Shown: piece by piece, positions 1 to 64,000 of the stretch
Numbering within the stretch: position 1 is the first letter of the stretch
Layout of the letters: each line of letters opens with the position of its first letter
NCBI RefSeq assembly: GCF_000011005.1
Contig: NC_013665.1
Location: 496,001 to 560,000 of the forward strand
Reading direction: 5' to 3'
DNA from: Methanocella paludicola SANAE
GTDB taxonomy: Archaea > Halobacteriota > Methanocellia > Methanocellales > Methanocellaceae
DNA length: 64,000 nt
The notes under the pieces: generated by a model
Databases searched by the model: none
Seen by the model: only the letters and a program-made list of their open reading frames with translations
Told to the model about the DNA's origin: nothing
Program-made: the position numbers and the translations under genes

Positions 1-96
1 TTCTACGCGATGAACTTACCGCTTGCGGCTTCGCTTGCAGCCGCCTCTTTCTCGGGGGCGGGACTGATGCTCCTTCAGTTCCAGAAAGGGGGGTGA
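1..96 (+). CDS. C-terminal end of a membrane protein (partial)
   Basis: Frame 1 is open from the window edge to a TGA at 94-96. The visible 31 residues are small and hydrophobic (Ala/Leu/Gly-rich, ending LLQFQKGG), which fits the last transmembrane segment of a membrane protein. The next small membrane gene starts only 4 bases after the stop, so the two are probably cotranscribed. The family cannot be recognised from this fragment. Confidence 0.5.
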   Translation, partial: FYAMNLPLAASLAAASFSGAGLMLLQFQKGG

Positions 97-100
97 ACGA

Positions 101-364
101 ATGGACATAACGATATTATATATTGTGGCCGGTGCCGCCTGTATCGTCATATCCCTTCTGGTATATCGCTCTCTCAGGGCGCCGTTCTTCCTCTATCTAT
201 CGGCGGCGCTCTTGATGGCCTGCGCTTTCATCATTACCTGTATCGTAGCCCCTGAAGTCCGTGCGCTATCGGACCTCTCGCTGGCGCTGAGCGGGGCAAG
301 CATGGGTGCGGCCTCGCTTCAATTATCGTATTCGTTCGGGCTGGCGGGCGGTCACCGTGATTAA
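101..364 (+). CDS. Small membrane protein, unknown function
   Basis: This 87-residue protein has about three hydrophobic segments (residues 1-20, 27-50 and 60-80) with short loops, so it should be an integral membrane protein. A GGGGG-rich ribosome site lies at 89-93, just upstream of the ATG. It is packed between the partial membrane gene and the next gene, whose GTG start overlaps its end by 8 bases, so the three are probably one operon. I do not recognise the family. Confidence 0.6.
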   Translation: MDITILYIVAGAACIVISLLVYRSLRAPFFLYLSAALLMACAFIITCIVAPEVRALSDLSLALSGASMGAASLQLSYSFGLAGGHRD

Positions 365-737
365 GCAGCTTGTGGACACGGTGAGGGGCGCGGACGGATA
401 CGCGGGCATGGCCGTCTACAGGGGCGACGGCATGCTGTTTTCGGAGGGGCTGGAGCCCGCCTATACGGACATGATAAAGGCGCTGTTCGAAGAGATCGGC
501 GGGCATTTTTCGGCGAGAGGGGTTTCACTTGTCATCCGGGGCTACACTGTCCGGGCGTTCCTGGCCGAGGACAAGCTCGTGATATGCAGGTCCGAGGGGC
601 GGTTCATGGCCATGCCCGTCCTGCGTGACAGGGAGCCCGAGTACGCCGCAGGCCAGGCTCCCCCGGGCCTTATAACGAAGGAAGAGGCGAGAAAAGAGGC
701 CGCAGCAATGCTTAAGTTGCTCATGTCGTCAGGATAA
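357..737 (+). CDS. Roadblock/LC7-like small cytoplasmic protein
   Basis: The frame is open from 306, but the GTG at 357 overlapping the end of the preceding gene is the natural coupled start and gives 126 residues. The pattern (VRGADGYAGMAVYRGDG, then a helix, then paired beta strands ending near CRSEGRFMAMPVL) resembles archaeal Roadblock/LC7 proteins, which serve as scaffolds for small GTPases or signalling complexes. The match is by eye only. A Glu/Lys-rich tail follows at about residues 100-126. It is the last gene of the operon that enters from the left edge. Confidence 0.45.
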   Translation: MIKQLVDTVRGADGYAGMAVYRGDGMLFSEGLEPAYTDMIKALFEEIGGHFSARGVSLVIRGYTVRAFLAEDKLVICRSEGRFMAMPVLRDREPEYAAGQAPPGLITKEEARKEAAAMLKLLMSSG

Positions 738-797
738 TTTTTATCTTTTCAGAAATTTCAAAAAACTTAAATAGTTGGGGGTGCATCCAGTAGCTTG

Positions 798-1295
798 ATG
801 GCCAAGTCTTACTCTGACATCATCCAGGAGAGGGAGGCAATACTGGGCACATTCGAGGCCCTGTTCAAGGCCCGTGGCCTGGGCGCGCTCCACGGCCGGG
901 TCTTCGGCGCCATACTTCTGGCGGTCGATCCCGTGACCCAGGATGAGATCAGCGAGTTCACCGGGTACTCTGTGCCGGCGGTCAGCTCAGCGCTCGAAGA
1001 GCTGGTCAGGGTGGGCCTTGTAGCCAGGCAAAAGCGGCAGGAAAGCCGCAAGAACTACTACTCGAGCCGGGCTAACCTCGATGAGATCATGCGCATGGTG
1101 CTCAAGACGATCCACGACGACTACGTACTCGTGGTGCTCAATCGGCTTCAGTATTCGAAGGCCGACGCCGAGGGCACGCAGGACCCTAAATTAAGCGAGC
1201 ACGTCGAGTTCATCGAGAACTACGAGGCCAGGCTCAGGGACTTAGAATCATACATGAATAGATTACTGGACGTACCACTGGAGGAGAAAAAGTGA
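798..1295 (+). CDS. MarR/GbsR-type winged-helix transcriptional regulator
   Basis: The 165-residue protein has a helix-turn-helix at about residues 40-75 (DEISEFTGYSVPAVSSALEE) and a wing with RQKRQESRKNYY, typical of the GbsR branch of MarR-like regulators. A helical C-terminus probably dimerises. ATG 798 is chosen over the adjacent TTG at 795. A TATA-like AACTTAAATAG at 766-776 places transcription close to the start. Its stop overlaps the ferredoxin GTG start (GTGA), so it may regulate its own operon with ferredoxin and geranylgeranyl reductase. Confidence 0.75.
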   Translation: MAKSYSDIIQEREAILGTFEALFKARGLGALHGRVFGAILLAVDPVTQDEISEFTGYSVPAVSSALEELVRVGLVARQKRQESRKNYYSSRANLDEIMRMVLKTIHDDYVLVVLNRLQYSKADAEGTQDPKLSEHVEFIENYEARLRDLESYMNRLLDVPLEEKK

Positions 1296-1471
1296 TCACT
1301 GTAAACCGTTATCGCTGTGGCTACTGCGGGGCGTGCGTTAGCGTCTGCCCCAGGGATGCCCTGGACCTTGTCGAGACTTACATCGAAGTAGACGACAAAT
1401 GCAGCAACTGCGGCATCTGCACGAAAGTTTGCCCTATGGGGGCGCTGGAGCTGGTCGAGGATGAAGAGTAA
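1292..1471 (+). CDS. 2[4Fe-4S] ferredoxin
   Basis: This 59-residue protein starts at GTG 1292 and has two complete Cys motifs, CGYCGACVSVCP and CSNCGICTKVCP, for two [4Fe-4S] clusters. It overlaps the regulator upstream by 4 bases and the geranylgeranyl reductase downstream by 11 bases, so all three are translationally coupled. Established work on Methanosarcina shows that geranylgeranyl reductase takes electrons from an adjacently encoded ferredoxin. I infer the same role here: donor for lipid-chain saturation. Confidence 0.85.
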   Translation: MITVNRYRCGYCGACVSVCPRDALDLVETYIEVDDKCSNCGICTKVCPMGALELVEDEE

Positions 1472-2639
1472 CTACGACGTCATAGTGGTCGGCGCCGGCC
1501 CGGCGGGCTCCATCGCGGCGAGGACGGCCGCGGAGCAGGGGCTGGACGTTCTATTAATAGAGAAGCGCCAGGAGATCGGCGACCCGGTAAGGTGTGCCGA
1601 AGGCACGGGCAAGATGGGGCTCTCCCAGTTCATCGAGCCCGATCCGAGGTGGATCTGCGCCGAGGTCACCGGCGCCCGGATATTCGCCCCGGACGGGACC
1701 TGCATAGAGCTTAACGAGAAGCTGGCCGGCAAGGAAGTCGGCTACGTCCTCGAGAGAAAGATCTTCGACCGCGCCGTCGCGAAAACGGCCGCCAGGGCCG
1801 GCGCCGAAGTGCAGGTCAAGACCCAGGCCACCTCCCTCATCAAGGAGAACGGCGTCGTCTGCGGCATCAAGGGCAAGCACCGCGGCGAGGACTTCGAGGC
1901 CAGGGCGAAGGTCGTCGTAGGCGCCGACGGCATCGAGTCAAAGGTCGGCAAGTGGGCGGGAATAAACACCACCCTCAAGCCGAAGGACATCGAGACCTGC
2001 GCGCAGTTCCTGGTCACCGACATCGACATCAGGGCCGACAGCTGTGACTTCTACATGGGCAACCTGCGGGCTCCCGGAGGGTACGTCTGGATCTTCCCCA
2101 AGGGGAAGCGCGAGGCGAACGTGGGCCTGGGAATGCTGGGAAGCCGGTTCACGGGCAAGCACCCGATCGACTACCTCCACGAGTTCATGGCCTGGAAGTT
2201 CCCCGAAGGCAAGATCATCGAGACCGTCGTCGGCGCCGTGCCGGCGAGCGGCATGCTCAAGCAGCTTTCCACGAGCGGGCTGGTGCTGGTCGGCGATGCC
2301 GGGAGGGTGTCCGACCCGATCACGGGCGGCGGCATCTATAACGGCATGGTCAGCGGCCGCATTGCGGGCAACGTCCTCGCCGACGCCATCAAGGCGAACG
2401 ACCTGTCCGTTAAAAAGCTGCAGCGCTACGACCGCGAGGTAAGGGAAGCGCTGGGCAAGCAGCTCGACAGGAACTATAAGGCGAAGGAGTTCGTCGTCAA
2501 GGCGGAGGACAGCCTGATGAACTCGGTCGCCCGGTCCCTGCATGGCGTCAACTTCGAGGAGATGTCCGTGCCGAAGCTCCTGAAGGAGATCATCACCCGT
2601 AACCCCTCGATGTTCCTCGAGCTGGCAGGCCTCTTCTGA
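1461..2639 (+). CDS. Digeranylgeranylglycerophospholipid (geranylgeranyl) reductase
   Basis: The 392-residue flavoprotein opens with the FAD-binding Rossmann motif GAGPAG (residues 11-16) and the conserved IEKRQEIGDPVRCAEG segment. The second FAD motif, LVGDAGRVSDPITGGGI, lies at about residues 275-291. This family saturates the isoprenoid double bonds of archaeal membrane lipids at the membrane surface using FAD and reduced ferredoxin. The coupled ferredoxin gene directly upstream supports the assignment. Length and motifs are normal for the family. Confidence 0.9.
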   Translation: MKSNYDVIVVGAGPAGSIAARTAAEQGLDVLLIEKRQEIGDPVRCAEGTGKMGLSQFIEPDPRWICAEVTGARIFAPDGTCIELNEKLAGKEVGYVLERKIFDRAVAKTAARAGAEVQVKTQATSLIKENGVVCGIKGKHRGEDFEARAKVVVGADGIESKVGKWAGINTTLKPKDIETCAQFLVTDIDIRADSCDFYMGNLRAPGGYVWIFPKGKREANVGLGMLGSRFTGKHPIDYLHEFMAWKFPEGKIIETVVGAVPASGMLKQLSTSGLVLVGDAGRVSDPITGGGIYNGMVSGRIAGNVLADAIKANDLSVKKLQRYDREVREALGKQLDRNYKAKEFVVKAEDSLMNSVARSLHGVNFEEMSVPKLLKEIITRNPSMFLELAGLF

Positions 2640-2783
2640 GGCCCGCCCTATTTTATATTACAATCATTTAAATATCAATATTTTAGGCCCTAAATGTAAA
2701 ATAACTATGAAAAACAGTTAATCTCGAAATCATAAACAATTTTATCAAAAACTTTATTATCACTAAAAACAAAAATTCATTTC

Positions 2784-3149
2784 ATGAAATTAAATGATAT
2801 AGTCGCATCAATGTCAGGGTACCTATCAGAACAGACCATCGTGGACTTTATCATGTACAGCAAGGCCTTCGACGACACACGCTACTCCGTGCTCAAGACA
2901 AAGGCCGTCGACAAGGTATCCATCGCATTGCTTGCGGCTGCGAAAAACAGCGAGCTTTTCTATGACGTCGTCCAGTGGGGAGAGGACACCGGCGTAGCCT
3001 CCAAGGCCACTTTCTCGCGCAGGAAAGATTTTCTCGTAAACTTGAATGTCCTGTTCGAGGAGAGCGTCAAGACGCCCTTTGGCCGGCCCAAGATCCGGCT
3101 CAAGCTGAACGATTGTAAGCTCAAAGAGTGTTTCGGCATACCGGCCTGA
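2784..3149 (+). CDS. Putative winged-helix DNA-binding protein
   Basis: A 121-residue protein that I do not recognise with certainty. Residues 45-100 are helical, followed by a charged stretch with ATFSRRKDFLVNLNVLFEE and a basic beta-hairpin-like end (KTPFGRPKIRLKLND), which suggests a small winged-helix regulator. It is monocistronic, with 144 AT-rich bases upstream. The TATA-like ACTTTATTATC at 2751-2761 lies about 23-33 bases before the ATG, which suggests a leaderless or short-leader transcript. Confidence 0.5.
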   Translation: MKLNDIVASMSGYLSEQTIVDFIMYSKAFDDTRYSVLKTKAVDKVSIALLAAAKNSELFYDVVQWGEDTGVASKATFSRRKDFLVNLNVLFEESVKTPFGRPKIRLKLNDCKLKECFGIPA

Positions 3150-3213
3150 GGTAAAAAACCTTTACACGGCAGCCTAATTTACGCTCATAGTATATTTTTT
3201 GTTTCTGTAACTA

Positions 3214-3681
3214 CTATAAAAAACGCCCTTTTTCGGCATGCGGCGAGCCTCCTCCCCGGGCGAGCACTCTCCCCTCGCCCGCTTCCAGCACGATGCCATC
3301 CATCGCGCCCTTGCCGCAGAGCACGTCCTGTTCCGGGTGGGTGCCCGGCACGATACACCCGCTCAGCACGATCCTATCGCCCGCCGAGACGACAAGCTTC
3401 AGCCTTTGAGTGGCCGGGTGGGACTTACGAAGCACGAGCAGCGGCGTGCCGCCCTCCCTCACCAGAAATAACATGCTCCTTACCATCTCCCGGGCTTTTT
3501 CGCCGCCCTCAAAACATGAGGCAGCTATCAGGTCCTCCGGGCCAAGGAACTGGACGAGCTCCTCGTCCTCCGTTTCAATGAATACACGTTTCAAATGGCC
3601 CGCTTTAACGATTCCCACGGTATTGTCGCCATCGAATAAAAATAAGATCTCGTCGGGCCCGAGAGCGAACTCGCCGTTCAC
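3214..3681 (-). CDS. Conserved hypothetical protein downstream of fumarase
   Basis: The frame is open from 3720, but GTG 3681 makes a GTGA overlap with the zinc-ribbon stop, so I take 155 residues. It is beta-rich (FALGPDEILFLFDGD, then VFIETEDEELVQFLGPEDL) with one Cys in LSGCIVPGTHPE. I do not recognise the family. Coupling to the zinc-ribbon gene and position behind fumarase suggest one transcript. AT-rich DNA after the stop separates it from the gene on the other strand. Confidence 0.6.
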   Translation of the reverse strand: MNGEFALGPDEILFLFDGDNTVGIVKAGHLKRVFIETEDEELVQFLGPEDLIAASCFEGGEKAREMVRSMLFLVREGGTPLLVLRKSHPATQRLKLVVSAGDRIVLSGCIVPGTHPEQDVLCGKGAMDGIVLEAGEGRVLARGGGSPHAEKGRFL

Positions 3682-3833
3682 TCGATCAACTCGACGTCCT
3701 CGCCGCCGCAGGACGGGCACACTGGCCTCTTGCCCGCCCCCTTGAACTTATTATCGCAGTCCTTACACTTGTAGCGCTTGAACTTGACCTCGCTGATCTC
3801 GATATCTGCGGGCATGCCGCCGGTGGTACACAT
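3678..3833 (-). CDS. Small rubredoxin-like zinc-ribbon protein
   Basis: A 51-residue gene too short for routine calling. The reading frame begins MCTTGGMPADIEIS and contains two knuckles, CKDC and CPSCGG, separated by about 14 residues, so it should bind one zinc or iron. The GGTGA ribosome site lies just upstream of its ATG. It sits 23 bases after the fumarase beta gene and overlaps the next gene at GTGA. Small zinc ribbons of this type often act as protein-interaction modules. The function is unknown. Confidence 0.7.
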   Translation of the reverse strand: MCTTGGMPADIEISEVKFKRYKCKDCDNKFKGAGKRPVCPSCGGEDVELIE

Positions 3834-3856
3834 GAAATGTTCACCTCAATTGATAC

Positions 3857-4438
3857 TTAGAGGCGCATATCCTTAATATTTTCCGAGGCCCTGCGCCTGA
3901 CCGCCTCGTACAGGTCGCCCATGTGCGCGTCCATGGTCACCGTGAGAGGGCCGAAATTCTCCACCTCGAGCAGCCACACGGCCTCCGACATGCCCAGGTC
4001 CTCCCAGATGAGGCCGAGCACCTTTTTCACCATGCGTGCGCCCAGCACCGCCGTCCCTCCCGTCATAGAGAGATACACGGCGCCGTTGTCACGGAGCGCG
4101 GCCAGTACGTCCGGGCCCATGCCGCCCTTGCCGATGATGGCGGCCGCGCCGTGCCCTATGACGGCGGGCTCCAGGTCGTTCATGCGCGCGCTGGTCGTGG
4201 GGCCGATTGCCACGATCTTCCATTCCTCGCCCTCCTTCTTCACGATGGGGGCGCCGTGGAAGATCGCCGCTCCCTCCAGCTTAAAGGGAAGCTGCCGGTG
4301 CCCTTTGAAATACTCGGCCATCCGGGCGTGCGCCTTGTCCCTGGCCGTGATAAATTCGCCAGTAATATAGACTACGTCTCCGGCCCTTAGAGCTTTGAGG
4401 GGCTCTTTCGAGAGAGGCGTGGTGAGGTGATATTCCAT
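3857..4438 (-). CDS. fumB: Fumarate hydratase, class I, beta subunit
   Basis: The 193-residue protein matches the C-terminal domain of class I fumarases and of L(+)-tartrate dehydratase beta: ITGEFITARDKAH near residue 26, GPTTSARMNDLEP near 80, GKGGMG near 103 and the ending motif MDAHMGDLYE. It pairs with the [4Fe-4S] alpha subunit encoded directly upstream with no gap. The reaction is fumarate to malate in the partial citrate cycle. L-tartrate dehydratase is the main alternative, but fumarase is more likely in a methanogen. Confidence 0.88.
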   Translation of the reverse strand: MEYHLTTPLSKEPLKALRAGDVVYITGEFITARDKAHARMAEYFKGHRQLPFKLEGAAIFHGAPIVKKEGEEWKIVAIGPTTSARMNDLEPAVIGHGAAAIIGKGGMGPDVLAALRDNGAVYLSMTGGTAVLGARMVKKVLGLIWEDLGMSEAVWLLEVENFGPLTVTMDAHMGDLYEAVRRRASENIKDMRL

Positions 4439-5311
4439 TCACTCGCCCCCCATCTCGACGCTGCCGTCCTTATAAATGCGTGCGTGTGCCCTCCTGGCCG
4501 CGTAGCACTGGAAGCTGACGGCCACGGGCAGGCTGGCCGTATGGCAGTACGCGTACTCGATATGTACGGCAAGCGCCGTCGTATCCCCGCCCAGGCCCAT
4601 CGGGCCGATACCCGTACGATTGATCGCGTACAGCAGCTCCATCTCGAGCCTGGCGACCTCCGGCTCCGGGCTCCTGGAGCCGACGGGCCTCAACACCGCC
4701 TTTTTCGCCAGCGCCATGCACTCGTCAGCAGTGCCGCCGATGCCCACGCCCACGATGACCGGCGGGCACGGCTTGCTCCCCGCGTTGACCACCGTTTCCA
4801 GGACGAACCGCTTGATGCCCGCGATCCCCGCGGACGGGTTGAGCATCGCAAGCGCGCTCATGTTCTCGGAGCCTCCGCCCTTGGGCATCACCGTGAGGTC
4901 GATATGGTCCGAGGCCTCGAATGAATAATATATATAGGGCATTCCTTTGCCCGTGTTATCGCCCGTATTCCGGCGGGTGATCGGGTGGACCGCATTCTTA
5001 CGAAGTGGTATCTCTTCGGTGGCCCGTCTGACCCCGCGGGCGACGGCCTCCTCGAAGCCCGGCACGGCGAAGCCCATCTTAGCGAAAAAGACCGGCAGCC
5101 CGGTGTCCTGGCACATGGGCAGCGTGCACGCGCCCGCCTCCTTCACGTTGGCGATGATCCTCTCCAGCTCCCTCTTTGCAGTAGGGTCCCTCTCTAAAAG
5201 CAGCGACCCCTCCAGCGCGGCCAGCACGTCGGGCGGGAGCACGGCCACGGAGCGCCTGAGCAGCGCAATTGCCGTTTCCTCGATGAGCCTGTCTTCCATA
5301 TAACTGGACAT
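4439..5311 (-). CDS. fumA: Fumarate hydratase, class I, alpha subunit
   Basis: The start at 5311 gives 290 residues beginning MSSYMEDRL; a longer open frame to 5347 is unlikely because it runs through the divergent promoter. The motif MCQDTGLP near residue 75 carries a cluster Cys. Later segments with NTGDNTGKG and MPKGGGSENMS match class I fumarase alpha subunits. With the beta subunit it forms an oxygen-sensitive [4Fe-4S] enzyme. It shares a divergent intergenic region of about 67 bases with the AI-2E transporter gene. Confidence 0.88.
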   Translation of the reverse strand: MSSYMEDRLIEETAIALLRRSVAVLPPDVLAALEGSLLLERDPTAKRELERIIANVKEAGACTLPMCQDTGLPVFFAKMGFAVPGFEEAVARGVRRATEEIPLRKNAVHPITRRNTGDNTGKGMPYIYYSFEASDHIDLTVMPKGGGSENMSALAMLNPSAGIAGIKRFVLETVVNAGSKPCPPVIVGVGIGGTADECMALAKKAVLRPVGSRSPEPEVARLEMELLYAINRTGIGPMGLGGDTTALAVHIEYAYCHTASLPVAVSFQCYAARRAHARIYKDGSVEMGGE

Positions 5312-5378
5312 AGTGCGCCTGACGATAAAAACCCTTTTCAGAAGCAAATATATAAATGGACATTATTATCACAGACGT

Positions 5379-6431
5379 ATGTCATTGACCGTCGGCGGCC
5401 TGCTCGATGAGCTGAACAAGAACCGGTTTTTGCTGGCAGCCATACTGCTGGCGGCCGTGGTGGCCCTGCTGTCCGCGTACTACGTACTGCCCCTGGCCGA
5501 TGGCATCATCTTCGGGGTCTTCTTTTTCTTCGTCACGCGGCCTATCAAGATCTTTCTCGACCGGTACACGAAATATTCGCCTTACATCGCGACCTTCTGC
5601 ATCCTGCTGCCGCTGATCGCTATCATCGCCTACGGCGTCGTCAGTGTGCTGGGCGAGGCAGAGTGGGTCTTCCAGCATAGCGGCGAGCTGGGAGACATGA
5701 TCATCGGGACTATAGAGGGCCTCGGCCTTCCCTTCGATGTGAACGCCGGCCTCGATACCGGGCTTAAAGGCCTGTACGATTACACGATAACTTTCCTGAA
5801 GTCCCTGCCGATAGGAAGAACCTTTTCCGGCATCATATCCCTGGCCATGAACGCCCTCGTATCGCTGTTCGTCTGCTTCTATCTATTGAAGGACGGCGGC
5901 TCGTTCACCGCGATCGTCAGGGAAGTCGTGCCCGCCAGGCACAAGCCGGCCCTGGACATGTTCCTGACGGAGGCGGACAGGATCCTGTCGGGCATATTCA
6001 CGGGCACCTTCTACACGGCTCTATACATAGCCGTGGGCGCGCTCGTCCTGTTCGTTATTTTCGGCATCCCCTACAAGGCCCTGCTGACCGCGTTCGTGTT
6101 CATCGCGGCCATGGTGCCCATACTTTCGGGCATGATGGTCTTCATCCCGGTCGCCATTTATCTCTATATGTTCAGAAGCCCGATCATCGGCTTGCTCTTC
6201 CTGGGCCTTGCAGTCGTCTTCATTTATTTGCCGCCCGATTACGTCATCCGGCCATATATTATAAATAGGGCGTCGAACCTGCACCCTCTGTTGATCATTC
6301 TGGCGTTCATCGGCGGCGGCGTCGCCGGAGGGCTGTCGGGCTTCTTCGCGGCCCCCATGGCCATAGGGCTCGCCACCGCCCTCTACCGGACGTACAAAAA
6401 AACGAAGGGCAACGATGAAGATATACATTGA
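5379..6431 (+). CDS. AI-2E family (PerM-type) membrane transporter
   Basis: The start at 5379 (MSLTVGGLLDE) gives 350 residues, with the TATA box AAATATATAAATG at 5347-5359 about 25 bases upstream, so translation is nearly leaderless. There are about eight transmembrane segments: a hydrophobic N-terminal pair, a soluble middle region (residues 100-150) and C-terminal segments including IFGIPYKALLTAFVFIAA. This is the AI-2E/UPF0118 fold. The substrate is unknown and some members are Na+/H+ antiporters. The 3' end overlaps the next gene by 17 bases. Confidence 0.8.
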   Translation: MSLTVGGLLDELNKNRFLLAAILLAAVVALLSAYYVLPLADGIIFGVFFFFVTRPIKIFLDRYTKYSPYIATFCILLPLIAIIAYGVVSVLGEAEWVFQHSGELGDMIIGTIEGLGLPFDVNAGLDTGLKGLYDYTITFLKSLPIGRTFSGIISLAMNALVSLFVCFYLLKDGGSFTAIVREVVPARHKPALDMFLTEADRILSGIFTGTFYTALYIAVGALVLFVIFGIPYKALLTAFVFIAAMVPILSGMMVFIPVAIYLYMFRSPIIGLLFLGLAVVFIYLPPDYVIRPYIINRASNLHPLLIILAFIGGGVAGGLSGFFAAPMAIGLATALYRTYKKTKGNDEDIH

Positions 6432-7635
6432 GACGCACGGCTGTACCGCGAACGCCAGCGATTCCCAGGCGATCAGGAACTCGGTCCTGGCCTCCGGGGG
6501 CGAGGTCGTGGGAACGCCCGAAGAGGCGGACACGGTCGTCGTCAATACCTGCGCGGTCACGGAGTTCACCTCGAAGAGCATGCTGAAGGCGATAAAAAAA
6601 TACAGCGGCAAGAGGGTCGTCGTCGCCGGGTGCATGGCCGCAGCGCAACCCTACCTTCTTAAGGGTATTCGGAATATCCAGATAGCGGAGGCGCCGGGGG
6701 CAGAAGCCGTTGCCCGGATGCTGGGTATAATGCCGGCGGCCGGGAGGCCGTTCATCAAGGGCACCTCTGCCGTCGTCTCCATCGCAGAAGGGTGCCGGGG
6801 CCATTGCTCCTACTGTATCGTGCGGCTCGTCAGGGGCCCGCTGCGCAGCGCCCCGGTCGAAGAGGTAGTCCATTCGATAAAAACGGCCCTGCGCATGGGC
6901 GCGAGGGAGATACTCTTAACGGCGCAGGACACGGGCGCCTACGGCCTCGATGCCGGCGAGAGGCTGCCCGCCCTGATGAAAGAGATACTCAGCATCGAGG
7001 GCGACTACCGCATTCGCCTCGGCATGATGAACCCGTTCTCCATCGCCGACATCCTGGGCGACATGGCCCGGATTTTCAATGACCCCAGAGTATACAGGTT
7101 CGCCCATATCCCCGTCCAGTCGGGCTCGGACAGGATATTGGGGCTCATGGAGAGGCCGTACACGGAAAGCCAGTACCGGGACATAGTCGCCCGGCTCAGG
7201 CAGGAGGTGCCGGGCATCACGCTGTCCACCGACTACATCGTAGGGTTCCCCACGGAGACCGATGAGGACTTCGCCCTGACCATGGACGACCTGCGGTCCA
7301 CAAGGCCCCTCAAGGTGAACATCACCCGCTTCTCCCCGCGGCCGGGCACCCCCGCGGCGTGCATGGAAAACTTGCCATTCCGGATAAAAAAGGAGCGCTC
7401 GAGGGCTCTCACTCAGCTTCACCACGGGATCACGTCGGAATACATGCGTGATTCGGCCGGTCGGCGCCTCAGCGTGCTCGTGACCGAGGAAGGAAAGCCA
7501 GGCACCTCGGTCGCGCGGGACGATTGTTATCATATGGTCGTGATACCGGAGGAGATCTCTCCGGGCACCCGCCTTGACGTGAAAATTTGCGGCGCGAGCA
7601 CTACCTATATGGTCGGCAAACCAATTGATAAATAA
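6415..7635 (+). CDS. tRNA t6A37 methylthiotransferase (MtaB/CDKAL1 type)
   Basis: The 406-residue radical-SAM enzyme has an N-terminal MTTase domain (METHGCTANASDS-like opening with cluster Cys residues near 9, 44 and 73), the radical SAM motif EGCRGHCSYCIV (CxxxCxxC, about residues 123-134) and a C-terminal TRAM-like region. The family adds a methylthio group to N6-threonylcarbamoyladenosine at position 37 of tRNA reading ANN codons. Archaeal members belong to the CDKAL1-like branch. It overlaps the transporter gene by 17 bases. Confidence 0.88.
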   Translation: MKIYIETHGCTANASDSQAIRNSVLASGGEVVGTPEEADTVVVNTCAVTEFTSKSMLKAIKKYSGKRVVVAGCMAAAQPYLLKGIRNIQIAEAPGAEAVARMLGIMPAAGRPFIKGTSAVVSIAEGCRGHCSYCIVRLVRGPLRSAPVEEVVHSIKTALRMGAREILLTAQDTGAYGLDAGERLPALMKEILSIEGDYRIRLGMMNPFSIADILGDMARIFNDPRVYRFAHIPVQSGSDRILGLMERPYTESQYRDIVARLRQEVPGITLSTDYIVGFPTETDEDFALTMDDLRSTRPLKVNITRFSPRPGTPAACMENLPFRIKKERSRALTQLHHGITSEYMRDSAGRRLSVLVTEEGKPGTSVARDDCYHMVVIPEEISPGTRLDVKICGASTTYMVGKPIDK

Positions 7636-8152
7636 AAACTATAAAAATTTATTAGCCAAATTATTTTTCTGATTTTAATTATATTGTATATTATGCTTTT
7701 TATTTAACTTTGTGACTTATAAATAACTTCACTGATGTTCATGTTCACGATTTTGGCCTTTAATTATTATATACCGGTTGTTGTTAAGCAGATTCGAAAA
7801 ATAGCTGAAAATGTTAGTATTATTTATTTATTATGGTCTAAATTCACCCGTATAAATCTCTATCATGTATTATTTGCTTATTTCATCAAAAAGAGCCAGT
7901 GCAGGCATGATAATCTATAAATAGGTTAAGAACGTACAGTAAATGTTTAATCCAAAAATTAAAAAATAATAATATTTTTATATGATTTACTAAAAGAAAA
8001 TATAACTTTTTTTTACAATTTTGCAATTAACCATATATAAACCTATTATTAAAAAATATCAATTTAATCAAGCTTTTTAAAACAATATAAATTATTTATA
8101 TAATAATCATTAAAAATATTTAGCGACTAAAACATAAAGTTAATATGCCAGA
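7636..8152. other. AT-rich intergenic DNA upstream of the mcr operon
   Basis: About 500 bases that are strongly AT-rich and hold no convincing gene. Several TATA-like runs occur, including CATATATAAACC near 8032-8043 and ATTTATATAATAATC near 8094-8108. The more distal one is a plausible mcr promoter; the nearer would give a leader of about 210 bases. A 61-codon open frame at 7735-7920 has no ribosome site and reads as random AT-rich sequence. A transcription start map would settle which box is used. Confidence 0.5.
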
Positions 8153-8343
8153 AATACATACAGAAGAGTAGTCGAATGGTCTATCGATGGCTATGGACGT
8201 ATGTATTAACCATGCCTATAACCTTTTAAGGCTGCCTGGTGAGGCAGCCATAATCGGCACCTCTTGAGTGCAGGACGCGGTTCGCGTCTGCACTAAGCGG
8301 ACCATTCTGACCATTTGTAAACAATCCCACGGGAGGAGGGAAA
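8153..8343 (+). promoter_or_regulatory. Structured mcr mRNA leader
   Basis: The 190 bases before mcrB are much less AT-rich than the DNA upstream and contain several possible stems. 8153-8161 pairs with 8199-8207 (9 bp). 8174-8181 (GAATGGTC) pairs with 8300-8307 (8 bp) and closes a domain with two hairpins: 8230-8249, a perfect 8-bp stem with a GGUG loop, and 8268-8293, an 11-bp stem with one bulged G. The first two long-range pairings interleave and could be alternatives. The GGGAGGAGGG ribosome site follows at 8331-8340. Confidence 0.5.
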
Positions 8344-9675
8344 ATGCCTAAATTCAAAGACAAAATAGACCTATACGACGATAAGGGAAAACTTTTAGAA
8401 AAGGATGTACCCCTTGAGGCAATCAGCCCGGTCATCAACCCGGCGATCAGAAAGATCGTCAACTTAACCAAGAGAACTGTGGCTGTCAGCCTGGAAGGCA
8501 TTGAATCTGCCCTGAAGACCGGCAAAGTCGGCGGCAAGGGCAGACAGGTTCTGGGCAGAAGCCTGGACCTATCCATCGTCAAGGACGCTGACAAGATCGC
8601 CAAAGTAGTTGCAGATACCGTGCGCATCAACAAGAGCGATGACACCGCTGTTAAGGTCATCGGCGGCGGCAAGAGCCTGCTCGTCCAGGTACCGACCCAG
8701 AGGGTCGAGGCCGGCGCCGAGTTCGTCGCCAGCCTGAGCTGCACCGCATCGGCGGTCACAGAAGCCATCATCGACATGTACAAGGTTGACATGTTCGACG
8801 GTCCGTTCGTCAAGAACGCGGTCTGGGGCATGTACCCGCAGACCATGGACTTGGTCGGCGGCAACGTCAAGATGATCCTCGAGATCCCCCAGAAGGACGA
8901 GGGCGTAGGCTATGCGTTAAGGAACATCCTGACCAACCACTGCGTCGTTATAGCGAAGAGGAACACCATGAACGTCGCTGCGCTGTCCTCGATATTCGAG
9001 CAGGCGGGCGTCTGTGAAATGGGCGACGCTGTCGGACCATGGGAGAGATACCAGTTACTTGGTTTCGCATACCAGGGTCTCAACGCGAACAACCTTGTCT
9101 ACAGCACGGTCAAGGAGAACGGCAAGAACGGTACCATCGGCTCCGTCGTCGCCTCCGTGATCGGCAAGGCAATAGAGGACAAGGTCATTAAAGTCGAAAA
9201 GACTCTTCCGTCTGGCTACAAGCTGTACACGACGGACGACATTCCGCTGTGGAACGCCTACACTGCAGCCGCCACGATGGCCGCGACCATGGTGAACTGC
9301 GGTGCGTTAAGAGGCGCCCAGGCCGTATCGTCCACTCTGCTGTACACCAACGACCTGATCGAAAGAGAGACCGGCCTACCGGGCTGCGACTTCGGTAAGG
9401 TAGAGGGTACTGCCGTCGGGTTCTCGTTCTTCAGCCACTCGATCTACGGTGGCGGCGGACCGGGTGTATTCAACGGCAACCACGTCGTTACCAGGCACAG
9501 CAAAGGCTTTGCAGTTCCATGCGTATCGGCGGCTTGCTCGCTCGATGCCGGCACCCAGATGTTCAGCCCCGAGGCGACCTCTGGTATCCTTGGCATATTC
9601 GGCGAGATCGCCGAGTTCAGGGAGCCGCTCTCGCATGTCGCAAAGGGAGCCGCGGAGGTCAAGGGTAAGGTATAA
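8344..9675 (+). CDS. mcrB: Methyl-coenzyme M reductase subunit beta
   Basis: The 443-residue protein starts [15 protein letters not shown], as in other McrB proteins, and has the conserved C-terminal half with [20 protein letters not shown] and ending AAEVKGKV. With McrA and McrG it forms the alpha2-beta2-gamma2 cytoplasmic enzyme that reduces methyl-coenzyme M with coenzyme B to methane. A strong GGGAGGAGGG site precedes the ATG. It is the first gene of mcrBDCGA. Length is normal. Confidence 0.98.
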
Positions 9676-9702
9676 GAAAGCTAAAAATGCGGAGTTATAA
9701 AA

Positions 9703-10197
9703 ATGGTATCACCGGTAACAGGGAAAAAGAGGCTGTTGCAGCTGGAAATTTTCCCATCGCGACTACTCACCGTCGAAACGGCCCAAAAGCTGCTCAACGA
9801 ATTGAACAAGATCAGCGGCATCACCCGAATGGTGGTCTACGGACCGGGCCTTCCGAAGGATGACCCGAAGGACTTGCTCGAGGGCAAGTTCGAGGCTCAG
9901 AAGAGATATCTGAACATCCTCGGAGAGCAGGTCGAGCTCACCGTCCAGGTCGGAAGGGTCTGGGTCGAGGTCGAGGACATCGCAGTGAAAGACAAGATCA
10001 GGGAAGCTTGTGAGAAGACGTTGCCCTTCTCCTTCGACATCAACGAAGGGCTCTACCTCCGAACGAGGAAGACAATTACGGACTACGTCCGGAAGGGCGG
10101 TAACGTCGACGACATAAGCCTGGGCATGTTCGATCCCAAGTCTAGACGCAAGCCATCGTGCTGCGGCCCGAGGTCGGACAAGCATATGGATGAATAA
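9703..10197 (+). CDS. mcrD: Methyl-coenzyme M reductase operon protein D
   Basis: The 164-residue protein has the conserved McrD core (LQLEIFPSRLL, TRMVVYGPGLPKDDP, LGMFDPKSRRKPSCCG). McrD is not part of mature MCR; it associates with the apo-enzyme and is thought to help cofactor F430 loading or assembly. It lies between mcrB and mcrC in the usual order. A second McrD is encoded at 45.4-45.9 kb in this window. Confidence 0.95.
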   Translation: MVSPVTGKKRLLQLEIFPSRLLTVETAQKLLNELNKISGITRMVVYGPGLPKDDPKDLLEGKFEAQKRYLNILGEQVELTVQVGRVWVEVEDIAVKDKIREACEKTLPFSFDINEGLYLRTRKTITDYVRKGGNVDDISLGMFDPKSRRKPSCCGPRSDKHMDE

Positions 10198-10217
10198 AAA
10201 ACGTGAGATGATATCAA

Positions 10218-10850
10218 ATGCCAATAGACCGAGAGACACAGGTTGTGGATTGCAGGGAAAGCATGGGGCTGGATAAGGGCGGAGGCCTCGCCCAGAGGGG
10301 CACTCTGTCCGAGACGGGCAGGCCCGATGTAATAGCCATAGCAATGACTCCCGGCAGGCGGCACATCACCAAGCCCGTTTGCGAGGTCACCCACGGACTA
10401 CGAAGGGAGGGCATCCAGGTCAGCGTGCTGGTCCTTTTCTCCGGAGGAGGCGTCCCGTCGGATTCGAAGGACGCGGCCATCGGCCGGGGCCCGAAGTTCG
10501 GCCTGTCCGAGAAGGAGATCGAGCAGATAAACCGCCACAAGCTGGCATTGATACACCTGGGGAACGTCAAGTCTCACGTCATATACAAGGCAAGGGACAT
10601 CTTACGGTTCGTAACTATCCCGGCCATCATCGTATGTCAGACCCCTGTCGACTTCGAGGACTTCGCCAAAATAGGCGTCAAGACCCGAGTCGTAAACCCG
10701 GAACCTGATAAGGTCGAAACACAGGGGACGATCGTCGAGATCGTCACCGGTATCACGAGAGGTCAGACTTGCTCGAGAGACAAGCTGAACGAGATCGTGA
10801 AAGATATCATTAGCATTAACCCGCAGAAGCTAGCTACACAAGGAGTGTAA
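10218..10850 (+). CDS. mcrC: Methyl-coenzyme M reductase operon protein C
   Basis: The 210-residue McrC has the motifs VDCRESMGLDKGGGLAQRG, AMTPGRRHITKPVC and LVLFSGGGVPSD. McrC is a component of the large complex that reductively activates MCR together with component A2 (AtwA). It starts 20 bases after mcrD with the GTGAG ribosome site at 10202-10206. AtwA is encoded 5.5 kb downstream. Confidence 0.95.
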   Translation: MPIDRETQVVDCRESMGLDKGGGLAQRGTLSETGRPDVIAIAMTPGRRHITKPVCEVTHGLRREGIQVSVLVLFSGGGVPSDSKDAAIGRGPKFGLSEKEIEQINRHKLALIHLGNVKSHVIYKARDILRFVTIPAIIVCQTPVDFEDFAKIGVKTRVVNPEPDKVETQGTIVEIVTGITRGQTCSRDKLNEIVKDIISINPQKLATQGV

Positions 10851-10854
10851 AAAT

Positions 10855-11613
10855 ATGGCATACAAAGCACAATATTACCCCGGTAAAACTTCTGTGGCCC
10901 AGAACAGAAAGAAGTTCATGGACCCATCTTACAAGCTGGAGAAGATCAGGAGCCTCTCCGACGACGACGTAGTCATCATGCTCGGGCACCGCGCCCCGGG
11001 ATCGGCCTACAAGACCATCCACCCGCCACTCAAGGAAGGCGGCGAGCCGGATGACCCGATCAGGAAGATCGTAGAGCCCACCGCCGGCGCAGCAGCCGGT
11101 GACAGGATCAGGTACTGCCAGTTCACTGACTCCATGTTCTACGCGCCCGCCGTGCCCTACCTCAGGTCATGGATGGCCGCGACCAGGTACAGGGGAGTAG
11201 ACCCCGGTACGCTGTCCGGCCGTCAGATCGTAGAGGCCCGTGAGAGGGATGTGGAGAAGATCACCAAGGAACTCATGGAGACAGAGGTCTACGATGCAGC
11301 GAGAAGCGGCTTAAGAGGCTGCACCGTGCACGGCCACTCCCTCAGGCTGAACGAGAACGGCATGATGTTCGACATGCTGCAGAGGGTCGTCCTGGACAAG
11401 AACGGCAACGTCTACGCCGTCAAGGACCAGGTCGGCGACCCGCTGGACCGCAAGGTCAACCTCGGCAAGCCAATGTCCGATGCGGAACTCAAGAAGAGGA
11501 CCACCATCTACTTCATCGGCGGCGTACCCTTCAGGTCCGACGCTGAGGTCGTAGGCTGGGTCCAGAGGATCCACAACGAGAGGACCAAGTGCGGCTTCGC
11601 GCCGAAGTTGTAA
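10855..11613 (+). CDS. mcrG: Methyl-coenzyme M reductase subunit gamma
   Basis: The 252-residue gamma subunit opens MAYKAQYYPGKTSVAQNRKK and carries the conserved DVVIMLGHRAPGSAYKTIHP segment that contacts coenzyme M and F430, and the closing TIYFIGGVPFRSDAE. It begins 4 bases after mcrC and is followed 16 bases later by mcrA. Sequence and length are typical. Confidence 0.98.
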   Translation: MAYKAQYYPGKTSVAQNRKKFMDPSYKLEKIRSLSDDDVVIMLGHRAPGSAYKTIHPPLKEGGEPDDPIRKIVEPTAGAAAGDRIRYCQFTDSMFYAPAVPYLRSWMAATRYRGVDPGTLSGRQIVEARERDVEKITKELMETEVYDAARSGLRGCTVHGHSLRLNENGMMFDMLQRVVLDKNGNVYAVKDQVGDPLDRKVNLGKPMSDAELKKRTTIYFIGGVPFRSDAEVVGWVQRIHNERTKCGFAPKL

Positions 11614-11629
11614 GGTGAGGTGAGATAAA

Positions 11630-13303
11630 ATGTCAGTAAAAGAAACCCAGAAGAGATTCATAAAGGCGATGAAGAAGAAGTTCGCCGGAGAAGACCCCAC
11701 CTCCACGACGACTGTGTACAAGTACGAAGGCTACACGCAGTCCAAGAGGAAGGTCGAGTTCAAGAAGGCTGGAGACGCCATCGCAAAGAAGAGGGGCATC
11801 TCAGCTTACAACCCGATGGTCCACATGGGCGGTATCCCGCTCGGCCAGAGGCAGCTCACCCCTTACGTAGTATCCGGAACCGATGTCGTAGTTGAGGGTG
11901 ATGACCTTCACTTCGTCAACAACGCTGCAATGCAGCAGTTCTGGGATGAAATAAGGAGGACTGTAATCGTCGGCCTCGACACCGCTCACGCGACCCTTGA
12001 GAAGCGTCTTGGCAAGACCGTCACCCCTGAGACGATCAGCAACTACCTGGCCATCCTCAACCACGCGATGCCCGGTGCGGCGGTCGTTCAGGAACACATG
12101 GTCGAGACCAACCCGGCCTTGACCGATGACTGTTTCGTGAAGGTCTTCACTGGCGACGACGAGCTTGCCGACTCCATCGACAAGCAGTACGTACTGGACA
12201 TCAACAAGGCCTTCCCGAAGGACCAGGCCGCAGCCCTGAAGAAGGCTGTCGGCAAGTCGCTGTACCAGGCCGTCCACATCCCGACCACCGTGGTCAGGAC
12301 CTGCGACGGCGGCACGACCTCCAGATGGTCGGCCATGCAGATCGGCATGTCGTTCATCGACGCATACAAGATGTGCGCCGGTGAAGCGGCCGTCGCCGAC
12401 CTCGCATTCGCCGCAAAGCACGCCTCGTTAGTCGAGATGGCGGACATTCTGCCCGCAAGGCGTGCCAGGGGCCCGAACGAGCCCGGCGGATTAAGCTTCG
12501 GCTTCCTCGCCGACATCGTGCAGACCAACCGCAAGTACCCGGACGACCCGTGCAAGTCGTCGCTCGAGGTAGTCGCGGCCGGCTGCATGCTGTATGACCA
12601 GATCTGGCTCGGCTCCTACATGTCCGGTGGTGTCGGCTTCACGCAGTATGCGACCGCCGCCTACACCGATGATATCCTGGATGACTTCACCTACTACGGT
12701 TATGACTACGCCAAGGGCAAGTACAAGATCGGCCAGACCAAGCCGACCATGGACATAGTCAACGACCTGTCGACGGAAGTCACCCTGTATGGTATCGAGC
12801 AGTACGAGAAGTACCCGACCACCCTCGAGGACCACTTCGGTGGCTCGCAGAGGGCGACCGTGCTCTCGGCAGCAGCCGGTGTTACCACCGCTATCGCGAC
12901 CGGTAACTCCAACGCTGGCCTGTCCGGCTGGTACATGTCAATGTACCTGCACAAGGAAGCATGGGGCAGGCTGGGCTTCTTCGGCTACGACCTGCAGGAC
13001 CAGTGCGGTGCGACCAACGTGTTCTCGTGCCGCTCTGATGAGGGCGCCATTGATGAGTTAAGAGGCCCGAACTACCCGAACTACGCGATGAACGTCGGCC
13101 ACCAGGGTGGCTACGCCGGTATCGCCGGTGCAGCTCACTTCGGCCGCGGCGACGCGTGGACGGCGAGCCCGCTCATCAAGATCTGCTTCGCGGACAAGAG
13201 CCTTGCCTTCGACTTCACCGAGCCGAGGAAGGAGTTCGCCCGCGGCGCGATCCGCGAGTTCATGCCGGCTGGCGAGAGGACTCTCGTCATCCCCGCAAAG
13301 TAA
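11630..13303 (+). CDS. mcrA: Methyl-coenzyme M reductase subunit alpha
   Basis: The 557-residue catalytic subunit contains the active-site segments [21 protein letters not shown] and [12 protein letters not shown]. By alignment to the numbering known for Methanothermobacter McrA, Gly460 is the thioglycine site (Gly445) and Cys467 the S-methylcysteine site (Cys452). His264 matches N-methyl-His257 and Arg278 matches methyl-Arg271. Thioglycine should be made by the YcaO/TfuA pair encoded at 41-43 kb. It is the last gene of the operon and is followed by a strong hairpin. Confidence 0.99.
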
Positions 13304-13316
13304 GTGTGAAACTTCG

Positions 13317-13354
13317 ATTGAGGTTCTTCGGGACCTCAATTTTTCCTATTTTTT
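13317..13354 (+). terminator. mcr operon terminator hairpin
   Basis: ATTGAGGTTC and GGACCTCAAT form a 10-bp stem (one G-U pair) around a TTCG tetraloop, 13 bases after the mcrA stop. Two T-rich runs follow (13340-13345 and 13349-13354). UUCG loops are unusually stable. Archaeal termination mostly needs T-runs, so the hairpin may instead protect the mRNA 3' end. Confidence 0.75.
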
Positions 13355-13395
13355 GTGTGTTTCTCGTTTTTAAAAGCTATTCAATGTAGAGTTAA

Positions 13396-13418
13396 CTATT
13401 TATAAGACGTCGCATATG
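13396..13418 (+). promoter_or_regulatory. Promoter with TATA-N8-CATATG element (site 1)
   Basis: CTATTTATA at 13396-13404 is a TATA box. Exactly 8 bases later CATATG stands at 13413-13418, inside GTCGCATATGTG. The same arrangement occurs at 14531-14553 and 22830-22852, and in weaker form at 19894-19916. The palindromic core lies between the TATA box and the expected start of transcription, where a bound repressor would block initiation. It should drive the cupin and arginine decarboxylase genes. Confidence 0.6.
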
Positions 13419-13446
13419 TGTAGTTTAACTGCCGAAGTGTTTAACC

Positions 13447-13926
13447 ATGTCTCAACGATCGATCGATGGGGTAATGACGCGGCAATTGCGCCTGAATGTG
13501 GACGAGCGCGGCTCTCTCATGGAGGTCATGCGCCCGGATTGGGACGTTTTCGAAAGGTTCGGGCAGGTATATGTTACTTCAGCTTACCCCGGCGTCGTGA
13601 AGGGATGGCACTATCACAAGAAGCAGTATGATAACTTTGTTTGTGTCAGGGGCATGATGAAGGTGGCCCTGTTCGACAGCCGGGATAACTCGCCGACGAA
13701 AGGCCTGCTCAACGAATTTTTCATCGGCGAGAGAAATCCTCTGCTTGTAAAGATCCCGCCATATGTATATCATGGCTTTAAGTGCATCGGCACGAATGAG
13801 GCCCTGATCGTGAACGTGCCGACCGGGCTCTACGATTATAACGAGCCGGATGAATACCGGTTACCTCCTGATACAAAAGAGATACCCTACGACTGGGGCT
13901 TAACCCCTGGCCTGATGCATGGATAA
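13447..13926 (+). CDS. RmlC-like cupin, dTDP-4-dehydrorhamnose 3,5-epimerase family
   Basis: The 159-residue protein has the sugar-epimerase cupin pattern: NVDERGSLMEVMRPDW, then YPGVVKGWHYHKKQYDNF (metal/catalytic His region) and IPPYVYHGFKCIG. The family acts on nucleotide sugars, but several members with this short form have other sugar substrates, so the reaction is not certain. It is preceded by the CATATG-type promoter and followed by the arginine decarboxylase gene after 52 bases. Confidence 0.75.
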   Translation: MSQRSIDGVMTRQLRLNVDERGSLMEVMRPDWDVFERFGQVYVTSAYPGVVKGWHYHKKQYDNFVCVRGMMKVALFDSRDNSPTKGLLNEFFIGERNPLLVKIPPYVYHGFKCIGTNEALIVNVPTGLYDYNEPDEYRLPPDTKEIPYDWGLTPGLMHG

Positions 13927-13978
13927 TAGTATATGAGACCGTACTCGACGAGCATTTTCGACTAATAAGGAGCTACAC

Positions 13979-14515
13979 ATGAACGCTGAACCTGAACATT
14001 ACGGGCAGGAAGATCGCCCGGCGGCGCTGGTGCCGAAAAAAGTGTTCTTTACGACCGGCGTCGGCAGGCATAAGGAAATGCTGGAATCATTCGAGATGGC
14101 CTTGAGGGATGCCGGTATCGAGAAGTTCAACCTGGTGACGGTAAGCTCCATACTACCACCCGGGTGTATCATCGTTGAAAGATCGGAAGGCCTCAAAGAG
14201 CTGGTTCCCGGCGAGATCGTATTTACCGTGATGTCCAGGAACTCGTCCAACGAGCCGAGCCGGCGCATCGCCGCGGCCATCGGCTGCGCCATACCCGCGG
14301 ACAGCCAGGCCGATTTTGGCTATTTATCCGAGCACCACTCCTATGGCGAGAGCGAGGAATGTGCAGGTAAATACGCGGGAGAGCTCGCCAGGGAGATGTT
14401 CTACACCTGGAAGAACGAGTACCCGCTCAGGATCAGCTACGCCGCCAGGAGCGCCGAGGTGGACGAGGACGGCAACTGGGCTACTGTGCTCGCTGCGGCC
14501 GTATTTATTCTATGA
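13979..14515 (+). CDS. pdaD: Pyruvoyl-dependent arginine decarboxylase
   Basis: The 178-residue proenzyme has the self-cleavage site in VSSILPPGC near residue 55, where the Ser becomes the pyruvoyl group, plus the N-terminal PKKVFFTTGVGRHKE segment. The active enzyme makes agmatine from arginine, the first step of archaeal polyamine synthesis. An AAGGAG ribosome site lies at 13966-13971. It follows the cupin gene and probably shares its promoter. Confidence 0.9.
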   Translation: MNAEPEHYGQEDRPAALVPKKVFFTTGVGRHKEMLESFEMALRDAGIEKFNLVTVSSILPPGCIIVERSEGLKELVPGEIVFTVMSRNSSNEPSRRIAAAIGCAIPADSQADFGYLSEHHSYGESEECAGKYAGELAREMFYTWKNEYPLRISYAARSAEVDEDGNWATVLAAAVFIL

Positions 14516-14530
14516 TTTGCTCCTGATAAA

Positions 14531-14553
14531 CTATTTATATAACGTCGCATATG
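14531..14553 (+). promoter_or_regulatory. Promoter with TATA-N8-CATATG element (site 2)
   Basis: CTATTTATA at 14531-14539 and CATATG at 14548-14553 have the same 8-base spacing as site 1, and ACGTCGCATATG is identical between the two. The expected transcription start falls near 14560, so the DUF134 mRNA should be nearly leaderless from ATG 14563. This promoter heads the operon that includes AtwA. Confidence 0.65.
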
Positions 14554-14562
14554 GGTAATTTG

Positions 14563-15057
14563 ATGGTCAGAAAAGTCAAGCGCCGCGTCTCATGCCTCCC
14601 TAAGGCCACCTATTATAAGCCAAGGGAGATCCCCATGTGCGACCTAGAGATCGTAAATTTGTCTATTGAAGAGCTCGAGGCTATACGCCTGTGCGACCTC
14701 CTCCAGGTAGAGCAGAACGAAGCCGCTGACATGATGGGCATCTCGAGGAAGACCTTCTGGAACGACCTGCAAAAAGCAAGGCAAAAGGTCGTAGATGCCC
14801 TCGTCAACGGCAAGGCCATCGAGATCTCCGGCGGAGAGTACGTGAATAGCGGCGAATGTAAGGTCGAGTTCTTTTGCAGGGACTGCGGTAACCTATGGGA
14901 GTCTCCGTGCGGCAGTGGCCGCCCCGGGGCGTGTCCCTCCTGCTCATCAAAAAGCATCTATAGAAAAGGGGGCGACGGCAGAGGAAGAAGACTGCTCGAC
15001 AACGGCTACCGCTGCCCTAAAGATACAAAGGAAGGAACAAAAAATGGAAGCGAGTAA
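14563..15057 (+). CDS. DUF134 family DNA-binding protein
   Basis: ATG 14563 is chosen over 14551 because the TATA box at 14531 places the transcript start there; this gives 164 residues. The DUF134 core (CLPKATYYKPREIP, then ELEAIRLCDLLQVEQNEAADMMGISRKTFW) includes a sigma-70 region 4-like helix-turn-helix at about residues 40-80. A C-terminal zinc-ribbon-like part follows (CRDCGNLWESPCGSGRPGAC). The family usually sits beside NifX-like and MinD-like genes and is presumed to regulate them. It is the best candidate binder of the CATATG operator. Confidence 0.85.
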   Translation: MVRKVKRRVSCLPKATYYKPREIPMCDLEIVNLSIEELEAIRLCDLLQVEQNEAADMMGISRKTFWNDLQKARQKVVDALVNGKAIEISGGEYVNSGECKVEFFCRDCGNLWESPCGSGRPGACPSCSSKSIYRKGGDGRGRRLLDNGYRCPKDTKEGTKNGSE

Positions 15058-15433
15058 TACGACAAGGATCGCAATACCATCTATGACGGAAGGTGGACTC
15101 GAATCGGACATATGCGCTCATTTCGGCTCATGCGAGTTTTTCACGCTCGTGGATATCTCGAACGGGAAGCCGGTCGGCGTTAACGCCCTGAGTAACGCGT
15201 CGCCGGACGGCGTGCACAACTGCGCCGCCCCCGCAATACTGTTAAAGGAAAGCGGCGTGGACGTGGTCATCGTCTCGGGGATCGGGGGCAGGCCGCTGGT
15301 ATCACTGACCAGCAAGGGCATACGCGTCTACGGAGGCGCTTTCGGCAGAGTATCCGACGCCCTCCAGGACTTCTCCTCCGGCGCCCTGAACGAGCTATCC
15401 GACCAGGGCACCTGTAACTGCTCACACCATTAG
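15044..15433 (+). CDS. NifX/NifB-C family protein (dinitrogenase Fe-Mo cofactor domain)
   Basis: ATG 15044 behind GGAAGGA gives 129 residues and a 14-base overlap with DUF134. The fold starts with IAIPSMTEGGLESDICAHFG, carries the family's CEFFTLVDI strand and a Rossmann-like VVIVSGIGGRPL, and ends with CNCSHH, a possible metal site. NifX/NafY-type proteins bind nitrogenase cofactor precursors, but no nitrogenase gene is visible here. It lies in the AtwA operon, so a role in handling a complex Fe-S cluster is plausible. Confidence 0.85.
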   Translation: MEASNTTRIAIPSMTEGGLESDICAHFGSCEFFTLVDISNGKPVGVNALSNASPDGVHNCAAPAILLKESGVDVVIVSGIGGRPLVSLTSKGIRVYGGAFGRVSDALQDFSSGALNELSDQGTCNCSHH

Positions 15434-15445
15434 AGGCGACTGGTA

Positions 15446-16309
15446 ATGAGCAGCTCTACAAAAAGCTCCGCTTGCGAGTCGTGTTCCAGCAAAACGAGCA
15501 CCTGCAGCCCCGATTCCTGCGGCAACGCGGAAAAGAACGAGCAGGAACTCCGCATAAAGAATAACATGGCGAGGATCAAGTACCGCATCGCCATCGTGAG
15601 CGGCAAGGGCGGCGTGGGCAAGAGCACGGTGACCGCCGGCCTCGCGATCGCCCTCGCAAAAAGCGGCTATACGGTCGGCGTTCTAGATGCGGACGTGAGC
15701 GGCCCCAACATGCCTCACCTGCTGGGCATCGAGGACGAAAAAATGACGGGTGACGAGAACGGCTTTCTGCCCGTAGAGGCTCCGCACGGCATCGAGGTCG
15801 CGTCCGTCGAGTCCATCATATCGGCGAGCGACGCGCCCGTGGTCTGGAGAGGGCCGATGCGCAGCTCCCTCGTCAACCAGTTCCTGGCGGACGTGCAGTG
15901 GGGTCAGCTTGACTTTTTACTCGTTGACCTGCCCCCCGGCACAGGGGATGAGCCCCTGAGCATCATGCAGACCATGCCCCTCACGGGCCTCGTCGTCGTG
16001 AGCACGCCCTCGAACCTCTCGCTCCTGGACGTGAGCAAGATCGTCAACATGGCGAAGATGCTGAACACGAGGATCCTGGGCGTCGTGGAGAACATGGCGT
16101 ACTTCGAGTGCCCGGGCTGCCATGAAAAGGTGTTCCCGTTCGGCGAAGATACCGTGAAGCGACTCTGCGAGAAGTACGGGCTTGACATGCTGGGAAGCAT
16201 CCCCATGGACGCGTCCAACAGGGGAAGCGATGTCATTACCGAAGGCTCCGGGATCGAGAAATATACGGGTGATATTGCCCGCAAGATCACGGGCATACTT
16301 GAAAGGTGA
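15446..16309 (+). CDS. Mrp/NBP35-type Fe-S cluster carrier ATPase
   Basis: The 287-residue P-loop ATPase has a Cys-rich N-terminus (CESCSSKTSTCSPDSC, residues 10-25), the deviant Walker A SGKGGVGKST, the switch region DADVSGPNMP and FLLVDLPPGTGDE. The CPGC pair near residue 220 bridges a [4Fe-4S] cluster between monomers in this family. These proteins hold and transfer clusters to target proteins in the cytoplasm. Its place between NifX and AtwA suggests its clients. Confidence 0.9.
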   Translation: MSSSTKSSACESCSSKTSTCSPDSCGNAEKNEQELRIKNNMARIKYRIAIVSGKGGVGKSTVTAGLAIALAKSGYTVGVLDADVSGPNMPHLLGIEDEKMTGDENGFLPVEAPHGIEVASVESIISASDAPVVWRGPMRSSLVNQFLADVQWGQLDFLLVDLPPGTGDEPLSIMQTMPLTGLVVVSTPSNLSLLDVSKIVNMAKMLNTRILGVVENMAYFECPGCHEKVFPFGEDTVKRLCEKYGLDMLGSIPMDASNRGSDVITEGSGIEKYTGDIARKITGILER

Positions 16310-16315
16310 TATGAA

Positions 16316-17899
16316 ATGGCCACGCTGGTAGATATAAAAGACCTGACCGTCACGTATGACGGCGATAAGGTGCTCGACAACGTCAGCCTGAGCATCGAGG
16401 AAGGCGAGATGATCGGCATCATTGGCCGGAGCGGCTCCGGCAAGACCGTCCTGCTGAACGTCCTCCGCGGGCTGGACGAATCCATACCGGCGACCGGCCA
16501 GATCGTCTATCACGGTGCCGCCTGTGACTGGTGCGGCCGCGTCGAGCCTCCTGGAAAGGCCGGCGGCTCATGCCCGAAATGCGGCGGCCCCCTCTCTCCC
16601 ATATCGGAGGACATACTCAACGGCGCTGACCCGGTAAAAAAGAGAAATATCTCCCGCAGGGTAGCGATCATGATCCAGAGGACCTTCGGCATCTACGGCG
16701 ACGACAGCGTCATCGAGAACGTCATGAAGGCGCTGGACGACTCGGGATATGGCGGCGACCGGATCATGCGCGCCGCGGACATCATCGACCAGGTCAAGCT
16801 GTCCCACCGGATGATGCACATCGCCCGGGACCTGTCGGGCGGCGAAAAGCAGCGCGTGGTCATGGCCCGGCAGCTCGCACGGGAGCCGATGATGCTCCTG
16901 GCCGACGAGCCCACCGGCACGCTGGACCCGAAGACCGCGCAGGTCGTCCACCAGAATCTCAAGAAGCTGTCGAAGGAGCTGGGCATCACCGTGCTCATCA
17001 CCTCCCACTTCCCCGGGGTCATCGAGGAAATGGCCACCCGGGCCCTTCTGCTCGAGAACGGCCGGATAAAGATGCTCGGCCGGCCGGAGGACGTAATAAA
17101 GGCGTTCACGGGCGGCATCGAGGCCGTAGAGCGGAAGGAGGTCCAGGCCGGAGGCAGCGTCATAAAGGTCGAAGGCCTCTACAAGAAGTATTTTTCCGTT
17201 GACCGGGGCGTCATCAACGCGGTGAATGGCGTGAGCTTCGACATCCGTGAGGGCGAGATCTTCGGCATCGTGGGCACCAGCGGCGCCGGAAAGACATCGC
17301 TTACAAATATCCTGACGGGTAACCTGGAGCCGACCTCGGGCATGGTCGAAATGAAGGTGGGCGACGACTGGATCAACCTGTGCGAGCCGGGCTACTATGC
17401 CCGGGGCAGGGCCAAGCCGTACATAGGCCTGCTCCACCAGGAGTACGACCTTTATCCTCATCGCACGGTCATCGAGAACATGACCGATTCCATCGGGCTC
17501 GAGTTCCCGGCGGAGCTGGCCCAGAAAAAGGCCATCCATACGCTTCAGATATCCGGCTTCGACGAGAAGAGAAGCCGCGATATCCTCGGCAAGTACCCCG
17601 GGGAGCTTTCCGAGGGCGAGCGCCACAGGGTCGCGCTGGCGCAGGTTCTCATAAAAGAGCCGCACGTCATATTTTTGGACGAGCCCACGGGCACCATGGA
17701 CCCCATAACGAAAAAATACGTGATCAACTCGATCCTTTCCGCAAGGCAGGACATCGGCGAGACCTTCGTCATCGTTTCCCATGACATGGACTTCGTCAGG
17801 ACGATCTGCGACCGGGCCGCCTACGTGAAGGGAGGCAAGATCGTATCGATGGGCAAGCCCGAAGAAGTACTGCCCCTCATCCAGGAGATCATGAAATGA
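16316..17899 (+). CDS. atwA: Methyl-coenzyme M reductase activation component A2 (ABC ATPase)
   Basis: The 527-residue protein has two ABC domains with no membrane segment. Domain 1 has Walker A GRSGSGKT (about 37-44), an inserted zinc knuckle with CDWCGR and CPKCGG (about 68-92) and signature LSGGEKQR. Domain 2 has GTSGAGKT (about 319-326), signature LSEGERHR and Walker B VIFLDEPTGTMD. This is the soluble ATPase that, with McrC, drives reductive activation of MCR. It starts 6 bases after Mrp and overlaps the next gene. Confidence 0.93.
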   Translation: MATLVDIKDLTVTYDGDKVLDNVSLSIEEGEMIGIIGRSGSGKTVLLNVLRGLDESIPATGQIVYHGAACDWCGRVEPPGKAGGSCPKCGGPLSPISEDILNGADPVKKRNISRRVAIMIQRTFGIYGDDSVIENVMKALDDSGYGGDRIMRAADIIDQVKLSHRMMHIARDLSGGEKQRVVMARQLAREPMMLLADEPTGTLDPKTAQVVHQNLKKLSKELGITVLITSHFPGVIEEMATRALLLENGRIKMLGRPEDVIKAFTGGIEAVERKEVQAGGSVIKVEGLYKKYFSVDRGVINAVNGVSFDIREGEIFGIVGTSGAGKTSLTNILTGNLEPTSGMVEMKVGDDWINLCEPGYYARGRAKPYIGLLHQEYDLYPHRTVIENMTDSIGLEFPAELAQKKAIHTLQISGFDEKRSRDILGKYPGELSEGERHRVALAQVLIKEPHVIFLDEPTGTMDPITKKYVINSILSARQDIGETFVIVSHDMDFVRTICDRAAYVKGGKIVSMGKPEEVLPLIQEIMK

Positions 17900-18975
17900 G
17901 GACCGTCATACAATTCGGCCCTCAGCACCCCGTATGGATCGAGCCCCTCCGGCTAAAGCTGAGCCTGGACGGTGAGATCGTCCGGGATGCGGAGCTGGAG
18001 GCCGGATACGTCCATAAGGGGCTTGAGAAGAAGTTCGAATGGGACTACAACAAGGGCGCTTACCTTTCGGAGCGAGTCTGCGCCATCTGCACGCAGCACC
18101 ACTCGACGTGCTATTGTATGGCCGTCGAGGGCACGATGGGCCTTGAAATCCCTCGTCGGGCGGCCATTATCCGCACTATCATGCTTGAGCTCGAGAGGCT
18201 CCACAGCCATTTGCTCGCCATTGGCCTGACGCTCGAGTCCATCGGCTTCGAGAATATGTTCATGCTGTGCTTCCGTAACAGGGAGATGGTCCTCGACGTG
18301 TTCGAGCGCTCTACAGGTAACCGCGTGCTCCACGGCATCAACATCGTCGGCGGCGTGATCAGGAACATCGGCCCCGAGATGGCGAAGGAGATCAGCGACT
18401 TCTGCGACGCCATGGAGAAAAAATGTCACGACCTCGAGAGCATGATCGTAAATAGCTACACGATCAGGCAGCGCATGCAGGGCGTGGGCGTCATGAGCGA
18501 GAAGCTCGCCAAAGACCTCTGCGTGGTCGGGCCCGTGGCCCGGGGCAGCAACGTGCCCTATGACGTCCGGCACGCATACCCGTATTTACTCTATAAAGAG
18601 GTCAAGGTGACGCCCGTAACGGAAAAGGACGGCGACTGCTGGGCCCGCTCGCTCGTCAGGGTCCGCGAGCTGTTCCAGTCCATCGAGATCATCCGGCAAT
18701 GCCTGCCTTTGCTGGAGGGCACGCCCGACGAGCTTTTCGCCAAGTCTAAGACCCTGCCGGACGGCGAATACTTCGCGCGGGATGAGGCTCCCAGGGGCGA
18801 ATTATTCTATTATGTGAGAGGCAAGAAGTCCAAGGAGCTGGACCGGGTAAAAATAAGAACGTCGACATATGCGAACGGGATCGGCATAGTCCCCCTGATA
18901 AGAGGGTCGCACCTGGCGGACGTCGGCCTCATAACGATCACGTTCGACCCGTGCATAGGGTGCTTCGACAGGTGA
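17896..18975 (+). CDS. Orphan [NiFe]-hydrogenase-like large subunit (Ech/group 4 type)
   Basis: The 359-residue protein opens with VIQFGPQHPVWIEP, as in EchE. It keeps both metal-binding pairs: RVCAICTQHH (Cys62 and Cys65) and the final DPCIGCFDR (Cys353 and Cys356). The first pair has Ala where Gly is usual. It ends right after the last motif, so there is no C-terminal peptide for a maturation protease. No small subunit, membrane subunit or maturation gene is nearby. It overlaps AtwA by 4 bases. It may be a redox or cofactor-binding protein rather than a hydrogenase. Confidence 0.8.
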   Translation: MRTVIQFGPQHPVWIEPLRLKLSLDGEIVRDAELEAGYVHKGLEKKFEWDYNKGAYLSERVCAICTQHHSTCYCMAVEGTMGLEIPRRAAIIRTIMLELERLHSHLLAIGLTLESIGFENMFMLCFRNREMVLDVFERSTGNRVLHGINIVGGVIRNIGPEMAKEISDFCDAMEKKCHDLESMIVNSYTIRQRMQGVGVMSEKLAKDLCVVGPVARGSNVPYDVRHAYPYLLYKEVKVTPVTEKDGDCWARSLVRVRELFQSIEIIRQCLPLLEGTPDELFAKSKTLPDGEYFARDEAPRGELFYYVRGKKSKELDRVKIRTSTYANGIGIVPLIRGSHLADVGLITITFDPCIGCFDR

Positions 18976-19877
18976 CGGCCGTGACCGATCCGTGTGCCTC
19001 ATTTGGCGACGGCTTCGTGAAGGCGCACGATGGCGTCGGCCTTTATTATCGGCAATGGTCGCCTCCCGTGGAAGTGACTTCCTTTGTCCTGTTCATCCAC
19101 GGCATAGGCCTTCACGGAAGCTCTCCCCCATACGGAGAAAAGATCCTGATCAGGCAATTACTGGACCGGGGTACGGCTTTTTATTCTATCGACCTCCGGG
19201 GCCATGGCATGTCCGGAGGCAGCATCGACGGGATCTCCCGGGATACTCTTATAAAAGATATCGATAGCCATGTTGAGCATATCCATGAGCAGTATAGTAG
19301 CGCCAGGATATTTTTGTACGGCCATAATTTCGGAGGCATACTGGCACTGTACTACGCTTCCAGGTGCCCGAAAAACCTGCGCGGCATCATAATGTCCGAG
19401 TATTCGACACGGATACGGGATGAGGTGAAAAAGATCCGGGAACCGACCGCGGCGATCGCGCTCAAGGAACGCCTCGTTGAGAAGCTATATAAAAGATCGA
19501 AAAAGCTCGAGATCCTGTCGCCCGATGATTACGAGCAGCTCTGCGACAAATACCGTATTCCCATGGACGCCGGCATCATGAGGTCCCTGGAAACGTCGGG
19601 AAGCGGCCGAAAATGCATGCTATATGGCAAAGACTTCTTCACGGCTTGCGGTGTCGGCCAGGATGCCGCGATCGCAGGGGCAGTCAGGCTGCCCTTTCTG
19701 ACTATATTCTCCCGAAATGACCCATTCTTCGACATCCGGGGAGCCTATGACATCCTTACCCGCGTCCAGTCGTACGATAAAGAGCTGACCCAGGTGGACG
19801 CGGCGGGCCACTATGGCATCATCGAGGCAAGCAAGGATATCGTCGGCAAATGGGTCCTTTCCAGGACCACCAAATAA
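18972..19877 (+). CDS. Alpha/beta hydrolase with altered nucleophile
   Basis: GTG 18972 overlaps the preceding stop (GTGA) and gives 301 residues. The fold is a monoacylglycerol-lipase-like alpha/beta hydrolase: LFIHGIGLHG (oxyanion region), DLRGHGMSGG and the elbow GHNFGG. The catalytic Ser of GxSxG is replaced by Asn119. The likely acid (SRNDPFFD) and His (DAAGHYG) remain. It may be inactive as an esterase or use different chemistry. It is the last gene of the AtwA operon. Confidence 0.8.
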   Translation: MTAVTDPCASFGDGFVKAHDGVGLYYRQWSPPVEVTSFVLFIHGIGLHGSSPPYGEKILIRQLLDRGTAFYSIDLRGHGMSGGSIDGISRDTLIKDIDSHVEHIHEQYSSARIFLYGHNFGGILALYYASRCPKNLRGIIMSEYSTRIRDEVKKIREPTAAIALKERLVEKLYKRSKKLEILSPDDYEQLCDKYRIPMDAGIMRSLETSGSGRKCMLYGKDFFTACGVGQDAAIAGAVRLPFLTIFSRNDPFFDIRGAYDILTRVQSYDKELTQVDAAGHYGIIEASKDIVGKWVLSRTTK

Positions 19878-19893
19878 GCCTCTCATGCGAAAT

Positions 19894-19928
19894 GTATTTC
19901 TATTTTGTCTCATATGAGTAATAATTGT
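19894..19928 (+). promoter_or_regulatory. Promoter with CATATG element (site 3)
   Basis: CTCATATGAG, a 10-bp palindrome, lies at 19909-19918. At the position of the TATA box stands GTATTTCTA (19894-19902), seven of nine matches to the CTATTTATA of the other sites, with the same 8-base spacing to CATATG. From 19907 to 19928 the sequence is identical to site 4 at 22843-22864. It should drive the NifX-DUF5320-MinD operon starting at 19947. Confidence 0.6.
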
Positions 19929-19946
19929 ATATGAGGAGCGTTACCA

Positions 19947-20288
19947 ATGGAAATTTGTATAACGGCAACTTCGGATGACCTGGAAAGTAAAGTGGACGGA
20001 CGGTTCGGGCGATGTAAGTTTTTCATCCTCGTCGACCCCTCGACCATGAAGTACAGGGCAGTGCGTAATTCGGCAGCCGATGAATCCGGCGGCGCAGGTA
20101 TCAAAGCCGCCAATACCGTGATAAAATATGCGCCCGCTGCTATCATTACGGGGCTGATTGGGGACAACGCCTTTAACGTCATTAAGGCATTCGGCGTGAA
20201 GCTATACTCGTGCGGGAACGTGAATGTCAGAGAAGCCGTGGGACAATATAGCGCCGGAAAGCTGAGAACCATCGACGCTCCAAAATAA
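19947..20288 (+). CDS. NifX family protein
   Basis: The 113-residue protein has the one-domain NifX fold: MEICITATSDDLESKVDGRFG, the CKFFILVD strand, then AAIITGLIGDNAF. It is similar to the proteins at 15044, 22253 and 22882 and probably binds a metal cluster or its precursor. It is first in an operon behind site 3, with a GAGGAGCG ribosome site at 19933-19940. No nitrogenase genes accompany it. Confidence 0.85.
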   Translation: MEICITATSDDLESKVDGRFGRCKFFILVDPSTMKYRAVRNSAADESGGAGIKAANTVIKYAPAAIITGLIGDNAFNVIKAFGVKLYSCGNVNVREAVGQYSAGKLRTIDAPK

Positions 20289-20300
20289 GGAGGATCTAAG

Positions 20301-20516
20301 ATGCCAGGACGAGATGGAACAGGCCCCGAGGGTAAAGGCCCCCGTGGAAGAAGGATGGGGCCATGCAGGGATACGAATATCCCTACAGGCCCTGATGAGA
20401 AAAAGAACGACGCGGGCGAGGATACGCCCGGCTCCGCCATCTATGGCGTCGGCCGCGGCGGGAAGCCCCGTGGATGCGGCCAAGGGTTTAGCGGCGGTCG
20501 CAGGCGCTCGAGGTAA
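20301..20516 (+). CDS. DUF5320-type small Gly/Arg-rich protein
   Basis: The 71-residue protein starts with MPGRDGTGPEGKGPRGRRMG, the hallmark of DUF5320 proteins, and ends in a Gly/Arg-rich tail. A perfect AAGGAGG lies at 20287-20293. Such proteins accompany NifX-like and MinD-like ATPases in many anaerobes. The function is unknown. Two Cys residues (C22 and C59) are present. Confidence 0.8.
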   Translation: MPGRDGTGPEGKGPRGRRMGPCRDTNIPTGPDEKKNDAGEDTPGSAIYGVGRGGKPRGCGQGFSGGRRRSR

Positions 20517-20520
20517 GGGC

Positions 20521-21387
20521 ATGCGCATCGCCATCGCGAGCGGCAAGGGCGGTACCGGCAAGTCGACCGTCGCCTGTAATATGGCCCTGGCCCTGGCAAA
20601 GGCCGGGTCGGGCATAACGCTCGCCGACTGTGACGTGGAGGAGCCCAACCTCCACCTCTTCTTGCCGGACGGCGAAGCCAGTGTCGAGGAGGTGTTCATC
20701 AGCGTGCCCGTCATCGACCGATCCCGGTGTAATTACTGTGGCAAGTGCGCCGACTTCTGTAAGTTCAACGCCATTTCCATATTTCCCGGCACTGCACTGA
20801 CGTTCCCCGGCCTCTGCCACTCGTGCGGCGGGTGCCTGCTCGTCTGCCCTCAAAGCGCCATAAAAGAGGTGTCCAGGAAGGTGGGCGTAGTAAAGACCTC
20901 CAGGCCTGCCGGAGGCATCGAGCTGATCACGGGCATGCTCGATGAAGGCGAGCACTCGTCAGTTCCTGTAATCAGATCGGTGAAAAAGAGGCTCCCTGAA
21001 GGGGGCACGTCGATCATTGACTGTTCCCCGGGCACGTCATGCAACATGGTAGCGGCGGTAAATGGCTGCGACTACTGCATACTGGTCACCGAGCCCACGC
21101 CGTTCGGCCTTCATGACCTGGCCCTGGCCGTGGACGTGTTAGTAGCGATGGAAGTCCCGCATGGCGTCGTGGTCAACAAGCATACCGGCGATAACGCGCT
21201 CATCGAGGACTATTGTACCGGCCGCGGCATCGATATCCTGGAAAAGATACCCTACGATGATAAGATCGCGAGGACCTATAGCGGCGGGATCATCGCGGTC
21301 AATGCGCTGCCGAGGCTCGCCCCGATGTTCATATCGATATATGAAAAAGTCCAGCGGAGGGTCGGGCAAGCATGCCAGTGCAAGTAA
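20521..21387 (+). CDS. MinD-superfamily P-loop ATPase with ferredoxin insert (first of pair)
   Basis: ATG 20521, four bases after the DUF5320 stop, gives 288 residues; the longer open frame reads through the DUF5320 gene and is rejected. Walker A is SGKGGTGKST (residues 7-16). The ferredoxin insert has CNYCGKCADFC and CHSCGGCLLVC (about residues 65-110). Such tandem ATPases (COG1149 type) are linked to NifX-like proteins and are thought to use ATP to move or reduce Fe-S clusters. It overlaps its partner by 16 bases. Confidence 0.88.
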   Translation: MRIAIASGKGGTGKSTVACNMALALAKAGSGITLADCDVEEPNLHLFLPDGEASVEEVFISVPVIDRSRCNYCGKCADFCKFNAISIFPGTALTFPGLCHSCGGCLLVCPQSAIKEVSRKVGVVKTSRPAGGIELITGMLDEGEHSSVPVIRSVKKRLPEGGTSIIDCSPGTSCNMVAAVNGCDYCILVTEPTPFGLHDLALAVDVLVAMEVPHGVVVNKHTGDNALIEDYCTGRGIDILEKIPYDDKIARTYSGGIIAVNALPRLAPMFISIYEKVQRRVGQACQCK

Positions 21388-22256
21388 CGGTGATCAGCGG
21401 GAAAGGTGGCACGGGGAAGACGACCGTGACTGCATCGCTCGGGATGTTCTTCAACCATCCGACCTTTGCGGATTGCGATGTGGACGCCTCGAACCTTCAC
21501 CTGCTCCTGAAGCCTGAAGTAAAAGAAAAAAAGCCTTACTCCGGCCATAAATTCCCCGTCGTCGACGAAAGCGCGTGCGTTGCATGCGGTGCATGCGAGA
21601 CATATTGCCGATTTAACGCCGTCTCCATGCGAGAGCATGCGGCCATCGACCCGACCGCCTGCGAAGCCTGCGGCGTATGCGTTGCCGTCTGCCCCGCAGG
21701 GGCCATATCGCTGGTCGAACGCCCCTGCGGCGAGGTCTACGTATCCGATACCGCGTACGGCCCTATGGTGCATGCCCGGCTGGACCCGGGCGTGGGCACC
21801 GCCGGAAAGCTGGTCACGATGGTACGAGAGGAGGCGATAAAGGTCGCAGGAGAGGACGGCATAGTGCTCATAGACGGGCCGCCCGGCATAGGCTGCCCCG
21901 TCATCGCGTCCCTGGCCGGGGCCGACATCGCGCTGCTGGTCGTGGAGCCCACTGTCTCCGGGTATAGCGACTTCAAGCGTGCCATGGAGGTCGTCCGGCG
22001 CTTCAAGGCCAGGCCCTGTGTCTGCATTAACAAGTACGACCTGAACGAGCCGTACTCGAAGATGATAGAGTCCTACTGCGGCCAATCGGGCGTGCCGGTA
22101 ATAGGCAAGATCCCGTATGAACGGAAAATATTCGATTGCCTGAGCCAGGGCAGGATACCCGTATCCTGCGCGGGCAAAGAGATCCGGGGCCTCTACAGGC
22201 AGATGTACGATAATTTGTATAAGCTGATAGAAAAAGTGAGGAGTGAAAACCAATGA
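21372..22256 (+). CDS. MinD-superfamily P-loop ATPase with ferredoxin insert (second of pair)
   Basis: The 294-residue partner has Walker A SGKGGTGKTT (residues 8-17) and a ferredoxin insert CVACGACETYC and CEACGVCVAVC (about residues 68-108). The segment IDGPPGIGCPV matches the Walker B/switch of the family. It probably forms a heterodimer with the preceding gene. Its stop overlaps the NifX start at 22253 (ATGA), so the three are translationally coupled. Confidence 0.88.
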   Translation: MPVQVTVISGKGGTGKTTVTASLGMFFNHPTFADCDVDASNLHLLLKPEVKEKKPYSGHKFPVVDESACVACGACETYCRFNAVSMREHAAIDPTACEACGVCVAVCPAGAISLVERPCGEVYVSDTAYGPMVHARLDPGVGTAGKLVTMVREEAIKVAGEDGIVLIDGPPGIGCPVIASLAGADIALLVVEPTVSGYSDFKRAMEVVRRFKARPCVCINKYDLNEPYSKMIESYCGQSGVPVIGKIPYERKIFDCLSQGRIPVSCAGKEIRGLYRQMYDNLYKLIEKVRSENQ

Positions 22257-22582
22257 AAGTTTGCATACCCATTGAAGGGACTATGGTGTCCCAGCATTTC
22301 GGCCACACGCCGGAATTCCTGATAGTGACGATCGAAGACGGCAAAGCCGTATCCAGGAAAGTCGAAAAGAGCCCTGGCCATGAGCCCGGGCTCCTGCCGA
22401 AGCTCATGGCATCGTGGGGCGTCACGCACGTCATCACGGGCGGCCTGGGCAGAAGGGCGCTGGACATGTTCGAGGAGAGGAACATACGGGTGATCTCCGG
22501 GGTCTCGGGGACCGCCGACGAGGCCTTAGAATCGTTCCTGGGCGGAAAGCTGGTCGCCGGCGAGAACATGTGCGACCATTAG
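22253..22582 (+). CDS. NifX family protein
   Basis: The 109-residue protein (MKVCIPIEGTMVSQHFGHTP, then THVITGGLGRRALDMFEE) is the third NifX-like protein of the window and ends with Cys-Asp-His. It overlaps the second MinD-type ATPase by 4 bases. The small size and single domain match the cluster-carrier type rather than full NifB. Confidence 0.85.
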   Translation: MKVCIPIEGTMVSQHFGHTPEFLIVTIEDGKAVSRKVEKSPGHEPGLLPKLMASWGVTHVITGGLGRRALDMFEERNIRVISGVSGTADEALESFLGGKLVAGENMCDH

Positions 22583-22585
22583 GTG

Positions 22586-22758
22586 CCCGGCGATAAGCTG
22601 TTCGACATCCGCCGCATTCGGCCTGAAATACCTGAAAAGCGCGCATGTTCAGGTCGGTCAAGTGCCCGAAGTGCGGCGAGATGATCTCCGAGGCCCGGGC
22701 GAGGGTACGGGATGGCGGATTTATCTTCATCCCATGCTCTGGCGAATATGATAGATAA
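22586..22758 (+). pseudogene. Remnant of an FmdE-like zinc-finger C-terminus, frameshifted
   Basis: Directly after the NifX stop, one frame encodes [17 protein letters not shown] and then, after a shift at about 22640-22645, another frame encodes [20 protein letters not shown] and onward to a TAA at 22756-22758. Together these read like the end of FmdE-type proteins (formylmethanofuran dehydrogenase-associated, treble-clef zinc finger). One expected Cys of the second zinc pair is Phe (GFIFIPCSG). No N-terminal part is present. Alternatively the second frame is a real 37-residue protein from ATG 22645. Confidence 0.55.
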
Positions 22759-22829
22759 AGCCCGCTACTTATAAAAATGACAGTTTTATTATAACACTGC
22801 CAGCGTGACAAACTGCGAATGTGCCGAAA

Positions 22830-22864
22830 CTATTTATAGTTAGTCTCATATGAGTAATAATTGT
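22830..22864 (+). promoter_or_regulatory. Promoter with TATA-N8-CATATG element (site 4)
   Basis: CTATTTATA at 22830-22838 and the palindrome CTCATATGAG at 22845-22854 repeat the arrangement of sites 1-3 with the same 8-base spacing. The 22 bases from 22843 to 22864 are identical to those at site 3. It heads the second NifX-DUF5320 unit. Confidence 0.65.
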
Positions 22865-22881
22865 GTATCGGAGGGCCGCAC

Positions 22882-23211
22882 GTGAGCATTTGTATAACGG
22901 CAGATGGTGCCTATATCAATGGTAAAGTGAGCGAGTTCTTCGGGCGATGTAAAAATTTCATGTTGATCGACCTGGAAACTGGCGAACTGGACATCGTACC
23001 GAATATGGCAGCCTACCTGAATAATGCGGGCCTGAGGGCCGCCGCAGACATTATCAAGCATAAGCCTTCGGCCGTCATAGCCGGCAGGATCGGTAAAAAT
23101 GCCTTGAAGGCCCTGCGAAAGGCCGGCATCGAAGTGCTCATGGCCAAAAATATGACCATCCGGGAAGCCCTGGAGCAGTATAGGTCAGGGAAACTAGAAA
23201 AATTACGATAA
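22882..23211 (+). CDS. NifX family protein
   Basis: GTG 22882, placed behind GGAGGG at 22870-22875, gives 109 residues; the frame is open from 22861 but that start would precede the ribosome site. It resembles the 19947 protein throughout (SICITADGAYINGKVSEFFG, CKNFMLIDLETGEL, VIAGRIGKNALKAL), so this unit is probably a duplication of the 19.9-20.5 kb unit with its promoter. Confidence 0.82.
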   Translation: MSICITADGAYINGKVSEFFGRCKNFMLIDLETGELDIVPNMAAYLNNAGLRAAADIIKHKPSAVIAGRIGKNALKALRKAGIEVLMAKNMTIREALEQYRSGKLEKLR

Positions 23212-23228
23212 AAAAGGAGAAAAATATA

Positions 23229-23450
23229 ATGCCAGATAAAGATGGGACCGGTCCGACGGGCGAAGGCCCGGCAGGAAGAATGATGGGGCCATGTAGCCAC
23301 CCCAAAGAAGAGAGGGAACTAACGGAAGGAGCAGACGCCGGCAATCCGGAGGGCCAGGGTGGTAAGCCTCGCGGGCGCGGCCGGGGCCATTGCGGCGGAA
23401 GGCAGCATCACGGCCACGGAAGAATGAGGCGCTGCTGCGAGGAGATCTGA
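23229..23450 (+). CDS. DUF5320-type small Gly/His/Arg-rich protein
   Basis: The 73-residue protein starts MPDKDGTGPTGEGPAGRMMG, like the 20301 protein, and ends with a His/Arg-rich tail with CCEEI. The His and Cys residues could bind metal. It follows NifX by 17 bases with AAAAGGAG at 23212-23219. The duplication of the NifX-DUF5320 pair is visible in gene order as well as sequence. Confidence 0.8.
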   Translation: MPDKDGTGPTGEGPAGRMMGPCSHPKEERELTEGADAGNPEGQGGKPRGRGRGHCGGRQHHGHGRMRRCCEEI

Positions 23451-23467
23451 CGCATCCTTGATGCGTC
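23449..23467 (+). terminator. Short perfect hairpin at the end of the DUF5320 gene
   Basis: GACGCATC and GATGCGTC form an 8-bp stem around a 3-base loop, starting inside the TGA stop. No T-run follows; instead a TATA-like AAATATAAG stands at 23476-23484 for the next gene. It may shape the mRNA 3' end, or be an operator for the DUF134 gene just downstream. Confidence 0.35.
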
Positions 23468-23508
23468 GCCACCACAAATATAAGCATGGCGGAGAATGAA
23501 CTAAAAAG

Positions 23509-23886
23509 ATGAGAGAAAGAAGATGCGCCGGCAGGCCCCGCTCGAAAAGGTGCCTGTCGGGCGGCCATTTCAGGTGCATGATGCCCGCGTGCAGGCGCGA
23601 AGGGCAGATGGACACAGTGACGCTGCTGCCCGAGGAGATCGAGGCCATCAAGCTGGCCGACCTTCTCGACCTGGAGCAGGAGGAGATCGCGGCCCGTATG
23701 GGCGTGTCCCGGAAGACGGCATGGAAAGACCTCCACAGCGCCCGAAAAAAGATCGCCGATGCCGTGATCAACGGCAAAATATTACAGATCGAGGGGTGCG
23801 AGACCGCCGGTAGCAGGGCGTGTGGCATGAGACAGTGCCGAAGCGGGCGTGGCGATGAGAGTTGTAACGGCGATGAAATGCCGTAG
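23509..23886 (+). CDS. DUF134 family DNA-binding protein, second copy
   Basis: The 125-residue protein shares with the 14563 protein the N-terminal pattern (RRCAGRPRSKRCLSG) and the helix-turn-helix EEIEAIKLADLLDLEQEEIAARMGVSRKTAW, but has a different Cys-rich tail (CETAGSRACGMRQC). Regulation of the neighbouring NifX genes is likely. A TATA-like box at 23476 suggests its own promoter. Confidence 0.85.
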   Translation: MRERRCAGRPRSKRCLSGGHFRCMMPACRREGQMDTVTLLPEEIEAIKLADLLDLEQEEIAARMGVSRKTAWKDLHSARKKIADAVINGKILQIEGCETAGSRACGMRQCRSGRGDESCNGDEMP

Positions 23887-23954
23887 TGTATGGCCGTGCA
23901 ATAATTCACGATATTAAAAATATCCGTATGCCTACATTTCTACAGGATGATTTT

Positions 23955-24173
23955 ATGACACACCATGAAGGGCATCACGGGGGGCACGAGCATCACCATG
24001 GCGAGGGCACGCATCCGACAGGGTACCATCATCACATGGGCGAATGCCCCTACTGTAAGAGTGGCGGCTTTAAGACAAAGGATGAAGAGATAAAAGCGCT
24101 GGAAAGCTATAAAAATGATATTAACGAGCAGATGACGTACGTCGATAGGCGGCTGGAGGAACTCCGGAAGTGA
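23955..24173 (+). CDS. His-rich metal-binding-like small protein
   Basis: ATG 23955 gives 72 residues; the frame opens earlier, and ATG 23928 is an alternative. The N-terminal 30 residues hold about 14 His (MTHHEGHHGGHEHHHGEG and following), then CPYC, then a predicted coiled coil (ALESYKNDINEQMTYVDRRLEELR) like the C-terminus of longer DUF5320 proteins. Metal storage or delivery is an inference from composition and context. Confidence 0.65.
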   Translation: MTHHEGHHGGHEHHHGEGTHPTGYHHHMGECPYCKSGGFKTKDEEIKALESYKNDINEQMTYVDRRLEELRK

Positions 24174-24258
24174 ATCCGCACGGGCCTGGCCTCCTCTTTT
24201 TAAGGCTTAACCATGGGGCCGGGTACGTGAATATTCTATAGTGATAAGGAGCGGTCAC

Positions 24259-24486
24259 GTGCCAGAAAAAGACAGTACGGGCCAGCCGGGCGAAAGCAGC
24301 GACGGGAATGACCTGGATCCGGGCAAGAGCCCTGAAGATCCAATGGCTTCTGGGACTCCGGAAAACGAGGACAAGGATAAGGCCATGGTCCAGGAAGGCC
24401 GATCCCCTATATGTGCCAGCGGGCATTGCTGTGGCCGGAGAAAAGCCCGGAAGATCCCGATAAGCCAATATTTTGGCGATAACTAG
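24259..24486 (+). CDS. Degenerate DUF5320-like small protein
   Basis: GTG 24259 behind AAGGAG (24245-24250) gives 75 residues that begin VPEKDSTGQPGES, a divergent copy of the MPxKDGTGPxGEG opening. The middle is Asp/Glu/Pro-rich and the end has CASGHCCGRRKARK. It is the third copy in the island and has lost most Gly/Arg repeats. It may be functional or decaying. Confidence 0.55.
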   Translation: MPEKDSTGQPGESSDGNDLDPGKSPEDPMASGTPENEDKDKAMVQEGRSPICASGHCCGRRKARKIPISQYFGDN

Positions 24487-24549
24487 GATATGGACGCTAG
24501 CGTATCCGGGACCGTCATTTTTTTCTATACATACCGCAGGATTTGATAT

Positions 24550-25377
24550 ATGTCCGTTGAACGGGTCTTTTGCCTTTGCGATAACCTGGTGCCTTCGGGG
24601 AGCGGTTACTGGGGCGAGCATGGCCTATCCTTCTATATCGAGTCGGGCGGCCTGAGAATATTATTCGACACGGGCCAGAGCGGGGACGTTTTGCTACATA
24701 ACGCCAGGCTTTCGGGCGTCAGCCTGAGCGGCCTCGACTATATCGTATTGAGCCACGGGCACTATGACCATACCGGGGGCTTGATGAAGGTTATAGGGTT
24801 GAACGAGGGCATCCCTTTGATCATGCATCCGGCCGCATTCCAGGAAAAATTCGCCCGGCGAGGAGGGGAATTAAAGGCCATTGGCCTGCCTTTTATGAGA
24901 GATGAGCTGGAAGTGCGCTGTGAGCTTCGCGTCGAGGCGGGTCCTATCGACCTGGGCGGCGGCGTGTACACGACCGGCGAGATCGAGCGAATAACTCCCT
25001 ATGAGATGCCTCAGCCCGACCTGCTGGTCGAAAGCGAAGGGACGCTATCCCCGGACCCGATGGCGGATGACCAGTCCCTGGTCATACGAGATGGTGACAG
25101 CCTGGTCCTCTTATGCGGCTGCTGCCACGCGGGCATCGTCAACACCATCGAGTGCGTAAAGCGCCAGTACGGCATGTATCCGGGTATAATAGCGGGAGGC
25201 CTCCATATGGAAAAAGCGAGCCCCGGGAGGCTTTTAAGCACCCTGGGCATGCTAAAGTCCTCCGGGGTTAAAAAGGTCATTGCCGGCCACTGCTCCGGCG
25301 ACAGCATCGTTTCGTCGCTCGCTTCCGCGGGGATGGATGCAAAGCGCCTGTCCGCAGGAATGCCGATCATCCCTTGA
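24550..25377 (+). CDS. Metallo-beta-lactamase-fold hydrolase
   Basis: The 275-residue protein has the metal-binding HGHYDHTGG motif (about residues 73-81) and resembles the family that includes the 7,8-dihydropterin-6-methyl-4-(beta-D-ribofuranosyl)aminobenzene-5'-phosphate synthase-like proteins (GSGYWGEHGLSFYIE, HCSGD near the end). Such proteins recur next to NifX/MinD/DUF134 genes in anaerobes. The exact substrate is unknown. Confidence 0.8.
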   Translation: MSVERVFCLCDNLVPSGSGYWGEHGLSFYIESGGLRILFDTGQSGDVLLHNARLSGVSLSGLDYIVLSHGHYDHTGGLMKVIGLNEGIPLIMHPAAFQEKFARRGGELKAIGLPFMRDELEVRCELRVEAGPIDLGGGVYTTGEIERITPYEMPQPDLLVESEGTLSPDPMADDQSLVIRDGDSLVLLCGCCHAGIVNTIECVKRQYGMYPGIIAGGLHMEKASPGRLLSTLGMLKSSGVKKVIAGHCSGDSIVSSLASAGMDAKRLSAGMPIIP

Positions 25378-25382
25378 CCGGG

Positions 25383-26816
25383 CTACGCGGACGCCGGTAA
25401 CATGACCACGAACCGTGCGCCTTTCGTATGGTCGCCCGGCACCCGGTCTTCGACCCATACCCGGCCACGGAAGTCCTCCACGAGGGACTTCACGAGATAT
25501 AATCCCAGCCCTTTGCCCTGGGCATGGGTCTGGCCCCTCTGGAACTTCGTGAACAATTTACTTTTAAGGTCATCGGGTATGCCCGGCCCGTCGTCGGCGA
25601 TCGTGACCATGTAATACTCATTGCCGCCATCGGAGATCCGGGTCTGCGTGATGTCGACGGTCAACGGCTTTGCCGGATCGGAGTGCTTCACCGCGTTGCT
25701 CACGAGATTTGAGAACGCATCCTTCAGCAGCTCGTTGGCTTCCAGCATGCATTCCGGCGAATTGGCGTAATTAATGGAGACGTTTCGGCCCGGGACGCGG
25801 GAATATCGGTCCCGGACGTCGGAGAGCACGTCGCACAGGTTGATCGGCTTGAGCCTGACCTTGCCCGTTTCCACCTCCTGCAGCGTCCTGACGTTGGAAA
25901 TGAGCCGGGAGCTGTTCTCCAGCGAGCTCAGCGATCTTTCCAGCATGACGATGTTATCCTCGTCGACCTTATCTCCGGGCTTCAAGGCCCCCAGTACCAT
26001 GCCCAGGTAGCCTATACCCACCTGGTTCATGTTGTTGATATCGTGGGCCATGATATCTAAGAATAGCTCCGATCTTCTCTTAGCCTCACGTATCTCTTCC
26101 TCTGACTTTTTACGCTCCGAGATATCGTTGAAGGTCACGACGGCTCCCCTTACGAGGCCGTCCTCGATGATAGGATAGGAGGAATATTCCACGGGGATAG
26201 CGGTCCCGTCCTTCCTCCAGAAGATGTCGTCGCTTATACGACAGCCCTCCCCTGTCCAAATTGACTGTAGTACGCCGCAATGCTCGGGGACGCAGGGGGT
26301 GCCATCCATCTTTCTGCTATGTATCAGGTCGTGCGTACTTTTGCCGATCATTTCGTCGGGCGCGTAGCCGAGCATGCGGGCGGCCGAGTCGTTGATGAAC
26401 GTGCAGCGCCCTTCCAGGTCTATGCCGTAGATGCCCTCGCCGGTGGACTCAAGCAATAGCCTGGTCTCATTATATAATGTATGCCGTCTTTCGGAGAGCA
26501 GGCTTACGACAGCGGCGACGACGAGAAACATCACCGCCCTTATGAGCGTGCTCGGGACGATGCTCCCCGCGAGATAATACCCTATCGACACGTGGGCCAG
26601 GCCGAGGAATAGCGCCAGGTAGATCGACTTACGATGGTACCATATCCCGGCCAGGATGATCGGCAGATAATACAGGTGGGTATACACGGCGTCGATGCCG
26701 AGCAGGAAGTTCGCGTACAGCGTGACGAATACGCAGGCCACGATAATGAGGGCTAGCACGACCTGGTTATACATCCCGAGGCTTAAAGGGTATGGATTTT
26801 TGTGTGCGTTATACAT
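25383..26816 (-). CDS. Membrane PAS-domain sensor histidine kinase
   Basis: ATG 26816 lies 4 bases after the stop of the preceding kinase gene and gives 477 residues. The N-terminal 105 residues form several transmembrane segments with the motif VYTHLYYLPIILAGIWYHRK. One PAS domain follows (LLLESTGEGIYGIDLEGRC), then the H-box MAHDINNMNQ near residue 265, and HATPase motifs DDGPGIP and GKGLGLYLVKSL. No response regulator gene is nearby. The ligand is unknown. Confidence 0.88.
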   Translation of the reverse strand: MYNAHKNPYPLSLGMYNQVVLALIIVACVFVTLYANFLLGIDAVYTHLYYLPIILAGIWYHRKSIYLALFLGLAHVSIGYYLAGSIVPSTLIRAVMFLVVAAVVSLLSERRHTLYNETRLLLESTGEGIYGIDLEGRCTFINDSAARMLGYAPDEMIGKSTHDLIHSRKMDGTPCVPEHCGVLQSIWTGEGCRISDDIFWRKDGTAIPVEYSSYPIIEDGLVRGAVVTFNDISERKKSEEEIREAKRRSELFLDIMAHDINNMNQVGIGYLGMVLGALKPGDKVDEDNIVMLERSLSSLENSSRLISNVRTLQEVETGKVRLKPINLCDVLSDVRDRYSRVPGRNVSINYANSPECMLEANELLKDAFSNLVSNAVKHSDPAKPLTVDITQTRISDGGNEYYMVTIADDGPGIPDDLKSKLFTKFQRGQTHAQGKGLGLYLVKSLVEDFRGRVWVEDRVPGDHTKGARFVVMLPASA

Positions 26817-26820
26817 TTTT

Positions 26821-27957
26821 CTATCCTCTAGAGGGCAGCATGACCACGAACCTGCAGCCCTTCGTATGATCGCCCGGAACACGGTCTTCCACCCATACGG
26901 AACCCTTGTATATCTCCACGAGGGTCTTCACCAGGTGCAGGCCAAAGCCTCTGCGTGTTGGCTTCTCCTTATTTTGAGAAAAGCTCATGAACACTTTTTT
27001 CTTTTGCGCGTCCGATATTCCAGGGCCGTTGTCCTCGATCGATACCACATAGTATGCGGCGTCATCGCGCTGCATCGTGGCCAGCCCGATACTTATCGTG
27101 AGGGGACCGCTGGAATGCTTGATCGAGTTTTCCACGATGTTCGAAAAGACGTCTTTCAGAAGTTCGTTCGCCATGACGGTGCGTTTTCCGGCCGGAGCGT
27201 AATCGATCGTCACATCCCTGCCGGGCACGCGGGAATAGCTCGCCTTAACTTCAGAGAGTACCTCCCCCAGGTCGCATGCTTCCGGGGGTATCTCCCCGGC
27301 CTGGGCCCGCTGGAGCTTTCTCACGTTACCGATCAGCTTCGAGCTGTTATTGATGATCTCCAGCGGCCTCACGATCAGGTCTCTTTCCTCGCCCCGGGGG
27401 TTGATCAGCGCGAGGGCTATCTCGAGATACCCCATGATCGCCTGGTTCATGTTGCCGATGTCATGGCTGATCAGGTCCACGTACAGCTCTGCCTGGTCCC
27501 TGGCGTCTCTCAAAGCCTTTTCTACCTGTCTTTTAGCATGTATCTCATTTCTTAACGACTCATTTGCATTCTTGAGCTCTCTGGTGCGCTCCTCCACGAG
27601 CTCCTCAAGCTCGTCCCTTATCCCCCATATTTTTGCCTCGGAGGCTCTGGACCGGTTCAGGAGCGCGAAGTTACTTTCCGCGAACGACGACGCAAAGTAC
27701 CCCACGATAACGAAAAAGACGGCCCTGATGATGGGTTCATAGGTAAAGGAATTTAAGGACAAATTAATGACAACGTGAAGGATGCCGAGGCATACGGCCA
27801 CCAGCAGCGCTAGCCTGCGATACCATATACTGGCCAGTATGATCGGTACGTAGAAAAGATGGGTGTAAACGATCGATGTGTTATTACAAATGTTTACATA
27901 TACGGCGATCAATGCGGTCACTGATATAACAAGTAATAGAGCGACCGGCTTCCACAT
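26821..27957 (-). CDS. Membrane sensor histidine kinase without PAS domain
   Basis: The 378-residue kinase has the same membrane sensor as its neighbour (VYTHLFYVPIILASIWYRR, then RAVFFVIVGYFASSF), a coiled coil (residues 110-150), the H-box LISHDIGNMNQ and HATPase motifs VENSIKHS, DNGPGIS and RGFGLHLVKT. It is the first gene of the two-kinase operon. The shared membrane domain indicates duplication, with the PAS domain gained or lost. Confidence 0.87.
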   Translation of the reverse strand: MWKPVALLLVISVTALIAVYVNICNNTSIVYTHLFYVPIILASIWYRRLALLVAVCLGILHVVINLSLNSFTYEPIIRAVFFVIVGYFASSFAESNFALLNRSRASEAKIWGIRDELEELVEERTRELKNANESLRNEIHAKRQVEKALRDARDQAELYVDLISHDIGNMNQAIMGYLEIALALINPRGEERDLIVRPLEIINNSSKLIGNVRKLQRAQAGEIPPEACDLGEVLSEVKASYSRVPGRDVTIDYAPAGKRTVMANELLKDVFSNIVENSIKHSSGPLTISIGLATMQRDDAAYYVVSIEDNGPGISDAQKKKVFMSFSQNKEKPTRRGFGLHLVKTLVEIYKGSVWVEDRVPGDHTKGCRFVVMLPSRG

Positions 27958-28243
27958 CTCCTGTTGGCCGGGAATTTTAAACGTGTAAATATTTTATACC
28001 CCCACATAAGTCGTAATACTAAGTATTATCCAGGCTGTACCAATCGGCTTAGTATCATGTAACGCATGCCGCATGTAGAAACATTACTATCCGAATAAAC
28101 ATTTAAATATTTTTAGATAATTAATAGCATAATAAGTAAATATATACTCCAGCTACTTCATCGATCTCCAGTAAAAGCGCCTGCCCTGCTGCAATGTGCC
28201 GGGAGGCCGGGAGTTGTCGTTACACGTATCCGGAAAGGGCCTT

Positions 28244-28495
28244 CTACCCTGTCCTATCGGCCACGGCCCGGTCGTAAACGTACTTGAACCGGGTCCGGTG
28301 GTTCGCGTCGATGAACAGCTCGATCTCCACGTCGGCGGTAACTTCTCCCAGGGCGTCCGAGACGGTCTCGTTGATCGTATCCCGGAGCATGTCCCAGTCG
28401 TTTCCCAGGGCCACGAGAAGCCCGAGGCTACCGTCGTGGACCGCGACCAGCTCCCCTTTCTTCTCCATGACCTCGAAGGTTACAAGCATACCCAT
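28244..28495 (-). CDS. Small conserved hypothetical protein
   Basis: The 83-residue acidic protein (FEVMEKKGELVAVHDGSLGLLVALGNDWDMLRDTINETVSDALG) has a beta-beta-alpha pattern vaguely like HicB-type antitoxin folds, but no partner toxin gene is seen. On its own strand, a TATA-like TTTATATG element lies at about 28521-28530, roughly 30 bases upstream, so it is probably transcribed alone. Confidence 0.5.
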   Translation of the reverse strand: MGMLVTFEVMEKKGELVAVHDGSLGLLVALGNDWDMLRDTINETVSDALGEVTADVEIELFIDANHRTRFKYVYDRAVADRTG

Positions 28496-28594
28496 GAGTA
28501 TTATGGTGGAGCTGCATATAAACTTTATATGGCGTAGCGAAATATTAAAAATATTAATCCATGTATGCCTATTGGCCGGTAACGCCGTAAAAGG

Positions 28595-28981
28595 TCATTC
28601 ATGCAATAGCAGGGCCACCGATATGACCGACGTGGCCATAAGCAGGATGGTCAATACTTTAATGAGCCACGCCGGCGTCATGACCGCCCCGGCGCACATC
28701 AGCTTTTTACTCTCGGCCTCATAGCGCCAGTAGGCTACAATGAACACCGTCGTGGCAATGGCTATGAATATGAGGCCGATCAGCTTGAGCGTCCACGCCC
28801 AGTATACGAAATGTATAATTCTCGGAAGCGCGATGGCCGCGACGATAAGCGCCAGGCCGGTCCTGAGCCAGGCGCTGAAAGTGCGCTCGTTCGCCATGAT
28901 GTTCCTCTGCATGGCGAGGGTGGTGGTGCTCATGCCCTGCTCGTCACAAGTGCCGCCGATCGCGGTATCTGATGAAGCCAT
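28595..28981 (-). CDS. DUF202 family small membrane protein
   Basis: ATG 28981 gives 128 residues. The signature MANERTFSAWLRTGLALIVA (about residues 29-48) is diagnostic of DUF202, followed by two more membrane segments near residues 60-80 and 105-125. In other organisms the family is linked to lipid or polyphosphate-related complexes. The role here is unknown. Confidence 0.78.
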   Translation of the reverse strand: MASSDTAIGGTCDEQGMSTTTLAMQRNIMANERTFSAWLRTGLALIVAAIALPRIIHFVYWAWTLKLIGLIFIAIATTVFIVAYWRYEAESKKLMCAGAVMTPAWLIKVLTILLMATSVISVALLLHE

Positions 28982-29298
28982 ATCCGATAGTATCCCATGT
29001 ATCCTGAGGCGGCGCAATTTAAAAAATGCCATCCATTTTAAAATCGGTAAAAAGCATGGCATATATGTTCAGGCGCAGACTTTTTAATTCATTGTACATT
29101 ATTCATATAGTAAAAAAGCCTTGAAGCATCAAGCGCTTATTATATAAAATGTATTATATTGGGTTTATTATACATTATAAAAGCGTATTCGAGGTTATTT
29201 TTGGGATTAAAGGCAATCCGCGGCTTCTCTTTTCCATTAACCGCATTTCGAAAGATTTATTAGTCTACAAACCCTTTAAAAATTGATACTTATAGCCC
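28982..29298. other. AT-rich intergenic DNA before the mtr leader
   Basis: About 320 bases between the divergent DUF202 and mtr transcription units. I see no gene. TATA-like runs occur at 29139-29156 and CCTTTAAAAATTG at 29271-29283. The second lies about 80 bases before mtrE and would put the hairpin below near the 5' end of the mtr mRNA. Confidence 0.45.
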
Positions 29299-29352
29299 TA
29301 ATTATGGATGTCTGTTCCCTACACGTATCCATAATTATAAACTAAAGAGGAG
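29299..29352 (+). promoter_or_regulatory. mtr leader hairpin and ribosome site
   Basis: TAATTATGGAT at 29299-29309 and its perfect complement at 29327-29337 form an 11-bp stem with a 17-base loop. The GAGGAGG ribosome site follows at 29346-29352, 8 bases before mtrE. As DNA it is also a good operator for a dimeric regulator. As RNA it could control mtr translation or stability. Confidence 0.55.
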
Positions 29353-29360
29353 GATAACAC

Positions 29361-30260
29361 ATGGTAGAACCAACAATAGTACTGAGCCTAGGAACGGCTG
29401 CACTCATGGGTGCCTGTGCTACTATTGCGGGGGCTGCGGAAGACCTGGAGTCGGATTTCGGCTCACAGTCCAACGCTAACTCGCAAGTGCAGCTCGCTCC
29501 GCAGGTAGGTTACTTACACCGCTACTACAACAAGGCAGTCAGCGGTGAGCCGGTAGCCTACGGGTTCTTATGCTGCACCGGTGCAGCCATCGCATTGGCT
29601 CTCATGATGGCGTTCAAAGTGAACCCCGTCATAGCTCTTGCGTTCGGCGCCCTGGCGGCCTCGTTGATGTACGGTGTATATGCAACGACGGCTTACATGG
29701 GCAGGTTGACCGGACAGAAGAGATTTGGCCAACCGATATATCTCGATATATTGTTAACGACAACACCAGCTATTATCGCCCACGCCTTTATTGCGGCAAT
29801 GGCGATCGGAACGTTCTCTTATTTAATGAACTGGATCCTCGGACAACCCTTCCCCTTCCCCATTCTCGCAATGCTGTGGGGCGTAATCGTCGGCGGTATG
29901 GGCTCCGCGGTCGGTGATGTTCACTATGGTGCTGAGAGGGAATACCAGAACAAGCCGTTCGGCATGGGATTACCCGCGGCACAGTCCGGCAAGATCGTCC
30001 AGAAGGGCGAGGCCGGCCTCAGGAACAGCATAGACGTTGCCGGCTACTGCGTCAAGCACGGCGGCCCCCTGACCGGGTTCGGTCTGGGCATAACCGTGTT
30101 CTCGGATGCGTGGAGAGAGATCCTGTTCACCCAGTACTGGAACGGATGGGGCGCAATGGTCGCCGGCCTTCTGTTAGTGCTTATCTGGGTCATCTTCAAC
30201 CGCATCCTCGAGATGTGGACCAGGAAGAACTACCCGGCATACAAGGCAGCGGAGGAGTAA
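29361..30260 (+). CDS. mtrE: Methyl-H4MPT:CoM methyltransferase subunit E
   Basis: The 299-residue membrane protein is the first gene of the complete mtrEDCBAFGH operon. It has about six membrane segments and the cytoplasmic loop DLESDFGSQSNANSQVQLAP. With MtrC and MtrD it forms the Na+-translocating membrane part of the complex that transfers the methyl group from tetrahydro(sarcina)pterin to coenzyme M. Gene spacing of one base to mtrD is typical. Confidence 0.97.
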   Translation: MVEPTIVLSLGTAALMGACATIAGAAEDLESDFGSQSNANSQVQLAPQVGYLHRYYNKAVSGEPVAYGFLCCTGAAIALALMMAFKVNPVIALAFGALAASLMYGVYATTAYMGRLTGQKRFGQPIYLDILLTTTPAIIAHAFIAAMAIGTFSYLMNWILGQPFPFPILAMLWGVIVGGMGSAVGDVHYGAEREYQNKPFGMGLPAAQSGKIVQKGEAGLRNSIDVAGYCVKHGGPLTGFGLGITVFSDAWREILFTQYWNGWGAMVAGLLLVLIWVIFNRILEMWTRKNYPAYKAAEE

Positions 30261-30261
30261 C

Positions 30262-31074
30262 ATGGACCCGATAACTTTAATCATAGTACTATTAGCCATA
30301 ACCATCGGCGGATTACTCATCGGCCTCGGCGTTCACTTCGTGCCCGTCGGCGGCGCTCCTGCCGCAATGGCGCAGGCTACCGGTATCGGTACCGGCACCA
30401 CGATGCTCGCGTTCTCGTCGGGCGCACTCGGCCTGATCAGCGCGGGTTTCACAGTGAACGATATATACCGGGGCTCGCTCAAGACTGCTTACCCAGGCTT
30501 CGCGACTGCCATGAACGACGGCACCCTGCTGTCGATCAGCGGCATATCGTCTAACTTGATGGCCATTCTTCTCGTGTTCGTCGCCGGCATTGTCGGCGCC
30601 ATGATCATGATGGTCATCCTGGGCGTCACGGCCAACATCCTGTACTCGTTCGCGATCGGCGTACCCCTGGTCTCGGCCAAGGTCAAGTACGACCCCATCA
30701 CTGGCGACAGGCAGGACCTGTGGGTCACGAGGGGAACTGAGGGTCACGGCACCCCGACCGTCGCCATCATCAGCTCGCTCATCGGCGGACTGCTGGGCGG
30801 CCTGGGCGGCGCAATGCTGTACCTGGCGTTCATGGCGGGCGGACTCGGCAACTTCGACAAGCTCGGCGTCGCCGGTATCGCTGCTGCGGCGTTCCTCACG
30901 GTAGGCATATTCTTCGTGAACTCGGTCCTGGCGTCGTACAACATCACCGGTACGATCGAAGGCTTCCACGACCCCAAGTTCAAGAGAGTACCCCGCGCCA
31001 TCATCGCCTGTACCGTCGCTTCGTTCGTTATGGGCGTTTGGGCTGTTGCACTGATATACCTGGGAGTGGTATAA
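30262..31074 (+). CDS. mtrD: Methyl-H4MPT:CoM methyltransferase subunit D
   Basis: The 270-residue subunit has about six membrane segments, with conserved HFVPVGGAPAAMAQATG near the N-terminus and a cytoplasmic loop with DPITGDRQDLWVTRGTEGHG. It is a core membrane subunit of the sodium pump and follows mtrE by one base. Confidence 0.96.
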   Translation: MDPITLIIVLLAITIGGLLIGLGVHFVPVGGAPAAMAQATGIGTGTTMLAFSSGALGLISAGFTVNDIYRGSLKTAYPGFATAMNDGTLLSISGISSNLMAILLVFVAGIVGAMIMMVILGVTANILYSFAIGVPLVSAKVKYDPITGDRQDLWVTRGTEGHGTPTVAIISSLIGGLLGGLGGAMLYLAFMAGGLGNFDKLGVAGIAAAAFLTVGIFFVNSVLASYNITGTIEGFHDPKFKRVPRAIIACTVASFVMGVWAVALIYLGVV

Positions 31075-31075
31075 A

Positions 31076-31888
31076 ATGTCCGAAGTCAAAGAACTCGACT
31101 GGTATATGCTCGCTGCCCTTGGTATCGTGGGCGGCCTTATCGCCATATACCTGGCATATTTCCTGAATACTTACATGAAAGTCGGATACTTCTCCTTCCT
31201 CGGCGCTGTCGGCGCCATACTAGCAATAGTATGGGGCGCGGACGCGGTCAGGAGGATCTGTAAGTACGGTATCGGTACGGGCGTTCCGTCCATCGGCATG
31301 CTCGCGTTCGGCATGGGCCTGCTGGCCACGCTGCTCGGCCTCAAGATAGGCGACTACGTGGGCATCGTATACGTCGGCCCCATCGCAGCCATCGTGCTGT
31401 CGCTCGTTCAGGGCGCCATCATCGGTTTCATCGCGAACTCCGTCCTTAAGATGAAGATCCCGACCATGCAGATCGGCATGGTCTTTATCGCCGGCGCGGC
31501 GAGCATCATCCTGATGGGCTTCACGACCACGATCGCGGGCTCGTTCGACTACGCGTCGATGATGAAGTACGTCTTCGAGACCGGCTTCATCGCACCGCTG
31601 TTCATGATCGGAGCTCTCCCGATGCTGCACCCGTTCAATGCCTGCCTCGGCCCCGATGAGGACCAGAGAAGGACCCTCACGCTGGCCGTAGAAGCGGGCC
31701 TGCTGTCGACCATAATGTTCGGCTTAATGTCGCTCTACACGTTCCAGGCGAACATACTCCCGGCCTTAATAACCGTAGTGCTGGGCCTGCTCGGCTGGAT
31801 ATACGCGTACCTGGCCTACTTCAACAAGGTCAAGGAAAGCGGCGTGACGGTGCTCGCCACAGGCGTACTGCCCAAGAAGGAGGCATAA
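31076..31888 (+). CDS. mtrC: Methyl-H4MPT:CoM methyltransferase subunit C
   Basis: The 270-residue protein has about seven membrane segments and the conserved HPFNACLGPDEDQRRTLTLA segment near residue 184. It is placed in the standard third position of the operon, one base after mtrD, and completes the MtrCDE membrane core. Confidence 0.96.
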   Translation: MSEVKELDWYMLAALGIVGGLIAIYLAYFLNTYMKVGYFSFLGAVGAILAIVWGADAVRRICKYGIGTGVPSIGMLAFGMGLLATLLGLKIGDYVGIVYVGPIAAIVLSLVQGAIIGFIANSVLKMKIPTMQIGMVFIAGAASIILMGFTTTIAGSFDYASMMKYVFETGFIAPLFMIGALPMLHPFNACLGPDEDQRRTLTLAVEAGLLSTIMFGLMSLYTFQANILPALITVVLGLLGWIYAYLAYFNKVKESGVTVLATGVLPKKEA

Positions 31889-31891
31889 GTC

Positions 31892-32203
31892 ATGGCAGCA
31901 ATTAAGGTACTACCCGAATACGGTCTCGTTTACGATACCGAGACGGGCAAGATCGCACCCGAGAGCGGCAACATGGTGAAGTATACCATGGGATCAGTCA
32001 ACACTGCTCTCGACAAGCTCGACAAGTACGCCGACGATCTAGTGAATTCGCTGGCACCGACGGGCAGCTTCCTGGAGTCTTTCCCCGGCAGGGAAAAGTC
32101 GCTGTACTACGCTGGTATCTTCACCAACGTATTCTACGGCTTCATCTTCGGGCTGATCGCCGCGTTCGTCATCGTTTTCCTGCGCGCTGGAGGGATGATA
32201 TAA
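31892..32203 (+). CDS. mtrB: Methyl-H4MPT:CoM methyltransferase subunit B
   Basis: The 103-residue protein has a soluble N-terminus (KVLPEYGLVYDTETGKIAPE) and one C-terminal membrane anchor (GIFTNVFYGFIFGLIAAFVI). It lies three bases after mtrC and one base before mtrA. Size and topology are typical of MtrB. Confidence 0.95.
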   Translation: MAAIKVLPEYGLVYDTETGKIAPESGNMVKYTMGSVNTALDKLDKYADDLVNSLAPTGSFLESFPGREKSLYYAGIFTNVFYGFIFGLIAAFVIVFLRAGGMI

Positions 32204-32204
32204 A

Positions 32205-32954
32205 ATGGTAGACAAGAAAGAACCAGCAAAGGGATGGCCAGTCGTCAAGGGTGAATATGATACTGGAGACGCAAAGAGCCCCGTCGCGGTCGCGACCTGC
32301 GGCTCGCACTTCAACCTGTTCCCCATAAAGGCCGGCGCGGCCATATCCGGACCCTTCAAGACCGAGAACCTCGGCATCGAGAAGATCGTCGCGAACGTCA
32401 TATCCAACCCGAACATCCGGTTCCTGGTGATCTGCGGTTCTGAAGTCAAGGGCCACATATCGGGCGACGCCCTGATATGCCTGTACAAGTACGGCCTGAA
32501 GGACGGAAGGATCGTCAATGCAAAGGGCGCTATCCCCTTCATCGAGAACCTCGACGCCAACGCCGTCAAGAGGTTCCAGGAACAGGTACAGATCTTCGAG
32601 ATGGTGGACGTAGAGGACGAGGCCAAGATCACTCAGGTCATCAAGGACTGTCTCGCAAAGGACCCCGGCGCGTTCGCAGGGGAGCCGATGCTGATCACCA
32701 TCAAGGAGAAGGAAGAGGAAGTCGAAGTCGGAGCGGCCATAAAGCCGGTCTCTGGAGAGCTCGCCATCATCCAGTCCAGGCTCAGGGCGATCAAGGACGA
32801 TGTCAAGGACATCGGCTACCTGAACAAGTTCACCATGGGCTGGTATGCGGGCAAGATGGAAGGCATCGCCATAGGCGTCGTCTTATGCGTGGTGCTTCTA
32901 GCCTTACTGTTCCCCGGCGGCATCGACTGGACTAAATTATTATTGAAACCGTAG
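32205..32954 (+). CDS. mtrA: Methyl-H4MPT:CoM methyltransferase subunit A (corrinoid)
   Basis: The 249-residue protein holds the cob(I)amide prosthetic group in its soluble N-terminal domain. The conserved corrinoid-ligand His lies in GSEVKGHISGDAL near residue 86. A C-terminal membrane anchor spans about residues 222-242. It accepts the methyl group from MtrH and donates it to coenzyme M. Confidence 0.97.
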   Translation: MVDKKEPAKGWPVVKGEYDTGDAKSPVAVATCGSHFNLFPIKAGAAISGPFKTENLGIEKIVANVISNPNIRFLVICGSEVKGHISGDALICLYKYGLKDGRIVNAKGAIPFIENLDANAVKRFQEQVQIFEMVDVEDEAKITQVIKDCLAKDPGAFAGEPMLITIKEKEEEVEVGAAIKPVSGELAIIQSRLRAIKDDVKDIGYLNKFTMGWYAGKMEGIAIGVVLCVVLLALLFPGGIDWTKLLLKP

Positions 32955-32965
32955 GAGGAGCAAAT

Positions 32966-33181
32966 ATGGCAGAATCTATTGCAGTAGCGGCAACCCAGGC
33001 GCCCCCAGAAAGCGCCTTCGTACCCATGATCGATGAAATCTGCTACCGGGCCCAGCTTACTGCCAGAAACCAGAAGCTGTCGTCTGCAGTGGGCGCCACC
33101 AAGGTGCTTGGCTTCCTTATTGGAGCCTTATTCGCGCTTGGCATGGTGTTGATCCCCCTGGCGCTTCTAGGAGGTCTATAA
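32966..33181 (+). CDS. mtrF: Methyl-H4MPT:CoM methyltransferase subunit F
   Basis: The 71-residue protein has a soluble segment (FVPMIDEICYRAQLTARNQK) and one C-terminal membrane helix (FLIGALFALGMVLIPLALLG). A GTAGGAGGAG ribosome site precedes it. It is a separate gene here rather than fused to mtrA. It lies one base before mtrG. Confidence 0.93.
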   Translation: MAESIAVAATQAPPESAFVPMIDEICYRAQLTARNQKLSSAVGATKVLGFLIGALFALGMVLIPLALLGGL

Positions 33182-33182
33182 A

Positions 33183-33389
33183 ATGATCCCCGCAGCAGCA
33201 GTTGACCCGGCAGAGTTCTCGGCCGTCCAAAAGAGGCTGGATGACATCGAGGGGAAGGTGGAGTTCACCAACTCTGAGATACAGCAGAGCTCCGGCAGGA
33301 CCCTGGGCAGAGAAGTAGGCATCCTCTACGGATTCCTCTTCGGAGTATTGATCTACGTAGCGTACAGCATTATAATGTCGATCGTGTAA
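33183..33389 (+). CDS. mtrG: Methyl-H4MPT:CoM methyltransferase subunit G
   Basis: The 68-residue protein has an N-terminal helix (DPAEFSAVQKRLDDIEGKVEF) and one C-terminal membrane segment (GILYGFLFGVLIYVAYSII). It sits between mtrF and mtrH, as expected. In the complex it forms part of the stalk below the membrane core. Confidence 0.93.
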   Translation: MIPAAAVDPAEFSAVQKRLDDIEGKVEFTNSEIQQSSGRTLGREVGILYGFLFGVLIYVAYSIIMSIV

Positions 33390-33404
33390 AGGGAGGAGAA
33401 TTCA

Positions 33405-34355
33405 ATGTTTAAGTATGATACACCACAAAAGGTCTATGAGGTCGGCAGGGCAAAAGTCGGTGGAAACCCTGGCGAATACCCGACCGTTTTAGCGGGTTCC
33501 ATATTCTACAACAAGGAGCCCATCTTCGCAAGCAAGGAGGACAGCGCGAAGGGCATCTTCAACAAGGAAGGTGCGGAAAAGCTCATCAGGCAGCAGGAGG
33601 AGATGTCGGACATCACCGGCAACAAGGTCTGGGTACAGATCGTCTCCGAGACTGAAGAGTCCATGATCAAGTACATCGAGTGGTACTCGAACGTCGGCAA
33701 GGACGCGTTCCTGGTCGACTCGACCGTGGCATCCGCCAGGATCGCCGGCGCAAAGAAGGCCGACGAGATCGGCATATCCGACAGGGTCATCTACAACTCC
33801 ATCAACGCCGCCGCACAGCAGGCCGAGATGGACGCGATCAAGCCCCTAAAGTTCACCTCCGCCATCATCCTCGGCTTCAACGCCGTCGATATGTCCGTCA
33901 AGGGCAGGATGGAGATGTTCACCAAGGGCGGCGCAGGCCAGGCAAAGGGCATGCTCACCCTCGGTACCGAGAAGGGCATCACCAGGCCGTTACTCGATGT
34001 AGCGGCAACCCCGTTGGGCAGCGGTTCCGGTGCGACCTACAGGTCCATCTTCGCCGTGAAGTCCCAGCTCGGAGAGCCCGTAGGCGGCGGCTACCACAAC
34101 ATCCCGTCCGCATGGGCGTGGCTGAAGAAGTTCAAGAAGCAGCCGGGCAAGGAAGGCGCGTACATGCCGTCGGACATCGGCAGCAACCTCGTCGCCATCA
34201 CCCTGGGCTGCAACTTCTGTCTCTACGGCCCCATCGAGCACTCCGTCGAGGTCTTCCCCGCGGTCGCCATGAACGACATCATCGTCGCCGAGGCCGCAAA
34301 GGACCTGGGCACCGCTCCGCTGTCGGAAGTCAACCCGCTGACCAAGCTGGCATAA
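33405..34355 (+). CDS. mtrH: Methyl-H4MPT:CoM methyltransferase subunit H
   Basis: The 316-residue soluble subunit has the TIM-barrel methyltransferase core (YPTVLAGSIFYNKEPIF, FLVDSTVASARIAG). It transfers the methyl group from methyl-tetrahydropterin to the Co(I) of MtrA. A GGGAGGAG ribosome site at 33390-33397 precedes it. It ends the operon and is followed by a hairpin. Confidence 0.97.
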   Translation: MFKYDTPQKVYEVGRAKVGGNPGEYPTVLAGSIFYNKEPIFASKEDSAKGIFNKEGAEKLIRQQEEMSDITGNKVWVQIVSETEESMIKYIEWYSNVGKDAFLVDSTVASARIAGAKKADEIGISDRVIYNSINAAAQQAEMDAIKPLKFTSAIILGFNAVDMSVKGRMEMFTKGGAGQAKGMLTLGTEKGITRPLLDVAATPLGSGSGATYRSIFAVKSQLGEPVGGGYHNIPSAWAWLKKFKKQPGKEGAYMPSDIGSNLVAITLGCNFCLYGPIEHSVEVFPAVAMNDIIVAEAAKDLGTAPLSEVNPLTKLA

Positions 34356-34363
34356 AACTACAT

Positions 34364-34402
34364 AGGGAGCCGTTCAATAAACGGCTTCCTGTTATCTTTT
34401 TT
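34364..34402 (+). terminator. mtr operon terminator
   Basis: AGCCGTT (34369-34375... loop CAATA) pairs with AACGGCT, extended by GG/CC beyond a small bulge. It is 10 bases after the mtrH stop and is followed by CTTTTTT at 34396-34402, a normal archaeal stop signal. Confidence 0.7.
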
Positions 34403-34468
34403 AGCATAATACTTAAGTATCCCATTAACTATTACTAGATGCTCGAACCGTAAAAAAACTGTATTAAG

Positions 34469-35803
34469 GTGTTTTCATTGTCGTCCACCGAAGACTTCGT
34501 GCTCGTGACACTACTGACCTTGTGCCTGCTACTCTTCGCCGCAAAGATCGGCGGCGAGCTGGCGAGGCGCTTCGGGATAGCGGCCGTGGTCGGCGAGCTG
34601 TTTGCTGGCATTATCCTTGCGCCCACTCTGCTGGGTGGTCTGCATGTCATGGGCATGCAGCTCATTGTGGTGAACGACGAGGTCAAAATGTTCGCCGAGC
34701 TCGGCGCCATACTCCTGCTATTCCTCGTGGGCCTCGAGACCCGGTTCGCGGACTTCACGAAAAGCGGCCTCCTGGCCACGATCGTCGCCTGCGGCGGCGT
34801 CATTGTGCCGTTCGTCCTGGGCTATGCCCTGGTCATCGCCTGGGGCTATCCCTATAAAGAGGCCCTGCTCGTCGGGGCTGCGTTGACCGCTACGAGCATC
34901 GCCATCACCGTAAAAGTGCTCAAGGATATTGGCCGCTTCCAGACTAAGGAAAGCGGCATATTGATCGGAGCAGCCGTGATCGACGACGTGCTGGGCCTGA
35001 TCGTGCTAGCCATCGTGCTCGGCCTGGTCGAGGGCGGCGAGCTGAACTTGATCGATATCGGCATTGTAACAGTACAATCGGTCGGCGTATGGCTGGCCCT
35101 TACCATCGTGGGTGTTTTCGGCATCGCGAAGCTGATCGACCGCCTGTGCCCGCGGAAAGAATGTCCGCGCATGTCCGGTATACAGGGCGAGCTCTACGGG
35201 CCGAACTCGCCCGGTATCCACTGTATCCTGAAGTGCGATGGCACCCAGGAAGCGTCCGCGATCGCCCTGTGCTTTAGCTACGCATATGTGGCGGGCCTGG
35301 CGGGCCTGGCGCCGATCCTCGGGGCATTCGCAGCCGGTATGACCATTGCCGAGACCAAGATCCTGGCGACCATACAGGATGTTACAGAAAAAATTAATTT
35401 CCTCATGGCGCCACTCTTCTTCGTCGTCATAGGGACGTACGTAGACCTCTCCGGGCTAACTGTCGATTCGCTGATCTTCGCCTCAATATTGATCGCGCTG
35501 GCGATGGTCGGCAAGATCATAGGATGCGGCCTGCCACTTTATGTGATGAACCGGGACCCGGCCCGGGCGATCATCGTGGGCCTGGGCATGATGTCCCGGG
35601 GCGAAGTCGGGCTCATCATTGCCGGTATAGGCGCTACGTCCGGCATATTCTCGAACGAAGTATTTTCCGCCGTGGTGCTCATGGTGGTCGTAACTACGGT
35701 CGTCACGCCCATAGCGCTCTCTCAGGCTTATAAGCGCTTAAAGTTCACTACGCCAGTGACCTTACCGTGCATATCGGATGAAGAATGCGCCCGGAGCCCT
35801 TAA
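34469..35803 (+). CDS. CPA2-family cation:proton antiporter
   Basis: GTG 34469 gives 444 residues; TTG 34478 is an alternative. There are about 12 membrane segments in the NapA/Kef fold: ELFAGIILAPTLLGG, ALLVGAALTATSIAITVKVL and the ion-binding region VIDDVLGLIVLAIVLG near residues 170-187 (paired Asp). A soluble loop with Cys (CPRKECPRMSG) lies near residue 230. It probably exports Na+ or K+ in exchange for protons. Confidence 0.85.
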   Translation: MFSLSSTEDFVLVTLLTLCLLLFAAKIGGELARRFGIAAVVGELFAGIILAPTLLGGLHVMGMQLIVVNDEVKMFAELGAILLLFLVGLETRFADFTKSGLLATIVACGGVIVPFVLGYALVIAWGYPYKEALLVGAALTATSIAITVKVLKDIGRFQTKESGILIGAAVIDDVLGLIVLAIVLGLVEGGELNLIDIGIVTVQSVGVWLALTIVGVFGIAKLIDRLCPRKECPRMSGIQGELYGPNSPGIHCILKCDGTQEASAIALCFSYAYVAGLAGLAPILGAFAAGMTIAETKILATIQDVTEKINFLMAPLFFVVIGTYVDLSGLTVDSLIFASILIALAMVGKIIGCGLPLYVMNRDPARAIIVGLGMMSRGEVGLIIAGIGATSGIFSNEVFSAVVLMVVVTTVVTPIALSQAYKRLKFTTPVTLPCISDEECARSP

Positions 35804-35812
35804 AGAACATTT

Positions 35813-37270
35813 TTAGATCCTGAAGCCTTTAATAGCATACCGGACAAGGACCATCACGGGAATGATCTCCAGCCGGCCTATCCACATGTTCAAGATGACT
35901 AAGACCTTTCCGATGGCGGGCATCTCAGGGTTGATGACGCCGCAGGAGACCCCCACATTACCCTGGGCGGAACATACGTCAAAGAGGATATCGATTAAAT
36001 TATATTGCGCGCCGGCGATGTGCGATAACAGGAACATGCTGATTACGATGGAGAATATCCAGAGGAAGGATATGAGCGAGGCTTCAGCCATCTCCTGGTC
36101 TATCGTGTCCTCAGTCACCCGCTTTCCGCTGATCTTGATCGCCACGATGGAATTCTTGGACTGGAACATCCGGGCGAGCCACAGCTTGATCTCGTTCCAA
36201 ATAAAAATGACCCTGGCCACTTTTATGCCGCTGGCGGTGGACCCGGCACAACCGCCGATGATCATGGCGATGGATATGAGGAACAGGGCGGATTGGGACC
36301 ATTGAGATACGTCAGCCGATTGTAGCCCTGTGCCCGTGATCGCCGTGATGAACTGGAACACCGAGTACCTGATGGATGCCAGGATATCGTTGTAGTAGTA
36401 AAAATTTTCCAGGGATAATAATAGCGCTCCAATCACGATTATAATTAAGAACACTTTTACCTGAGGGTCCCGGAATAAGCTTAACACGCCTTTTCCTATA
36501 GCGCGGTACACGACGGCGAATGGCAGAGCGCCGGCGATCATTATCGGCAGTAACGCGAGCTCGATCGGGATGCTGTGAAAAGCGGCAATGCTATCGCTAT
36601 CAATGGAAAACCCTCCTGTGCTGATGGCGACCAGCGCGGTATTGACGGCCGGCCACACGGGCATACCTGCCACCAGCAGAAGAACAAAGGATACAATAGT
36701 CAGCGCCAGGTAGAGGACCCATATCACCTTCAAAGTCGACCGAATGCTCGGCAATATCTTATCTCTACGGCCCTCCGACTGGTAGAGCATGAACGTGCTC
36801 GTGCCCGGGCGGATGAGGATCGTTACCATGAGCAGGATCACGCCCAGGCCCGCGAACCACTGGGTAACGCTGCGCCATAACAATATGATCGGGTCGGCCT
36901 GCTCCGGGCCCGTAATCATCGTAAAGCCGGTGCTCGTCCACCCGGAGATCGACTCAAAGAACGCGTCGATGGGGCTCATATGCCCGGTGACCATGAAGGG
37001 CAGCGCGCTGATCGCAGGAACGATGATATATGCGATCGCGGCGATGACCATGGCGTGGCGTAATTCCGGCTCTCCGCTCTTAGGGTAAATGGTATTTAAG
37101 GCAAGGCCGGCGCCTATGCCGATGACAGCCCCATAGAAAAAGCCATCTGCGGTCCCGGGCCTGCCCGTAAGGGCCGATATCGTGGCCATCGCCAGCATGA
37201 TAGCTCCTATGATGATGAAGAGACCTTTTAAATTACTTAAGATGATCTTCAGGTCCCCGCCTGACAGCAT
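35813..37270 (-). CDS. trkH: TrkH-type potassium uptake channel subunit
   Basis: The 485-residue membrane protein has the four-pore-loop Trk/Ktr fold, with filter-like segments WTSTGFTM, VAISTGGFS, ITGTGLQ and AQGNVGVSCG, and the conserved IGGCAGSTASGIK. It starts immediately after the TrkA stop, so the two are one operon. TrkA gates it with NAD(H) or ATP. Confidence 0.9.
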   Translation of the reverse strand: MLSGGDLKIILSNLKGLFIIIGAIMLAMATISALTGRPGTADGFFYGAVIGIGAGLALNTIYPKSGEPELRHAMVIAAIAYIIVPAISALPFMVTGHMSPIDAFFESISGWTSTGFTMITGPEQADPIILLWRSVTQWFAGLGVILLMVTILIRPGTSTFMLYQSEGRRDKILPSIRSTLKVIWVLYLALTIVSFVLLLVAGMPVWPAVNTALVAISTGGFSIDSDSIAAFHSIPIELALLPIMIAGALPFAVVYRAIGKGVLSLFRDPQVKVFLIIIVIGALLLSLENFYYYNDILASIRYSVFQFITAITGTGLQSADVSQWSQSALFLISIAMIIGGCAGSTASGIKVARVIFIWNEIKLWLARMFQSKNSIVAIKISGKRVTEDTIDQEMAEASLISFLWIFSIVISMFLLSHIAGAQYNLIDILFDVCSAQGNVGVSCGVINPEMPAIGKVLVILNMWIGRLEIIPVMVLVRYAIKGFRI

Positions 37271-37939
37271 TCATCTCACCAGGTTGCCAACTGAGAACGT
37301 ATTAAAGACCTTGTCGGCGAGGTTTTTCCTGATAAAGACGAACACGGAGTCTCCCGGCAGGACGACCGTGTTGCCGTCCGGTATGATGACATCGTCCCCC
37401 CTCTCGACGGCTATGACGAGTACGTTGCTGGGGAGGCCGATGTCCTTGATGGACCTGCCGGCCGCCTTCGTGCCTTCCTTGATGAGGATGTCCACGATCT
37501 CCGCCTTGCCGGCGCCTATGGTAACGAAGTCATTGATGCCGGGCCTGAGCATATTGTTGTATATGTCTTCGGCCACAATAGCGCTCGGGTTTTTATGGAT
37601 CGTGATGCCCTCCCTCTGGAATATGTCCTCGTGCTCGAACTCGTTCACGATGGACCGGAGGTTCTTCACCCCTTTATCCTTCGCCTGGAGCAGAGCCAGG
37701 AGGTTCACGGCGTCGCTGCTCGTCGTCGCTATCACCGCATCCGTCTCTGAAACCCCGGCCTCGTCGAGAATAGTGGCCGATGTCGCGTCCCCGTTCACGC
37801 TGATGAGGTCGTACTTCGTGACGATGTCGTTGCATTTCTTGGCATTATTGTCGATGACCACCACGTTGTGCTTTTCAGCGACGGCGATGCGCGCCAGGTT
37901 CTGCCCTATGCCCCCGAGCCCTATGATGATGATGTGCAT
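37271..37939 (-). CDS. trkA: TrkA potassium uptake regulator
   Basis: The 222-residue cytoplasmic protein has an RCK_N Rossmann domain (MHIIIIGLGGIGQNLARIA, then VVIDNNAKKC) and a TrkA-C domain with IPDGNTVVLPGDSVFVF. It is the regulatory subunit for TrkH. The TATA-like TTTATAAC on this strand lies at about 37983-37990, about 45 bases before the ATG. Confidence 0.9.
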   Translation of the reverse strand: MHIIIIGLGGIGQNLARIAVAEKHNVVVIDNNAKKCNDIVTKYDLISVNGDATSATILDEAGVSETDAVIATTSSDAVNLLALLQAKDKGVKNLRSIVNEFEHEDIFQREGITIHKNPSAIVAEDIYNNMLRPGINDFVTIGAGKAEIVDILIKEGTKAAGRSIKDIGLPSNVLVIAVERGDDVIIPDGNTVVLPGDSVFVFIRKNLADKVFNTFSVGNLVR

Positions 37940-37998
37940 GGTAATGCCCGAATGAATATTTCTAAAGAGTTAAGGGCTAATGTTATAAATAGTCTATA

Positions 37999-38036
37999 GT
38001 AAAACGGGGGAGGCCCCGTAAAACGGGAAAGGCCCC
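37999..38036. repeat. Tandem 19-bp GC-rich repeat
   Basis: GTAAAACGGGGGAGGCCCC (37999-38017) is followed directly by GTAAAACGGGAAAGGCCCC (38018-38036), 17 of 19 bases the same. It stands out in AT-rich DNA between the divergent trkA and mmp14 genes, just upstream of the trkA TATA box. It may be a regulator site or replication slippage. Confidence 0.6.
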
Positions 38037-38103
38037 AAACAAAAAATATATCGTCTACCATAAGAAAATTATGACAATTACATTCATGATCTGAGTGATT
38101 TCG

Positions 38104-39618
38104 ATGCAGCTAAAGCCTTTAAGCAGACTACTGGGGCCCAAGCCACATATTGCGGACAGCCCCTATCTATCACTGGTCCCGAAGACCGGCTCCCCTGGCA
38201 TGAGCGCCAAGATCGACCTGTCCACCACGTCATACTACGTAGTGGCGTCGGTGGAGATGGGCAACACCACGACCAAGTGCATTCTCACGGCCACCAACCT
38301 GGAAACCGGCAAGACGTACCTGCTCAACAAGACCGTCAAGATGTCCAGGGACGTCAGGCCGCCGAAAGAGGGAGAAAAGGTGTTCGGCAAGACCCTGGAC
38401 GGAAAGAAGCTGACCCGGGAGTCGGTCGGCGAGCTCGTCCGCCAGACCCTGGAGGAGGCCCATAAGGCTGCAGGGCTGACCATCAGCCAGGACCTGAACT
38501 TCGTCGTGCGCTCGACGGGCGTCGTGGCCGGTTTCGATAAGCCGGAAGACGTTGGATCGTTCATTTTAGCCCTGGCGGACGGCTGCATCACGGCAGGAGT
38601 GCCGCCCAAGAACATGACCCCCGCCATGAACAAGGATAACCTTAACCCCCCGCGCCTCAGAAAATTCTCCCAGCTCGATAAGGTCTATTTCGACGGCGCG
38701 GTGGCCAGCGTGCTGCCGCCCATGGGCAGCAGCGGCGTCGAGATCGTCGCCAACGAGATGGAGGGCGAGCTGGCTACGGCCGGCATCAAGGAAGCCGCAA
38801 AATGGGCTGGCGTCGACTTCCGGAACCCTGTGTGCAGCATCGACTTCGGCACCACGCTCAAGGGGCGTATGACCAACGACCTTGCCCCGTACTCCAGGAC
38901 CATCGGCAATTTCTGCGGCCTGGCCGGCGCCGTGCCCGACGCCATCGTGAGGGGCTCGGGCCTGGTCGACAGTGAATTCGGCAACGTGCTCGACATCACC
39001 ACGAAAGAGAGGCCCGGCCTCCTGGCGGAGATCATGAACAGCAAGGGCATCGAGGAGCACGCGAAGTGGGCCCACGAGATGGTCCAGATCGACGTCGTGC
39101 CCGACGAACGGAGATGGTGGGGCAGCGTGCCCGTGAACCCGAAGGCCGCCCGCAACAACGGGGTGACTTTGATAGGGTGCGAGGTCGGCGAGAACGGCAA
39201 GGACCTTCCGAAGCTGAACGAGGTCGGGGCGTCCCTCATCAAGAAATACAACGTCAACACGATGCTCGCGACGCTGGACCTGGTCAGCGCGATGATCGCA
39301 GAGCGCCTTCTTAAAAAAGCGCTGGAGAATAACTTAATATCAAGTAAGACCACCATAGGTATTACCGGCCGTGCCGGGATCACGGGCGACAAGCCCGCCC
39401 TCATACTCCAGAAGGTGACGGAGATGGGGATCTTCGACAGCCCGAACGACCACCTCGTGTTCTGCGACGACGGCCTGGCGAGGGGCGCAGCGGTCATGGC
39501 CCGGTGCATGAACTCCTACGGCACGCCGAAGAACCCGCTCGGCGGGCTCCGGGGCGGAAAGTGCATCCTGGGAGCGCGCATGAAGCTGCAGAATAAGGAT
39601 AAAAAGACCGAGGCTTAA
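38104..39618 (+). CDS. Methanogenesis marker protein 14
   Basis: ATG 38104 gives 504 residues; GTG 38095 is possible. The protein has an actin/acetate-kinase-like ATPase pattern (VASVEMGNTTTKCILTATNL, CSIDFGTTLKGRMT, GLARGAAVMARC) and matches the methanogen-specific family known as marker 14, related to MtxX/glutamate mutase L-like reactivases. The exact function is not known. It is followed 4 bases later by the next gene. Confidence 0.8.
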   Translation: MQLKPLSRLLGPKPHIADSPYLSLVPKTGSPGMSAKIDLSTTSYYVVASVEMGNTTTKCILTATNLETGKTYLLNKTVKMSRDVRPPKEGEKVFGKTLDGKKLTRESVGELVRQTLEEAHKAAGLTISQDLNFVVRSTGVVAGFDKPEDVGSFILALADGCITAGVPPKNMTPAMNKDNLNPPRLRKFSQLDKVYFDGAVASVLPPMGSSGVEIVANEMEGELATAGIKEAAKWAGVDFRNPVCSIDFGTTLKGRMTNDLAPYSRTIGNFCGLAGAVPDAIVRGSGLVDSEFGNVLDITTKERPGLLAEIMNSKGIEEHAKWAHEMVQIDVVPDERRWWGSVPVNPKAARNNGVTLIGCEVGENGKDLPKLNEVGASLIKKYNVNTMLATLDLVSAMIAERLLKKALENNLISSKTTIGITGRAGITGDKPALILQKVTEMGIFDSPNDHLVFCDDGLARGAAVMARCMNSYGTPKNPLGGLRGGKCILGARMKLQNKDKKTEA

Positions 39619-39622
39619 CGAT

Positions 39623-39961
39623 ATGGCCTGCCTGAACGACTACGATTACGATATACTCTTATCGCACCAGACCTACGCCGAGTCCGAGAAGTTCATCCTC
39701 TCGAAATACTGGGAGACCTACTACGTGGAGCCCGGCTATACCGTGCTGAACCTCCGCATACTGGGCAGCGAGTACGTGCCCATCGCCGTCGAGGACAACA
39801 CGGACAACCTGATCCTGCCCTACACGAAGCCCTGCATGGGCACCTTCGTCGTGCGCATCAAGCACGTACCCCAGGAAGTAGAGCGCATCCGGAAGAGCTT
39901 CGAGAGGACGATCACGCTCAAGCAGTGGCGTAAGAACGTCGACGAGTCTAAAGCAAAATAG
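39623..39961 (+). CDS. DUF1894-type methanogen protein
   Basis: The 112-residue protein has FILSKYWETYYVEPGYTVLN and the highly conserved LPYTKPCMGTFVVRI segment of DUF1894 proteins, which occur in methanogens. The single Cys is in that motif. It lies between mmp14 and the basic protein, in one operon. Confidence 0.7.
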   Translation: MACLNDYDYDILLSHQTYAESEKFILSKYWETYYVEPGYTVLNLRILGSEYVPIAVEDNTDNLILPYTKPCMGTFVVRIKHVPQEVERIRKSFERTITLKQWRKNVDESKAK

Positions 39962-39973
39962 GGGACCACACTC

Positions 39974-40567
39974 ATGCCTGTAAAGAAGACCACGAAGAAG
40001 CCGGCCGCTAAGAAGCCGGCCCCGAAGAGATCATCTAAAGCGCCGGCAAAGAAAGCGCCGGTTGTGGACAGCTCGAAAGTTTCCGTACAGCCCAGGGAAC
40101 TCCTGGAAAAGAAAGCCATTGACAAGGGCGAGAACATCGAGAGCCTCATCACCCGGAGAAATGTCGAAGTGAAGCCCGTCGAGGAGATCATGGGCATCAG
40201 GCAAAAAGTGGATTTCCACAGCAAGCCCGTCATACCCGGCGTCTTCGACCTCCTGATACCGCCCGGCACGCCCCGGAAGCTCATCCTCAAGCTGGCAAAG
40301 GAGTACCCCGTGCAGATCGTGCGCCGGGACGACATCTACGTGCCCGTAGGCGTGTGCGACGTCGAGCGGGACCTACTGGCGATCCGCGGCGATAAGAAGA
40401 CCATCCAGAAGATGGAAAAGATCCTTTTTCAGGAGATCGATGCTTTCATCAACGGCCAGGACGCCCGGCTTCACAACTACAATAAGCCCGTCAAGCTCGA
40501 GGGCATCAGCCCCGTGGAAAAGCCCGTTAAACCAAAAGCAAAAGTAAAAGCTAAGGCGAAAAAATAA
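39974..40567 (+). CDS. Conserved methanogen protein with basic Lys/Pro/Ala tails
   Basis: The 197-residue protein has a Lys/Pro/Ala-rich N-terminus (about residues 1-28) and C-terminus (180-197), which look disordered and may bind nucleic acid. The folded centre (RKLILKLAKEYPVQIVRRDD, then VPVGVCDVERDLLAIRG) is conserved in methanogens as far as I can judge, but I cannot name the family. It is the third gene of the mmp14 operon. Confidence 0.6.
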   Translation: MPVKKTTKKPAAKKPAPKRSSKAPAKKAPVVDSSKVSVQPRELLEKKAIDKGENIESLITRRNVEVKPVEEIMGIRQKVDFHSKPVIPGVFDLLIPPGTPRKLILKLAKEYPVQIVRRDDIYVPVGVCDVERDLLAIRGDKKTIQKMEKILFQEIDAFINGQDARLHNYNKPVKLEGISPVEKPVKPKAKVKAKAKK

Positions 40568-40587
40568 TCCTTAGCTTCCTGTTATTT

Positions 40588-40929
40588 TTATCCGCCGCCT
40601 TCGCAGCTCGTGTCCATGTTGATGTCCTTGACCTTGAGGGCGTCTTCCATGCTTCTAATTTTTTTCTCGACCTCTTCCATGTCGACCCTGGCCGCGGTCT
40701 CGTCCTCTTCCTCGGTGGCGTCGGCGGCCGTGACCTCAAGGTAGCGGGTGTCGTAGTACAGGCGGGTCTTATCCAGGAGCGCCCAGGTCTTATCGTTCTC
40801 CCGCTTCATTTCGACGACCTTGCCCACGGTCCTCGTCGAGACGTACTTGACGGTCGCCCCCACGGTTATGGGCTTGCCGTACAGGTCGTTGGCCGTTATG
40901 CTTTCGCTCGCTTCCATCGTTCTCGCCAC
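40588..40929 (-). CDS. DUF2098 family methanogen protein
   Basis: GTG 40929 (or ATG 40917) gives 113 residues. The core VGATVKYVSTRTVGKVVEMK and WALLDKTRLYYDTRYLEV is typical of DUF2098, a small methanogen family with an SH3-like barrel. The C-terminus is acidic and ends with a single Cys. It converges on the gene before it. Confidence 0.75.
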   Translation of the reverse strand: MARTMEASESITANDLYGKPITVGATVKYVSTRTVGKVVEMKRENDKTWALLDKTRLYYDTRYLEVTAADATEEEDETAARVDMEEVEKKIRSMEDALKVKDINMDTSCEGGG

Positions 40930-41038
40930 TTAATACTAGGCCGACGGGATAAATAAACTTGATGCAGGCCCCCTCCGACACTTTAAATACACATCGACCC
41001 CATAAAGTATTCGAACGGCCTCAACAGATGGTGATAGG

Positions 41039-42247
41039 ATGAAGCTCACACTGAAAAAGACGCCAAAGGGCTACACGAAGGACACGCACCGCGTGGTGCC
41101 GCCCGAGGAGACGCTGGCCCGCGTGGAAAAGCTATTGCCGGGCATAGGCGTAACGAGGGTCGCGGAGATATCGGGCCTCGACCGCATCGGCATTCCGGTG
41201 TACTCGGCCATTCGCCCTGCTTCGGCCAAAGGCGCCATATCGGTCTATGCCGGGAAGGGGGCCACGCCCGTGGAGGCAAAGGTCTCGGTCATGATGGAGG
41301 CGATCGAGCGGTACTCCTCTGAGTTTCAGAAGGCCGATAAGAAGCGTGTCGTGATGGGCACGTTCACCGACGTATCCAATGGTAAGGTCGCTGTCGACCC
41401 GCAAAAGCTCATTTTGCCCGGCCAGCTTCTGCCTAACGTCCGGCTGGACTGGATCGACGGGTACGACCTCATGAATAAGAAAGAAGTGCTGCTGCCCTGT
41501 AACGCCGTTTTTCATCCATATCTTGCGCCGTTCAAGCTGTTCAGGAGTAACACGAACGGCCTTGCGTCCGGGAACACCATGGAGGAGGCCATCTTCCACG
41601 GCTTGATGGAAGTCGTGGAGAGGGACGCGTTATCTATCGCCGAGGCCACCAGGGACCCGGGCAAGGAGATCACGATCACGAAGAAGGACGGGCTCGCCTA
41701 TGAGCTATACGCCAAATTCGGAAAGGCCGGCATCGACGTGAAGCTCTGGTACCTGCCCACCGACTCGGGCATACCTACCGTGCTCGCCTCTACGGACGAT
41801 AAGGAGCTCATGGACCCATCATTACTGGTCATGGGCGTGGGCACCCATATGGACGCCCGCATCTCTGTCCTGCGCGCTTTAACGGAGGTGGCGCAGAGCC
41901 GGGCCACGCAGATCCAGGGCGCCCGGGAGGACACGGACCGGGAGAAGGTCGTCCGGACCATCGGCTACGAGCGCATGAAGCGCATGAACAGGCACTGGTA
42001 TGGCGAGGGCAAGGAGACGATCACGCTCAAGGAATTGCCGGACCTGTCCACGGACTCGCACAAGGGCGACATCGAGAAGGCCGTGAAGATGCTCAAGGGC
42101 TGCGTCGCGGCCGTCATCGTCACCGACCTGACCCGCGAGGATGTCGGCGTGCCGGTAGTGCGCGTGACCGTGCCGGGCCTCGAGATGTACGCCATCGACC
42201 ACGAGCGCATCGGCCCGCGCTGTAAGCGCCCCGTCATGAGAAAATGA
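41039..42247 (+). CDS. YcaO-type enzyme for McrA thioglycine (marker 1)
   Basis: The 402-residue YcaO protein has the ATP-binding pattern SVMMEAIERYSSE (about residues 83-95), VVERDALSIAEA and RALTEVAQSRATQ. In methanogens this YcaO with TfuA installs the thioamide at the thioglycine of McrA. A TATA box CTTTAAATAC at 40981-40990 precedes it. It overlaps tfuA by 4 bases. Confidence 0.92.
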   Translation: MKLTLKKTPKGYTKDTHRVVPPEETLARVEKLLPGIGVTRVAEISGLDRIGIPVYSAIRPASAKGAISVYAGKGATPVEAKVSVMMEAIERYSSEFQKADKKRVVMGTFTDVSNGKVAVDPQKLILPGQLLPNVRLDWIDGYDLMNKKEVLLPCNAVFHPYLAPFKLFRSNTNGLASGNTMEEAIFHGLMEVVERDALSIAEATRDPGKEITITKKDGLAYELYAKFGKAGIDVKLWYLPTDSGIPTVLASTDDKELMDPSLLVMGVGTHMDARISVLRALTEVAQSRATQIQGAREDTDREKVVRTIGYERMKRMNRHWYGEGKETITLKELPDLSTDSHKGDIEKAVKMLKGCVAAVIVTDLTREDVGVPVVRVTVPGLEMYAIDHERIGPRCKRPVMRK

Positions 42248-42897
42248 GCAAGGTCATTGTCTATCTCGGCCCAAGCCTTTCTATCGAGAAGGCTAAAGCT
42301 ATTCTGGAGGCGGATTACCGTCCGCCCATTCGCCGCGGGGACCTGAAGAAGGCCCTCAAGTCCGGCGTCGATATTGTCGGCATCATCGACGGCACATTTT
42401 TTAACGACTCGCCCGTAGCCCACAAGGAGATACTTGACGTGCTAAAAAAAGGCGTCACAGTGGTCGGAGGCTCCAGCATGGGCGCCCTCCGGGCGTCGGA
42501 GCTCGACGTGTTCGGCATGGTCGGGGTCGGCCGCATATACGAGTGCTACCGCTCGGGGCGCATCGAGGCCGACGACGAGGTGGCAGTCACCTATAACCCG
42601 GTAACTGGCGAGCAGATCTCAGAGCCTCTGGTGAACGTCCGCTACCAGCTCAAGGCCGCCGAGAAAGACGACGTTATGACGAAAAAGGAAAAAGACGCGC
42701 TCCTCTCTATGGCCGCAGGGATGCACTACCCGGACAGGACTTACCCGAATATCCTCAAGATGTCGGTCGAAAAAGGATTACTTAGCTCTGATAAAGCTGA
42801 TTCCCTTTTGAAATATATCAATGAAAAGCCTCTGAACCTCAAAGCGGAGGATGCCGTGGCCGTACTTGAGAAAATTAAAAAAATATCTATTAGCTAA
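42244..42897 (+). CDS. tfuA: TfuA partner for McrA thioamidation
   Basis: The 217-residue TfuA has the conserved VYLGPSLS opening and VVGGSSMGALRASELDVFGM (about residues 76-95). It is thought to supply sulfur to YcaO. The ATGA overlap with the YcaO gene indicates coupled translation. It is followed by the inverted-repeat element. Confidence 0.92.
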   Translation: MSKVIVYLGPSLSIEKAKAILEADYRPPIRRGDLKKALKSGVDIVGIIDGTFFNDSPVAHKEILDVLKKGVTVVGGSSMGALRASELDVFGMVGVGRIYECYRSGRIEADDEVAVTYNPVTGEQISEPLVNVRYQLKAAEKDDVMTKKEKDALLSMAAGMHYPDRTYPNILKMSVEKGLLSSDKADSLLKYINEKPLNLKAEDAVAVLEKIKKISIS

Positions 42898-42929
42898 TAA
42901 ATTTTTTTGCTTATATGTTATGCAGTCTC

Positions 42930-43055
42930 GGCGTGTCCTTAACCACAGGGGCACGGGGAGCGCAGAGTTCACAGAGATTTTTTTTATAGATGGAGGCTCA
43001 GAGGGCACAGGGCCGGTTTATTGGCTTTCCTAGGGCACAGAGATTATCGAGGCAC
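42930..43055. repeat. Left inverted repeat of the GxxExxY element
   Basis: The outer unit contains GTCCTTAACCACAGGGGC and the inner unit GGGCACAGAGATTATCGAGG. Between them the CACAG/GCACAG words repeat several times, as in the widespread repeats seen beside GxxExxY and four-helix-bundle genes. Each unit matches the right side in reverse. Confidence 0.7.
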
Positions 43056-43142
43056 GGTTGACCAATAAACAGTTCATGAGGAATAACATATATTTTCATT
43101 TTAATGAAAAAACCTATAACCTATTACAATAATTACATTTTT

Positions 43143-43547
43143 ATGAGCAACGTATTGAAAAAAGACCCCATACCAGACGAAATTAATAAGCTAACAGGAC
43201 AGATCGTCGACGCAGCGTTCATCGTGCATACGACATTCGGGCCGGGACTGCTCGAAAGCATTTACGAGGAATGCCTGATACACGAATTAAAACTCAGAGG
43301 CATAAAAGTACAATCACAGATCAACGTGCCTCTCGACTTCAAAGGCCTATACATAGAACGAGGCCTCATACTCGACGTACTCGTTGAAGGCCAGGTAATC
43401 GTCGAAGTAAAATCGGTCAAAGAACTCCACCCCGTCTACGAACAACAATTACTAACATACATGAAGATAACAGGAAAACGAGTGGGATTATTAATTAACT
43501 TTAACGCACCGCTGATAAAAAACGGCATAAAACGAATGGTCCTATAA
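43143..43547 (+). CDS. GxxExxY family protein
   Basis: ATG 43143 gives 134 residues. The family motif GPGLLESIYEECL (about residues 34-46) and the following EVKSVKELHPVYEQQLLTYM suggest the PD-(D/E)XK nuclease-like fold of this family. The function is unknown. Codon usage is more AT-rich than in flanking genes (many ATA, AAA and GTA), which fits transfer with the flanking repeats. Confidence 0.85.
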   Translation: MSNVLKKDPIPDEINKLTGQIVDAAFIVHTTFGPGLLESIYEECLIHELKLRGIKVQSQINVPLDFKGLYIERGLILDVLVEGQVIVEVKSVKELHPVYEQQLLTYMKITGKRVGLLINFNAPLIKNGIKRMVL

Positions 43548-43564
43548 ACCATTTTTCACCACCA

Positions 43565-43691
43565 GTGCCTCTACAATCTCTGTGCCCCAGGAAAATAAAA
43601 AATGAGACTCTGAGTACTCCGTGCCTCAAATTATAAAAAAGTCTCCGTGAAACTCCCGTGCCCTCTGCGCCCCTGTGGTTAAGGACACGCC
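43565..43691. repeat. Right inverted repeat of the GxxExxY element
   Basis: The reverse complement matches the left repeat: GCCCCTGTGGTTAAGGAC is the outer unit and GCCTCTACAATCTCTGTGCC the inner. The DNA between units is only loosely similar, but the words CCGTGCCTC and TGCGCCCCTG recur in the same order. Confidence 0.7.
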
Positions 43692-43741
43692 ACGACAGCA
43701 TAACTATGAAATAAGGAAGAATTAAACAAGAAGCACATATT

Positions 43742-44086
43742 TTATCCTAACGTCTCCAAAAAGTCGATGAACTTCCGCAGCTTAGCCGCTCTCTCTTTCG
43801 TCGTCCGACGCCCCACCATCTCCAGGAACGCATCCTTATGCTCGGGCACGATACAGGTAAGGCTCTCCTCCCCATTCTCCGCAAGGCAGATGAGATAATC
43901 AAGCTCCTCATCGCTCAGCTTCTCCACGCGCTCCATGAAGTCCTCCCTGGACTTCGCATAGTGCCTGGACAGGGGAGGCAAAATGGACCGGTACATGCGG
44001 CCCGAGGAAACACAGGTACCATCGTTCAGCTCGGGGCACAGCTTTTTCAGGATATCCCAGTCATACTCGCTTAGCTCTCTCGACAT
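43742..44086 (-). CDS. Conserved hypothetical protein
   Basis: The 114-residue, mostly helical, acidic protein (SREDFMERVEKLSDEELDYL) has three Cys and resembles nothing I can name. A TATA-like GGATATAAAAATTG on this strand at about 44128-44141 lies about 45 bases before the ATG. It sits directly beside the inverted-repeat element. Confidence 0.55.
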   Translation of the reverse strand: MSRELSEYDWDILKKLCPELNDGTCVSSGRMYRSILPPLSRHYAKSREDFMERVEKLSDEELDYLICLAENGEESLTCIVPEHKDAFLEMVGRRTTKERAAKLRKFIDFLETLG

Positions 44087-44179
44087 CTCTCCTACATTAC
44101 GATGGCGTTTCTAAATACGTTTCCATGCAATTTTTATATCCGGCCGGGCATATATTAAGCGACAAGCGCTTGAGGTTCA

Positions 44180-45370
44180 ATGATGAGGCGGGTTCCTATT
44201 ATAGTTATAGCCGTGACGCTGGCCTTTCTGGCATGCGGTATGGCGCAGGCGGCAGTGCCGGCCCCGGGGCAGGGGTTCCTGTACGTGGCGAACACGGACC
44301 AGAGAACGGTCACCGTCATAGACATGCAGACGGACGCGGTCCTGAGGACGATCGAGGTCGGGGGCCAGATAAATGGCATAGCGGCGGACCCGACGGGATA
44401 CTACGTTTACCTGGCGTGCTACGACGGCGTGAGGATCATCGACACCCAGACCGACGACTCCCGTAACGTCGGCATGGGCCAGGGCCCGAAAGCCATAACA
44501 GTAAGCCCTGACGGCTCCGGCTATTACGTCCTCTACGGTAACTATATCAACCTGGCGAAGATCGGCAGCGGCGACGTGGCACAAAAGATCACACTTCCGA
44601 GAAACAAGGACATCATGGCCGTCAGCCCTGACGGAAGCATGGCATGCCTGGGAAGCGCGTACTTCGAGACCATCGGCCTGTATAAGGTCCCCTCGGGCGA
44701 GTCAGCGTCGCCCGAGATCGACTTCGGCCAGAGCGTCTACTGCACGTTCTCCCCGGATAACGAGTACGCCTACATCAGCCTGAAGGACCAGAAAAAAGTG
44801 ATCGCGCTGAAAGCCCACGACTACTTTATAAAATATGATATCTCAGTGCCTTCGAACCCCGGCGGCCTTGCGGTCAGCCCCGACGGGTCCACGCTCTATG
44901 CCACGCTGCCCTCGGAAAATAAGGTCGTGGCGGTGAACACATCCTCCAGGAGCGTGCTCGGCACCATCGACGTGGGCGATTCCCCGCAGCAGATCATCTT
45001 CAGCCCTGACGGCAATAAGGCCTATGTCAGCGACGCTAACTCGAATGCCATCTCGGTCATCGATACGAGCGGCCTCCCGGGGAACATCGGCAACGTGACG
45101 AAGACGATATCCGTGGGCTCCCGCCCCGTATACCTGGCCATCGCCTCGAAGCCGGCCTTACCGACGGACACGCCGACTCCGACTCCGGTGCCTACGCCAA
45201 CGCCAGTGCCTACGCCCACGCCAACCGCCGTGCCGACGGAAATGCCGACTCCGACCTCACAGCCGGCCACTCCTACGCCTACGCCCACTCCGCAGCCGTC
45301 GCCCGGGTTCGAAGTACTGGCTGCTCTGGCATGCCTGGCAACGGCGGGCATATACAGGATAAAAAAATAA
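44180..45370 (+). CDS. Secreted YncE-like beta-propeller with PGF-CTERM signal
   Basis: The 396-residue protein has a signal peptide (residues 1-25, MAQA cleavage region), about seven YVTN-type blades (GFLYVANTDQRTVTVIDMQT, ITVSPDGSGYYVLYG), a Thr/Pro stalk of about 60 residues built from PTPTPVPTPTP units, and the C-terminal PGFEVLAALACLATAG followed by RIKK. That tail is the archaeosortase A recognition type, so the protein should be anchored to lipid at the cell surface. Confidence 0.88.
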   Translation: MMRRVPIIVIAVTLAFLACGMAQAAVPAPGQGFLYVANTDQRTVTVIDMQTDAVLRTIEVGGQINGIAADPTGYYVYLACYDGVRIIDTQTDDSRNVGMGQGPKAITVSPDGSGYYVLYGNYINLAKIGSGDVAQKITLPRNKDIMAVSPDGSMACLGSAYFETIGLYKVPSGESASPEIDFGQSVYCTFSPDNEYAYISLKDQKKVIALKAHDYFIKYDISVPSNPGGLAVSPDGSTLYATLPSENKVVAVNTSSRSVLGTIDVGDSPQQIIFSPDGNKAYVSDANSNAISVIDTSGLPGNIGNVTKTISVGSRPVYLAIASKPALPTDTPTPTPVPTPTPVPTPTPTAVPTEMPTPTSQPATPTPTPTPQPSPGFEVLAALACLATAGIYRIKK

Positions 45371-45377
45371 GGTTAAA

Positions 45378-45394
45378 GGGGGCTAACCGCCCCC
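45378..45394. terminator. Hairpin between convergent genes
   Basis: GGGGGC and GCCCCC pair around a five-base loop, between the beta-propeller gene and the convergent McrD paralogue. It could end transcripts from both sides, although T-runs are weak. Confidence 0.45.
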
Positions 45395-45402
45395 GATGAA
45401 CT

Positions 45403-45936
45403 TTATACTCTCTCGTTCTTATCCGTGTGATCGAGCCCGCAGCACGCCGGCTCACGCTTTACCTTAGGGTCGAACATCCCCAGGCTCATGTCGTCGACGT
45501 TCGGCCCCCTGCGCGCATAGTCCGAGACGGTCTTTTTCCTCCTCAGATAGAGCCCCTCGTTCAGCTCGAACGGGAAGGGCAGCGCTTTCTCACAAGCCTC
45601 CCGGATCTTTTCTATGGCCTTCGTGTCCTCGATCTCAATCCATATCCTGCCCACCTGGACGCTTAGCTCGACCATCTCTCCCATGATGTTGAAGTACTTC
45701 TTCTCGGCCACGCCGAACTTGCCTTCAAGCAAGTCATCGGGATCATCCCTGGGCAGCCCGGGCCCGTAGACGACCATCCGTATGATGCCCTCTATAGTGT
45801 TCAGCTCGTTCAATAGCTTCTGGGCCGTCCCGATGTTGAGCAGCCTCTGAGGGAAGACCTCGATCTGCATCGTTCCATTTTCCCCTAATTTCATAGAACC
45901 GACATTAGTCGACATTAGCTTCTTTGACCTTGGCAT
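45403..45936 (-). CDS. McrD paralogue outside the mcr operon
   Basis: The 177-residue protein is close to McrD of this window: MQIEVFPQRLLNIGTAQKLL, IRMVVYGPGLPRDDPDDLLE and LGMFDPKVKREPACCG. It has an extra 20-residue N-terminus, and AGGAGGT stands 8 bases before its ATG. No second mcr operon is in the window. It follows a flavoprotein gene by 18 bases. It may act on MCR under other conditions or serve another nickel-tetrapyrrole step. Confidence 0.88.
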   Translation of the reverse strand: MPRSKKLMSTNVGSMKLGENGTMQIEVFPQRLLNIGTAQKLLNELNTIEGIIRMVVYGPGLPRDDPDDLLEGKFGVAEKKYFNIMGEMVELSVQVGRIWIEIEDTKAIEKIREACEKALPFPFELNEGLYLRRKKTVSDYARRGPNVDDMSLGMFDPKVKREPACCGLDHTDKNERV

Positions 45937-45954
45937 TGATTGACCTCCTATCGC

Positions 45955-46650
45955 TTAGAATTGATACAGTATCAGGCTCTTCCATTCGTGTTTTACTCGT
46001 GATACGGCGGATGGCAAAGGCGCCGAGATCATCGTTTTTTCGCATCCACCGACGAGCTGCCGCCCCGCATCATTTGCCAGTTTAACGATGTCATCGCCCG
46101 AAGTGCCCTCTTTCAGCCCGCCCCTCAGGATAGCCTGTCTTTGCCCGGGCAAATTTCCCTCGAAGCCCGGGTATGAGTTCGTGCAGAAAGCCTTGATGTG
46201 CGTAAGTACGGGATTCAGGCCATCGATCTCCCAGAAGCCGCAGCCCGAGACTAGGACTACTTTACGTAATCGCACAGCTTCCCGGGTCGTATGGACTGCG
46301 TGCTCATACGTATGGTTCACCGAAGGCTCCATATCGGGCACTAATCTCGCTTTAATCGACCTGAGAGATGGTGTTTCATGGCCTACGACGCCGTCGAAAT
46401 ATAGCGGCGACGCCAGGACGAGGGCATCGCCACCGCCGATCTTCGGGCGGAGCCACCGCATATCATCGTATGGCATGCATTTTCCAGGAGTGCTGACCGT
46501 GCAGTTGAGGTTACCACAGCAAGGATAAACGACCAGGTCACGGCCATTATACACTTCCACTTCCGCTCCGGCCGCTCGTATGCCCTCGAGGTACGGGTCG
46601 AGTAGTACGCCCATGCTTCCATTACTGGAGTCGATCACGAGCACTTTCAT
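45955..46650 (-). CDS. Flavodoxin-fold NAD(P)H oxidoreductase-like protein
   Basis: The 231-residue protein begins MKVLVIDSSNGSMG, the FMN-binding loop of the iron-sulfur flavoprotein/FMN reductase fold, and has a Cys group PCCGNLNCTVSTPGKC (about residues 43-58) where iron-sulfur flavoproteins bind [4Fe-4S]. Its partner upstream is a TetR regulator and downstream the McrD paralogue. It may reduce a substrate linked to McrD; this is an inference. Confidence 0.75.
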   Translation of the reverse strand: MKVLVIDSSNGSMGVLLDPYLEGIRAAGAEVEVYNGRDLVVYPCCGNLNCTVSTPGKCMPYDDMRWLRPKIGGGDALVLASPLYFDGVVGHETPSLRSIKARLVPDMEPSVNHTYEHAVHTTREAVRLRKVVLVSGCGFWEIDGLNPVLTHIKAFCTNSYPGFEGNLPGQRQAILRGGLKEGTSGDDIVKLANDAGRQLVGGCEKTMISAPLPSAVSRVKHEWKSLILYQF

Positions 46651-46683
46651 CGTTCATCGCCTGTATTTTAACCTATATTTATA

Positions 46684-46719
46684 AAATAACTAATAGTTAT
46701 CAAATAACTATAGGTTATT
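46684..46719. promoter_or_regulatory. Two palindromic operator candidates
   Basis: ATAACTAATAGTTAT (46686-46700) is a perfect 15-bp palindrome. AATAACTATAGGTTATT (46703-46719) is an imperfect one, and AAATAACTA starts both as a direct repeat 18 bases apart. They lie 36-69 bases upstream of the flavoprotein start and next to its TATA-like ATTTATAAA (46677-46685). The TetR gene directly upstream is the obvious candidate binder. Confidence 0.6.
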
Positions 46720-46759
46720 ATACCTATTTAAGGATTTGGTCTAGAACGTCATCCGCTTA

Positions 46760-47452
46760 TTATTTCAGGATCATATCGCTCATGAACTGCCGGATATCGG
46801 AGGCGAACAGCGCTCTATCGATCCCCCGGCCTTCAAGGGCTTTTCTCAGGTCCAGGCGCATGTTCGGGATACTCTGGAGGAGCAGCGTATAGACGACCGC
46901 GACCTCCACCGGGTCCAGGCCAGGCCTGATAGTCCCTTCCTTAATGCCCTGCTCGATGGCGTTACTTTGTATTGTGAGCATTTCCTGCCGTAGCGCTACG
47001 ATCTCTTTCGCGTGGTCGTCGCCGGATACCAGCGCGAAACCCGTATGCGCGTAGCTGATGAGGGCCTCCATCTCGTCCTTCATGCTCTCCAGGTCGAACC
47101 GCCCCGACTGAAAATAGTTATAGAGCCGGAGAAATTCGGGGTATTGCTCTGCAAAGTCGATGTATGCCTGTCCGGCGGCCCAGAATTTTTCTATGCCCGA
47201 AGCTTTATTCCTGACCCGCTCCCGGACGATGGAGGCCAGGATCCGGACGCCCCTCAGGACAACGGCGAAGAACAGGGACTCCTTGTCTTTAAAATAGAGA
47301 TACAGCGTGGCCTTATTTAGCTCAACTTCCCGGGCGATGTCGTCCATGGTGACGCTCTCGTATCCCCTGGCGAAGAACAGCTTCTCGGCCGCCTGGAGAA
47401 TATCGTTATGCCTCTGCTCCTTTTCCCTTTCTTTCCTGCTAGCTATCGACAT
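46760..47452 (-). CDS. TetR/AcrR family transcriptional regulator
   Basis: ATG 47452 gives 230 residues; the frame is open further upstream but a TATA-like TTATTTTATAAC lies at about 47478-47489. The N-terminal HTH is clear (RHNDILQAAEKLFFARGYES then MDDIAREVELNKATLYLYF). The C-terminus is the usual helical ligand-binding domain. It lies between the flavoprotein and the ABC export operon and could control either or both. Confidence 0.88.
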   Translation of the reverse strand: MSIASRKEREKEQRHNDILQAAEKLFFARGYESVTMDDIAREVELNKATLYLYFKDKESLFFAVVLRGVRILASIVRERVRNKASGIEKFWAAGQAYIDFAEQYPEFLRLYNYFQSGRFDLESMKDEMEALISYAHTGFALVSGDDHAKEIVALRQEMLTIQSNAIEQGIKEGTIRPGLDPVEVAVVYTLLLQSIPNMRLDLRKALEGRGIDRALFASDIRQFMSDMILK

Positions 47453-47537
47453 CGCGGGCGCACCATACTGAACATCGGTTATAAAATAACCAGTGGTGTT
47501 AACCATATAAAGGCTTTACCGTAAGGGTGGAATAATT

Positions 47538-48473
47538 TTATGCATCATCCAGGCGCTCTCCCGTCAGGTTCAGGAAAACGTCCTCCAGCGTGGGCTTTTT
47601 CACGTAGAGCTCCTGGCACAAATGGCCATCGCCACCCAGTACCGATATAGCCTTTGCCATGGCTGCCATGCCGTCGCCATAGGCTAGTCTCACCGTGACA
47701 TCGTTGCCCGATACGAGGCTTCCGGGCAGCGCCTCCCTTAGCCTTTCGATGGCTCCCGTGCTACATCCCCTGACGACCAGCGTGTTCCCGCCGCCATACT
47801 TGTTTATCAGGTCTTCGGGCGTCCCATGTGTAACGATAGAGCCCCTGTTCAGGACGCATATCCTATCGGCAAGCTGGTGTGCCTCGTCCATGTAGTGCGT
47901 CGTGAGGAGGACGGTCTTGCCTCGCGCCTTCAGGCCTTTTATCATGTCCCAAACGTCCCGTCGCGCTTTCGGGTCGAGGCCGGTCGTGGGCTCGTCTAAA
48001 AAGACTACCTCCGGGTCGTTGATTAGTGCGATGGCGATGCCCACGCGCTGCTTCTGGCCTCCGGAAAGGTGCTTGAATAACGCGTTACGCTTATCCCTCA
48101 GCCCCATCTCATCGATGATCCGGTCGACATTCCCATACTTCCGGTACATCTGCGCAAAATAGTCGATGTTCTCGTAAACGGTCAAAAGGTCGAACCCTTT
48201 AAATCCCTGTGGAAGCGCGCCGATCTTCTCCTTGATACCGGTATAGTCCTTCGTCAATGCATATAGCTGCTCCGAGTCCAGGACGTAGGCAAAGCCACTT
48301 GTGGGGCGCTCGACGAACTCGAGGATTTTGATGATGGTGGTCTTTCCGGCGCCGTTGGGGCCTAACAAGGCGAAGATCTCTCCCCGGCGCACCTTGAACG
48401 AAACGTTACAGACCGCCGGATTGTTCGGGTAATTCTTAACGAGCCCGGATACCCCTATCACGACATCGTCCAT
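47538..48473 (-). CDS. ABC transporter ATPase (DrrA type)
   Basis: The 311-residue ATPase has Walker A GPNGAGKTT, signature LSGGQKQR and Walker B VVFLDEPTTGLD, with the DrrA-like C-terminus ending KKPTLEDVFLNLTGE. It is closely related to the ABC half of the two methyltransferase fusions upstream but lacks the methyltransferase. It is the last gene of the export operon. Confidence 0.92.
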   Translation of the reverse strand: MDDVVIGVSGLVKNYPNNPAVCNVSFKVRRGEIFALLGPNGAGKTTIIKILEFVERPTSGFAYVLDSEQLYALTKDYTGIKEKIGALPQGFKGFDLLTVYENIDYFAQMYRKYGNVDRIIDEMGLRDKRNALFKHLSGGQKQRVGIAIALINDPEVVFLDEPTTGLDPKARRDVWDMIKGLKARGKTVLLTTHYMDEAHQLADRICVLNRGSIVTHGTPEDLINKYGGGNTLVVRGCSTGAIERLREALPGSLVSGNDVTVRLAYGDGMAAMAKAISVLGGDGHLCQELYVKKPTLEDVFLNLTGERLDDA

Positions 48474-48498
48474 TTTTCGGCCACCATCTCTATAATAG

Positions 48499-48978
48499 CT
48501 AATCGATGAGTAATAACGCCATTGGCTCGGGCGATTTAGCCTCCGGCGGAAATTTCACTGCCATGCCGGCGTTTTTCGCCGTCTTCATCACGTTGACGCC
48601 GACCGCTTCGGCCGCGATACGGGCCATCGCCGGGCTCAGGCACATGCCCTTTTCGACGTTGCATTTTTCGTACAGGTGGCAGGAGCCGCCGACAAAGGCC
48701 GTGGCGAAGGTATAGCCGCGGCCGAACGCGACTTTCTCGAGCTCCAGCATGATCGCCAAGGTCGTCCGGTAATACTCCCTGTACTGTGTCCGCAACGCAG
48801 CCAGCCGCTCTTCGGCGGTACCCGGGGTTTCGGGCATTGCCGGCGGCTTATGCTTTAGGACCATTGCGAAGCCATACTCCTTCAGGGCCTGCCTGAACTC
48901 ATCGGGCGTCGGCACGAACGGAGGGCACTTCAGGTTTGTACCGTACGACGGGCAGCCGACCCGGCACTTGAGGCGCAC
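48499..48978 (-). CDS. DUF2284 metal-binding protein, start uncertain
   Basis: From GTG 48978 the protein has 159 residues with the DUF2284 Cys pattern CRVGCPSYGTNLKCPP and CHLYEKCNVEKGMC, a likely Fe-S or metal site. In the same frame the conserved N-terminus continues upstream (QEDFKFLEEAALALGVTGAR, then VIPAEQVVVEDRV) to about 49083, but no ATG, GTG or TTG occurs before a stop at 49102-49104. Either a non-standard start is used, or the N-terminus is lost. It is coupled to the permease gene that ends at 49079. Confidence 0.7.
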   Translation of the reverse strand: MRLKCRVGCPSYGTNLKCPPFVPTPDEFRQALKEYGFAMVLKHKPPAMPETPGTAEERLAALRTQYREYYRTTLAIMLELEKVAFGRGYTFATAFVGGSCHLYEKCNVEKGMCLSPAMARIAAEAVGVNVMKTAKNAGMAVKFPPEAKSPEPMALLLID

Positions 48979-49078
48979 CCGGTCCTCGACGACGACCTGT
49001 TCGGCCGGGATGACCCTGGCCCCCGTAACTCCCAGCGCTAATGCCGCTTCCTCTAAAAATTTAAAATCTTCTTGCGTG

Positions 49079-49825
49079 TTAACCCTCCCTCCACCGGAGA
49101 GCTATGACGCCGATACTGAAAAATATTAAGGCTAGCGCGCTCACGACGGCCAGGTCCGCCACGGCGCTGCTCATGTTGCCCGTGACCATGGCGCTCCTCA
49201 GGCCGTCGTTCAGGTAGGTTAGCGGGGAAATCGCCGCAACGGCCTGCAGGAACCATGGCAGCCGTCCCACCGGGAAGATGGAGCCCGACAGGAAGATGAG
49301 CGGCAGCGTAACGGTGAACGCGGCGTTGGCCGCTTCGTCGCCCTTAATAATATAGGCGATGACCATGCCCATGCCGATGAACATGACCCCGCCGGCCAGT
49401 ACCAGTAGTGCCACGATGAGGTTCAGGCCCGGGGTGACGCCGAACGCCAGCCAGGCCACGGCGAGCGATACGGCGACGGACAGCAGCACGACTACCGTCC
49501 CCGTCAAGACCCGGGAAACATTCCATTCGATCCGCCTGATGGGCGTCATCGCCAGCTTGCGGAAGATGCCGGCGGCCCGGAGCCTGCTGACAAAGCCCAC
49601 CGTATGGTCGACGGCCGATACCATGATGGCGATCCCGACGATGCCGGGTAGCAGGAAATCCGCGTACAAGGCGCTATTGCCCATCACGTAGTCCGCCCGG
49701 CTCCCGAACAGGTACCACGCCATGACGAGGAAGACCACCGGGAAGAGGAAGGTGACGAGCACCGACTGCCGGTTCCGGAAGAACTGGAGCAGGCTGTACT
49801 TTATATCGGTCGTTATTCGAGACAT
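49079..49825 (-). CDS. ABC-2 type permease
   Basis: The 248-residue protein has the six-segment ABC-2 permease pattern (SLLQFFRNRQSVLVTFLFPV, then VVFLVMAWYLFG, and LSGSIFPVGRLPWFLQAVAA). It resembles the next permease in sequence, so the two probably form a heterodimer. It belongs to the export operon. Confidence 0.87.
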   Translation of the reverse strand: MSRITTDIKYSLLQFFRNRQSVLVTFLFPVVFLVMAWYLFGSRADYVMGNSALYADFLLPGIVGIAIMVSAVDHTVGFVSRLRAAGIFRKLAMTPIRRIEWNVSRVLTGTVVVLLSVAVSLAVAWLAFGVTPGLNLIVALLVLAGGVMFIGMGMVIAYIIKGDEAANAAFTVTLPLIFLSGSIFPVGRLPWFLQAVAAISPLTYLNDGLRSAMVTGNMSSAVADLAVVSALALIFFSIGVIALRWREG

Positions 49826-49836
49826 CTCTTGCCCTC

Positions 49837-50595
49837 CTACACGTCCTGCCCATCCTTGCCCATGAGGATGGCCACCCCGATGGTGAACAGCACAAATCCG
49901 AGGCCGATACTGATCAGCAGGCTCACGGCGGCGCTGCCGTAATCGCCCGAGAACATGGCGCTCCTCAGGCCGTCATTCAGCGGCGTGAGAGGCGACAGTA
50001 TCGAGAAGAACTGTACAAGGAACGGAAGCTGCTCTATCGGGAATAGCGACCCCGAGACCATCATCAGGGGCAGCGTGATCATGAGCGAGACCATGTTCGG
50101 CGACCGCACGTCATCGAAGACGTAGGCGATGATCATTCCCATCCCGATGAACATGAACGCGCCCGCGATCACCAGCAGAACCGAAAATACGTTGATGGCC
50201 GGGAGGATACCGAACGCCAGCCAGGCGGCGATAAGCGCTACTGCCACGGATAACAGCACGATGAACGTCCCGGATATGATCCTCGCCAGGTTCCACTCGA
50301 TGGTGGACATCGGCGTTACCGATAGCATGTTGAACACGCCGTTAGCCCGGTACCTGGATATGGTCCCCATGGTCTCATTCAGCGCCGAGAACATGATGCA
50401 CATGCCCAGGATGCCCGACAGCAGGTATCCCATATAGTTGACCCCTCCCTCAGCCGTGTCGCTGCCCAGCAGGTATCCCAGGATGACCAGGAATACGGCC
50501 GGGAATACGAGCGAGAAGAATACGGACTGCCGGCTGCGCAGGAACTGTACCAGGCTATACTTGATGTCGGTGGCCATTCGTGATATGCGTGACAT
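49837..50595 (-). CDS. ABC-2 type permease
   Basis: The 252-residue partner shares the motif LVQFLRSRQSVFFSLVFPAV and VSGSLFPIEQLPFLVQFF. It starts one base after the methyltransferase-ABC fusion stops, so it is translationally coupled to it. The two permeases and three ATPases of the operon could give more than one transporter. Confidence 0.87.
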   Translation of the reverse strand: MSRISRMATDIKYSLVQFLRSRQSVFFSLVFPAVFLVILGYLLGSDTAEGGVNYMGYLLSGILGMCIMFSALNETMGTISRYRANGVFNMLSVTPMSTIEWNLARIISGTFIVLLSVAVALIAAWLAFGILPAINVFSVLLVIAGAFMFIGMGMIIAYVFDDVRSPNMVSLMITLPLMMVSGSLFPIEQLPFLVQFFSILSPLTPLNDGLRSAMFSGDYGSAAVSLLISIGLGFVLFTIGVAILMGKDGQDV

Positions 50596-50596
50596 T

Positions 50597-52315
50597 TTAA
50601 GTGCCTCCTTCCACGAGGTTCTCGCCCGTCAGGTTCAGGAACACGTCCTCGAGCGTTGGCTTCTTCACGTAGATCTCCCGGCAGGCGAAGCCGCCGGACT
50701 TGATGACCTCGACGGCCTTCGCGATGCTCGCCATGCCGTCCGATCCCCGCAGCTTCACGAGCACGCTGTCGCCTTCGATCGTACTGCCGGGGATCGCCTT
50801 CGACAGCGGATCGAGGGCTTCAGCGTTGCATTCCCTGATCACCAGGACGTTACCCCCGCCGTGCCGGTTTATAAGGTCTTCGGGCGTCCCCTCGACGATA
50901 ACTATGCCTTTATTAATAATGCAGACCCGGTCGGCCAGATGATATGCCTCGTCCATGTAATGGGTCGTAAGGAAGACCGTCTTGCCCTTCGCCTTGATGG
51001 CCTTGATGGCCTCCCACACGTCCCTCCTGGACCGGGGGTCCAGGCCGGTCGTCGGCTCGTCGAGGAAGACGATATCCGGGTCGTTGATGAGCGCGATGGC
51101 GATGCCCACCCGCTGCTTCAGGCCGCCGGAGAGGTCCTTGAACAGGGCGTTCCGCTTCTCCCTCAGGCCCAGCTCATCGATCATGCGGTCGACATCCACG
51201 TGCTTCGAGTACATCCGGGCAAAATAATCGATATTCTCGTAGACCGTCAAGAGGCCGAATAAGTTAAAGCCCTGGGGAAGCACTCCTATCCTTTCCTTGA
51301 TGTTCCCGTAATCGCGTTTCTCGCCCGGAAAAGGATTGCCGCCTAGCTCCGTCCGGATACCGGTGAGAACGGCGTTACCGAAAATGCTAATAAAGCCCCG
51401 GGTAGGGGTTTTCAGCAATTCGAGTACCTCCACGATCGTCGTCTTACCGGCGCCATTCGGGCCCAGCAAAGCAAAAACCTCGCCCGTCCTAACGTAAAAC
51501 GAGACTCCGCACACGGCCGGAAACTTACCATAGTTCTTAACCAGGTATCTTACGTCAATGGCATTCCCGGGCCTGCCACGCCTGCCATGGCTTTTCACGA
51601 CGGACATGAGCATGTCAAAATCTTCCGTGGCCTTGGCCGCTCTCACATATTCCATGGCATCGATTGCACATTCATATGAGCCGGGATCGTCCCGGATCAA
51701 CTCTGAAGCTTCTATCTTGAAGCCCGCAGTTTCAAGCATCTTATACAGGCCATCGGCCGATAGGTTCCTGAAGGTCTGAGGGTATCTAACCTGAGCGTCC
51801 CCATAACCGGCCATAAGCTTATAAGAGCTCAGCCTTTTACGAGCCTCTCCGATAAAACTGTTGTCCGGGTTCACGATGATGAGCCTGCCGCCCGGCTTCA
51901 GTATCCGGCGTGCTTCTGCCAGGGCCGCTGCCGGGTCGGGTATGTAGTTTAATACCAGGGCCATAAGCACCGTATCGAACGTGTCATCCGGGAACGATGT
52001 CTTCATGCAGTCCTCCTTCTGAAAGGTAATATTTCCAGCGCTACTAAGGCGCTCCATTGCCCTGGCGAGCATCCCCTCGCAAAAGTCGGTCGCTACAACG
52101 CTATCAGCCACCCTGGCCAGCGTCTTCGTGAAGTATCCCGTGCCACAGCCTAGCTCGACGGCCCTCCCCAACCCGGCCTCTTGGCTAAGCTTTTCAAGGG
52201 CTGTCGGCCGAAGATTCTTACCCATCGTCCCATCGACTGCATTGTCGTACTTTTGCGATACCGCATCCCAGAACTTTATGCCGGCCCCGGTATCGGCCAT
52301 CACGGCGATTGGCAT
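50597..52315 (-). CDS. Methyltransferase-ABC ATPase fusion protein (second copy)
   Basis: The 572-residue protein joins a class I SAM methyltransferase (residues 1-240; VELGCGTGYF, MALVLNYIPDP, ILKPGGRLIIV) to a DrrA-like ABC ATPase (about 253-572; GPNGAGKTT, LSGGLKQR, VFLDEPTTGLD). I know no common family with this architecture. It is one base from the permease gene, so the ATPase powers export. The methyltransferase may modify the cargo or a partner. It starts 4 bases after the first copy. Confidence 0.85.
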   Translation of the reverse strand: MPIAVMADTGAGIKFWDAVSQKYDNAVDGTMGKNLRPTALEKLSQEAGLGRAVELGCGTGYFTKTLARVADSVVATDFCEGMLARAMERLSSAGNITFQKEDCMKTSFPDDTFDTVLMALVLNYIPDPAAALAEARRILKPGGRLIIVNPDNSFIGEARKRLSSYKLMAGYGDAQVRYPQTFRNLSADGLYKMLETAGFKIEASELIRDDPGSYECAIDAMEYVRAAKATEDFDMLMSVVKSHGRRGRPGNAIDVRYLVKNYGKFPAVCGVSFYVRTGEVFALLGPNGAGKTTIVEVLELLKTPTRGFISIFGNAVLTGIRTELGGNPFPGEKRDYGNIKERIGVLPQGFNLFGLLTVYENIDYFARMYSKHVDVDRMIDELGLREKRNALFKDLSGGLKQRVGIAIALINDPDIVFLDEPTTGLDPRSRRDVWEAIKAIKAKGKTVFLTTHYMDEAYHLADRVCIINKGIVIVEGTPEDLINRHGGGNVLVIRECNAEALDPLSKAIPGSTIEGDSVLVKLRGSDGMASIAKAVEVIKSGGFACREIYVKKPTLEDVFLNLTGENLVEGGT

Positions 52316-52318
52316 TTA

Positions 52319-54010
<1,692 letters not shown>

Positions 54011-54332
54011 GATCGACCGCGCTCCGCTCTCTACCTCTTACTCCCTGGCCATACGATATCGGGCTTACAGCCATCCCGGCAAGCCCGGAATAAACCCGGG
54101 CCCATGAGGCGACTACTCGGTATCTTTAAACGGCATCTTTTCATACGATTGTTACCATTTCAATATGTATTGGAATGAATGCTATAAAAATGTTATCATT
54201 ACAATATGTTTTTAAACTATTTTCAATATTGACTGAAATGCGAAAAGGATTTAATAAGGGTATAAGGATTAAGGTATATTATCGAAATATGGAATATAGT
54301 TTAGATGCCTGATCAGGACTTATTCATTTCAT
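54011..54332. other. Intergenic region between divergent operons
   Basis: About 320 bases between the methyltransferase-ABC operon and the zinc-finger/ArsR gene. The first 110 bases are GC-rich, the rest is AT-rich. It holds a direct repeat (see 54151-54209) and TATA-like runs such as GGTATATTATCG near 54272. Promoters for both directions must lie here, but I see no gene. Confidence 0.5.
54151..54209. repeat. Direct repeat of an 18-bp element
   Basis: GTTACCATTTCAATATGT (54151-54168) and GTTATCATTACAATATGT (54192-54209) agree at 16 of 18 positions, 41 bases apart, or four helical turns. Beside the first copy CATTTCAA and TTGGAATG form an imperfect inverted repeat. A regulator binding both sites on one DNA face is plausible. 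Confidence 0.5.
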
Positions 54333-55217
54333 ATGGTGTGTGTCCCATTGATAGAAGTTAAGTGTGCTAAATGCGAACGATATTTTCCCCTGGGCCTGGT
54401 GAAGCGGGAAGGCAGCGGCTATTACTGCAGTGACTGCTACAAAAAGCACACGCCCGGCATTCCAATAACCACCAACATGGAGGTCCTGTGCTCGATATGC
54501 GACCACGTAATACCCCCCGAAGATGCCCGGGTCAAGGACGATGGCAAGGTCTTCTGCCTGAAGTGCTATACAAAGTACGTGATACGCGGCGCTCGGGCGA
54601 AGCGTGGAAAGGAAATACTGTGCGGCATCTGCGGCCGCGTGCTCACGCCCTACGACGATAAGTTCCAGGACGACGGGATCATCTACTGCAAGGGCTGCTT
54701 CGATAAGGTCGGGCGCAGACAGGTGCAGGATAAGTTGAAGGGCACGGGTTTTATCCCGTACTTCGGCGTGACCTCCCTGAGGAACAACATCATCGAATGC
54801 GCCGGATGCGGCGGATTTTTTGATATCGAGGCGCTGAAGGGGGAGAAAGATGGGAGTGTCCGATGCCCGACGTGCGGCGAAGACTTACCACTGCGTATCC
54901 GTCCAGCGCCGAAGGCGAAAGACAATTCCAAAAAAGCCCAAAAAGAGGATTTCGCCGAAACGGCGCAGCTCTTCAAGTGCCTCGGCGACCCGTGCCGGGT
55001 CAAGATCATCGAGCTGCTGAGCGACCACGAGCTGTGCGTCTTCGAGTTCGTGGACATGCTGGGCTTCCAGTACTCCGCCGTGTCCTACCACTTAAAAATG
55101 CTCAAGGAGATGGGCATCGTCCAGGCCTACGAGCGGGGCAACTTCATGGTATACTCGCTCACGGACAAGGGCGAGACCGTCCACGAGTTCATCGAGCGCT
55201 CCCGGAGCCTCTCCTGA
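54333..55217 (+). CDS. LIM-like zinc-finger and ArsR winged-helix fusion regulator
   Basis: The 294-residue protein has three LIM-like zinc modules (CAKC with CSDC; CSICDHVIPP with CLKC; CGICGRVLTP with CKGC; residues 8-130), a zinc ribbon (CAGCGG, CPTCGE; about 155-182) and a C-terminal ArsR-type winged helix (FKCLGDPCRVKIIELLSDHE, then YSAVSYHLKMLKEMG). At least one zinc module may be the sensor. It lies opposite the export operon and could regulate it. Confidence 0.85.
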   Translation: MVCVPLIEVKCAKCERYFPLGLVKREGSGYYCSDCYKKHTPGIPITTNMEVLCSICDHVIPPEDARVKDDGKVFCLKCYTKYVIRGARAKRGKEILCGICGRVLTPYDDKFQDDGIIYCKGCFDKVGRRQVQDKLKGTGFIPYFGVTSLRNNIIECAGCGGFFDIEALKGEKDGSVRCPTCGEDLPLRIRPAPKAKDNSKKAQKEDFAETAQLFKCLGDPCRVKIIELLSDHELCVFEFVDMLGFQYSAVSYHLKMLKEMGIVQAYERGNFMVYSLTDKGETVHEFIERSRSLS

Positions 55218-55222
55218 CTTTT

Positions 55223-55771
55223 TTAGAACGGTATGCCCCAGATGGGGAACCAGTAATCCAGGCTATCCACGGGCAGCTCGTCCATGACCAGCAGGCGAAG
55301 GCGATATTCGAGCTGCATGTCCCGCTCATTGCCCCGGGGAGCGAACGGGTAAAAGGCGGCACGGCGATAATTGTAGACCCAGTACACGGGCAGGTCGCCC
55401 TGCTCGAACCTGAATATGGCCGCCGTGATGTGGTCGCTGAAGCCGCCCTCGATGAGGAGCTGGCTTGCCATATATACATTGGATACGGCATCGGCCAGCG
55501 TATCGCTGTCGATGACCACCCATGTAAAGCCAAACTGGTCCGTTAACACAGAAAAGCGGGCCAAAAACGCGCTGTTCTCCAGCACCTTGAGGATGCCCGA
55601 CTTCATATCTTCGAACGTGACGCCCCCGATACTCCGGAAACACATGCCCGCCATGCCCGTGGGCTCCACCCTCAGCTGCCCCATAGTGACAGCAGCAGGA
55701 GTCAGCTTAAAAAGATCATCGATCTTCGGGGGAGGCAAACTACGAGGCCTAAAAAAGTCCAGAAGGCCCAT
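55223..55771 (-). CDS. PspA-associated protein PspAB
   Basis: ATG 55771 gives 182 residues that begin MGLLDFFRPRSLPPPKIDDL. The order htpX then this gene, the size and the pattern LTDQFGFTWVVIDSDTLADA match the PspAB protein found next to HtpX in archaea. It has a single domain and is thought to work in envelope stress. Its start is 5 bases after the htpX stop. Confidence 0.75.
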   Translation of the reverse strand: MGLLDFFRPRSLPPPKIDDLFKLTPAAVTMGQLRVEPTGMAGMCFRSIGGVTFEDMKSGILKVLENSAFLARFSVLTDQFGFTWVVIDSDTLADAVSNVYMASQLLIEGGFSDHITAAIFRFEQGDLPVYWVYNYRRAAFYPFAPRGNERDMQLEYRLRLLVMDELPVDSLDYWFPIWGIPF

Positions 55772-55776
55772 ACGCC

Positions 55777-56673
55777 TCACTGTTCGCCCATTGCCTTTTC
55801 CATACGCTCGAGCTGCCGGATACGCTTCTCCAGGCTCGGGTGGGTGGCGAACAGCTCCAGGATGCTCCTCCCCGACAGCGCCGGCACGATGAAGAACTGG
55901 TTCAGGCCCTCCTCGCTCCTCAGGTCCTTCTTCGGCATGCGCTCCATCTGGCCGCTGATCTTCAATAGCGCGCTGATGAGCCACGACGGCCTGCCCGTGA
56001 TGTAGGCGGAGCCCCTGTCGGCGGCCAGTTCCCGGTACCGCGAAAGCAGGCGCGTGAGAAGCAGGCTTATGCCGTATACGATAAGCGAAATAACATAGAC
56101 GATCATCAAGCCGCTCCCACCCTGCCGGTCACGGCTCCTGAAACCGCCAAACGCAAAAGACATGATAAAGTAATATGCCACAGTAGAAATGAAGCTGGCA
56201 ATGGTCATCACGGCGACGTCACGGTTCCTCACGTGGCTCAGCTCGTGAGCCAGCACTGCGACGATCTCGTCCTCGTTGAGCCGGTTCAGGAGGCCCTGCG
56301 TGGCCGCGATCACCGAGTGCTTCTGGCTCCGCCCCGTAGCGAATGCATTGGGCACGTCCGTGGGGACGATGGCCACTCTTGGCTTGGGCAGCCCTGTTTC
56401 GGCGCAAAGCCTATCCACGATGGCGTGCAGCCTCGGCGCCTGCTCCGGCGTAACTATTTTTGCCCCGCTGCTCGCCAGGACGATCTTATCGGAAAAGAAG
56501 TATTGAATGCCTAACATCACCGCGGCGATGATCATGAGAGACCAGAAGTCGATGCCCAACCAGTATAAAATGGTTAAAAAGCCCAGGTAGACGGCTCCCA
56601 GGATAAGCATAGTGAGGAACATCCTGAGGCTCAGCCCCAGGTCGGCCGGCCAACGCCTTACCCGCTCGTTCAT
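55777..56673 (-). CDS. htpX: HtpX-type zinc membrane protease
   Basis: The 298-residue M48 protease has membrane helices near the N-terminus and the zinc motif LAHELSHVRNRD (about residues 140-151), with the third ligand Glu in YRELAADRGSA. It degrades damaged membrane proteins at the cytoplasmic face. It is paired with PspAB downstream. Confidence 0.92.
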   Translation of the reverse strand: MNERVRRWPADLGLSLRMFLTMLILGAVYLGFLTILYWLGIDFWSLMIIAAVMLGIQYFFSDKIVLASSGAKIVTPEQAPRLHAIVDRLCAETGLPKPRVAIVPTDVPNAFATGRSQKHSVIAATQGLLNRLNEDEIVAVLAHELSHVRNRDVAVMTIASFISTVAYYFIMSFAFGGFRSRDRQGGSGLMIVYVISLIVYGISLLLTRLLSRYRELAADRGSAYITGRPSWLISALLKISGQMERMPKKDLRSEEGLNQFFIVPALSGRSILELFATHPSLEKRIRQLERMEKAMGEQ

Positions 56674-56716
56674 CCAATATTTTTTAAGGGAGCCGAATCT
56701 AAATCCGTTATGCCTA

Positions 56717-57763
56717 TTAAATCAGGAAAAACACGACGGCCATCATCGCATATAACGCTATGAGCTGGGCGCCCTCAAGCCAGTTAGACTCCCCGTCAGA
56801 CGATATCATGTTGGCGATGACCACCGACGCGATGATCGCCACGACCTCGAACTGGTTGAACACCAGGTCCATGGGATTGCCCCAGAACCAGCTTATGAAG
56901 ACCAGCACCGGGGCGATGAGGAGCGCGATCTGGGTGCTCGAGCCCATGGCGATGCCCATGCTCAGGTCCATGTTGTTCTTCATGGCCATCAGTATGGCCG
57001 TCGAATGCTCGGCGGCGTTGCCGATGATGGCGACGATGATCACGCCGATGAAGAGCTCCGAGAGGCCGAGCGACAGGCTCACGGACTCGACCGCGCCGAC
57101 GAGGATCTCGCTTTCCAGCGCGATGACGGCCGTGGTGACAAGAAGCAGGAGGATCGCCCTGTTCCTGGACATATGGGGCTTGCACTCCTCCCCCCCGCAG
57201 TCATACAGGTGCTTGTGCGTCTTCAGCGAGAACAGCAGGCTGGCGACGTAGGCGATGATGAGTATGCCGGAGATGCCGAGGCTGAGCGCCTCGACGGTGT
57301 TGAAGTCGAACAGGTGGGAGACGAGCGCGGGCATGACGAGGCCCACGGCCGCGATCATGAGCATCGTGGAGTTGACGCCCTGCACGCGGGAGTTGAACGT
57401 CTGCTTTTCCCTCTTCAGGCCTCCCAGGAACATGCTGCACCCGGTGATGAGGAGCATGTTGCCGATGATGCCGCCGGTGAGCGATGCCTTCACGACCTCG
57501 AACAGCCCGGCCTGCAGCGCGAATATCGCGATGATGAGCTCGGTGGCGTTCCCGAACGTAGCGTTCAGTAATCCGCCGATCCCTGCGCCGACCTGTTTCG
57601 ATAATTCCTCCGTGGCCTTGCCCATGAACCCGGCGAGGGGCACGATGGCGAGCGCCGCGGTAAAGAATATGATGATGCCATTCAAGTGTAATAACTCAGC
57701 GGCGATGCTTATGGGTATAAAGATGAGCATCGCGCCCAGTATGGTGTCCAGGTCGAGCTTCAT
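56717..57763 (-). CDS. CaCA-family Ca2+/H+ antiporter
   Basis: ATG 57763 gives 348 residues; the open frame continues further upstream without support. Two CaCA repeats are visible: GGLLNATFGNATELIIAIFA and AIIGNAAEHSTAILMAMKN. These Glu-containing alpha-repeat motifs define Ca2+/H+ (CAX-type) exchangers. It probably exports Ca2+. Confidence 0.88.
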   Translation of the reverse strand: MKLDLDTILGAMLIFIPISIAAELLHLNGIIIFFTAALAIVPLAGFMGKATEELSKQVGAGIGGLLNATFGNATELIIAIFALQAGLFEVVKASLTGGIIGNMLLITGCSMFLGGLKREKQTFNSRVQGVNSTMLMIAAVGLVMPALVSHLFDFNTVEALSLGISGILIIAYVASLLFSLKTHKHLYDCGGEECKPHMSRNRAILLLLVTTAVIALESEILVGAVESVSLSLGLSELFIGVIIVAIIGNAAEHSTAILMAMKNNMDLSMGIAMGSSTQIALLIAPVLVFISWFWGNPMDLVFNQFEVVAIIASVVIANMISSDGESNWLEGAQLIALYAMMAVVFFLI

Positions 57764-57927
57764 ATTGAAGGCATAAATGTGCAGGCTATCATATAAAACT
57801 ACCTCCCTCTGCACAAGCGCCCGCTGCTTTTTGTGCCGTATTTTATAAGAGATATCAGGCCTTTTGGCGATAACGATTTTGAATAACCATATAATCCGTG
57901 ATTCAAATCATCCATGGGGTGGATTAA

Positions 57928-59373
57928 TTGGTATTTTCGGTCATTAGAAAGCCCCTGGCATTGCTGTTAGTGGTGGTGATGGTGGGCGCCATTATGCTCA
58001 TGGCGGTCAACGGCGCCATCGGACAGCAGGGGCCGGGGCCCGTGGATTACGGCGGAGGATACGCCGTCCCGGGAGCCCCCGGCATCAGCCTGGGGCCAGG
58101 TACGAACACGGTCGCTATGTCCGTCAGCATAGCGTCGCAGCAGGACAGCCAGATATATTTCCAGGTGAACAGCTTTGCGGTGAGGGACCAGCAGACACAG
58201 ACTTTCACCGTATACGACCTGAGCAGCGCCATGCCGGGCATCATGGACACGGGTAATAACCGGGTACAGATCGACATCGGTAAGCTGCAGTCGTCCATAC
58301 AGTCGACGAGCCAGGCGGCCATGGATGACCTCTACAGCATTCTGAGGCCTTCCGTCAACTCGCTGATGGTGGTCGCCGACATATCGCAGCAGGGCCAGCA
58401 GGGCTCCAGAGCGACGTTCCAGGTGGAGAGGCTCACGGTCATCATGCCCGACGGCCAGACGAGCGAGTTCGACCTGAGCCAGCCCATGTCCATCGTCGTG
58501 GACGGCGCTGCCCTCAGGATATTCGCCGTCGGATTCGAGCAGATGTACTCCCTGGTGAACACGTACATCGTGAACATCCAGAATAACTATTACACGGAGA
58601 TCAACTATAACATCGTGACAGGCCCGGTCATCGTCGTCACGCCGCCGGCCGTTTACCCGGTGCTGACGCCTATCCGTTTCCCGGCCGCGTGGCCCGTCTT
58701 TTACCCGGTGCCCGTCCCGGTGCCGATACCCGTGGTGTCCGTGCGGCCGCATCCGCCTTCGGTGACGCCCACGAAGCAGCCGACAATGGGCCCCACGGTG
58801 AGCCCGACTAAGGGCCCGACCATAAGCCCTACGGCCAGGCCTACAGGCATGCCGACGGTGTCGCCGAGGATCTCGCCGACCATCGGGCCGACGAAGCGGC
58901 CCATCACGTCGCCCAGGGCATCGCTGATAGCGACGAGGAGGCCGGTCATATCGCCAGGTGCGACCATATCTCCGTCTCTCATCCCGACGAGGAGGCCGGT
59001 CGGCACGTTCTCGCCGTCCTTGATCGCGACGAAGAAAGCAGCGCCCTCTTTGATAGCGACAAAGAAGGCCACGCCGACTTTCCAGGCGACGAAAGCTCCG
59101 GGAGGCATAGCGACGAAGCGGCCCATATCGGCCACATACCGTCCTACGACGGGGCCCGTTACCAGGCCCACGATAAAGGCGACACAGGCGCCAGTAGGCG
59201 GAGGGGCTAAGCGCCCCATCGCCACTATGCCTGTGACGCCGAGAAAGCCTACGGCGGGAGACGAGAGGATCCGGCGCAGCCTGCAGCCGCCTCTGTCCAC
59301 GATCGTACCCGGCACGGCGGCTTCTCCCTCGCCCAGCCCGACGGCGACCATAAGGCCGACGAAGGTCATTTAA
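57928..59373 (+). CDS. Secreted protein with Thr/Pro/Lys-rich repeat tail
   Basis: TTG 57928 gives 481 residues with a signal peptide (residues 7-32, Leu/Val-rich). Residues 33-215 form a beta-rich globular part (MSVSIASQQDSQIYFQVNSF). From about 270 on there are imperfect repeats of PTxxPTxSPT and SLIATKK units, strongly basic. The tail is likely a cell-wall-spanning stalk. No PGF-CTERM is seen. The function is unknown. Confidence 0.65.
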   Translation: MVFSVIRKPLALLLVVVMVGAIMLMAVNGAIGQQGPGPVDYGGGYAVPGAPGISLGPGTNTVAMSVSIASQQDSQIYFQVNSFAVRDQQTQTFTVYDLSSAMPGIMDTGNNRVQIDIGKLQSSIQSTSQAAMDDLYSILRPSVNSLMVVADISQQGQQGSRATFQVERLTVIMPDGQTSEFDLSQPMSIVVDGAALRIFAVGFEQMYSLVNTYIVNIQNNYYTEINYNIVTGPVIVVTPPAVYPVLTPIRFPAAWPVFYPVPVPVPIPVVSVRPHPPSVTPTKQPTMGPTVSPTKGPTISPTARPTGMPTVSPRISPTIGPTKRPITSPRASLIATRRPVISPGATISPSLIPTRRPVGTFSPSLIATKKAAPSLIATKKATPTFQATKAPGGIATKRPISATYRPTTGPVTRPTIKATQAPVGGGAKRPIATMPVTPRKPTAGDERIRRSLQPPLSTIVPGTAASPSPSPTATIRPTKVI

Positions 59374-59449
59374 AAATAATGGCGCATGGTGACGTGCGCC
59401 TGCCTATTTTTTACTTTTATGCAAAGATTAATGCGCACGACACCATAAT

Positions 59450-59833
59450 ATGCCATTAATGATCAAGCCGGACTTTAAGGGCGGGCTGCTACCCGTCATC
59501 GTGCAGGATGTGAAGACCAGAGAGGTGCTCATGTTCGCCTACATGAACGAGGAGGCGTTCCGCCTCACCATGGAGACGGGCCTGGCCCACTACTACAGCC
59601 GCAGCCGGCAGAAGCTCTGGAAGAAGGGCGAGGAATCGGGCCATGTACAGCACGTGAAAGAGGCTCGCATCGACTGCGACGAGGACTGTTTATTGTTATT
59701 GGTAGAGCAGGACACGGCGGCGTGCCACACGGGATACGTCTCGTGCTTCTACCGGGACGTGGACGGCCGCATCGTCGGTAAAAAGGTCTTCGAGCCCGGC
59801 GACGTATACCACGAAGGTACGCACAAAACATAA
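59450..59833 (+). CDS. hisI: Phosphoribosyl-AMP cyclohydrolase
   Basis: The 127-residue enzyme has the metal motifs [18 protein letters not shown] and [19 protein letters not shown] typical of HisI, including the three zinc Cys (two in DCDEDC and one in AACH). It opens the ring of phosphoribosyl-AMP in histidine synthesis. It stands alone, apart from other his genes, and lacks a HisE domain. Confidence 0.95.
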
Positions 59834-59873
59834 CAATGATTTATCAATTCCATTTCCATACAGGTGTAATAGG

Positions 59874-61706
59874 ATGAAACTAGTCCCCGACACGAGCGTC
59901 ATCATCGACGGCCGGATCACCAGAAAAGTGGAGTCCGGCGAGTTCGAGCATGCATTAATAATCGTACCTGAGGCCGTCATCTCCGAGCTGGAGACGCAGG
60001 CGAACCAGGGCAAGGAGATAGGCTTCAACGGCCTTGAAGAGCTGAGAAAGCTGCAGACCATGGCCCGGGAGGGGAGGATCAGCATCGAGTTCTCGGGCAG
60101 CCGGCCCACGCTGAACCAGATCCGGATGGCCCCGGGCGGCGAGATCGACGACATGATCCGGAACATCGCCGTGGAGAACGACGCGGCCCTGGTCACGAGC
60201 GACAAGGTGCAGGCGGGCGTGGCCCGCGCGAAGGGCATCAACATCATTTACCTGAAGCCCGACATCGATGAGCTCGGGCATTTCGACCTGATGGATTATT
60301 TCACGGAAGACACCATGTCCGTCCACCTGAAGGCCGACGTGGTGCCCATGGCCAAGCGCGGCACCATCGGCGACATGCGGCTCGTCAAGGCGGGCAAGGA
60401 AACGCTATCCGACAAGCAGCTTCTGCACATGGCCCACGAGATCCTGGAGCGGGCCAAGCAGGACCCGAACGCCTTCACCGAGATCGAGATGAACGGGGCC
60501 ACCGTGGTACAATTAGGCAACCTGCGTATCGCCATCGCCACGCCTCCATTCTCTGACGGCGTGGAGATCACTGCCGTCAGGCCCGTGGCCCGCCTCAGCA
60601 TCGAGGATTACAAGTACAGCGGCACCTTCAAGGACCGCATCATCGAGAAGCGCCGGGGCATTCTCATCTCGGGCCCTCCCGGAGCGGGTAAGTCCACGTT
60701 CGCGCAGGCCTGCGCCGACTTTTTGTTCGAGCACGACTTCATCGTGAAGACCATGGAGTCGCCTCGTGACCTTCAGCTGCCCGAGGCGATCACGCAGTAC
60801 GCGCCTCTTAACGGCAGCATGGAGAATACGGCCGACATCCTGCTTTTGGTGAGGCCCGACTATACGATATACGACGAGCTGCGCAAGACGTCTGATTTCG
60901 AGATATTCTCGGATATGCGCCTTTCGGGCGTGGGCATGATCGGCGTGGTCCACGCTACCAGGGCCATCGATGCCATTCAGCGGTTCATCGGGCGCGTCGA
61001 ATTAGGCGTCATTCCCCAGGTCGTGGACACGGTCGTCTTCATCGACCACGGCTCTATCGAGAAAGTCTACGATATCGAGTTCACGGTCAAGGTGCCCGCC
61101 GGCATGACCGAGTCCGACCTCGCCAGGCCGGTCATTAACGTAAAAGAGCTCGAATCTGGCAGGGCGGAATATGAAGTGTACACCTTCGGCGAGCAGGTGG
61201 TGGTCATGCCCGTAGGGGCGGAAAAACCACAAAAGGCCTCGCGGAAGGCCGACGAAAAGGTCGTCATGAAAGAGGTCGCCAGGTTCGCGAGGGGCCCCGT
61301 GGAGGTCGAAATGGTCGGGGACAACAAGGCGATCGTAAGGGTAAGGGAAAAGGACATTCCCGCCATTCTGGGAAGGGGCGGTAAGACCATCGGCCAGATC
61401 GAGCGGGCGTCCGGCGCGCACATCGACGTCCGGACTCTCGAAGAGGGCCGTGTGGAGGCGGCCGCTCCCGAAGAGCAGGGGATGACCCTGCCCGTGGGCG
61501 TGCAGGAGGTCAAAAAGCACGTCATCCTGGACGTGGGCAAGAAGTTCGCCGGGCAGACGGTCGAGATCCTCACCGGGGGCGATTATATTTTTACTGCGAC
61601 CGTCGGGCGCACGGGCATTATCAAGATCCCCAGGGGATCCAGCTTCATCGACCGTATCCTGAAGGCGCAGATGCACGGCGAAGAGGTGCGCGCAAGGCTC
61701 GTTTAA
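59874..61706 (+). CDS. PIN domain - PilT-type ATPase - KH domain protein
   Basis: The 610-residue protein has an N-terminal PIN nuclease-like domain (PDTSVIIDGRI, LVTSDKVQA; residues 1-130), a secretion-type ATPase (GPPGAGKSTF near residue 265) and a KH RNA-binding motif (ILGRGGKTIGQIE near 500). This domain order is conserved in archaea and suggests an RNA-processing or RNA-remodelling role. It follows hisI by 40 bases. Confidence 0.87.
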   Translation: MKLVPDTSVIIDGRITRKVESGEFEHALIIVPEAVISELETQANQGKEIGFNGLEELRKLQTMAREGRISIEFSGSRPTLNQIRMAPGGEIDDMIRNIAVENDAALVTSDKVQAGVARAKGINIIYLKPDIDELGHFDLMDYFTEDTMSVHLKADVVPMAKRGTIGDMRLVKAGKETLSDKQLLHMAHEILERAKQDPNAFTEIEMNGATVVQLGNLRIAIATPPFSDGVEITAVRPVARLSIEDYKYSGTFKDRIIEKRRGILISGPPGAGKSTFAQACADFLFEHDFIVKTMESPRDLQLPEAITQYAPLNGSMENTADILLLVRPDYTIYDELRKTSDFEIFSDMRLSGVGMIGVVHATRAIDAIQRFIGRVELGVIPQVVDTVVFIDHGSIEKVYDIEFTVKVPAGMTESDLARPVINVKELESGRAEYEVYTFGEQVVVMPVGAEKPQKASRKADEKVVMKEVARFARGPVEVEMVGDNKAIVRVREKDIPAILGRGGKTIGQIERASGAHIDVRTLEEGRVEAAAPEEQGMTLPVGVQEVKKHVILDVGKKFAGQTVEILTGGDYIFTATVGRTGIIKIPRGSSFIDRILKAQMHGEEVRARLV

Positions 61707-61738
61707 GCTGCTCTAAGCCTATTAAGAATGCTCAAAGG

Positions 61739-61867
61739 TTTTTCAGCCACAAAGCTACTCGAAGACGGCTCAAAGTAACTCTAAGATTTTAAAAAACATT
61801 TTATTATTTTCTTTGTGTAGCTTCAGGCCTGCTTCGTGTCGCTTTGTGGCTGAAAAAAGTCTTCGAG
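61739..61867. repeat. Inverted repeat without a gene
   Basis: TTTTTCAGCCACAAAGC (61739-61755) and its exact complement (61841-61857) are 85 bases apart. A second pair, CTCGAAGAC (61758-61766) and GTCTTCGAG (61859-61867), lies just outside the order needed for nesting. Words such as CTCAAAG and CTCTAAG repeat across the region. The words GCCACAAAGC and GCTTCGTGTC are like those beside GxxExxY genes, so this may be an empty element or an RNA structure. Confidence 0.55.
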
Positions 61868-61981
61868 CGATCTTATTAGTCTTAGAGCCGCTTATTACTT
61901 TCGGAGCGCTTGCAATTAAGTTTTATAATACTTATTCTCTAAGTATGGTATGGCAATGCAAAAACAACCCATTGCCTTGAG

Positions 61982-62815
61982 ATGGTTCCAATGAGCTTAC
62001 GATTCGCTAAGATAACAGTCGAAAACGTGGACGACCTGATGAGCGTTTGCGGCAACGTGCCGGGCATGAGCAAGCATCCCGCCTTCGTGGAGGGGAGGAA
62101 AGCGCGGCGGCAGTGGCTGCTGGACATGATCGAGAAGTTCGGCACCGTGGGGATGCTGGCTTATTATGGCGGCAGTGCCCGGGGCTTCGTCGAATGCATT
62201 CCGGCCTCGGCGCATCCAATGGGCGTGTTCTCGCCCGATGTGAAAAGGACGGCGGTCATCGACTGCGCCTGGTATGCCCAGAGTAACGGGGAGCCCGGGG
62301 GGCTGGCCGTAAGGAAGGCCATCCTGGACGAGATGTTCGCCGTAAAGTTCTTCGATAAGCTGCTGGGCAAGAAGTGCCGGTACGTGGACGTCCTGACGCT
62401 GAAGAACGCCCCCATCATGCAGTATGACTTCTACAGAGACTACGGCTTCAGGGATGCCGTGGAGTTCACGGGCCACGCTACCGGGCGGTACCTGCTCAGG
62501 TACCCGGTGCTTGGCGACGCCGTAGAGCCAAGGATAGAGCAGCTAAGCTTCAACTGTGGCACGGACAAGAACGTGCTCGTCATCGGCACCTACGACCAGT
62601 GCCACCTCCCCCACATGGTGGTGGAAAAGATCAGGAAGGCAGTGGACGGCATGGAAGGCCTCAAGATCAAGGTTGTCGACTACTGGGAGACCGGCACTCC
62701 TGCTGTCTGTGAGGCGTCTATCAATGGCTTGCCCGCCTTCGGCGGGCCGGTGTACTTCATGGATGATGAAGGGATAAGGGAGGCCGTAGCCTCAAAGATG
62801 ATAAAAATAAAATAG
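61982..62815 (+). CDS. GNAT-like acyltransferase family protein
   Basis: The 277-residue protein (from ATG 61982; ATG 61991 possible) has a GNAT-like N-terminal half: RQWLLDMIEKFGTVGMLAYY, GFVECIPASAHPMG and the acetyl-CoA-loop-like KKCRYVDVLTLKNAPIMQYD. The C-terminal half has a different fold (GTDKNVLVIGTYDQCHLPHM). The family is seen in anaerobes; its substrate is unknown. Confidence 0.6.
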   Translation: MVPMSLRFAKITVENVDDLMSVCGNVPGMSKHPAFVEGRKARRQWLLDMIEKFGTVGMLAYYGGSARGFVECIPASAHPMGVFSPDVKRTAVIDCAWYAQSNGEPGGLAVRKAILDEMFAVKFFDKLLGKKCRYVDVLTLKNAPIMQYDFYRDYGFRDAVEFTGHATGRYLLRYPVLGDAVEPRIEQLSFNCGTDKNVLVIGTYDQCHLPHMVVEKIRKAVDGMEGLKIKVVDYWETGTPAVCEASINGLPAFGGPVYFMDDEGIREAVASKMIKIK

Positions 62816-62844
62816 ATTTGCTCGTGTTGTCGGAGGCTCGTCAC

Positions 62845-63081
62845 TTACCGGATGATGGGCCTCTCTGCGGGCGCCGTGAGCCACTGGTAGAGCGGGTAGA
62901 GCATGTAGATCGCCGCAAGCCCGACCAGGATGTAAATAAGCTTGGTCAGAATGCTCGTCGCGACAGCGCCGAAGATCGCTTCGACTATGTTGATACCGAA
63001 TGCCACCAGTAACCAGTTCAGTCCTCCGATGATCAATAGGATCGCCGATATTATCAGCAATGGATCTCTTCTACCATTCAT
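62845..63081 (-). CDS. DUF378 small membrane protein
   Basis: ATG 63081 gives 78 residues with two membrane helices and the DUF378 motif IIGGLNWLLVAFGINIVEAI. The function is unknown. The AT-rich DNA upstream on this strand holds its promoter. Confidence 0.78.
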   Translation of the reverse strand: MNGRRDPLLIISAILLIIGGLNWLLVAFGINIVEAIFGAVATSILTKLIYILVGLAAIYMLYPLYQWLTAPAERPIIR

Positions 63082-63285
63082 TAGAATCACCTAATTAGGA
63101 AAATTATAAACTAGATATTTATATATTTTTAAATATAATATTAGCAAACCCGGTATGTAGCGCTGTTATAGTGGGTGTAAGCATGAATGGTGATGTGGGT
63201 GTTAGCGCCTTTTTTGCCTGCTGATTCGGCTTGCTCATTCGTAGAGTTTATATATCAGGATAGATAAGTAGGATGCGCGTGTTTT

Positions 63286-63360
63286 GGGCGAGTGGCCTAG
63301 CCAGGACATAGCGCCGGCCTCCTAAGCCGGATACCGTGGGTTCAAATCCCACCTCGCCCG
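63286..63360 (+). tRNA. tRNA-Arg (anticodon CCT)
   Basis: A 75-base cloverleaf. The acceptor stem GGGCGAG pairs with CTCGCCC, with G as discriminator at 63360. The anticodon stem CCGGC/GCCGG encloses the loop CTCCTAA, giving anticodon CCT at 63321-63323, which reads AGG. The T-loop TTCAAAT lies at 63341-63347. No intron and no encoded CCA. A TATA-like TTTATATATC at 63248-63257 lies upstream. Confidence 0.93.
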
Positions 63361-63578
63361 CTCTATGAGGTAAGAAAAAATTTCCGTCTCCGAATGAGAC
63401 GACACTTTTAAAAGTTTTTTGAAAAAAAGTTGTCCTGCCAAACGAGTAATGGTTTGCTCCACGGGCTTTTAAAATTTAAAAATATAAAATCATAGCGTAT
63501 GAAACCTCAAAACAGGCACAAAAGCCACAAAGTCCCCTAGGCCCACGGCTTTTGCGCCCGAAACCCGAATTACGATCT

Positions 63579-63788
63579 TTACCGGGACTGCGGCAGCGGC
63601 GCCTCTGTAGTCTTCTTCGCCATATTATTACAGATGGGGCAGGCCAGAGAGTTACCGCTCACATACAGCATATACTTCGTATTCTTCGGCTTGATCATCT
63701 TTACGAAGAACTCGTCACCCTTATCGCACACGTGCCTTACGTACACTTCGTCAATATCGGTTTCAAGATAAACTGGTTGTATATCCAT
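63579..63788 (-). CDS. Small protein with one CxxC knuckle
   Basis: ATG 63788 gives 69 residues (MDIQPVYLETDIDEVYVRHV, ending with CPICNNMAKK). The single CxxC plus the earlier Cys in RHVCDKGDE could bind zinc. A TATA-like element on this strand lies near 63825. I do not recognise the family. Confidence 0.55.
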   Translation of the reverse strand: MDIQPVYLETDIDEVYVRHVCDKGDEFFVKMIKPKNTKYMLYVSGNSLACPICNNMAKKTTEAPLPQSR

Positions 63789-63942
63789 CAAGACCACCTA
63801 CTATTGTTATTATCTACACAATAATATATTTATTTGGTAATTTATTGGCAAAGCAAGGCCCAAATGGCTATAAATATTTTTATATAATTGGGTACTACTG
63901 ACTAATTGATACGTGATAAGGGTTAGCTCTGGTAATGCATGT

Positions 63943-64000
63943 ATGACGGTGGCAAAAAACACGGGGATATTGAGGGGAAGCCCGGGGAAACTTACGAGGA
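63943..64000 (+). CDS. Start of a partial gene at the window edge
   Basis: ATG 63943 opens a frame that runs to the window end (MTVAKNTGILRGSPGKLTR). A TATA-like TTTTTATATAATTG at 63876-63889 lies about 60 bases upstream. Only 19 residues are visible, too few for identification. Confidence 0.4.
   Translation, partial: MTVAKNTGILRGSPGKLTR

Follow-up and report, generated by a model that had tools for sequence, protein, structure and literature searches.

Almost all methane of biological origin is made by Mcr, which ranks among the most abundant proteins in the cells that contain it. To our knowledge, little has been established about how the mcr mRNA attains and holds its level, and we know of no good understanding of mRNA decay from the 5' end in archaea. 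The window (the whole 64-kb stretch of DNA analysed here, which sits in an archaeal genome of 2,957,635 bases, G000) carries the operon mcrBDCGA directly downstream of a stretch that is rich in potential RNA structure, and it raises the question of what this structure does for the transcript. The original prediction described two hairpins enclosed by an 8-bp long-range pairing, together with a competing 9-bp pairing, and proposed a cis-acting RNA that controls expression. The reading favoured below, to which we assign a probability of about 0.5, is instead that the leader is a constitutive seal of the 5' end which would stabilize an abundant mRNA while leaving the SD open.

The features on which the argument depends are the following (P denotes predicted pairing probability).

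8132-8146, + strand: predicted core promoter (BRE/TATA), ACATAAAGTTAATAT, a putative DNA element that would lie outside the RNA
8170-8171, + strand: predicted transcription start, about 27 nt 3' of the TATA centre
8171-8181, + strand: 5' arm of the closing helix P1, where the predicted mRNA begins, homologous to GUCUAAGUGGU of the relatives
8186-8190, + strand: 5' side of the inner helix of P1, pairing with 8302-8306 in the second register (P about 0.7)
8192-8220, + strand: stem-loop 8192-8196/8216-8220 with 8199-8203/8211-8215, from the minimum-energy fold; sequence not conserved
8230-8249, + strand: perfect 8-bp hairpin with a 4-nt loop (P 0.98-1.0)
8268-8293, + strand: 11-bp hairpin in which G8274 is bulged; P 0.86-1.0 for most pairs and 0.51 for the one beside the bulge
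8300-8307, + strand: 3' arm of P1, copy 1, pairing with 8174-8181, the register originally described
8309-8317, + strand: 3' arm of P1, copy 2, pairing with 8173-8181
8323-8340, + strand: AATCCCACGGGAGGAGGG, better conserved than any other part of the leader and containing the SD GGAGG (8332-8336); one variable position in four genomes
8344-13303, + strand: mcrB, mcrD, mcrC, mcrG and mcrA (operon mcrBDCGA)
29285-29360: mtr leader, with mtrE at 29361 and a box near 29256

The structured leader and its predicted start

The structured mcr leader is real and is conserved in its layout. Computed folding, for which a 37 C energy model was used throughout, gives 8171-8346 a z of -6.6, which is the lowest among the 641 stretches of 176 nt in the window (0 of the 640 others are as low), while the longer segment 8140-8345 has a z of -3.6 and folds better than every one of 200 shuffles. 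Three perfect inverted repeats of at least 8 bp are found in 8132-8346, compared to a shuffle mean of 0.24, and none of 300 shuffles reaches three. All four of the pairings originally described are present, the folding of the leader exceeds chance when judged by z and by shuffles, and the ribosome site does lie just past the structure. The same scan found its second strongest folding at 8401-8576, the start of mcrB (z -5.1, + strand), and its third on the minus strand at 12201, within mcrA. The element is best explained as the 5' untranslated region of the mcr operon mRNA, with a predicted length of 173 nt (8171-8343).

This delimitation depends on where transcription starts. The sample of Methanocellales consists of four genomes, the window's own and three others (G001, G002 and G003), and in all four the box ACATAAAsTTAATAT, in which only the S position varies and which is nearly unique in each genome, stands upstream of mcr. 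The box is probably a BRE/TATA core promoter, and if it is, transcription would begin at about 8170/8171, which is the simplest reading of the sequence. Conservation ends directly after the box and returns 22-24 nt further on with a segment resembling GUCUAAGUGGU (GUUCAAGUGGU in G001, GUCGAAUGGU in the window), and in each of G001, G002 and G003 a G preceded by TT follows the first T of the box by 29-30 nt. BRE/TATA-like boxes, assigned by eye and group by group (ACAAAAGATTTAAGTA, GCAAAAGGTTTAAAC, GCAAAAACTTTAAGTA and AGCAATGCTTATATG among them), also stand upstream of mcr in other families, at an equal distance from where the leader fold begins. Canonical boxes (TCGAAAGnTTTATTA) also precede the mtr operon in the four Methanocellales; beyond them lies a spacer of low conservation and then a conserved block that begins with GATA, 29 nt past the first T of the TATA.

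The alternative is that transcription starts further upstream, from an AT-rich TATA-like stretch near 8092-8107, which would make the box a 5'-terminal RNA element or an operator and the pairing of 8153-8161 a real alternative fold. The near invariance and near uniqueness of the box are compatible with this view, and TATA-like sequences can be seen by eye about 30-35 nt before the box in all four genomes. Against it stand the clear BRE/TATA boxes that other lineages carry at this distance from P1, the halt of conservation immediately after the box and its later return, the identical spacing of mtr with its canonical boxes, and the fact that no counterpart of the 8153-8161/8199-8207 pairing was seen by eye in the three other leaders; an upstream start is consequently judged very unlikely. 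That pairing, originally presented as a competitor of the main domain, does exist as a perfect 9-bp match, but it is weak (15 of 300 shuffles contain one as long, and its P is about 0.08). Its arm 8153-8161 falls between the predicted TATA and the predicted +1, so that, if the +1 at 8170/8171 is right, the arm is not in the RNA and the alternative fold has to be rejected; the inner domain, moreover, does not exhibit the aptamer-like conservation that a switch would suggest. The predicted start lies 5' of P1 and not downstream of 8307, where it would have refuted the original prediction.

A second exact copy of ACATAAAGTTAATAT occurs in G001 (L108), about 28 nt upstream of a frame on the minus strand that ends at 542 and whose product looks like a radical SAM protein (MoaA-like).

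The closing helix P1 and its recurrence

P1 is predicted to tie the very beginning of the mRNA to the sequence directly before the SD. The tandem repeat that makes up its 3' arm (GACCAUUCU GACCAUUUG) allows the helix two registers. The enclosing 8-bp pairing of the original prediction, 8174-8181 with 8300-8307, is one of these, but that description missed its extension by 3 bp (8171-8173/8309-8311) across a bulged U8308. The helix may also use the other register, 8173-8181 with 8309-8317, whose P is about 0.8 from the predicted +1. When the fold is computed from the predicted +1, the second register together with the inner helix 8186-8190/8302-8306 has a P of about 0.7-0.8 and the first register with its 3-bp extension a P of about 0.2 (about 0.19 for the 8 bp), while the first register rises to about 0.65 once upstream sequence is included. 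The energy gap between the two folds is below 1 kcal/mol, so that either 8300-8307 or 8309-8317 may serve as the 3' arm. The 9-nt duplication of the 3' arm is also present in G001, with different letters. The first two nucleotides of the window's mRNA, counted from 8171, are paired at a P of only 0.42 in the fold from the predicted +1.

The leader was recovered in all four Methanocellales, where it runs for about 173-194 nt from the predicted +1 and where its sequences are very different. A DNA search across the order with the window's leader returned, apart from the window itself, only short matches, the RBS block among them, and no convincing alignment of the leader interior could be made among the four species. 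What the four leaders have in common is the box, the GUCUAAGUGGU-like segment, and the block AATCCyACGGGAGGAGGG before mcrB; the window's version of that block, AATCCCACGGGAGGAGGG, has no other exact copy in the four genomes. In the single-sequence folds of G001, G002 and G003 a segment resembling GUCUAAGUGG pairs with one located about 10-15 nt upstream of the ribosome block. A hand alignment of P1 has 41 of its 46 lettered cells paired and both-sided changes at 3 of 12 pair positions, and in the window one pair is missing from both arms; this alignment was fitted to the structure and contains four sequences, and three of its pairs are broken in G003 and two in G001. For the window's own leader, the pairing measure computed alongside was matched by 20 of 852 real windows. 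Swapping arms among the four species gave no discrimination. Permutations of the first 14 nt matched the real pairing in 4 of 300 trials for the window, 2 of 300 for G002, 15 of 300 for G001 and 32 of 300 for G003. Compensatory changes exist, and their absence from relatives, the other result that would have refuted the original prediction, does not occur; for the four Methanocellales sequences the covariation of P1 is suggestive only.

A partial copy of the mcr leader was observed in G002 (contig C63, L006 1313-1540), about 390 nt before an open frame that begins at 1704. It comprises a 19-nt piece that matches the start of the G002 leader exactly and roughly 30 nt that are 87% like 8201-8230 of the window; no promoter box was seen at this copy, and its folding is unremarkable (z -0.07).

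The comparison was extended to other methanogens, in which the genus and order names of the groups, including the label "Methanomicrobiales type", are our own assignments. mcrB was found in 230 of 392 genomes, and the leaders examined are a part of these: 69 in all, made up of the 4 from Methanocellales, 29 of the 30 loci of one mcrB set and 36 of 40 further regions. Those left out are L086, which has an insert before the SD, and L141, L142, L154 and L157, in which no promoter box could be assigned by eye. A search of genome contigs for related loci returned 39, one from Methanocellales (G002) and 38 from other methanogens, and eight extra leaders from these entered only the count of hairpins at +1; the same search of viral contigs returned none.

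As a measure of the connection between the 5' end and the region before the SD, we scored how well the first 20 nt pair with the last 75 nt. No more than 3 of 60 shuffles matched the real pairing in 41 of the 69 leaders, a count that does not represent 69 independent cases because leaders within one group are related. The measure was passed by 2 of 4 Methanocellales (the window itself was matched by 8 of 60 shuffles), 13 of 18 leaders of the Methanosarcina type, 10 of 10 in f19, 3 of 3 in each of f2 and f36, 2 of 3 in f30, 1 of 1 in f3g20 and 2 of 2 in g5 plus f3g5. In g38 plus f3g38 it was passed by 3 of 7 and in f3g78 by 1 of 3, and exceptions to the long-range form were f3g28 (1 of 4), g13 (0 of 5) and the Methanomicrobiales type (0 of 6). 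The consensus fold of f19 has 27 pairs, 12 of which have changed on both sides, compared to 6.5 in shuffles (none of 500 as high), and in its P1 99% of cells are paired, with both-sided change in only 1 of 10 pairs. In f30 and f36 taken together, P1 has 10 pairs with 90% of cells paired, 3 of them with both-sided changes; the covariation score was matched by 3 of 500 shuffles, while the number of pairs changed on both sides, taken by itself, is unremarkable (reached by 185 of 500). A predicted helix from the 5' end to the region before the SD, with different letters, is thus recurrent in lineages with equal promoter spacing, with compensatory support in f19 and in f30 plus f36.

The leaders of the Methanomicrobiales type have a different arrangement. 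GUCC(C) follows the first T of the TATA by 29-31 nt, and the first four nucleotides lie in a local hairpin, far from the SD, with a P of at least 0.96 in 12 of 14 leaders (0.25 in L156 and about 0.48 in L159). A conserved motif GUCCC..GGGGACGUGCARUAG is shared, at the predicted +1, by the leaders upstream of mcrB in L036-L045, L064 and L152-L159, and the leaders with this motif that were scanned gave no Rfam match at gathering scores. In L086, from a genome of the Methanosarcina type, roughly 190 nt are inserted between the mcr leader and the ribosome site.

A proposed seal of the 5' end and competing functions

P1 is probably a 5'-terminal seal. In the proposed mechanism the first 9-11 nt of the mRNA would find their partner more than 100 nt further on, just 5' of the ribosome site, and the leader would form a single closed domain of several stems. 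A 5' end paired in this way may block enzymes that attack free 5' ends, either a 5'-to-3' exonuclease such as aRNase J or the activity that removes the triphosphate, which would confer a long life on the abundant mcr mRNA, and the closed domain would place the 5' end near an accessible SD. What the computation shows is strong folding, a common layout in all four Methanocellales and, in other families, a helix from the 5' end to the region before the SD with compensatory changes; the +1 position, the stabilization and aRNase J as the enzyme excluded are inferred. RNase J is a 5'-to-3' enzyme of the kind that a paired 5' end would hinder, and a protein of this family scores above the cut-off in all four Methanocellales genomes. 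The position of the helix at the 5' end is kept while the inner stems turn over, which argues against an aptamer and for a structural task at the 5' end. A published study of Methanosarcina acetivorans places mcr among the genes stabilized during methylotrophic growth and also states that changes in mRNA stability were not correlated with folding energy (PMC5112694), the latter counting against the seal.

The principal competitor is that the leader works on translation, with the closed domain determining how the SD is spaced or presented, or providing a standby site, and with the opening of P1, or of a small UCCy/GGGA pairing at the SD, tuning initiation, so that an effect on decay would not be needed. 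The end of P1 always lies shortly upstream of the SD, the block at the SD is the most conserved part of the leader, and its UCCC (8325-8328) pairs with GGGA (8338-8341) at a P of 0.85-0.97; in addition, in M. acetivorans a synthetic riboswitch placed just 5' of the RBS in an mcrB leader is reported to have altered reporter activity (PMC3942078). Yet the SD core appears unmasked in the 37 C model, in which the five bases of GGAGG at 8332-8336 are paired at 0.02, 0.03, 0.02, 0.47 and 0.40, and in the Methanomicrobiales type the hairpin at +1 is distant from the SD, and a translational role is considered doubtful. An RNA thermometer that masks the SD is not supported: in the same model three of these bases are open and the other two half paired.

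Much less probable still is a regulator that senses a ligand or protein in the manner of a riboswitch (nickel, F430 or an Mcr assembly factor, for example). It is true that a long structured leader precedes a cofactor-dependent enzyme and that the tandem 3' arm would permit two registers, but the interior, unalignable among four species of one order, has no conserved inner core, the SD is not masked, there is no Rfam match, and no terminator-like U run follows the last hairpin. Rfam returned only a tRNA elsewhere when the 64-kb window was scanned at the gathering threshold, only chance-level matches in a low-threshold scan of 7630-8400, and none in 39 different related loci. A conserved aptamer core of a riboswitch was not found among the four Methanocellales. 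Two specific candidates were rejected: an attenuator with an intrinsic terminator, as 8268-8293 is followed by UAAGCGGACC, in which no U run is seen by eye; and a leader peptide, as the frame from 8176 has no counterpart by eye in G003. The idea of a cis-acting RNA that controls expression survives in part: a conserved structured leader is present in all four Methanocellales and the same architecture in other orders, but the switch is unsupported, and a constitutive stabilizer or spacer would fit as well as control of expression, or better.

If sealing is the function, a broader reading can be advanced tentatively: the methanogens of the phylum may share an old design in which the mcr mRNA begins in a helix, long-range or local, and the sealed end is under selection. 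The design would take the form of a closing helix in Methanocellales, the Methanosarcina type, f19, f30, f36 and f2, and of a local hairpin at +1 in the Methanomicrobiales type, and the letters, the length and the inner stems might then change freely around the sealed 5' end. A conserved seal of this kind would be a concrete stability element of archaeal mRNA, a 5'-end protection element with no description in the literature searched, and it would be carried along in the mcr promoter fragments that serve as genetic tools.

Comparison with known leaders

The literature search found no report on the structure of the mcr leader. Several other methanogen leaders resemble it in being long and in preceding genes that are abundantly expressed or belong to methanogenesis: those of mtaA and mtaC, which are said to aid transcript stability at low temperature (PMC5378194), that of cdh, which a title referenced in PMC5112694 describes as regulating expression, and the slmA1 UTR, for which structures have been predicted (PMC3361143). 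Unlike the mcr leader, these are not described, in the portions of the accounts consulted, as having a pairing between the first nucleotides and the region before the SD.

The mtr leader of the same genomes has a promoter-to-leader spacing like that of mcr and a conserved hairpin before the SD (UAAUUAUGGAU...AUCCAUAAUUA, in all four Methanocellales), but it is short (73-76 nt), and its first four nucleotides are mostly unpaired in Methanocellales. The mtr comparison covered 13 of 15 loci, L179 and L180 having been dropped because no start or no box was found. The f19 version of the mtr leader is closed almost from its 5' end, and since mtr starts are mostly unpaired in Methanocellales and more closed in f19, sealing would be neither specific to mcr nor general.

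The stabilizers of the bacterial ompA, papA and aprE mRNAs are local stem-loops that act on RNase E/RppH or on the Bacillus machinery. As is predicted for the mcr leader, these mRNAs have pairing at the very 5' end, and the titles cited in PMC3997798 report it as stabilizing the mRNA. The mcr leader differs from them in that it belongs to an archaeon and in that the predicted partner of its 5' end is located at the SD, at a distance of more than 100 nt.
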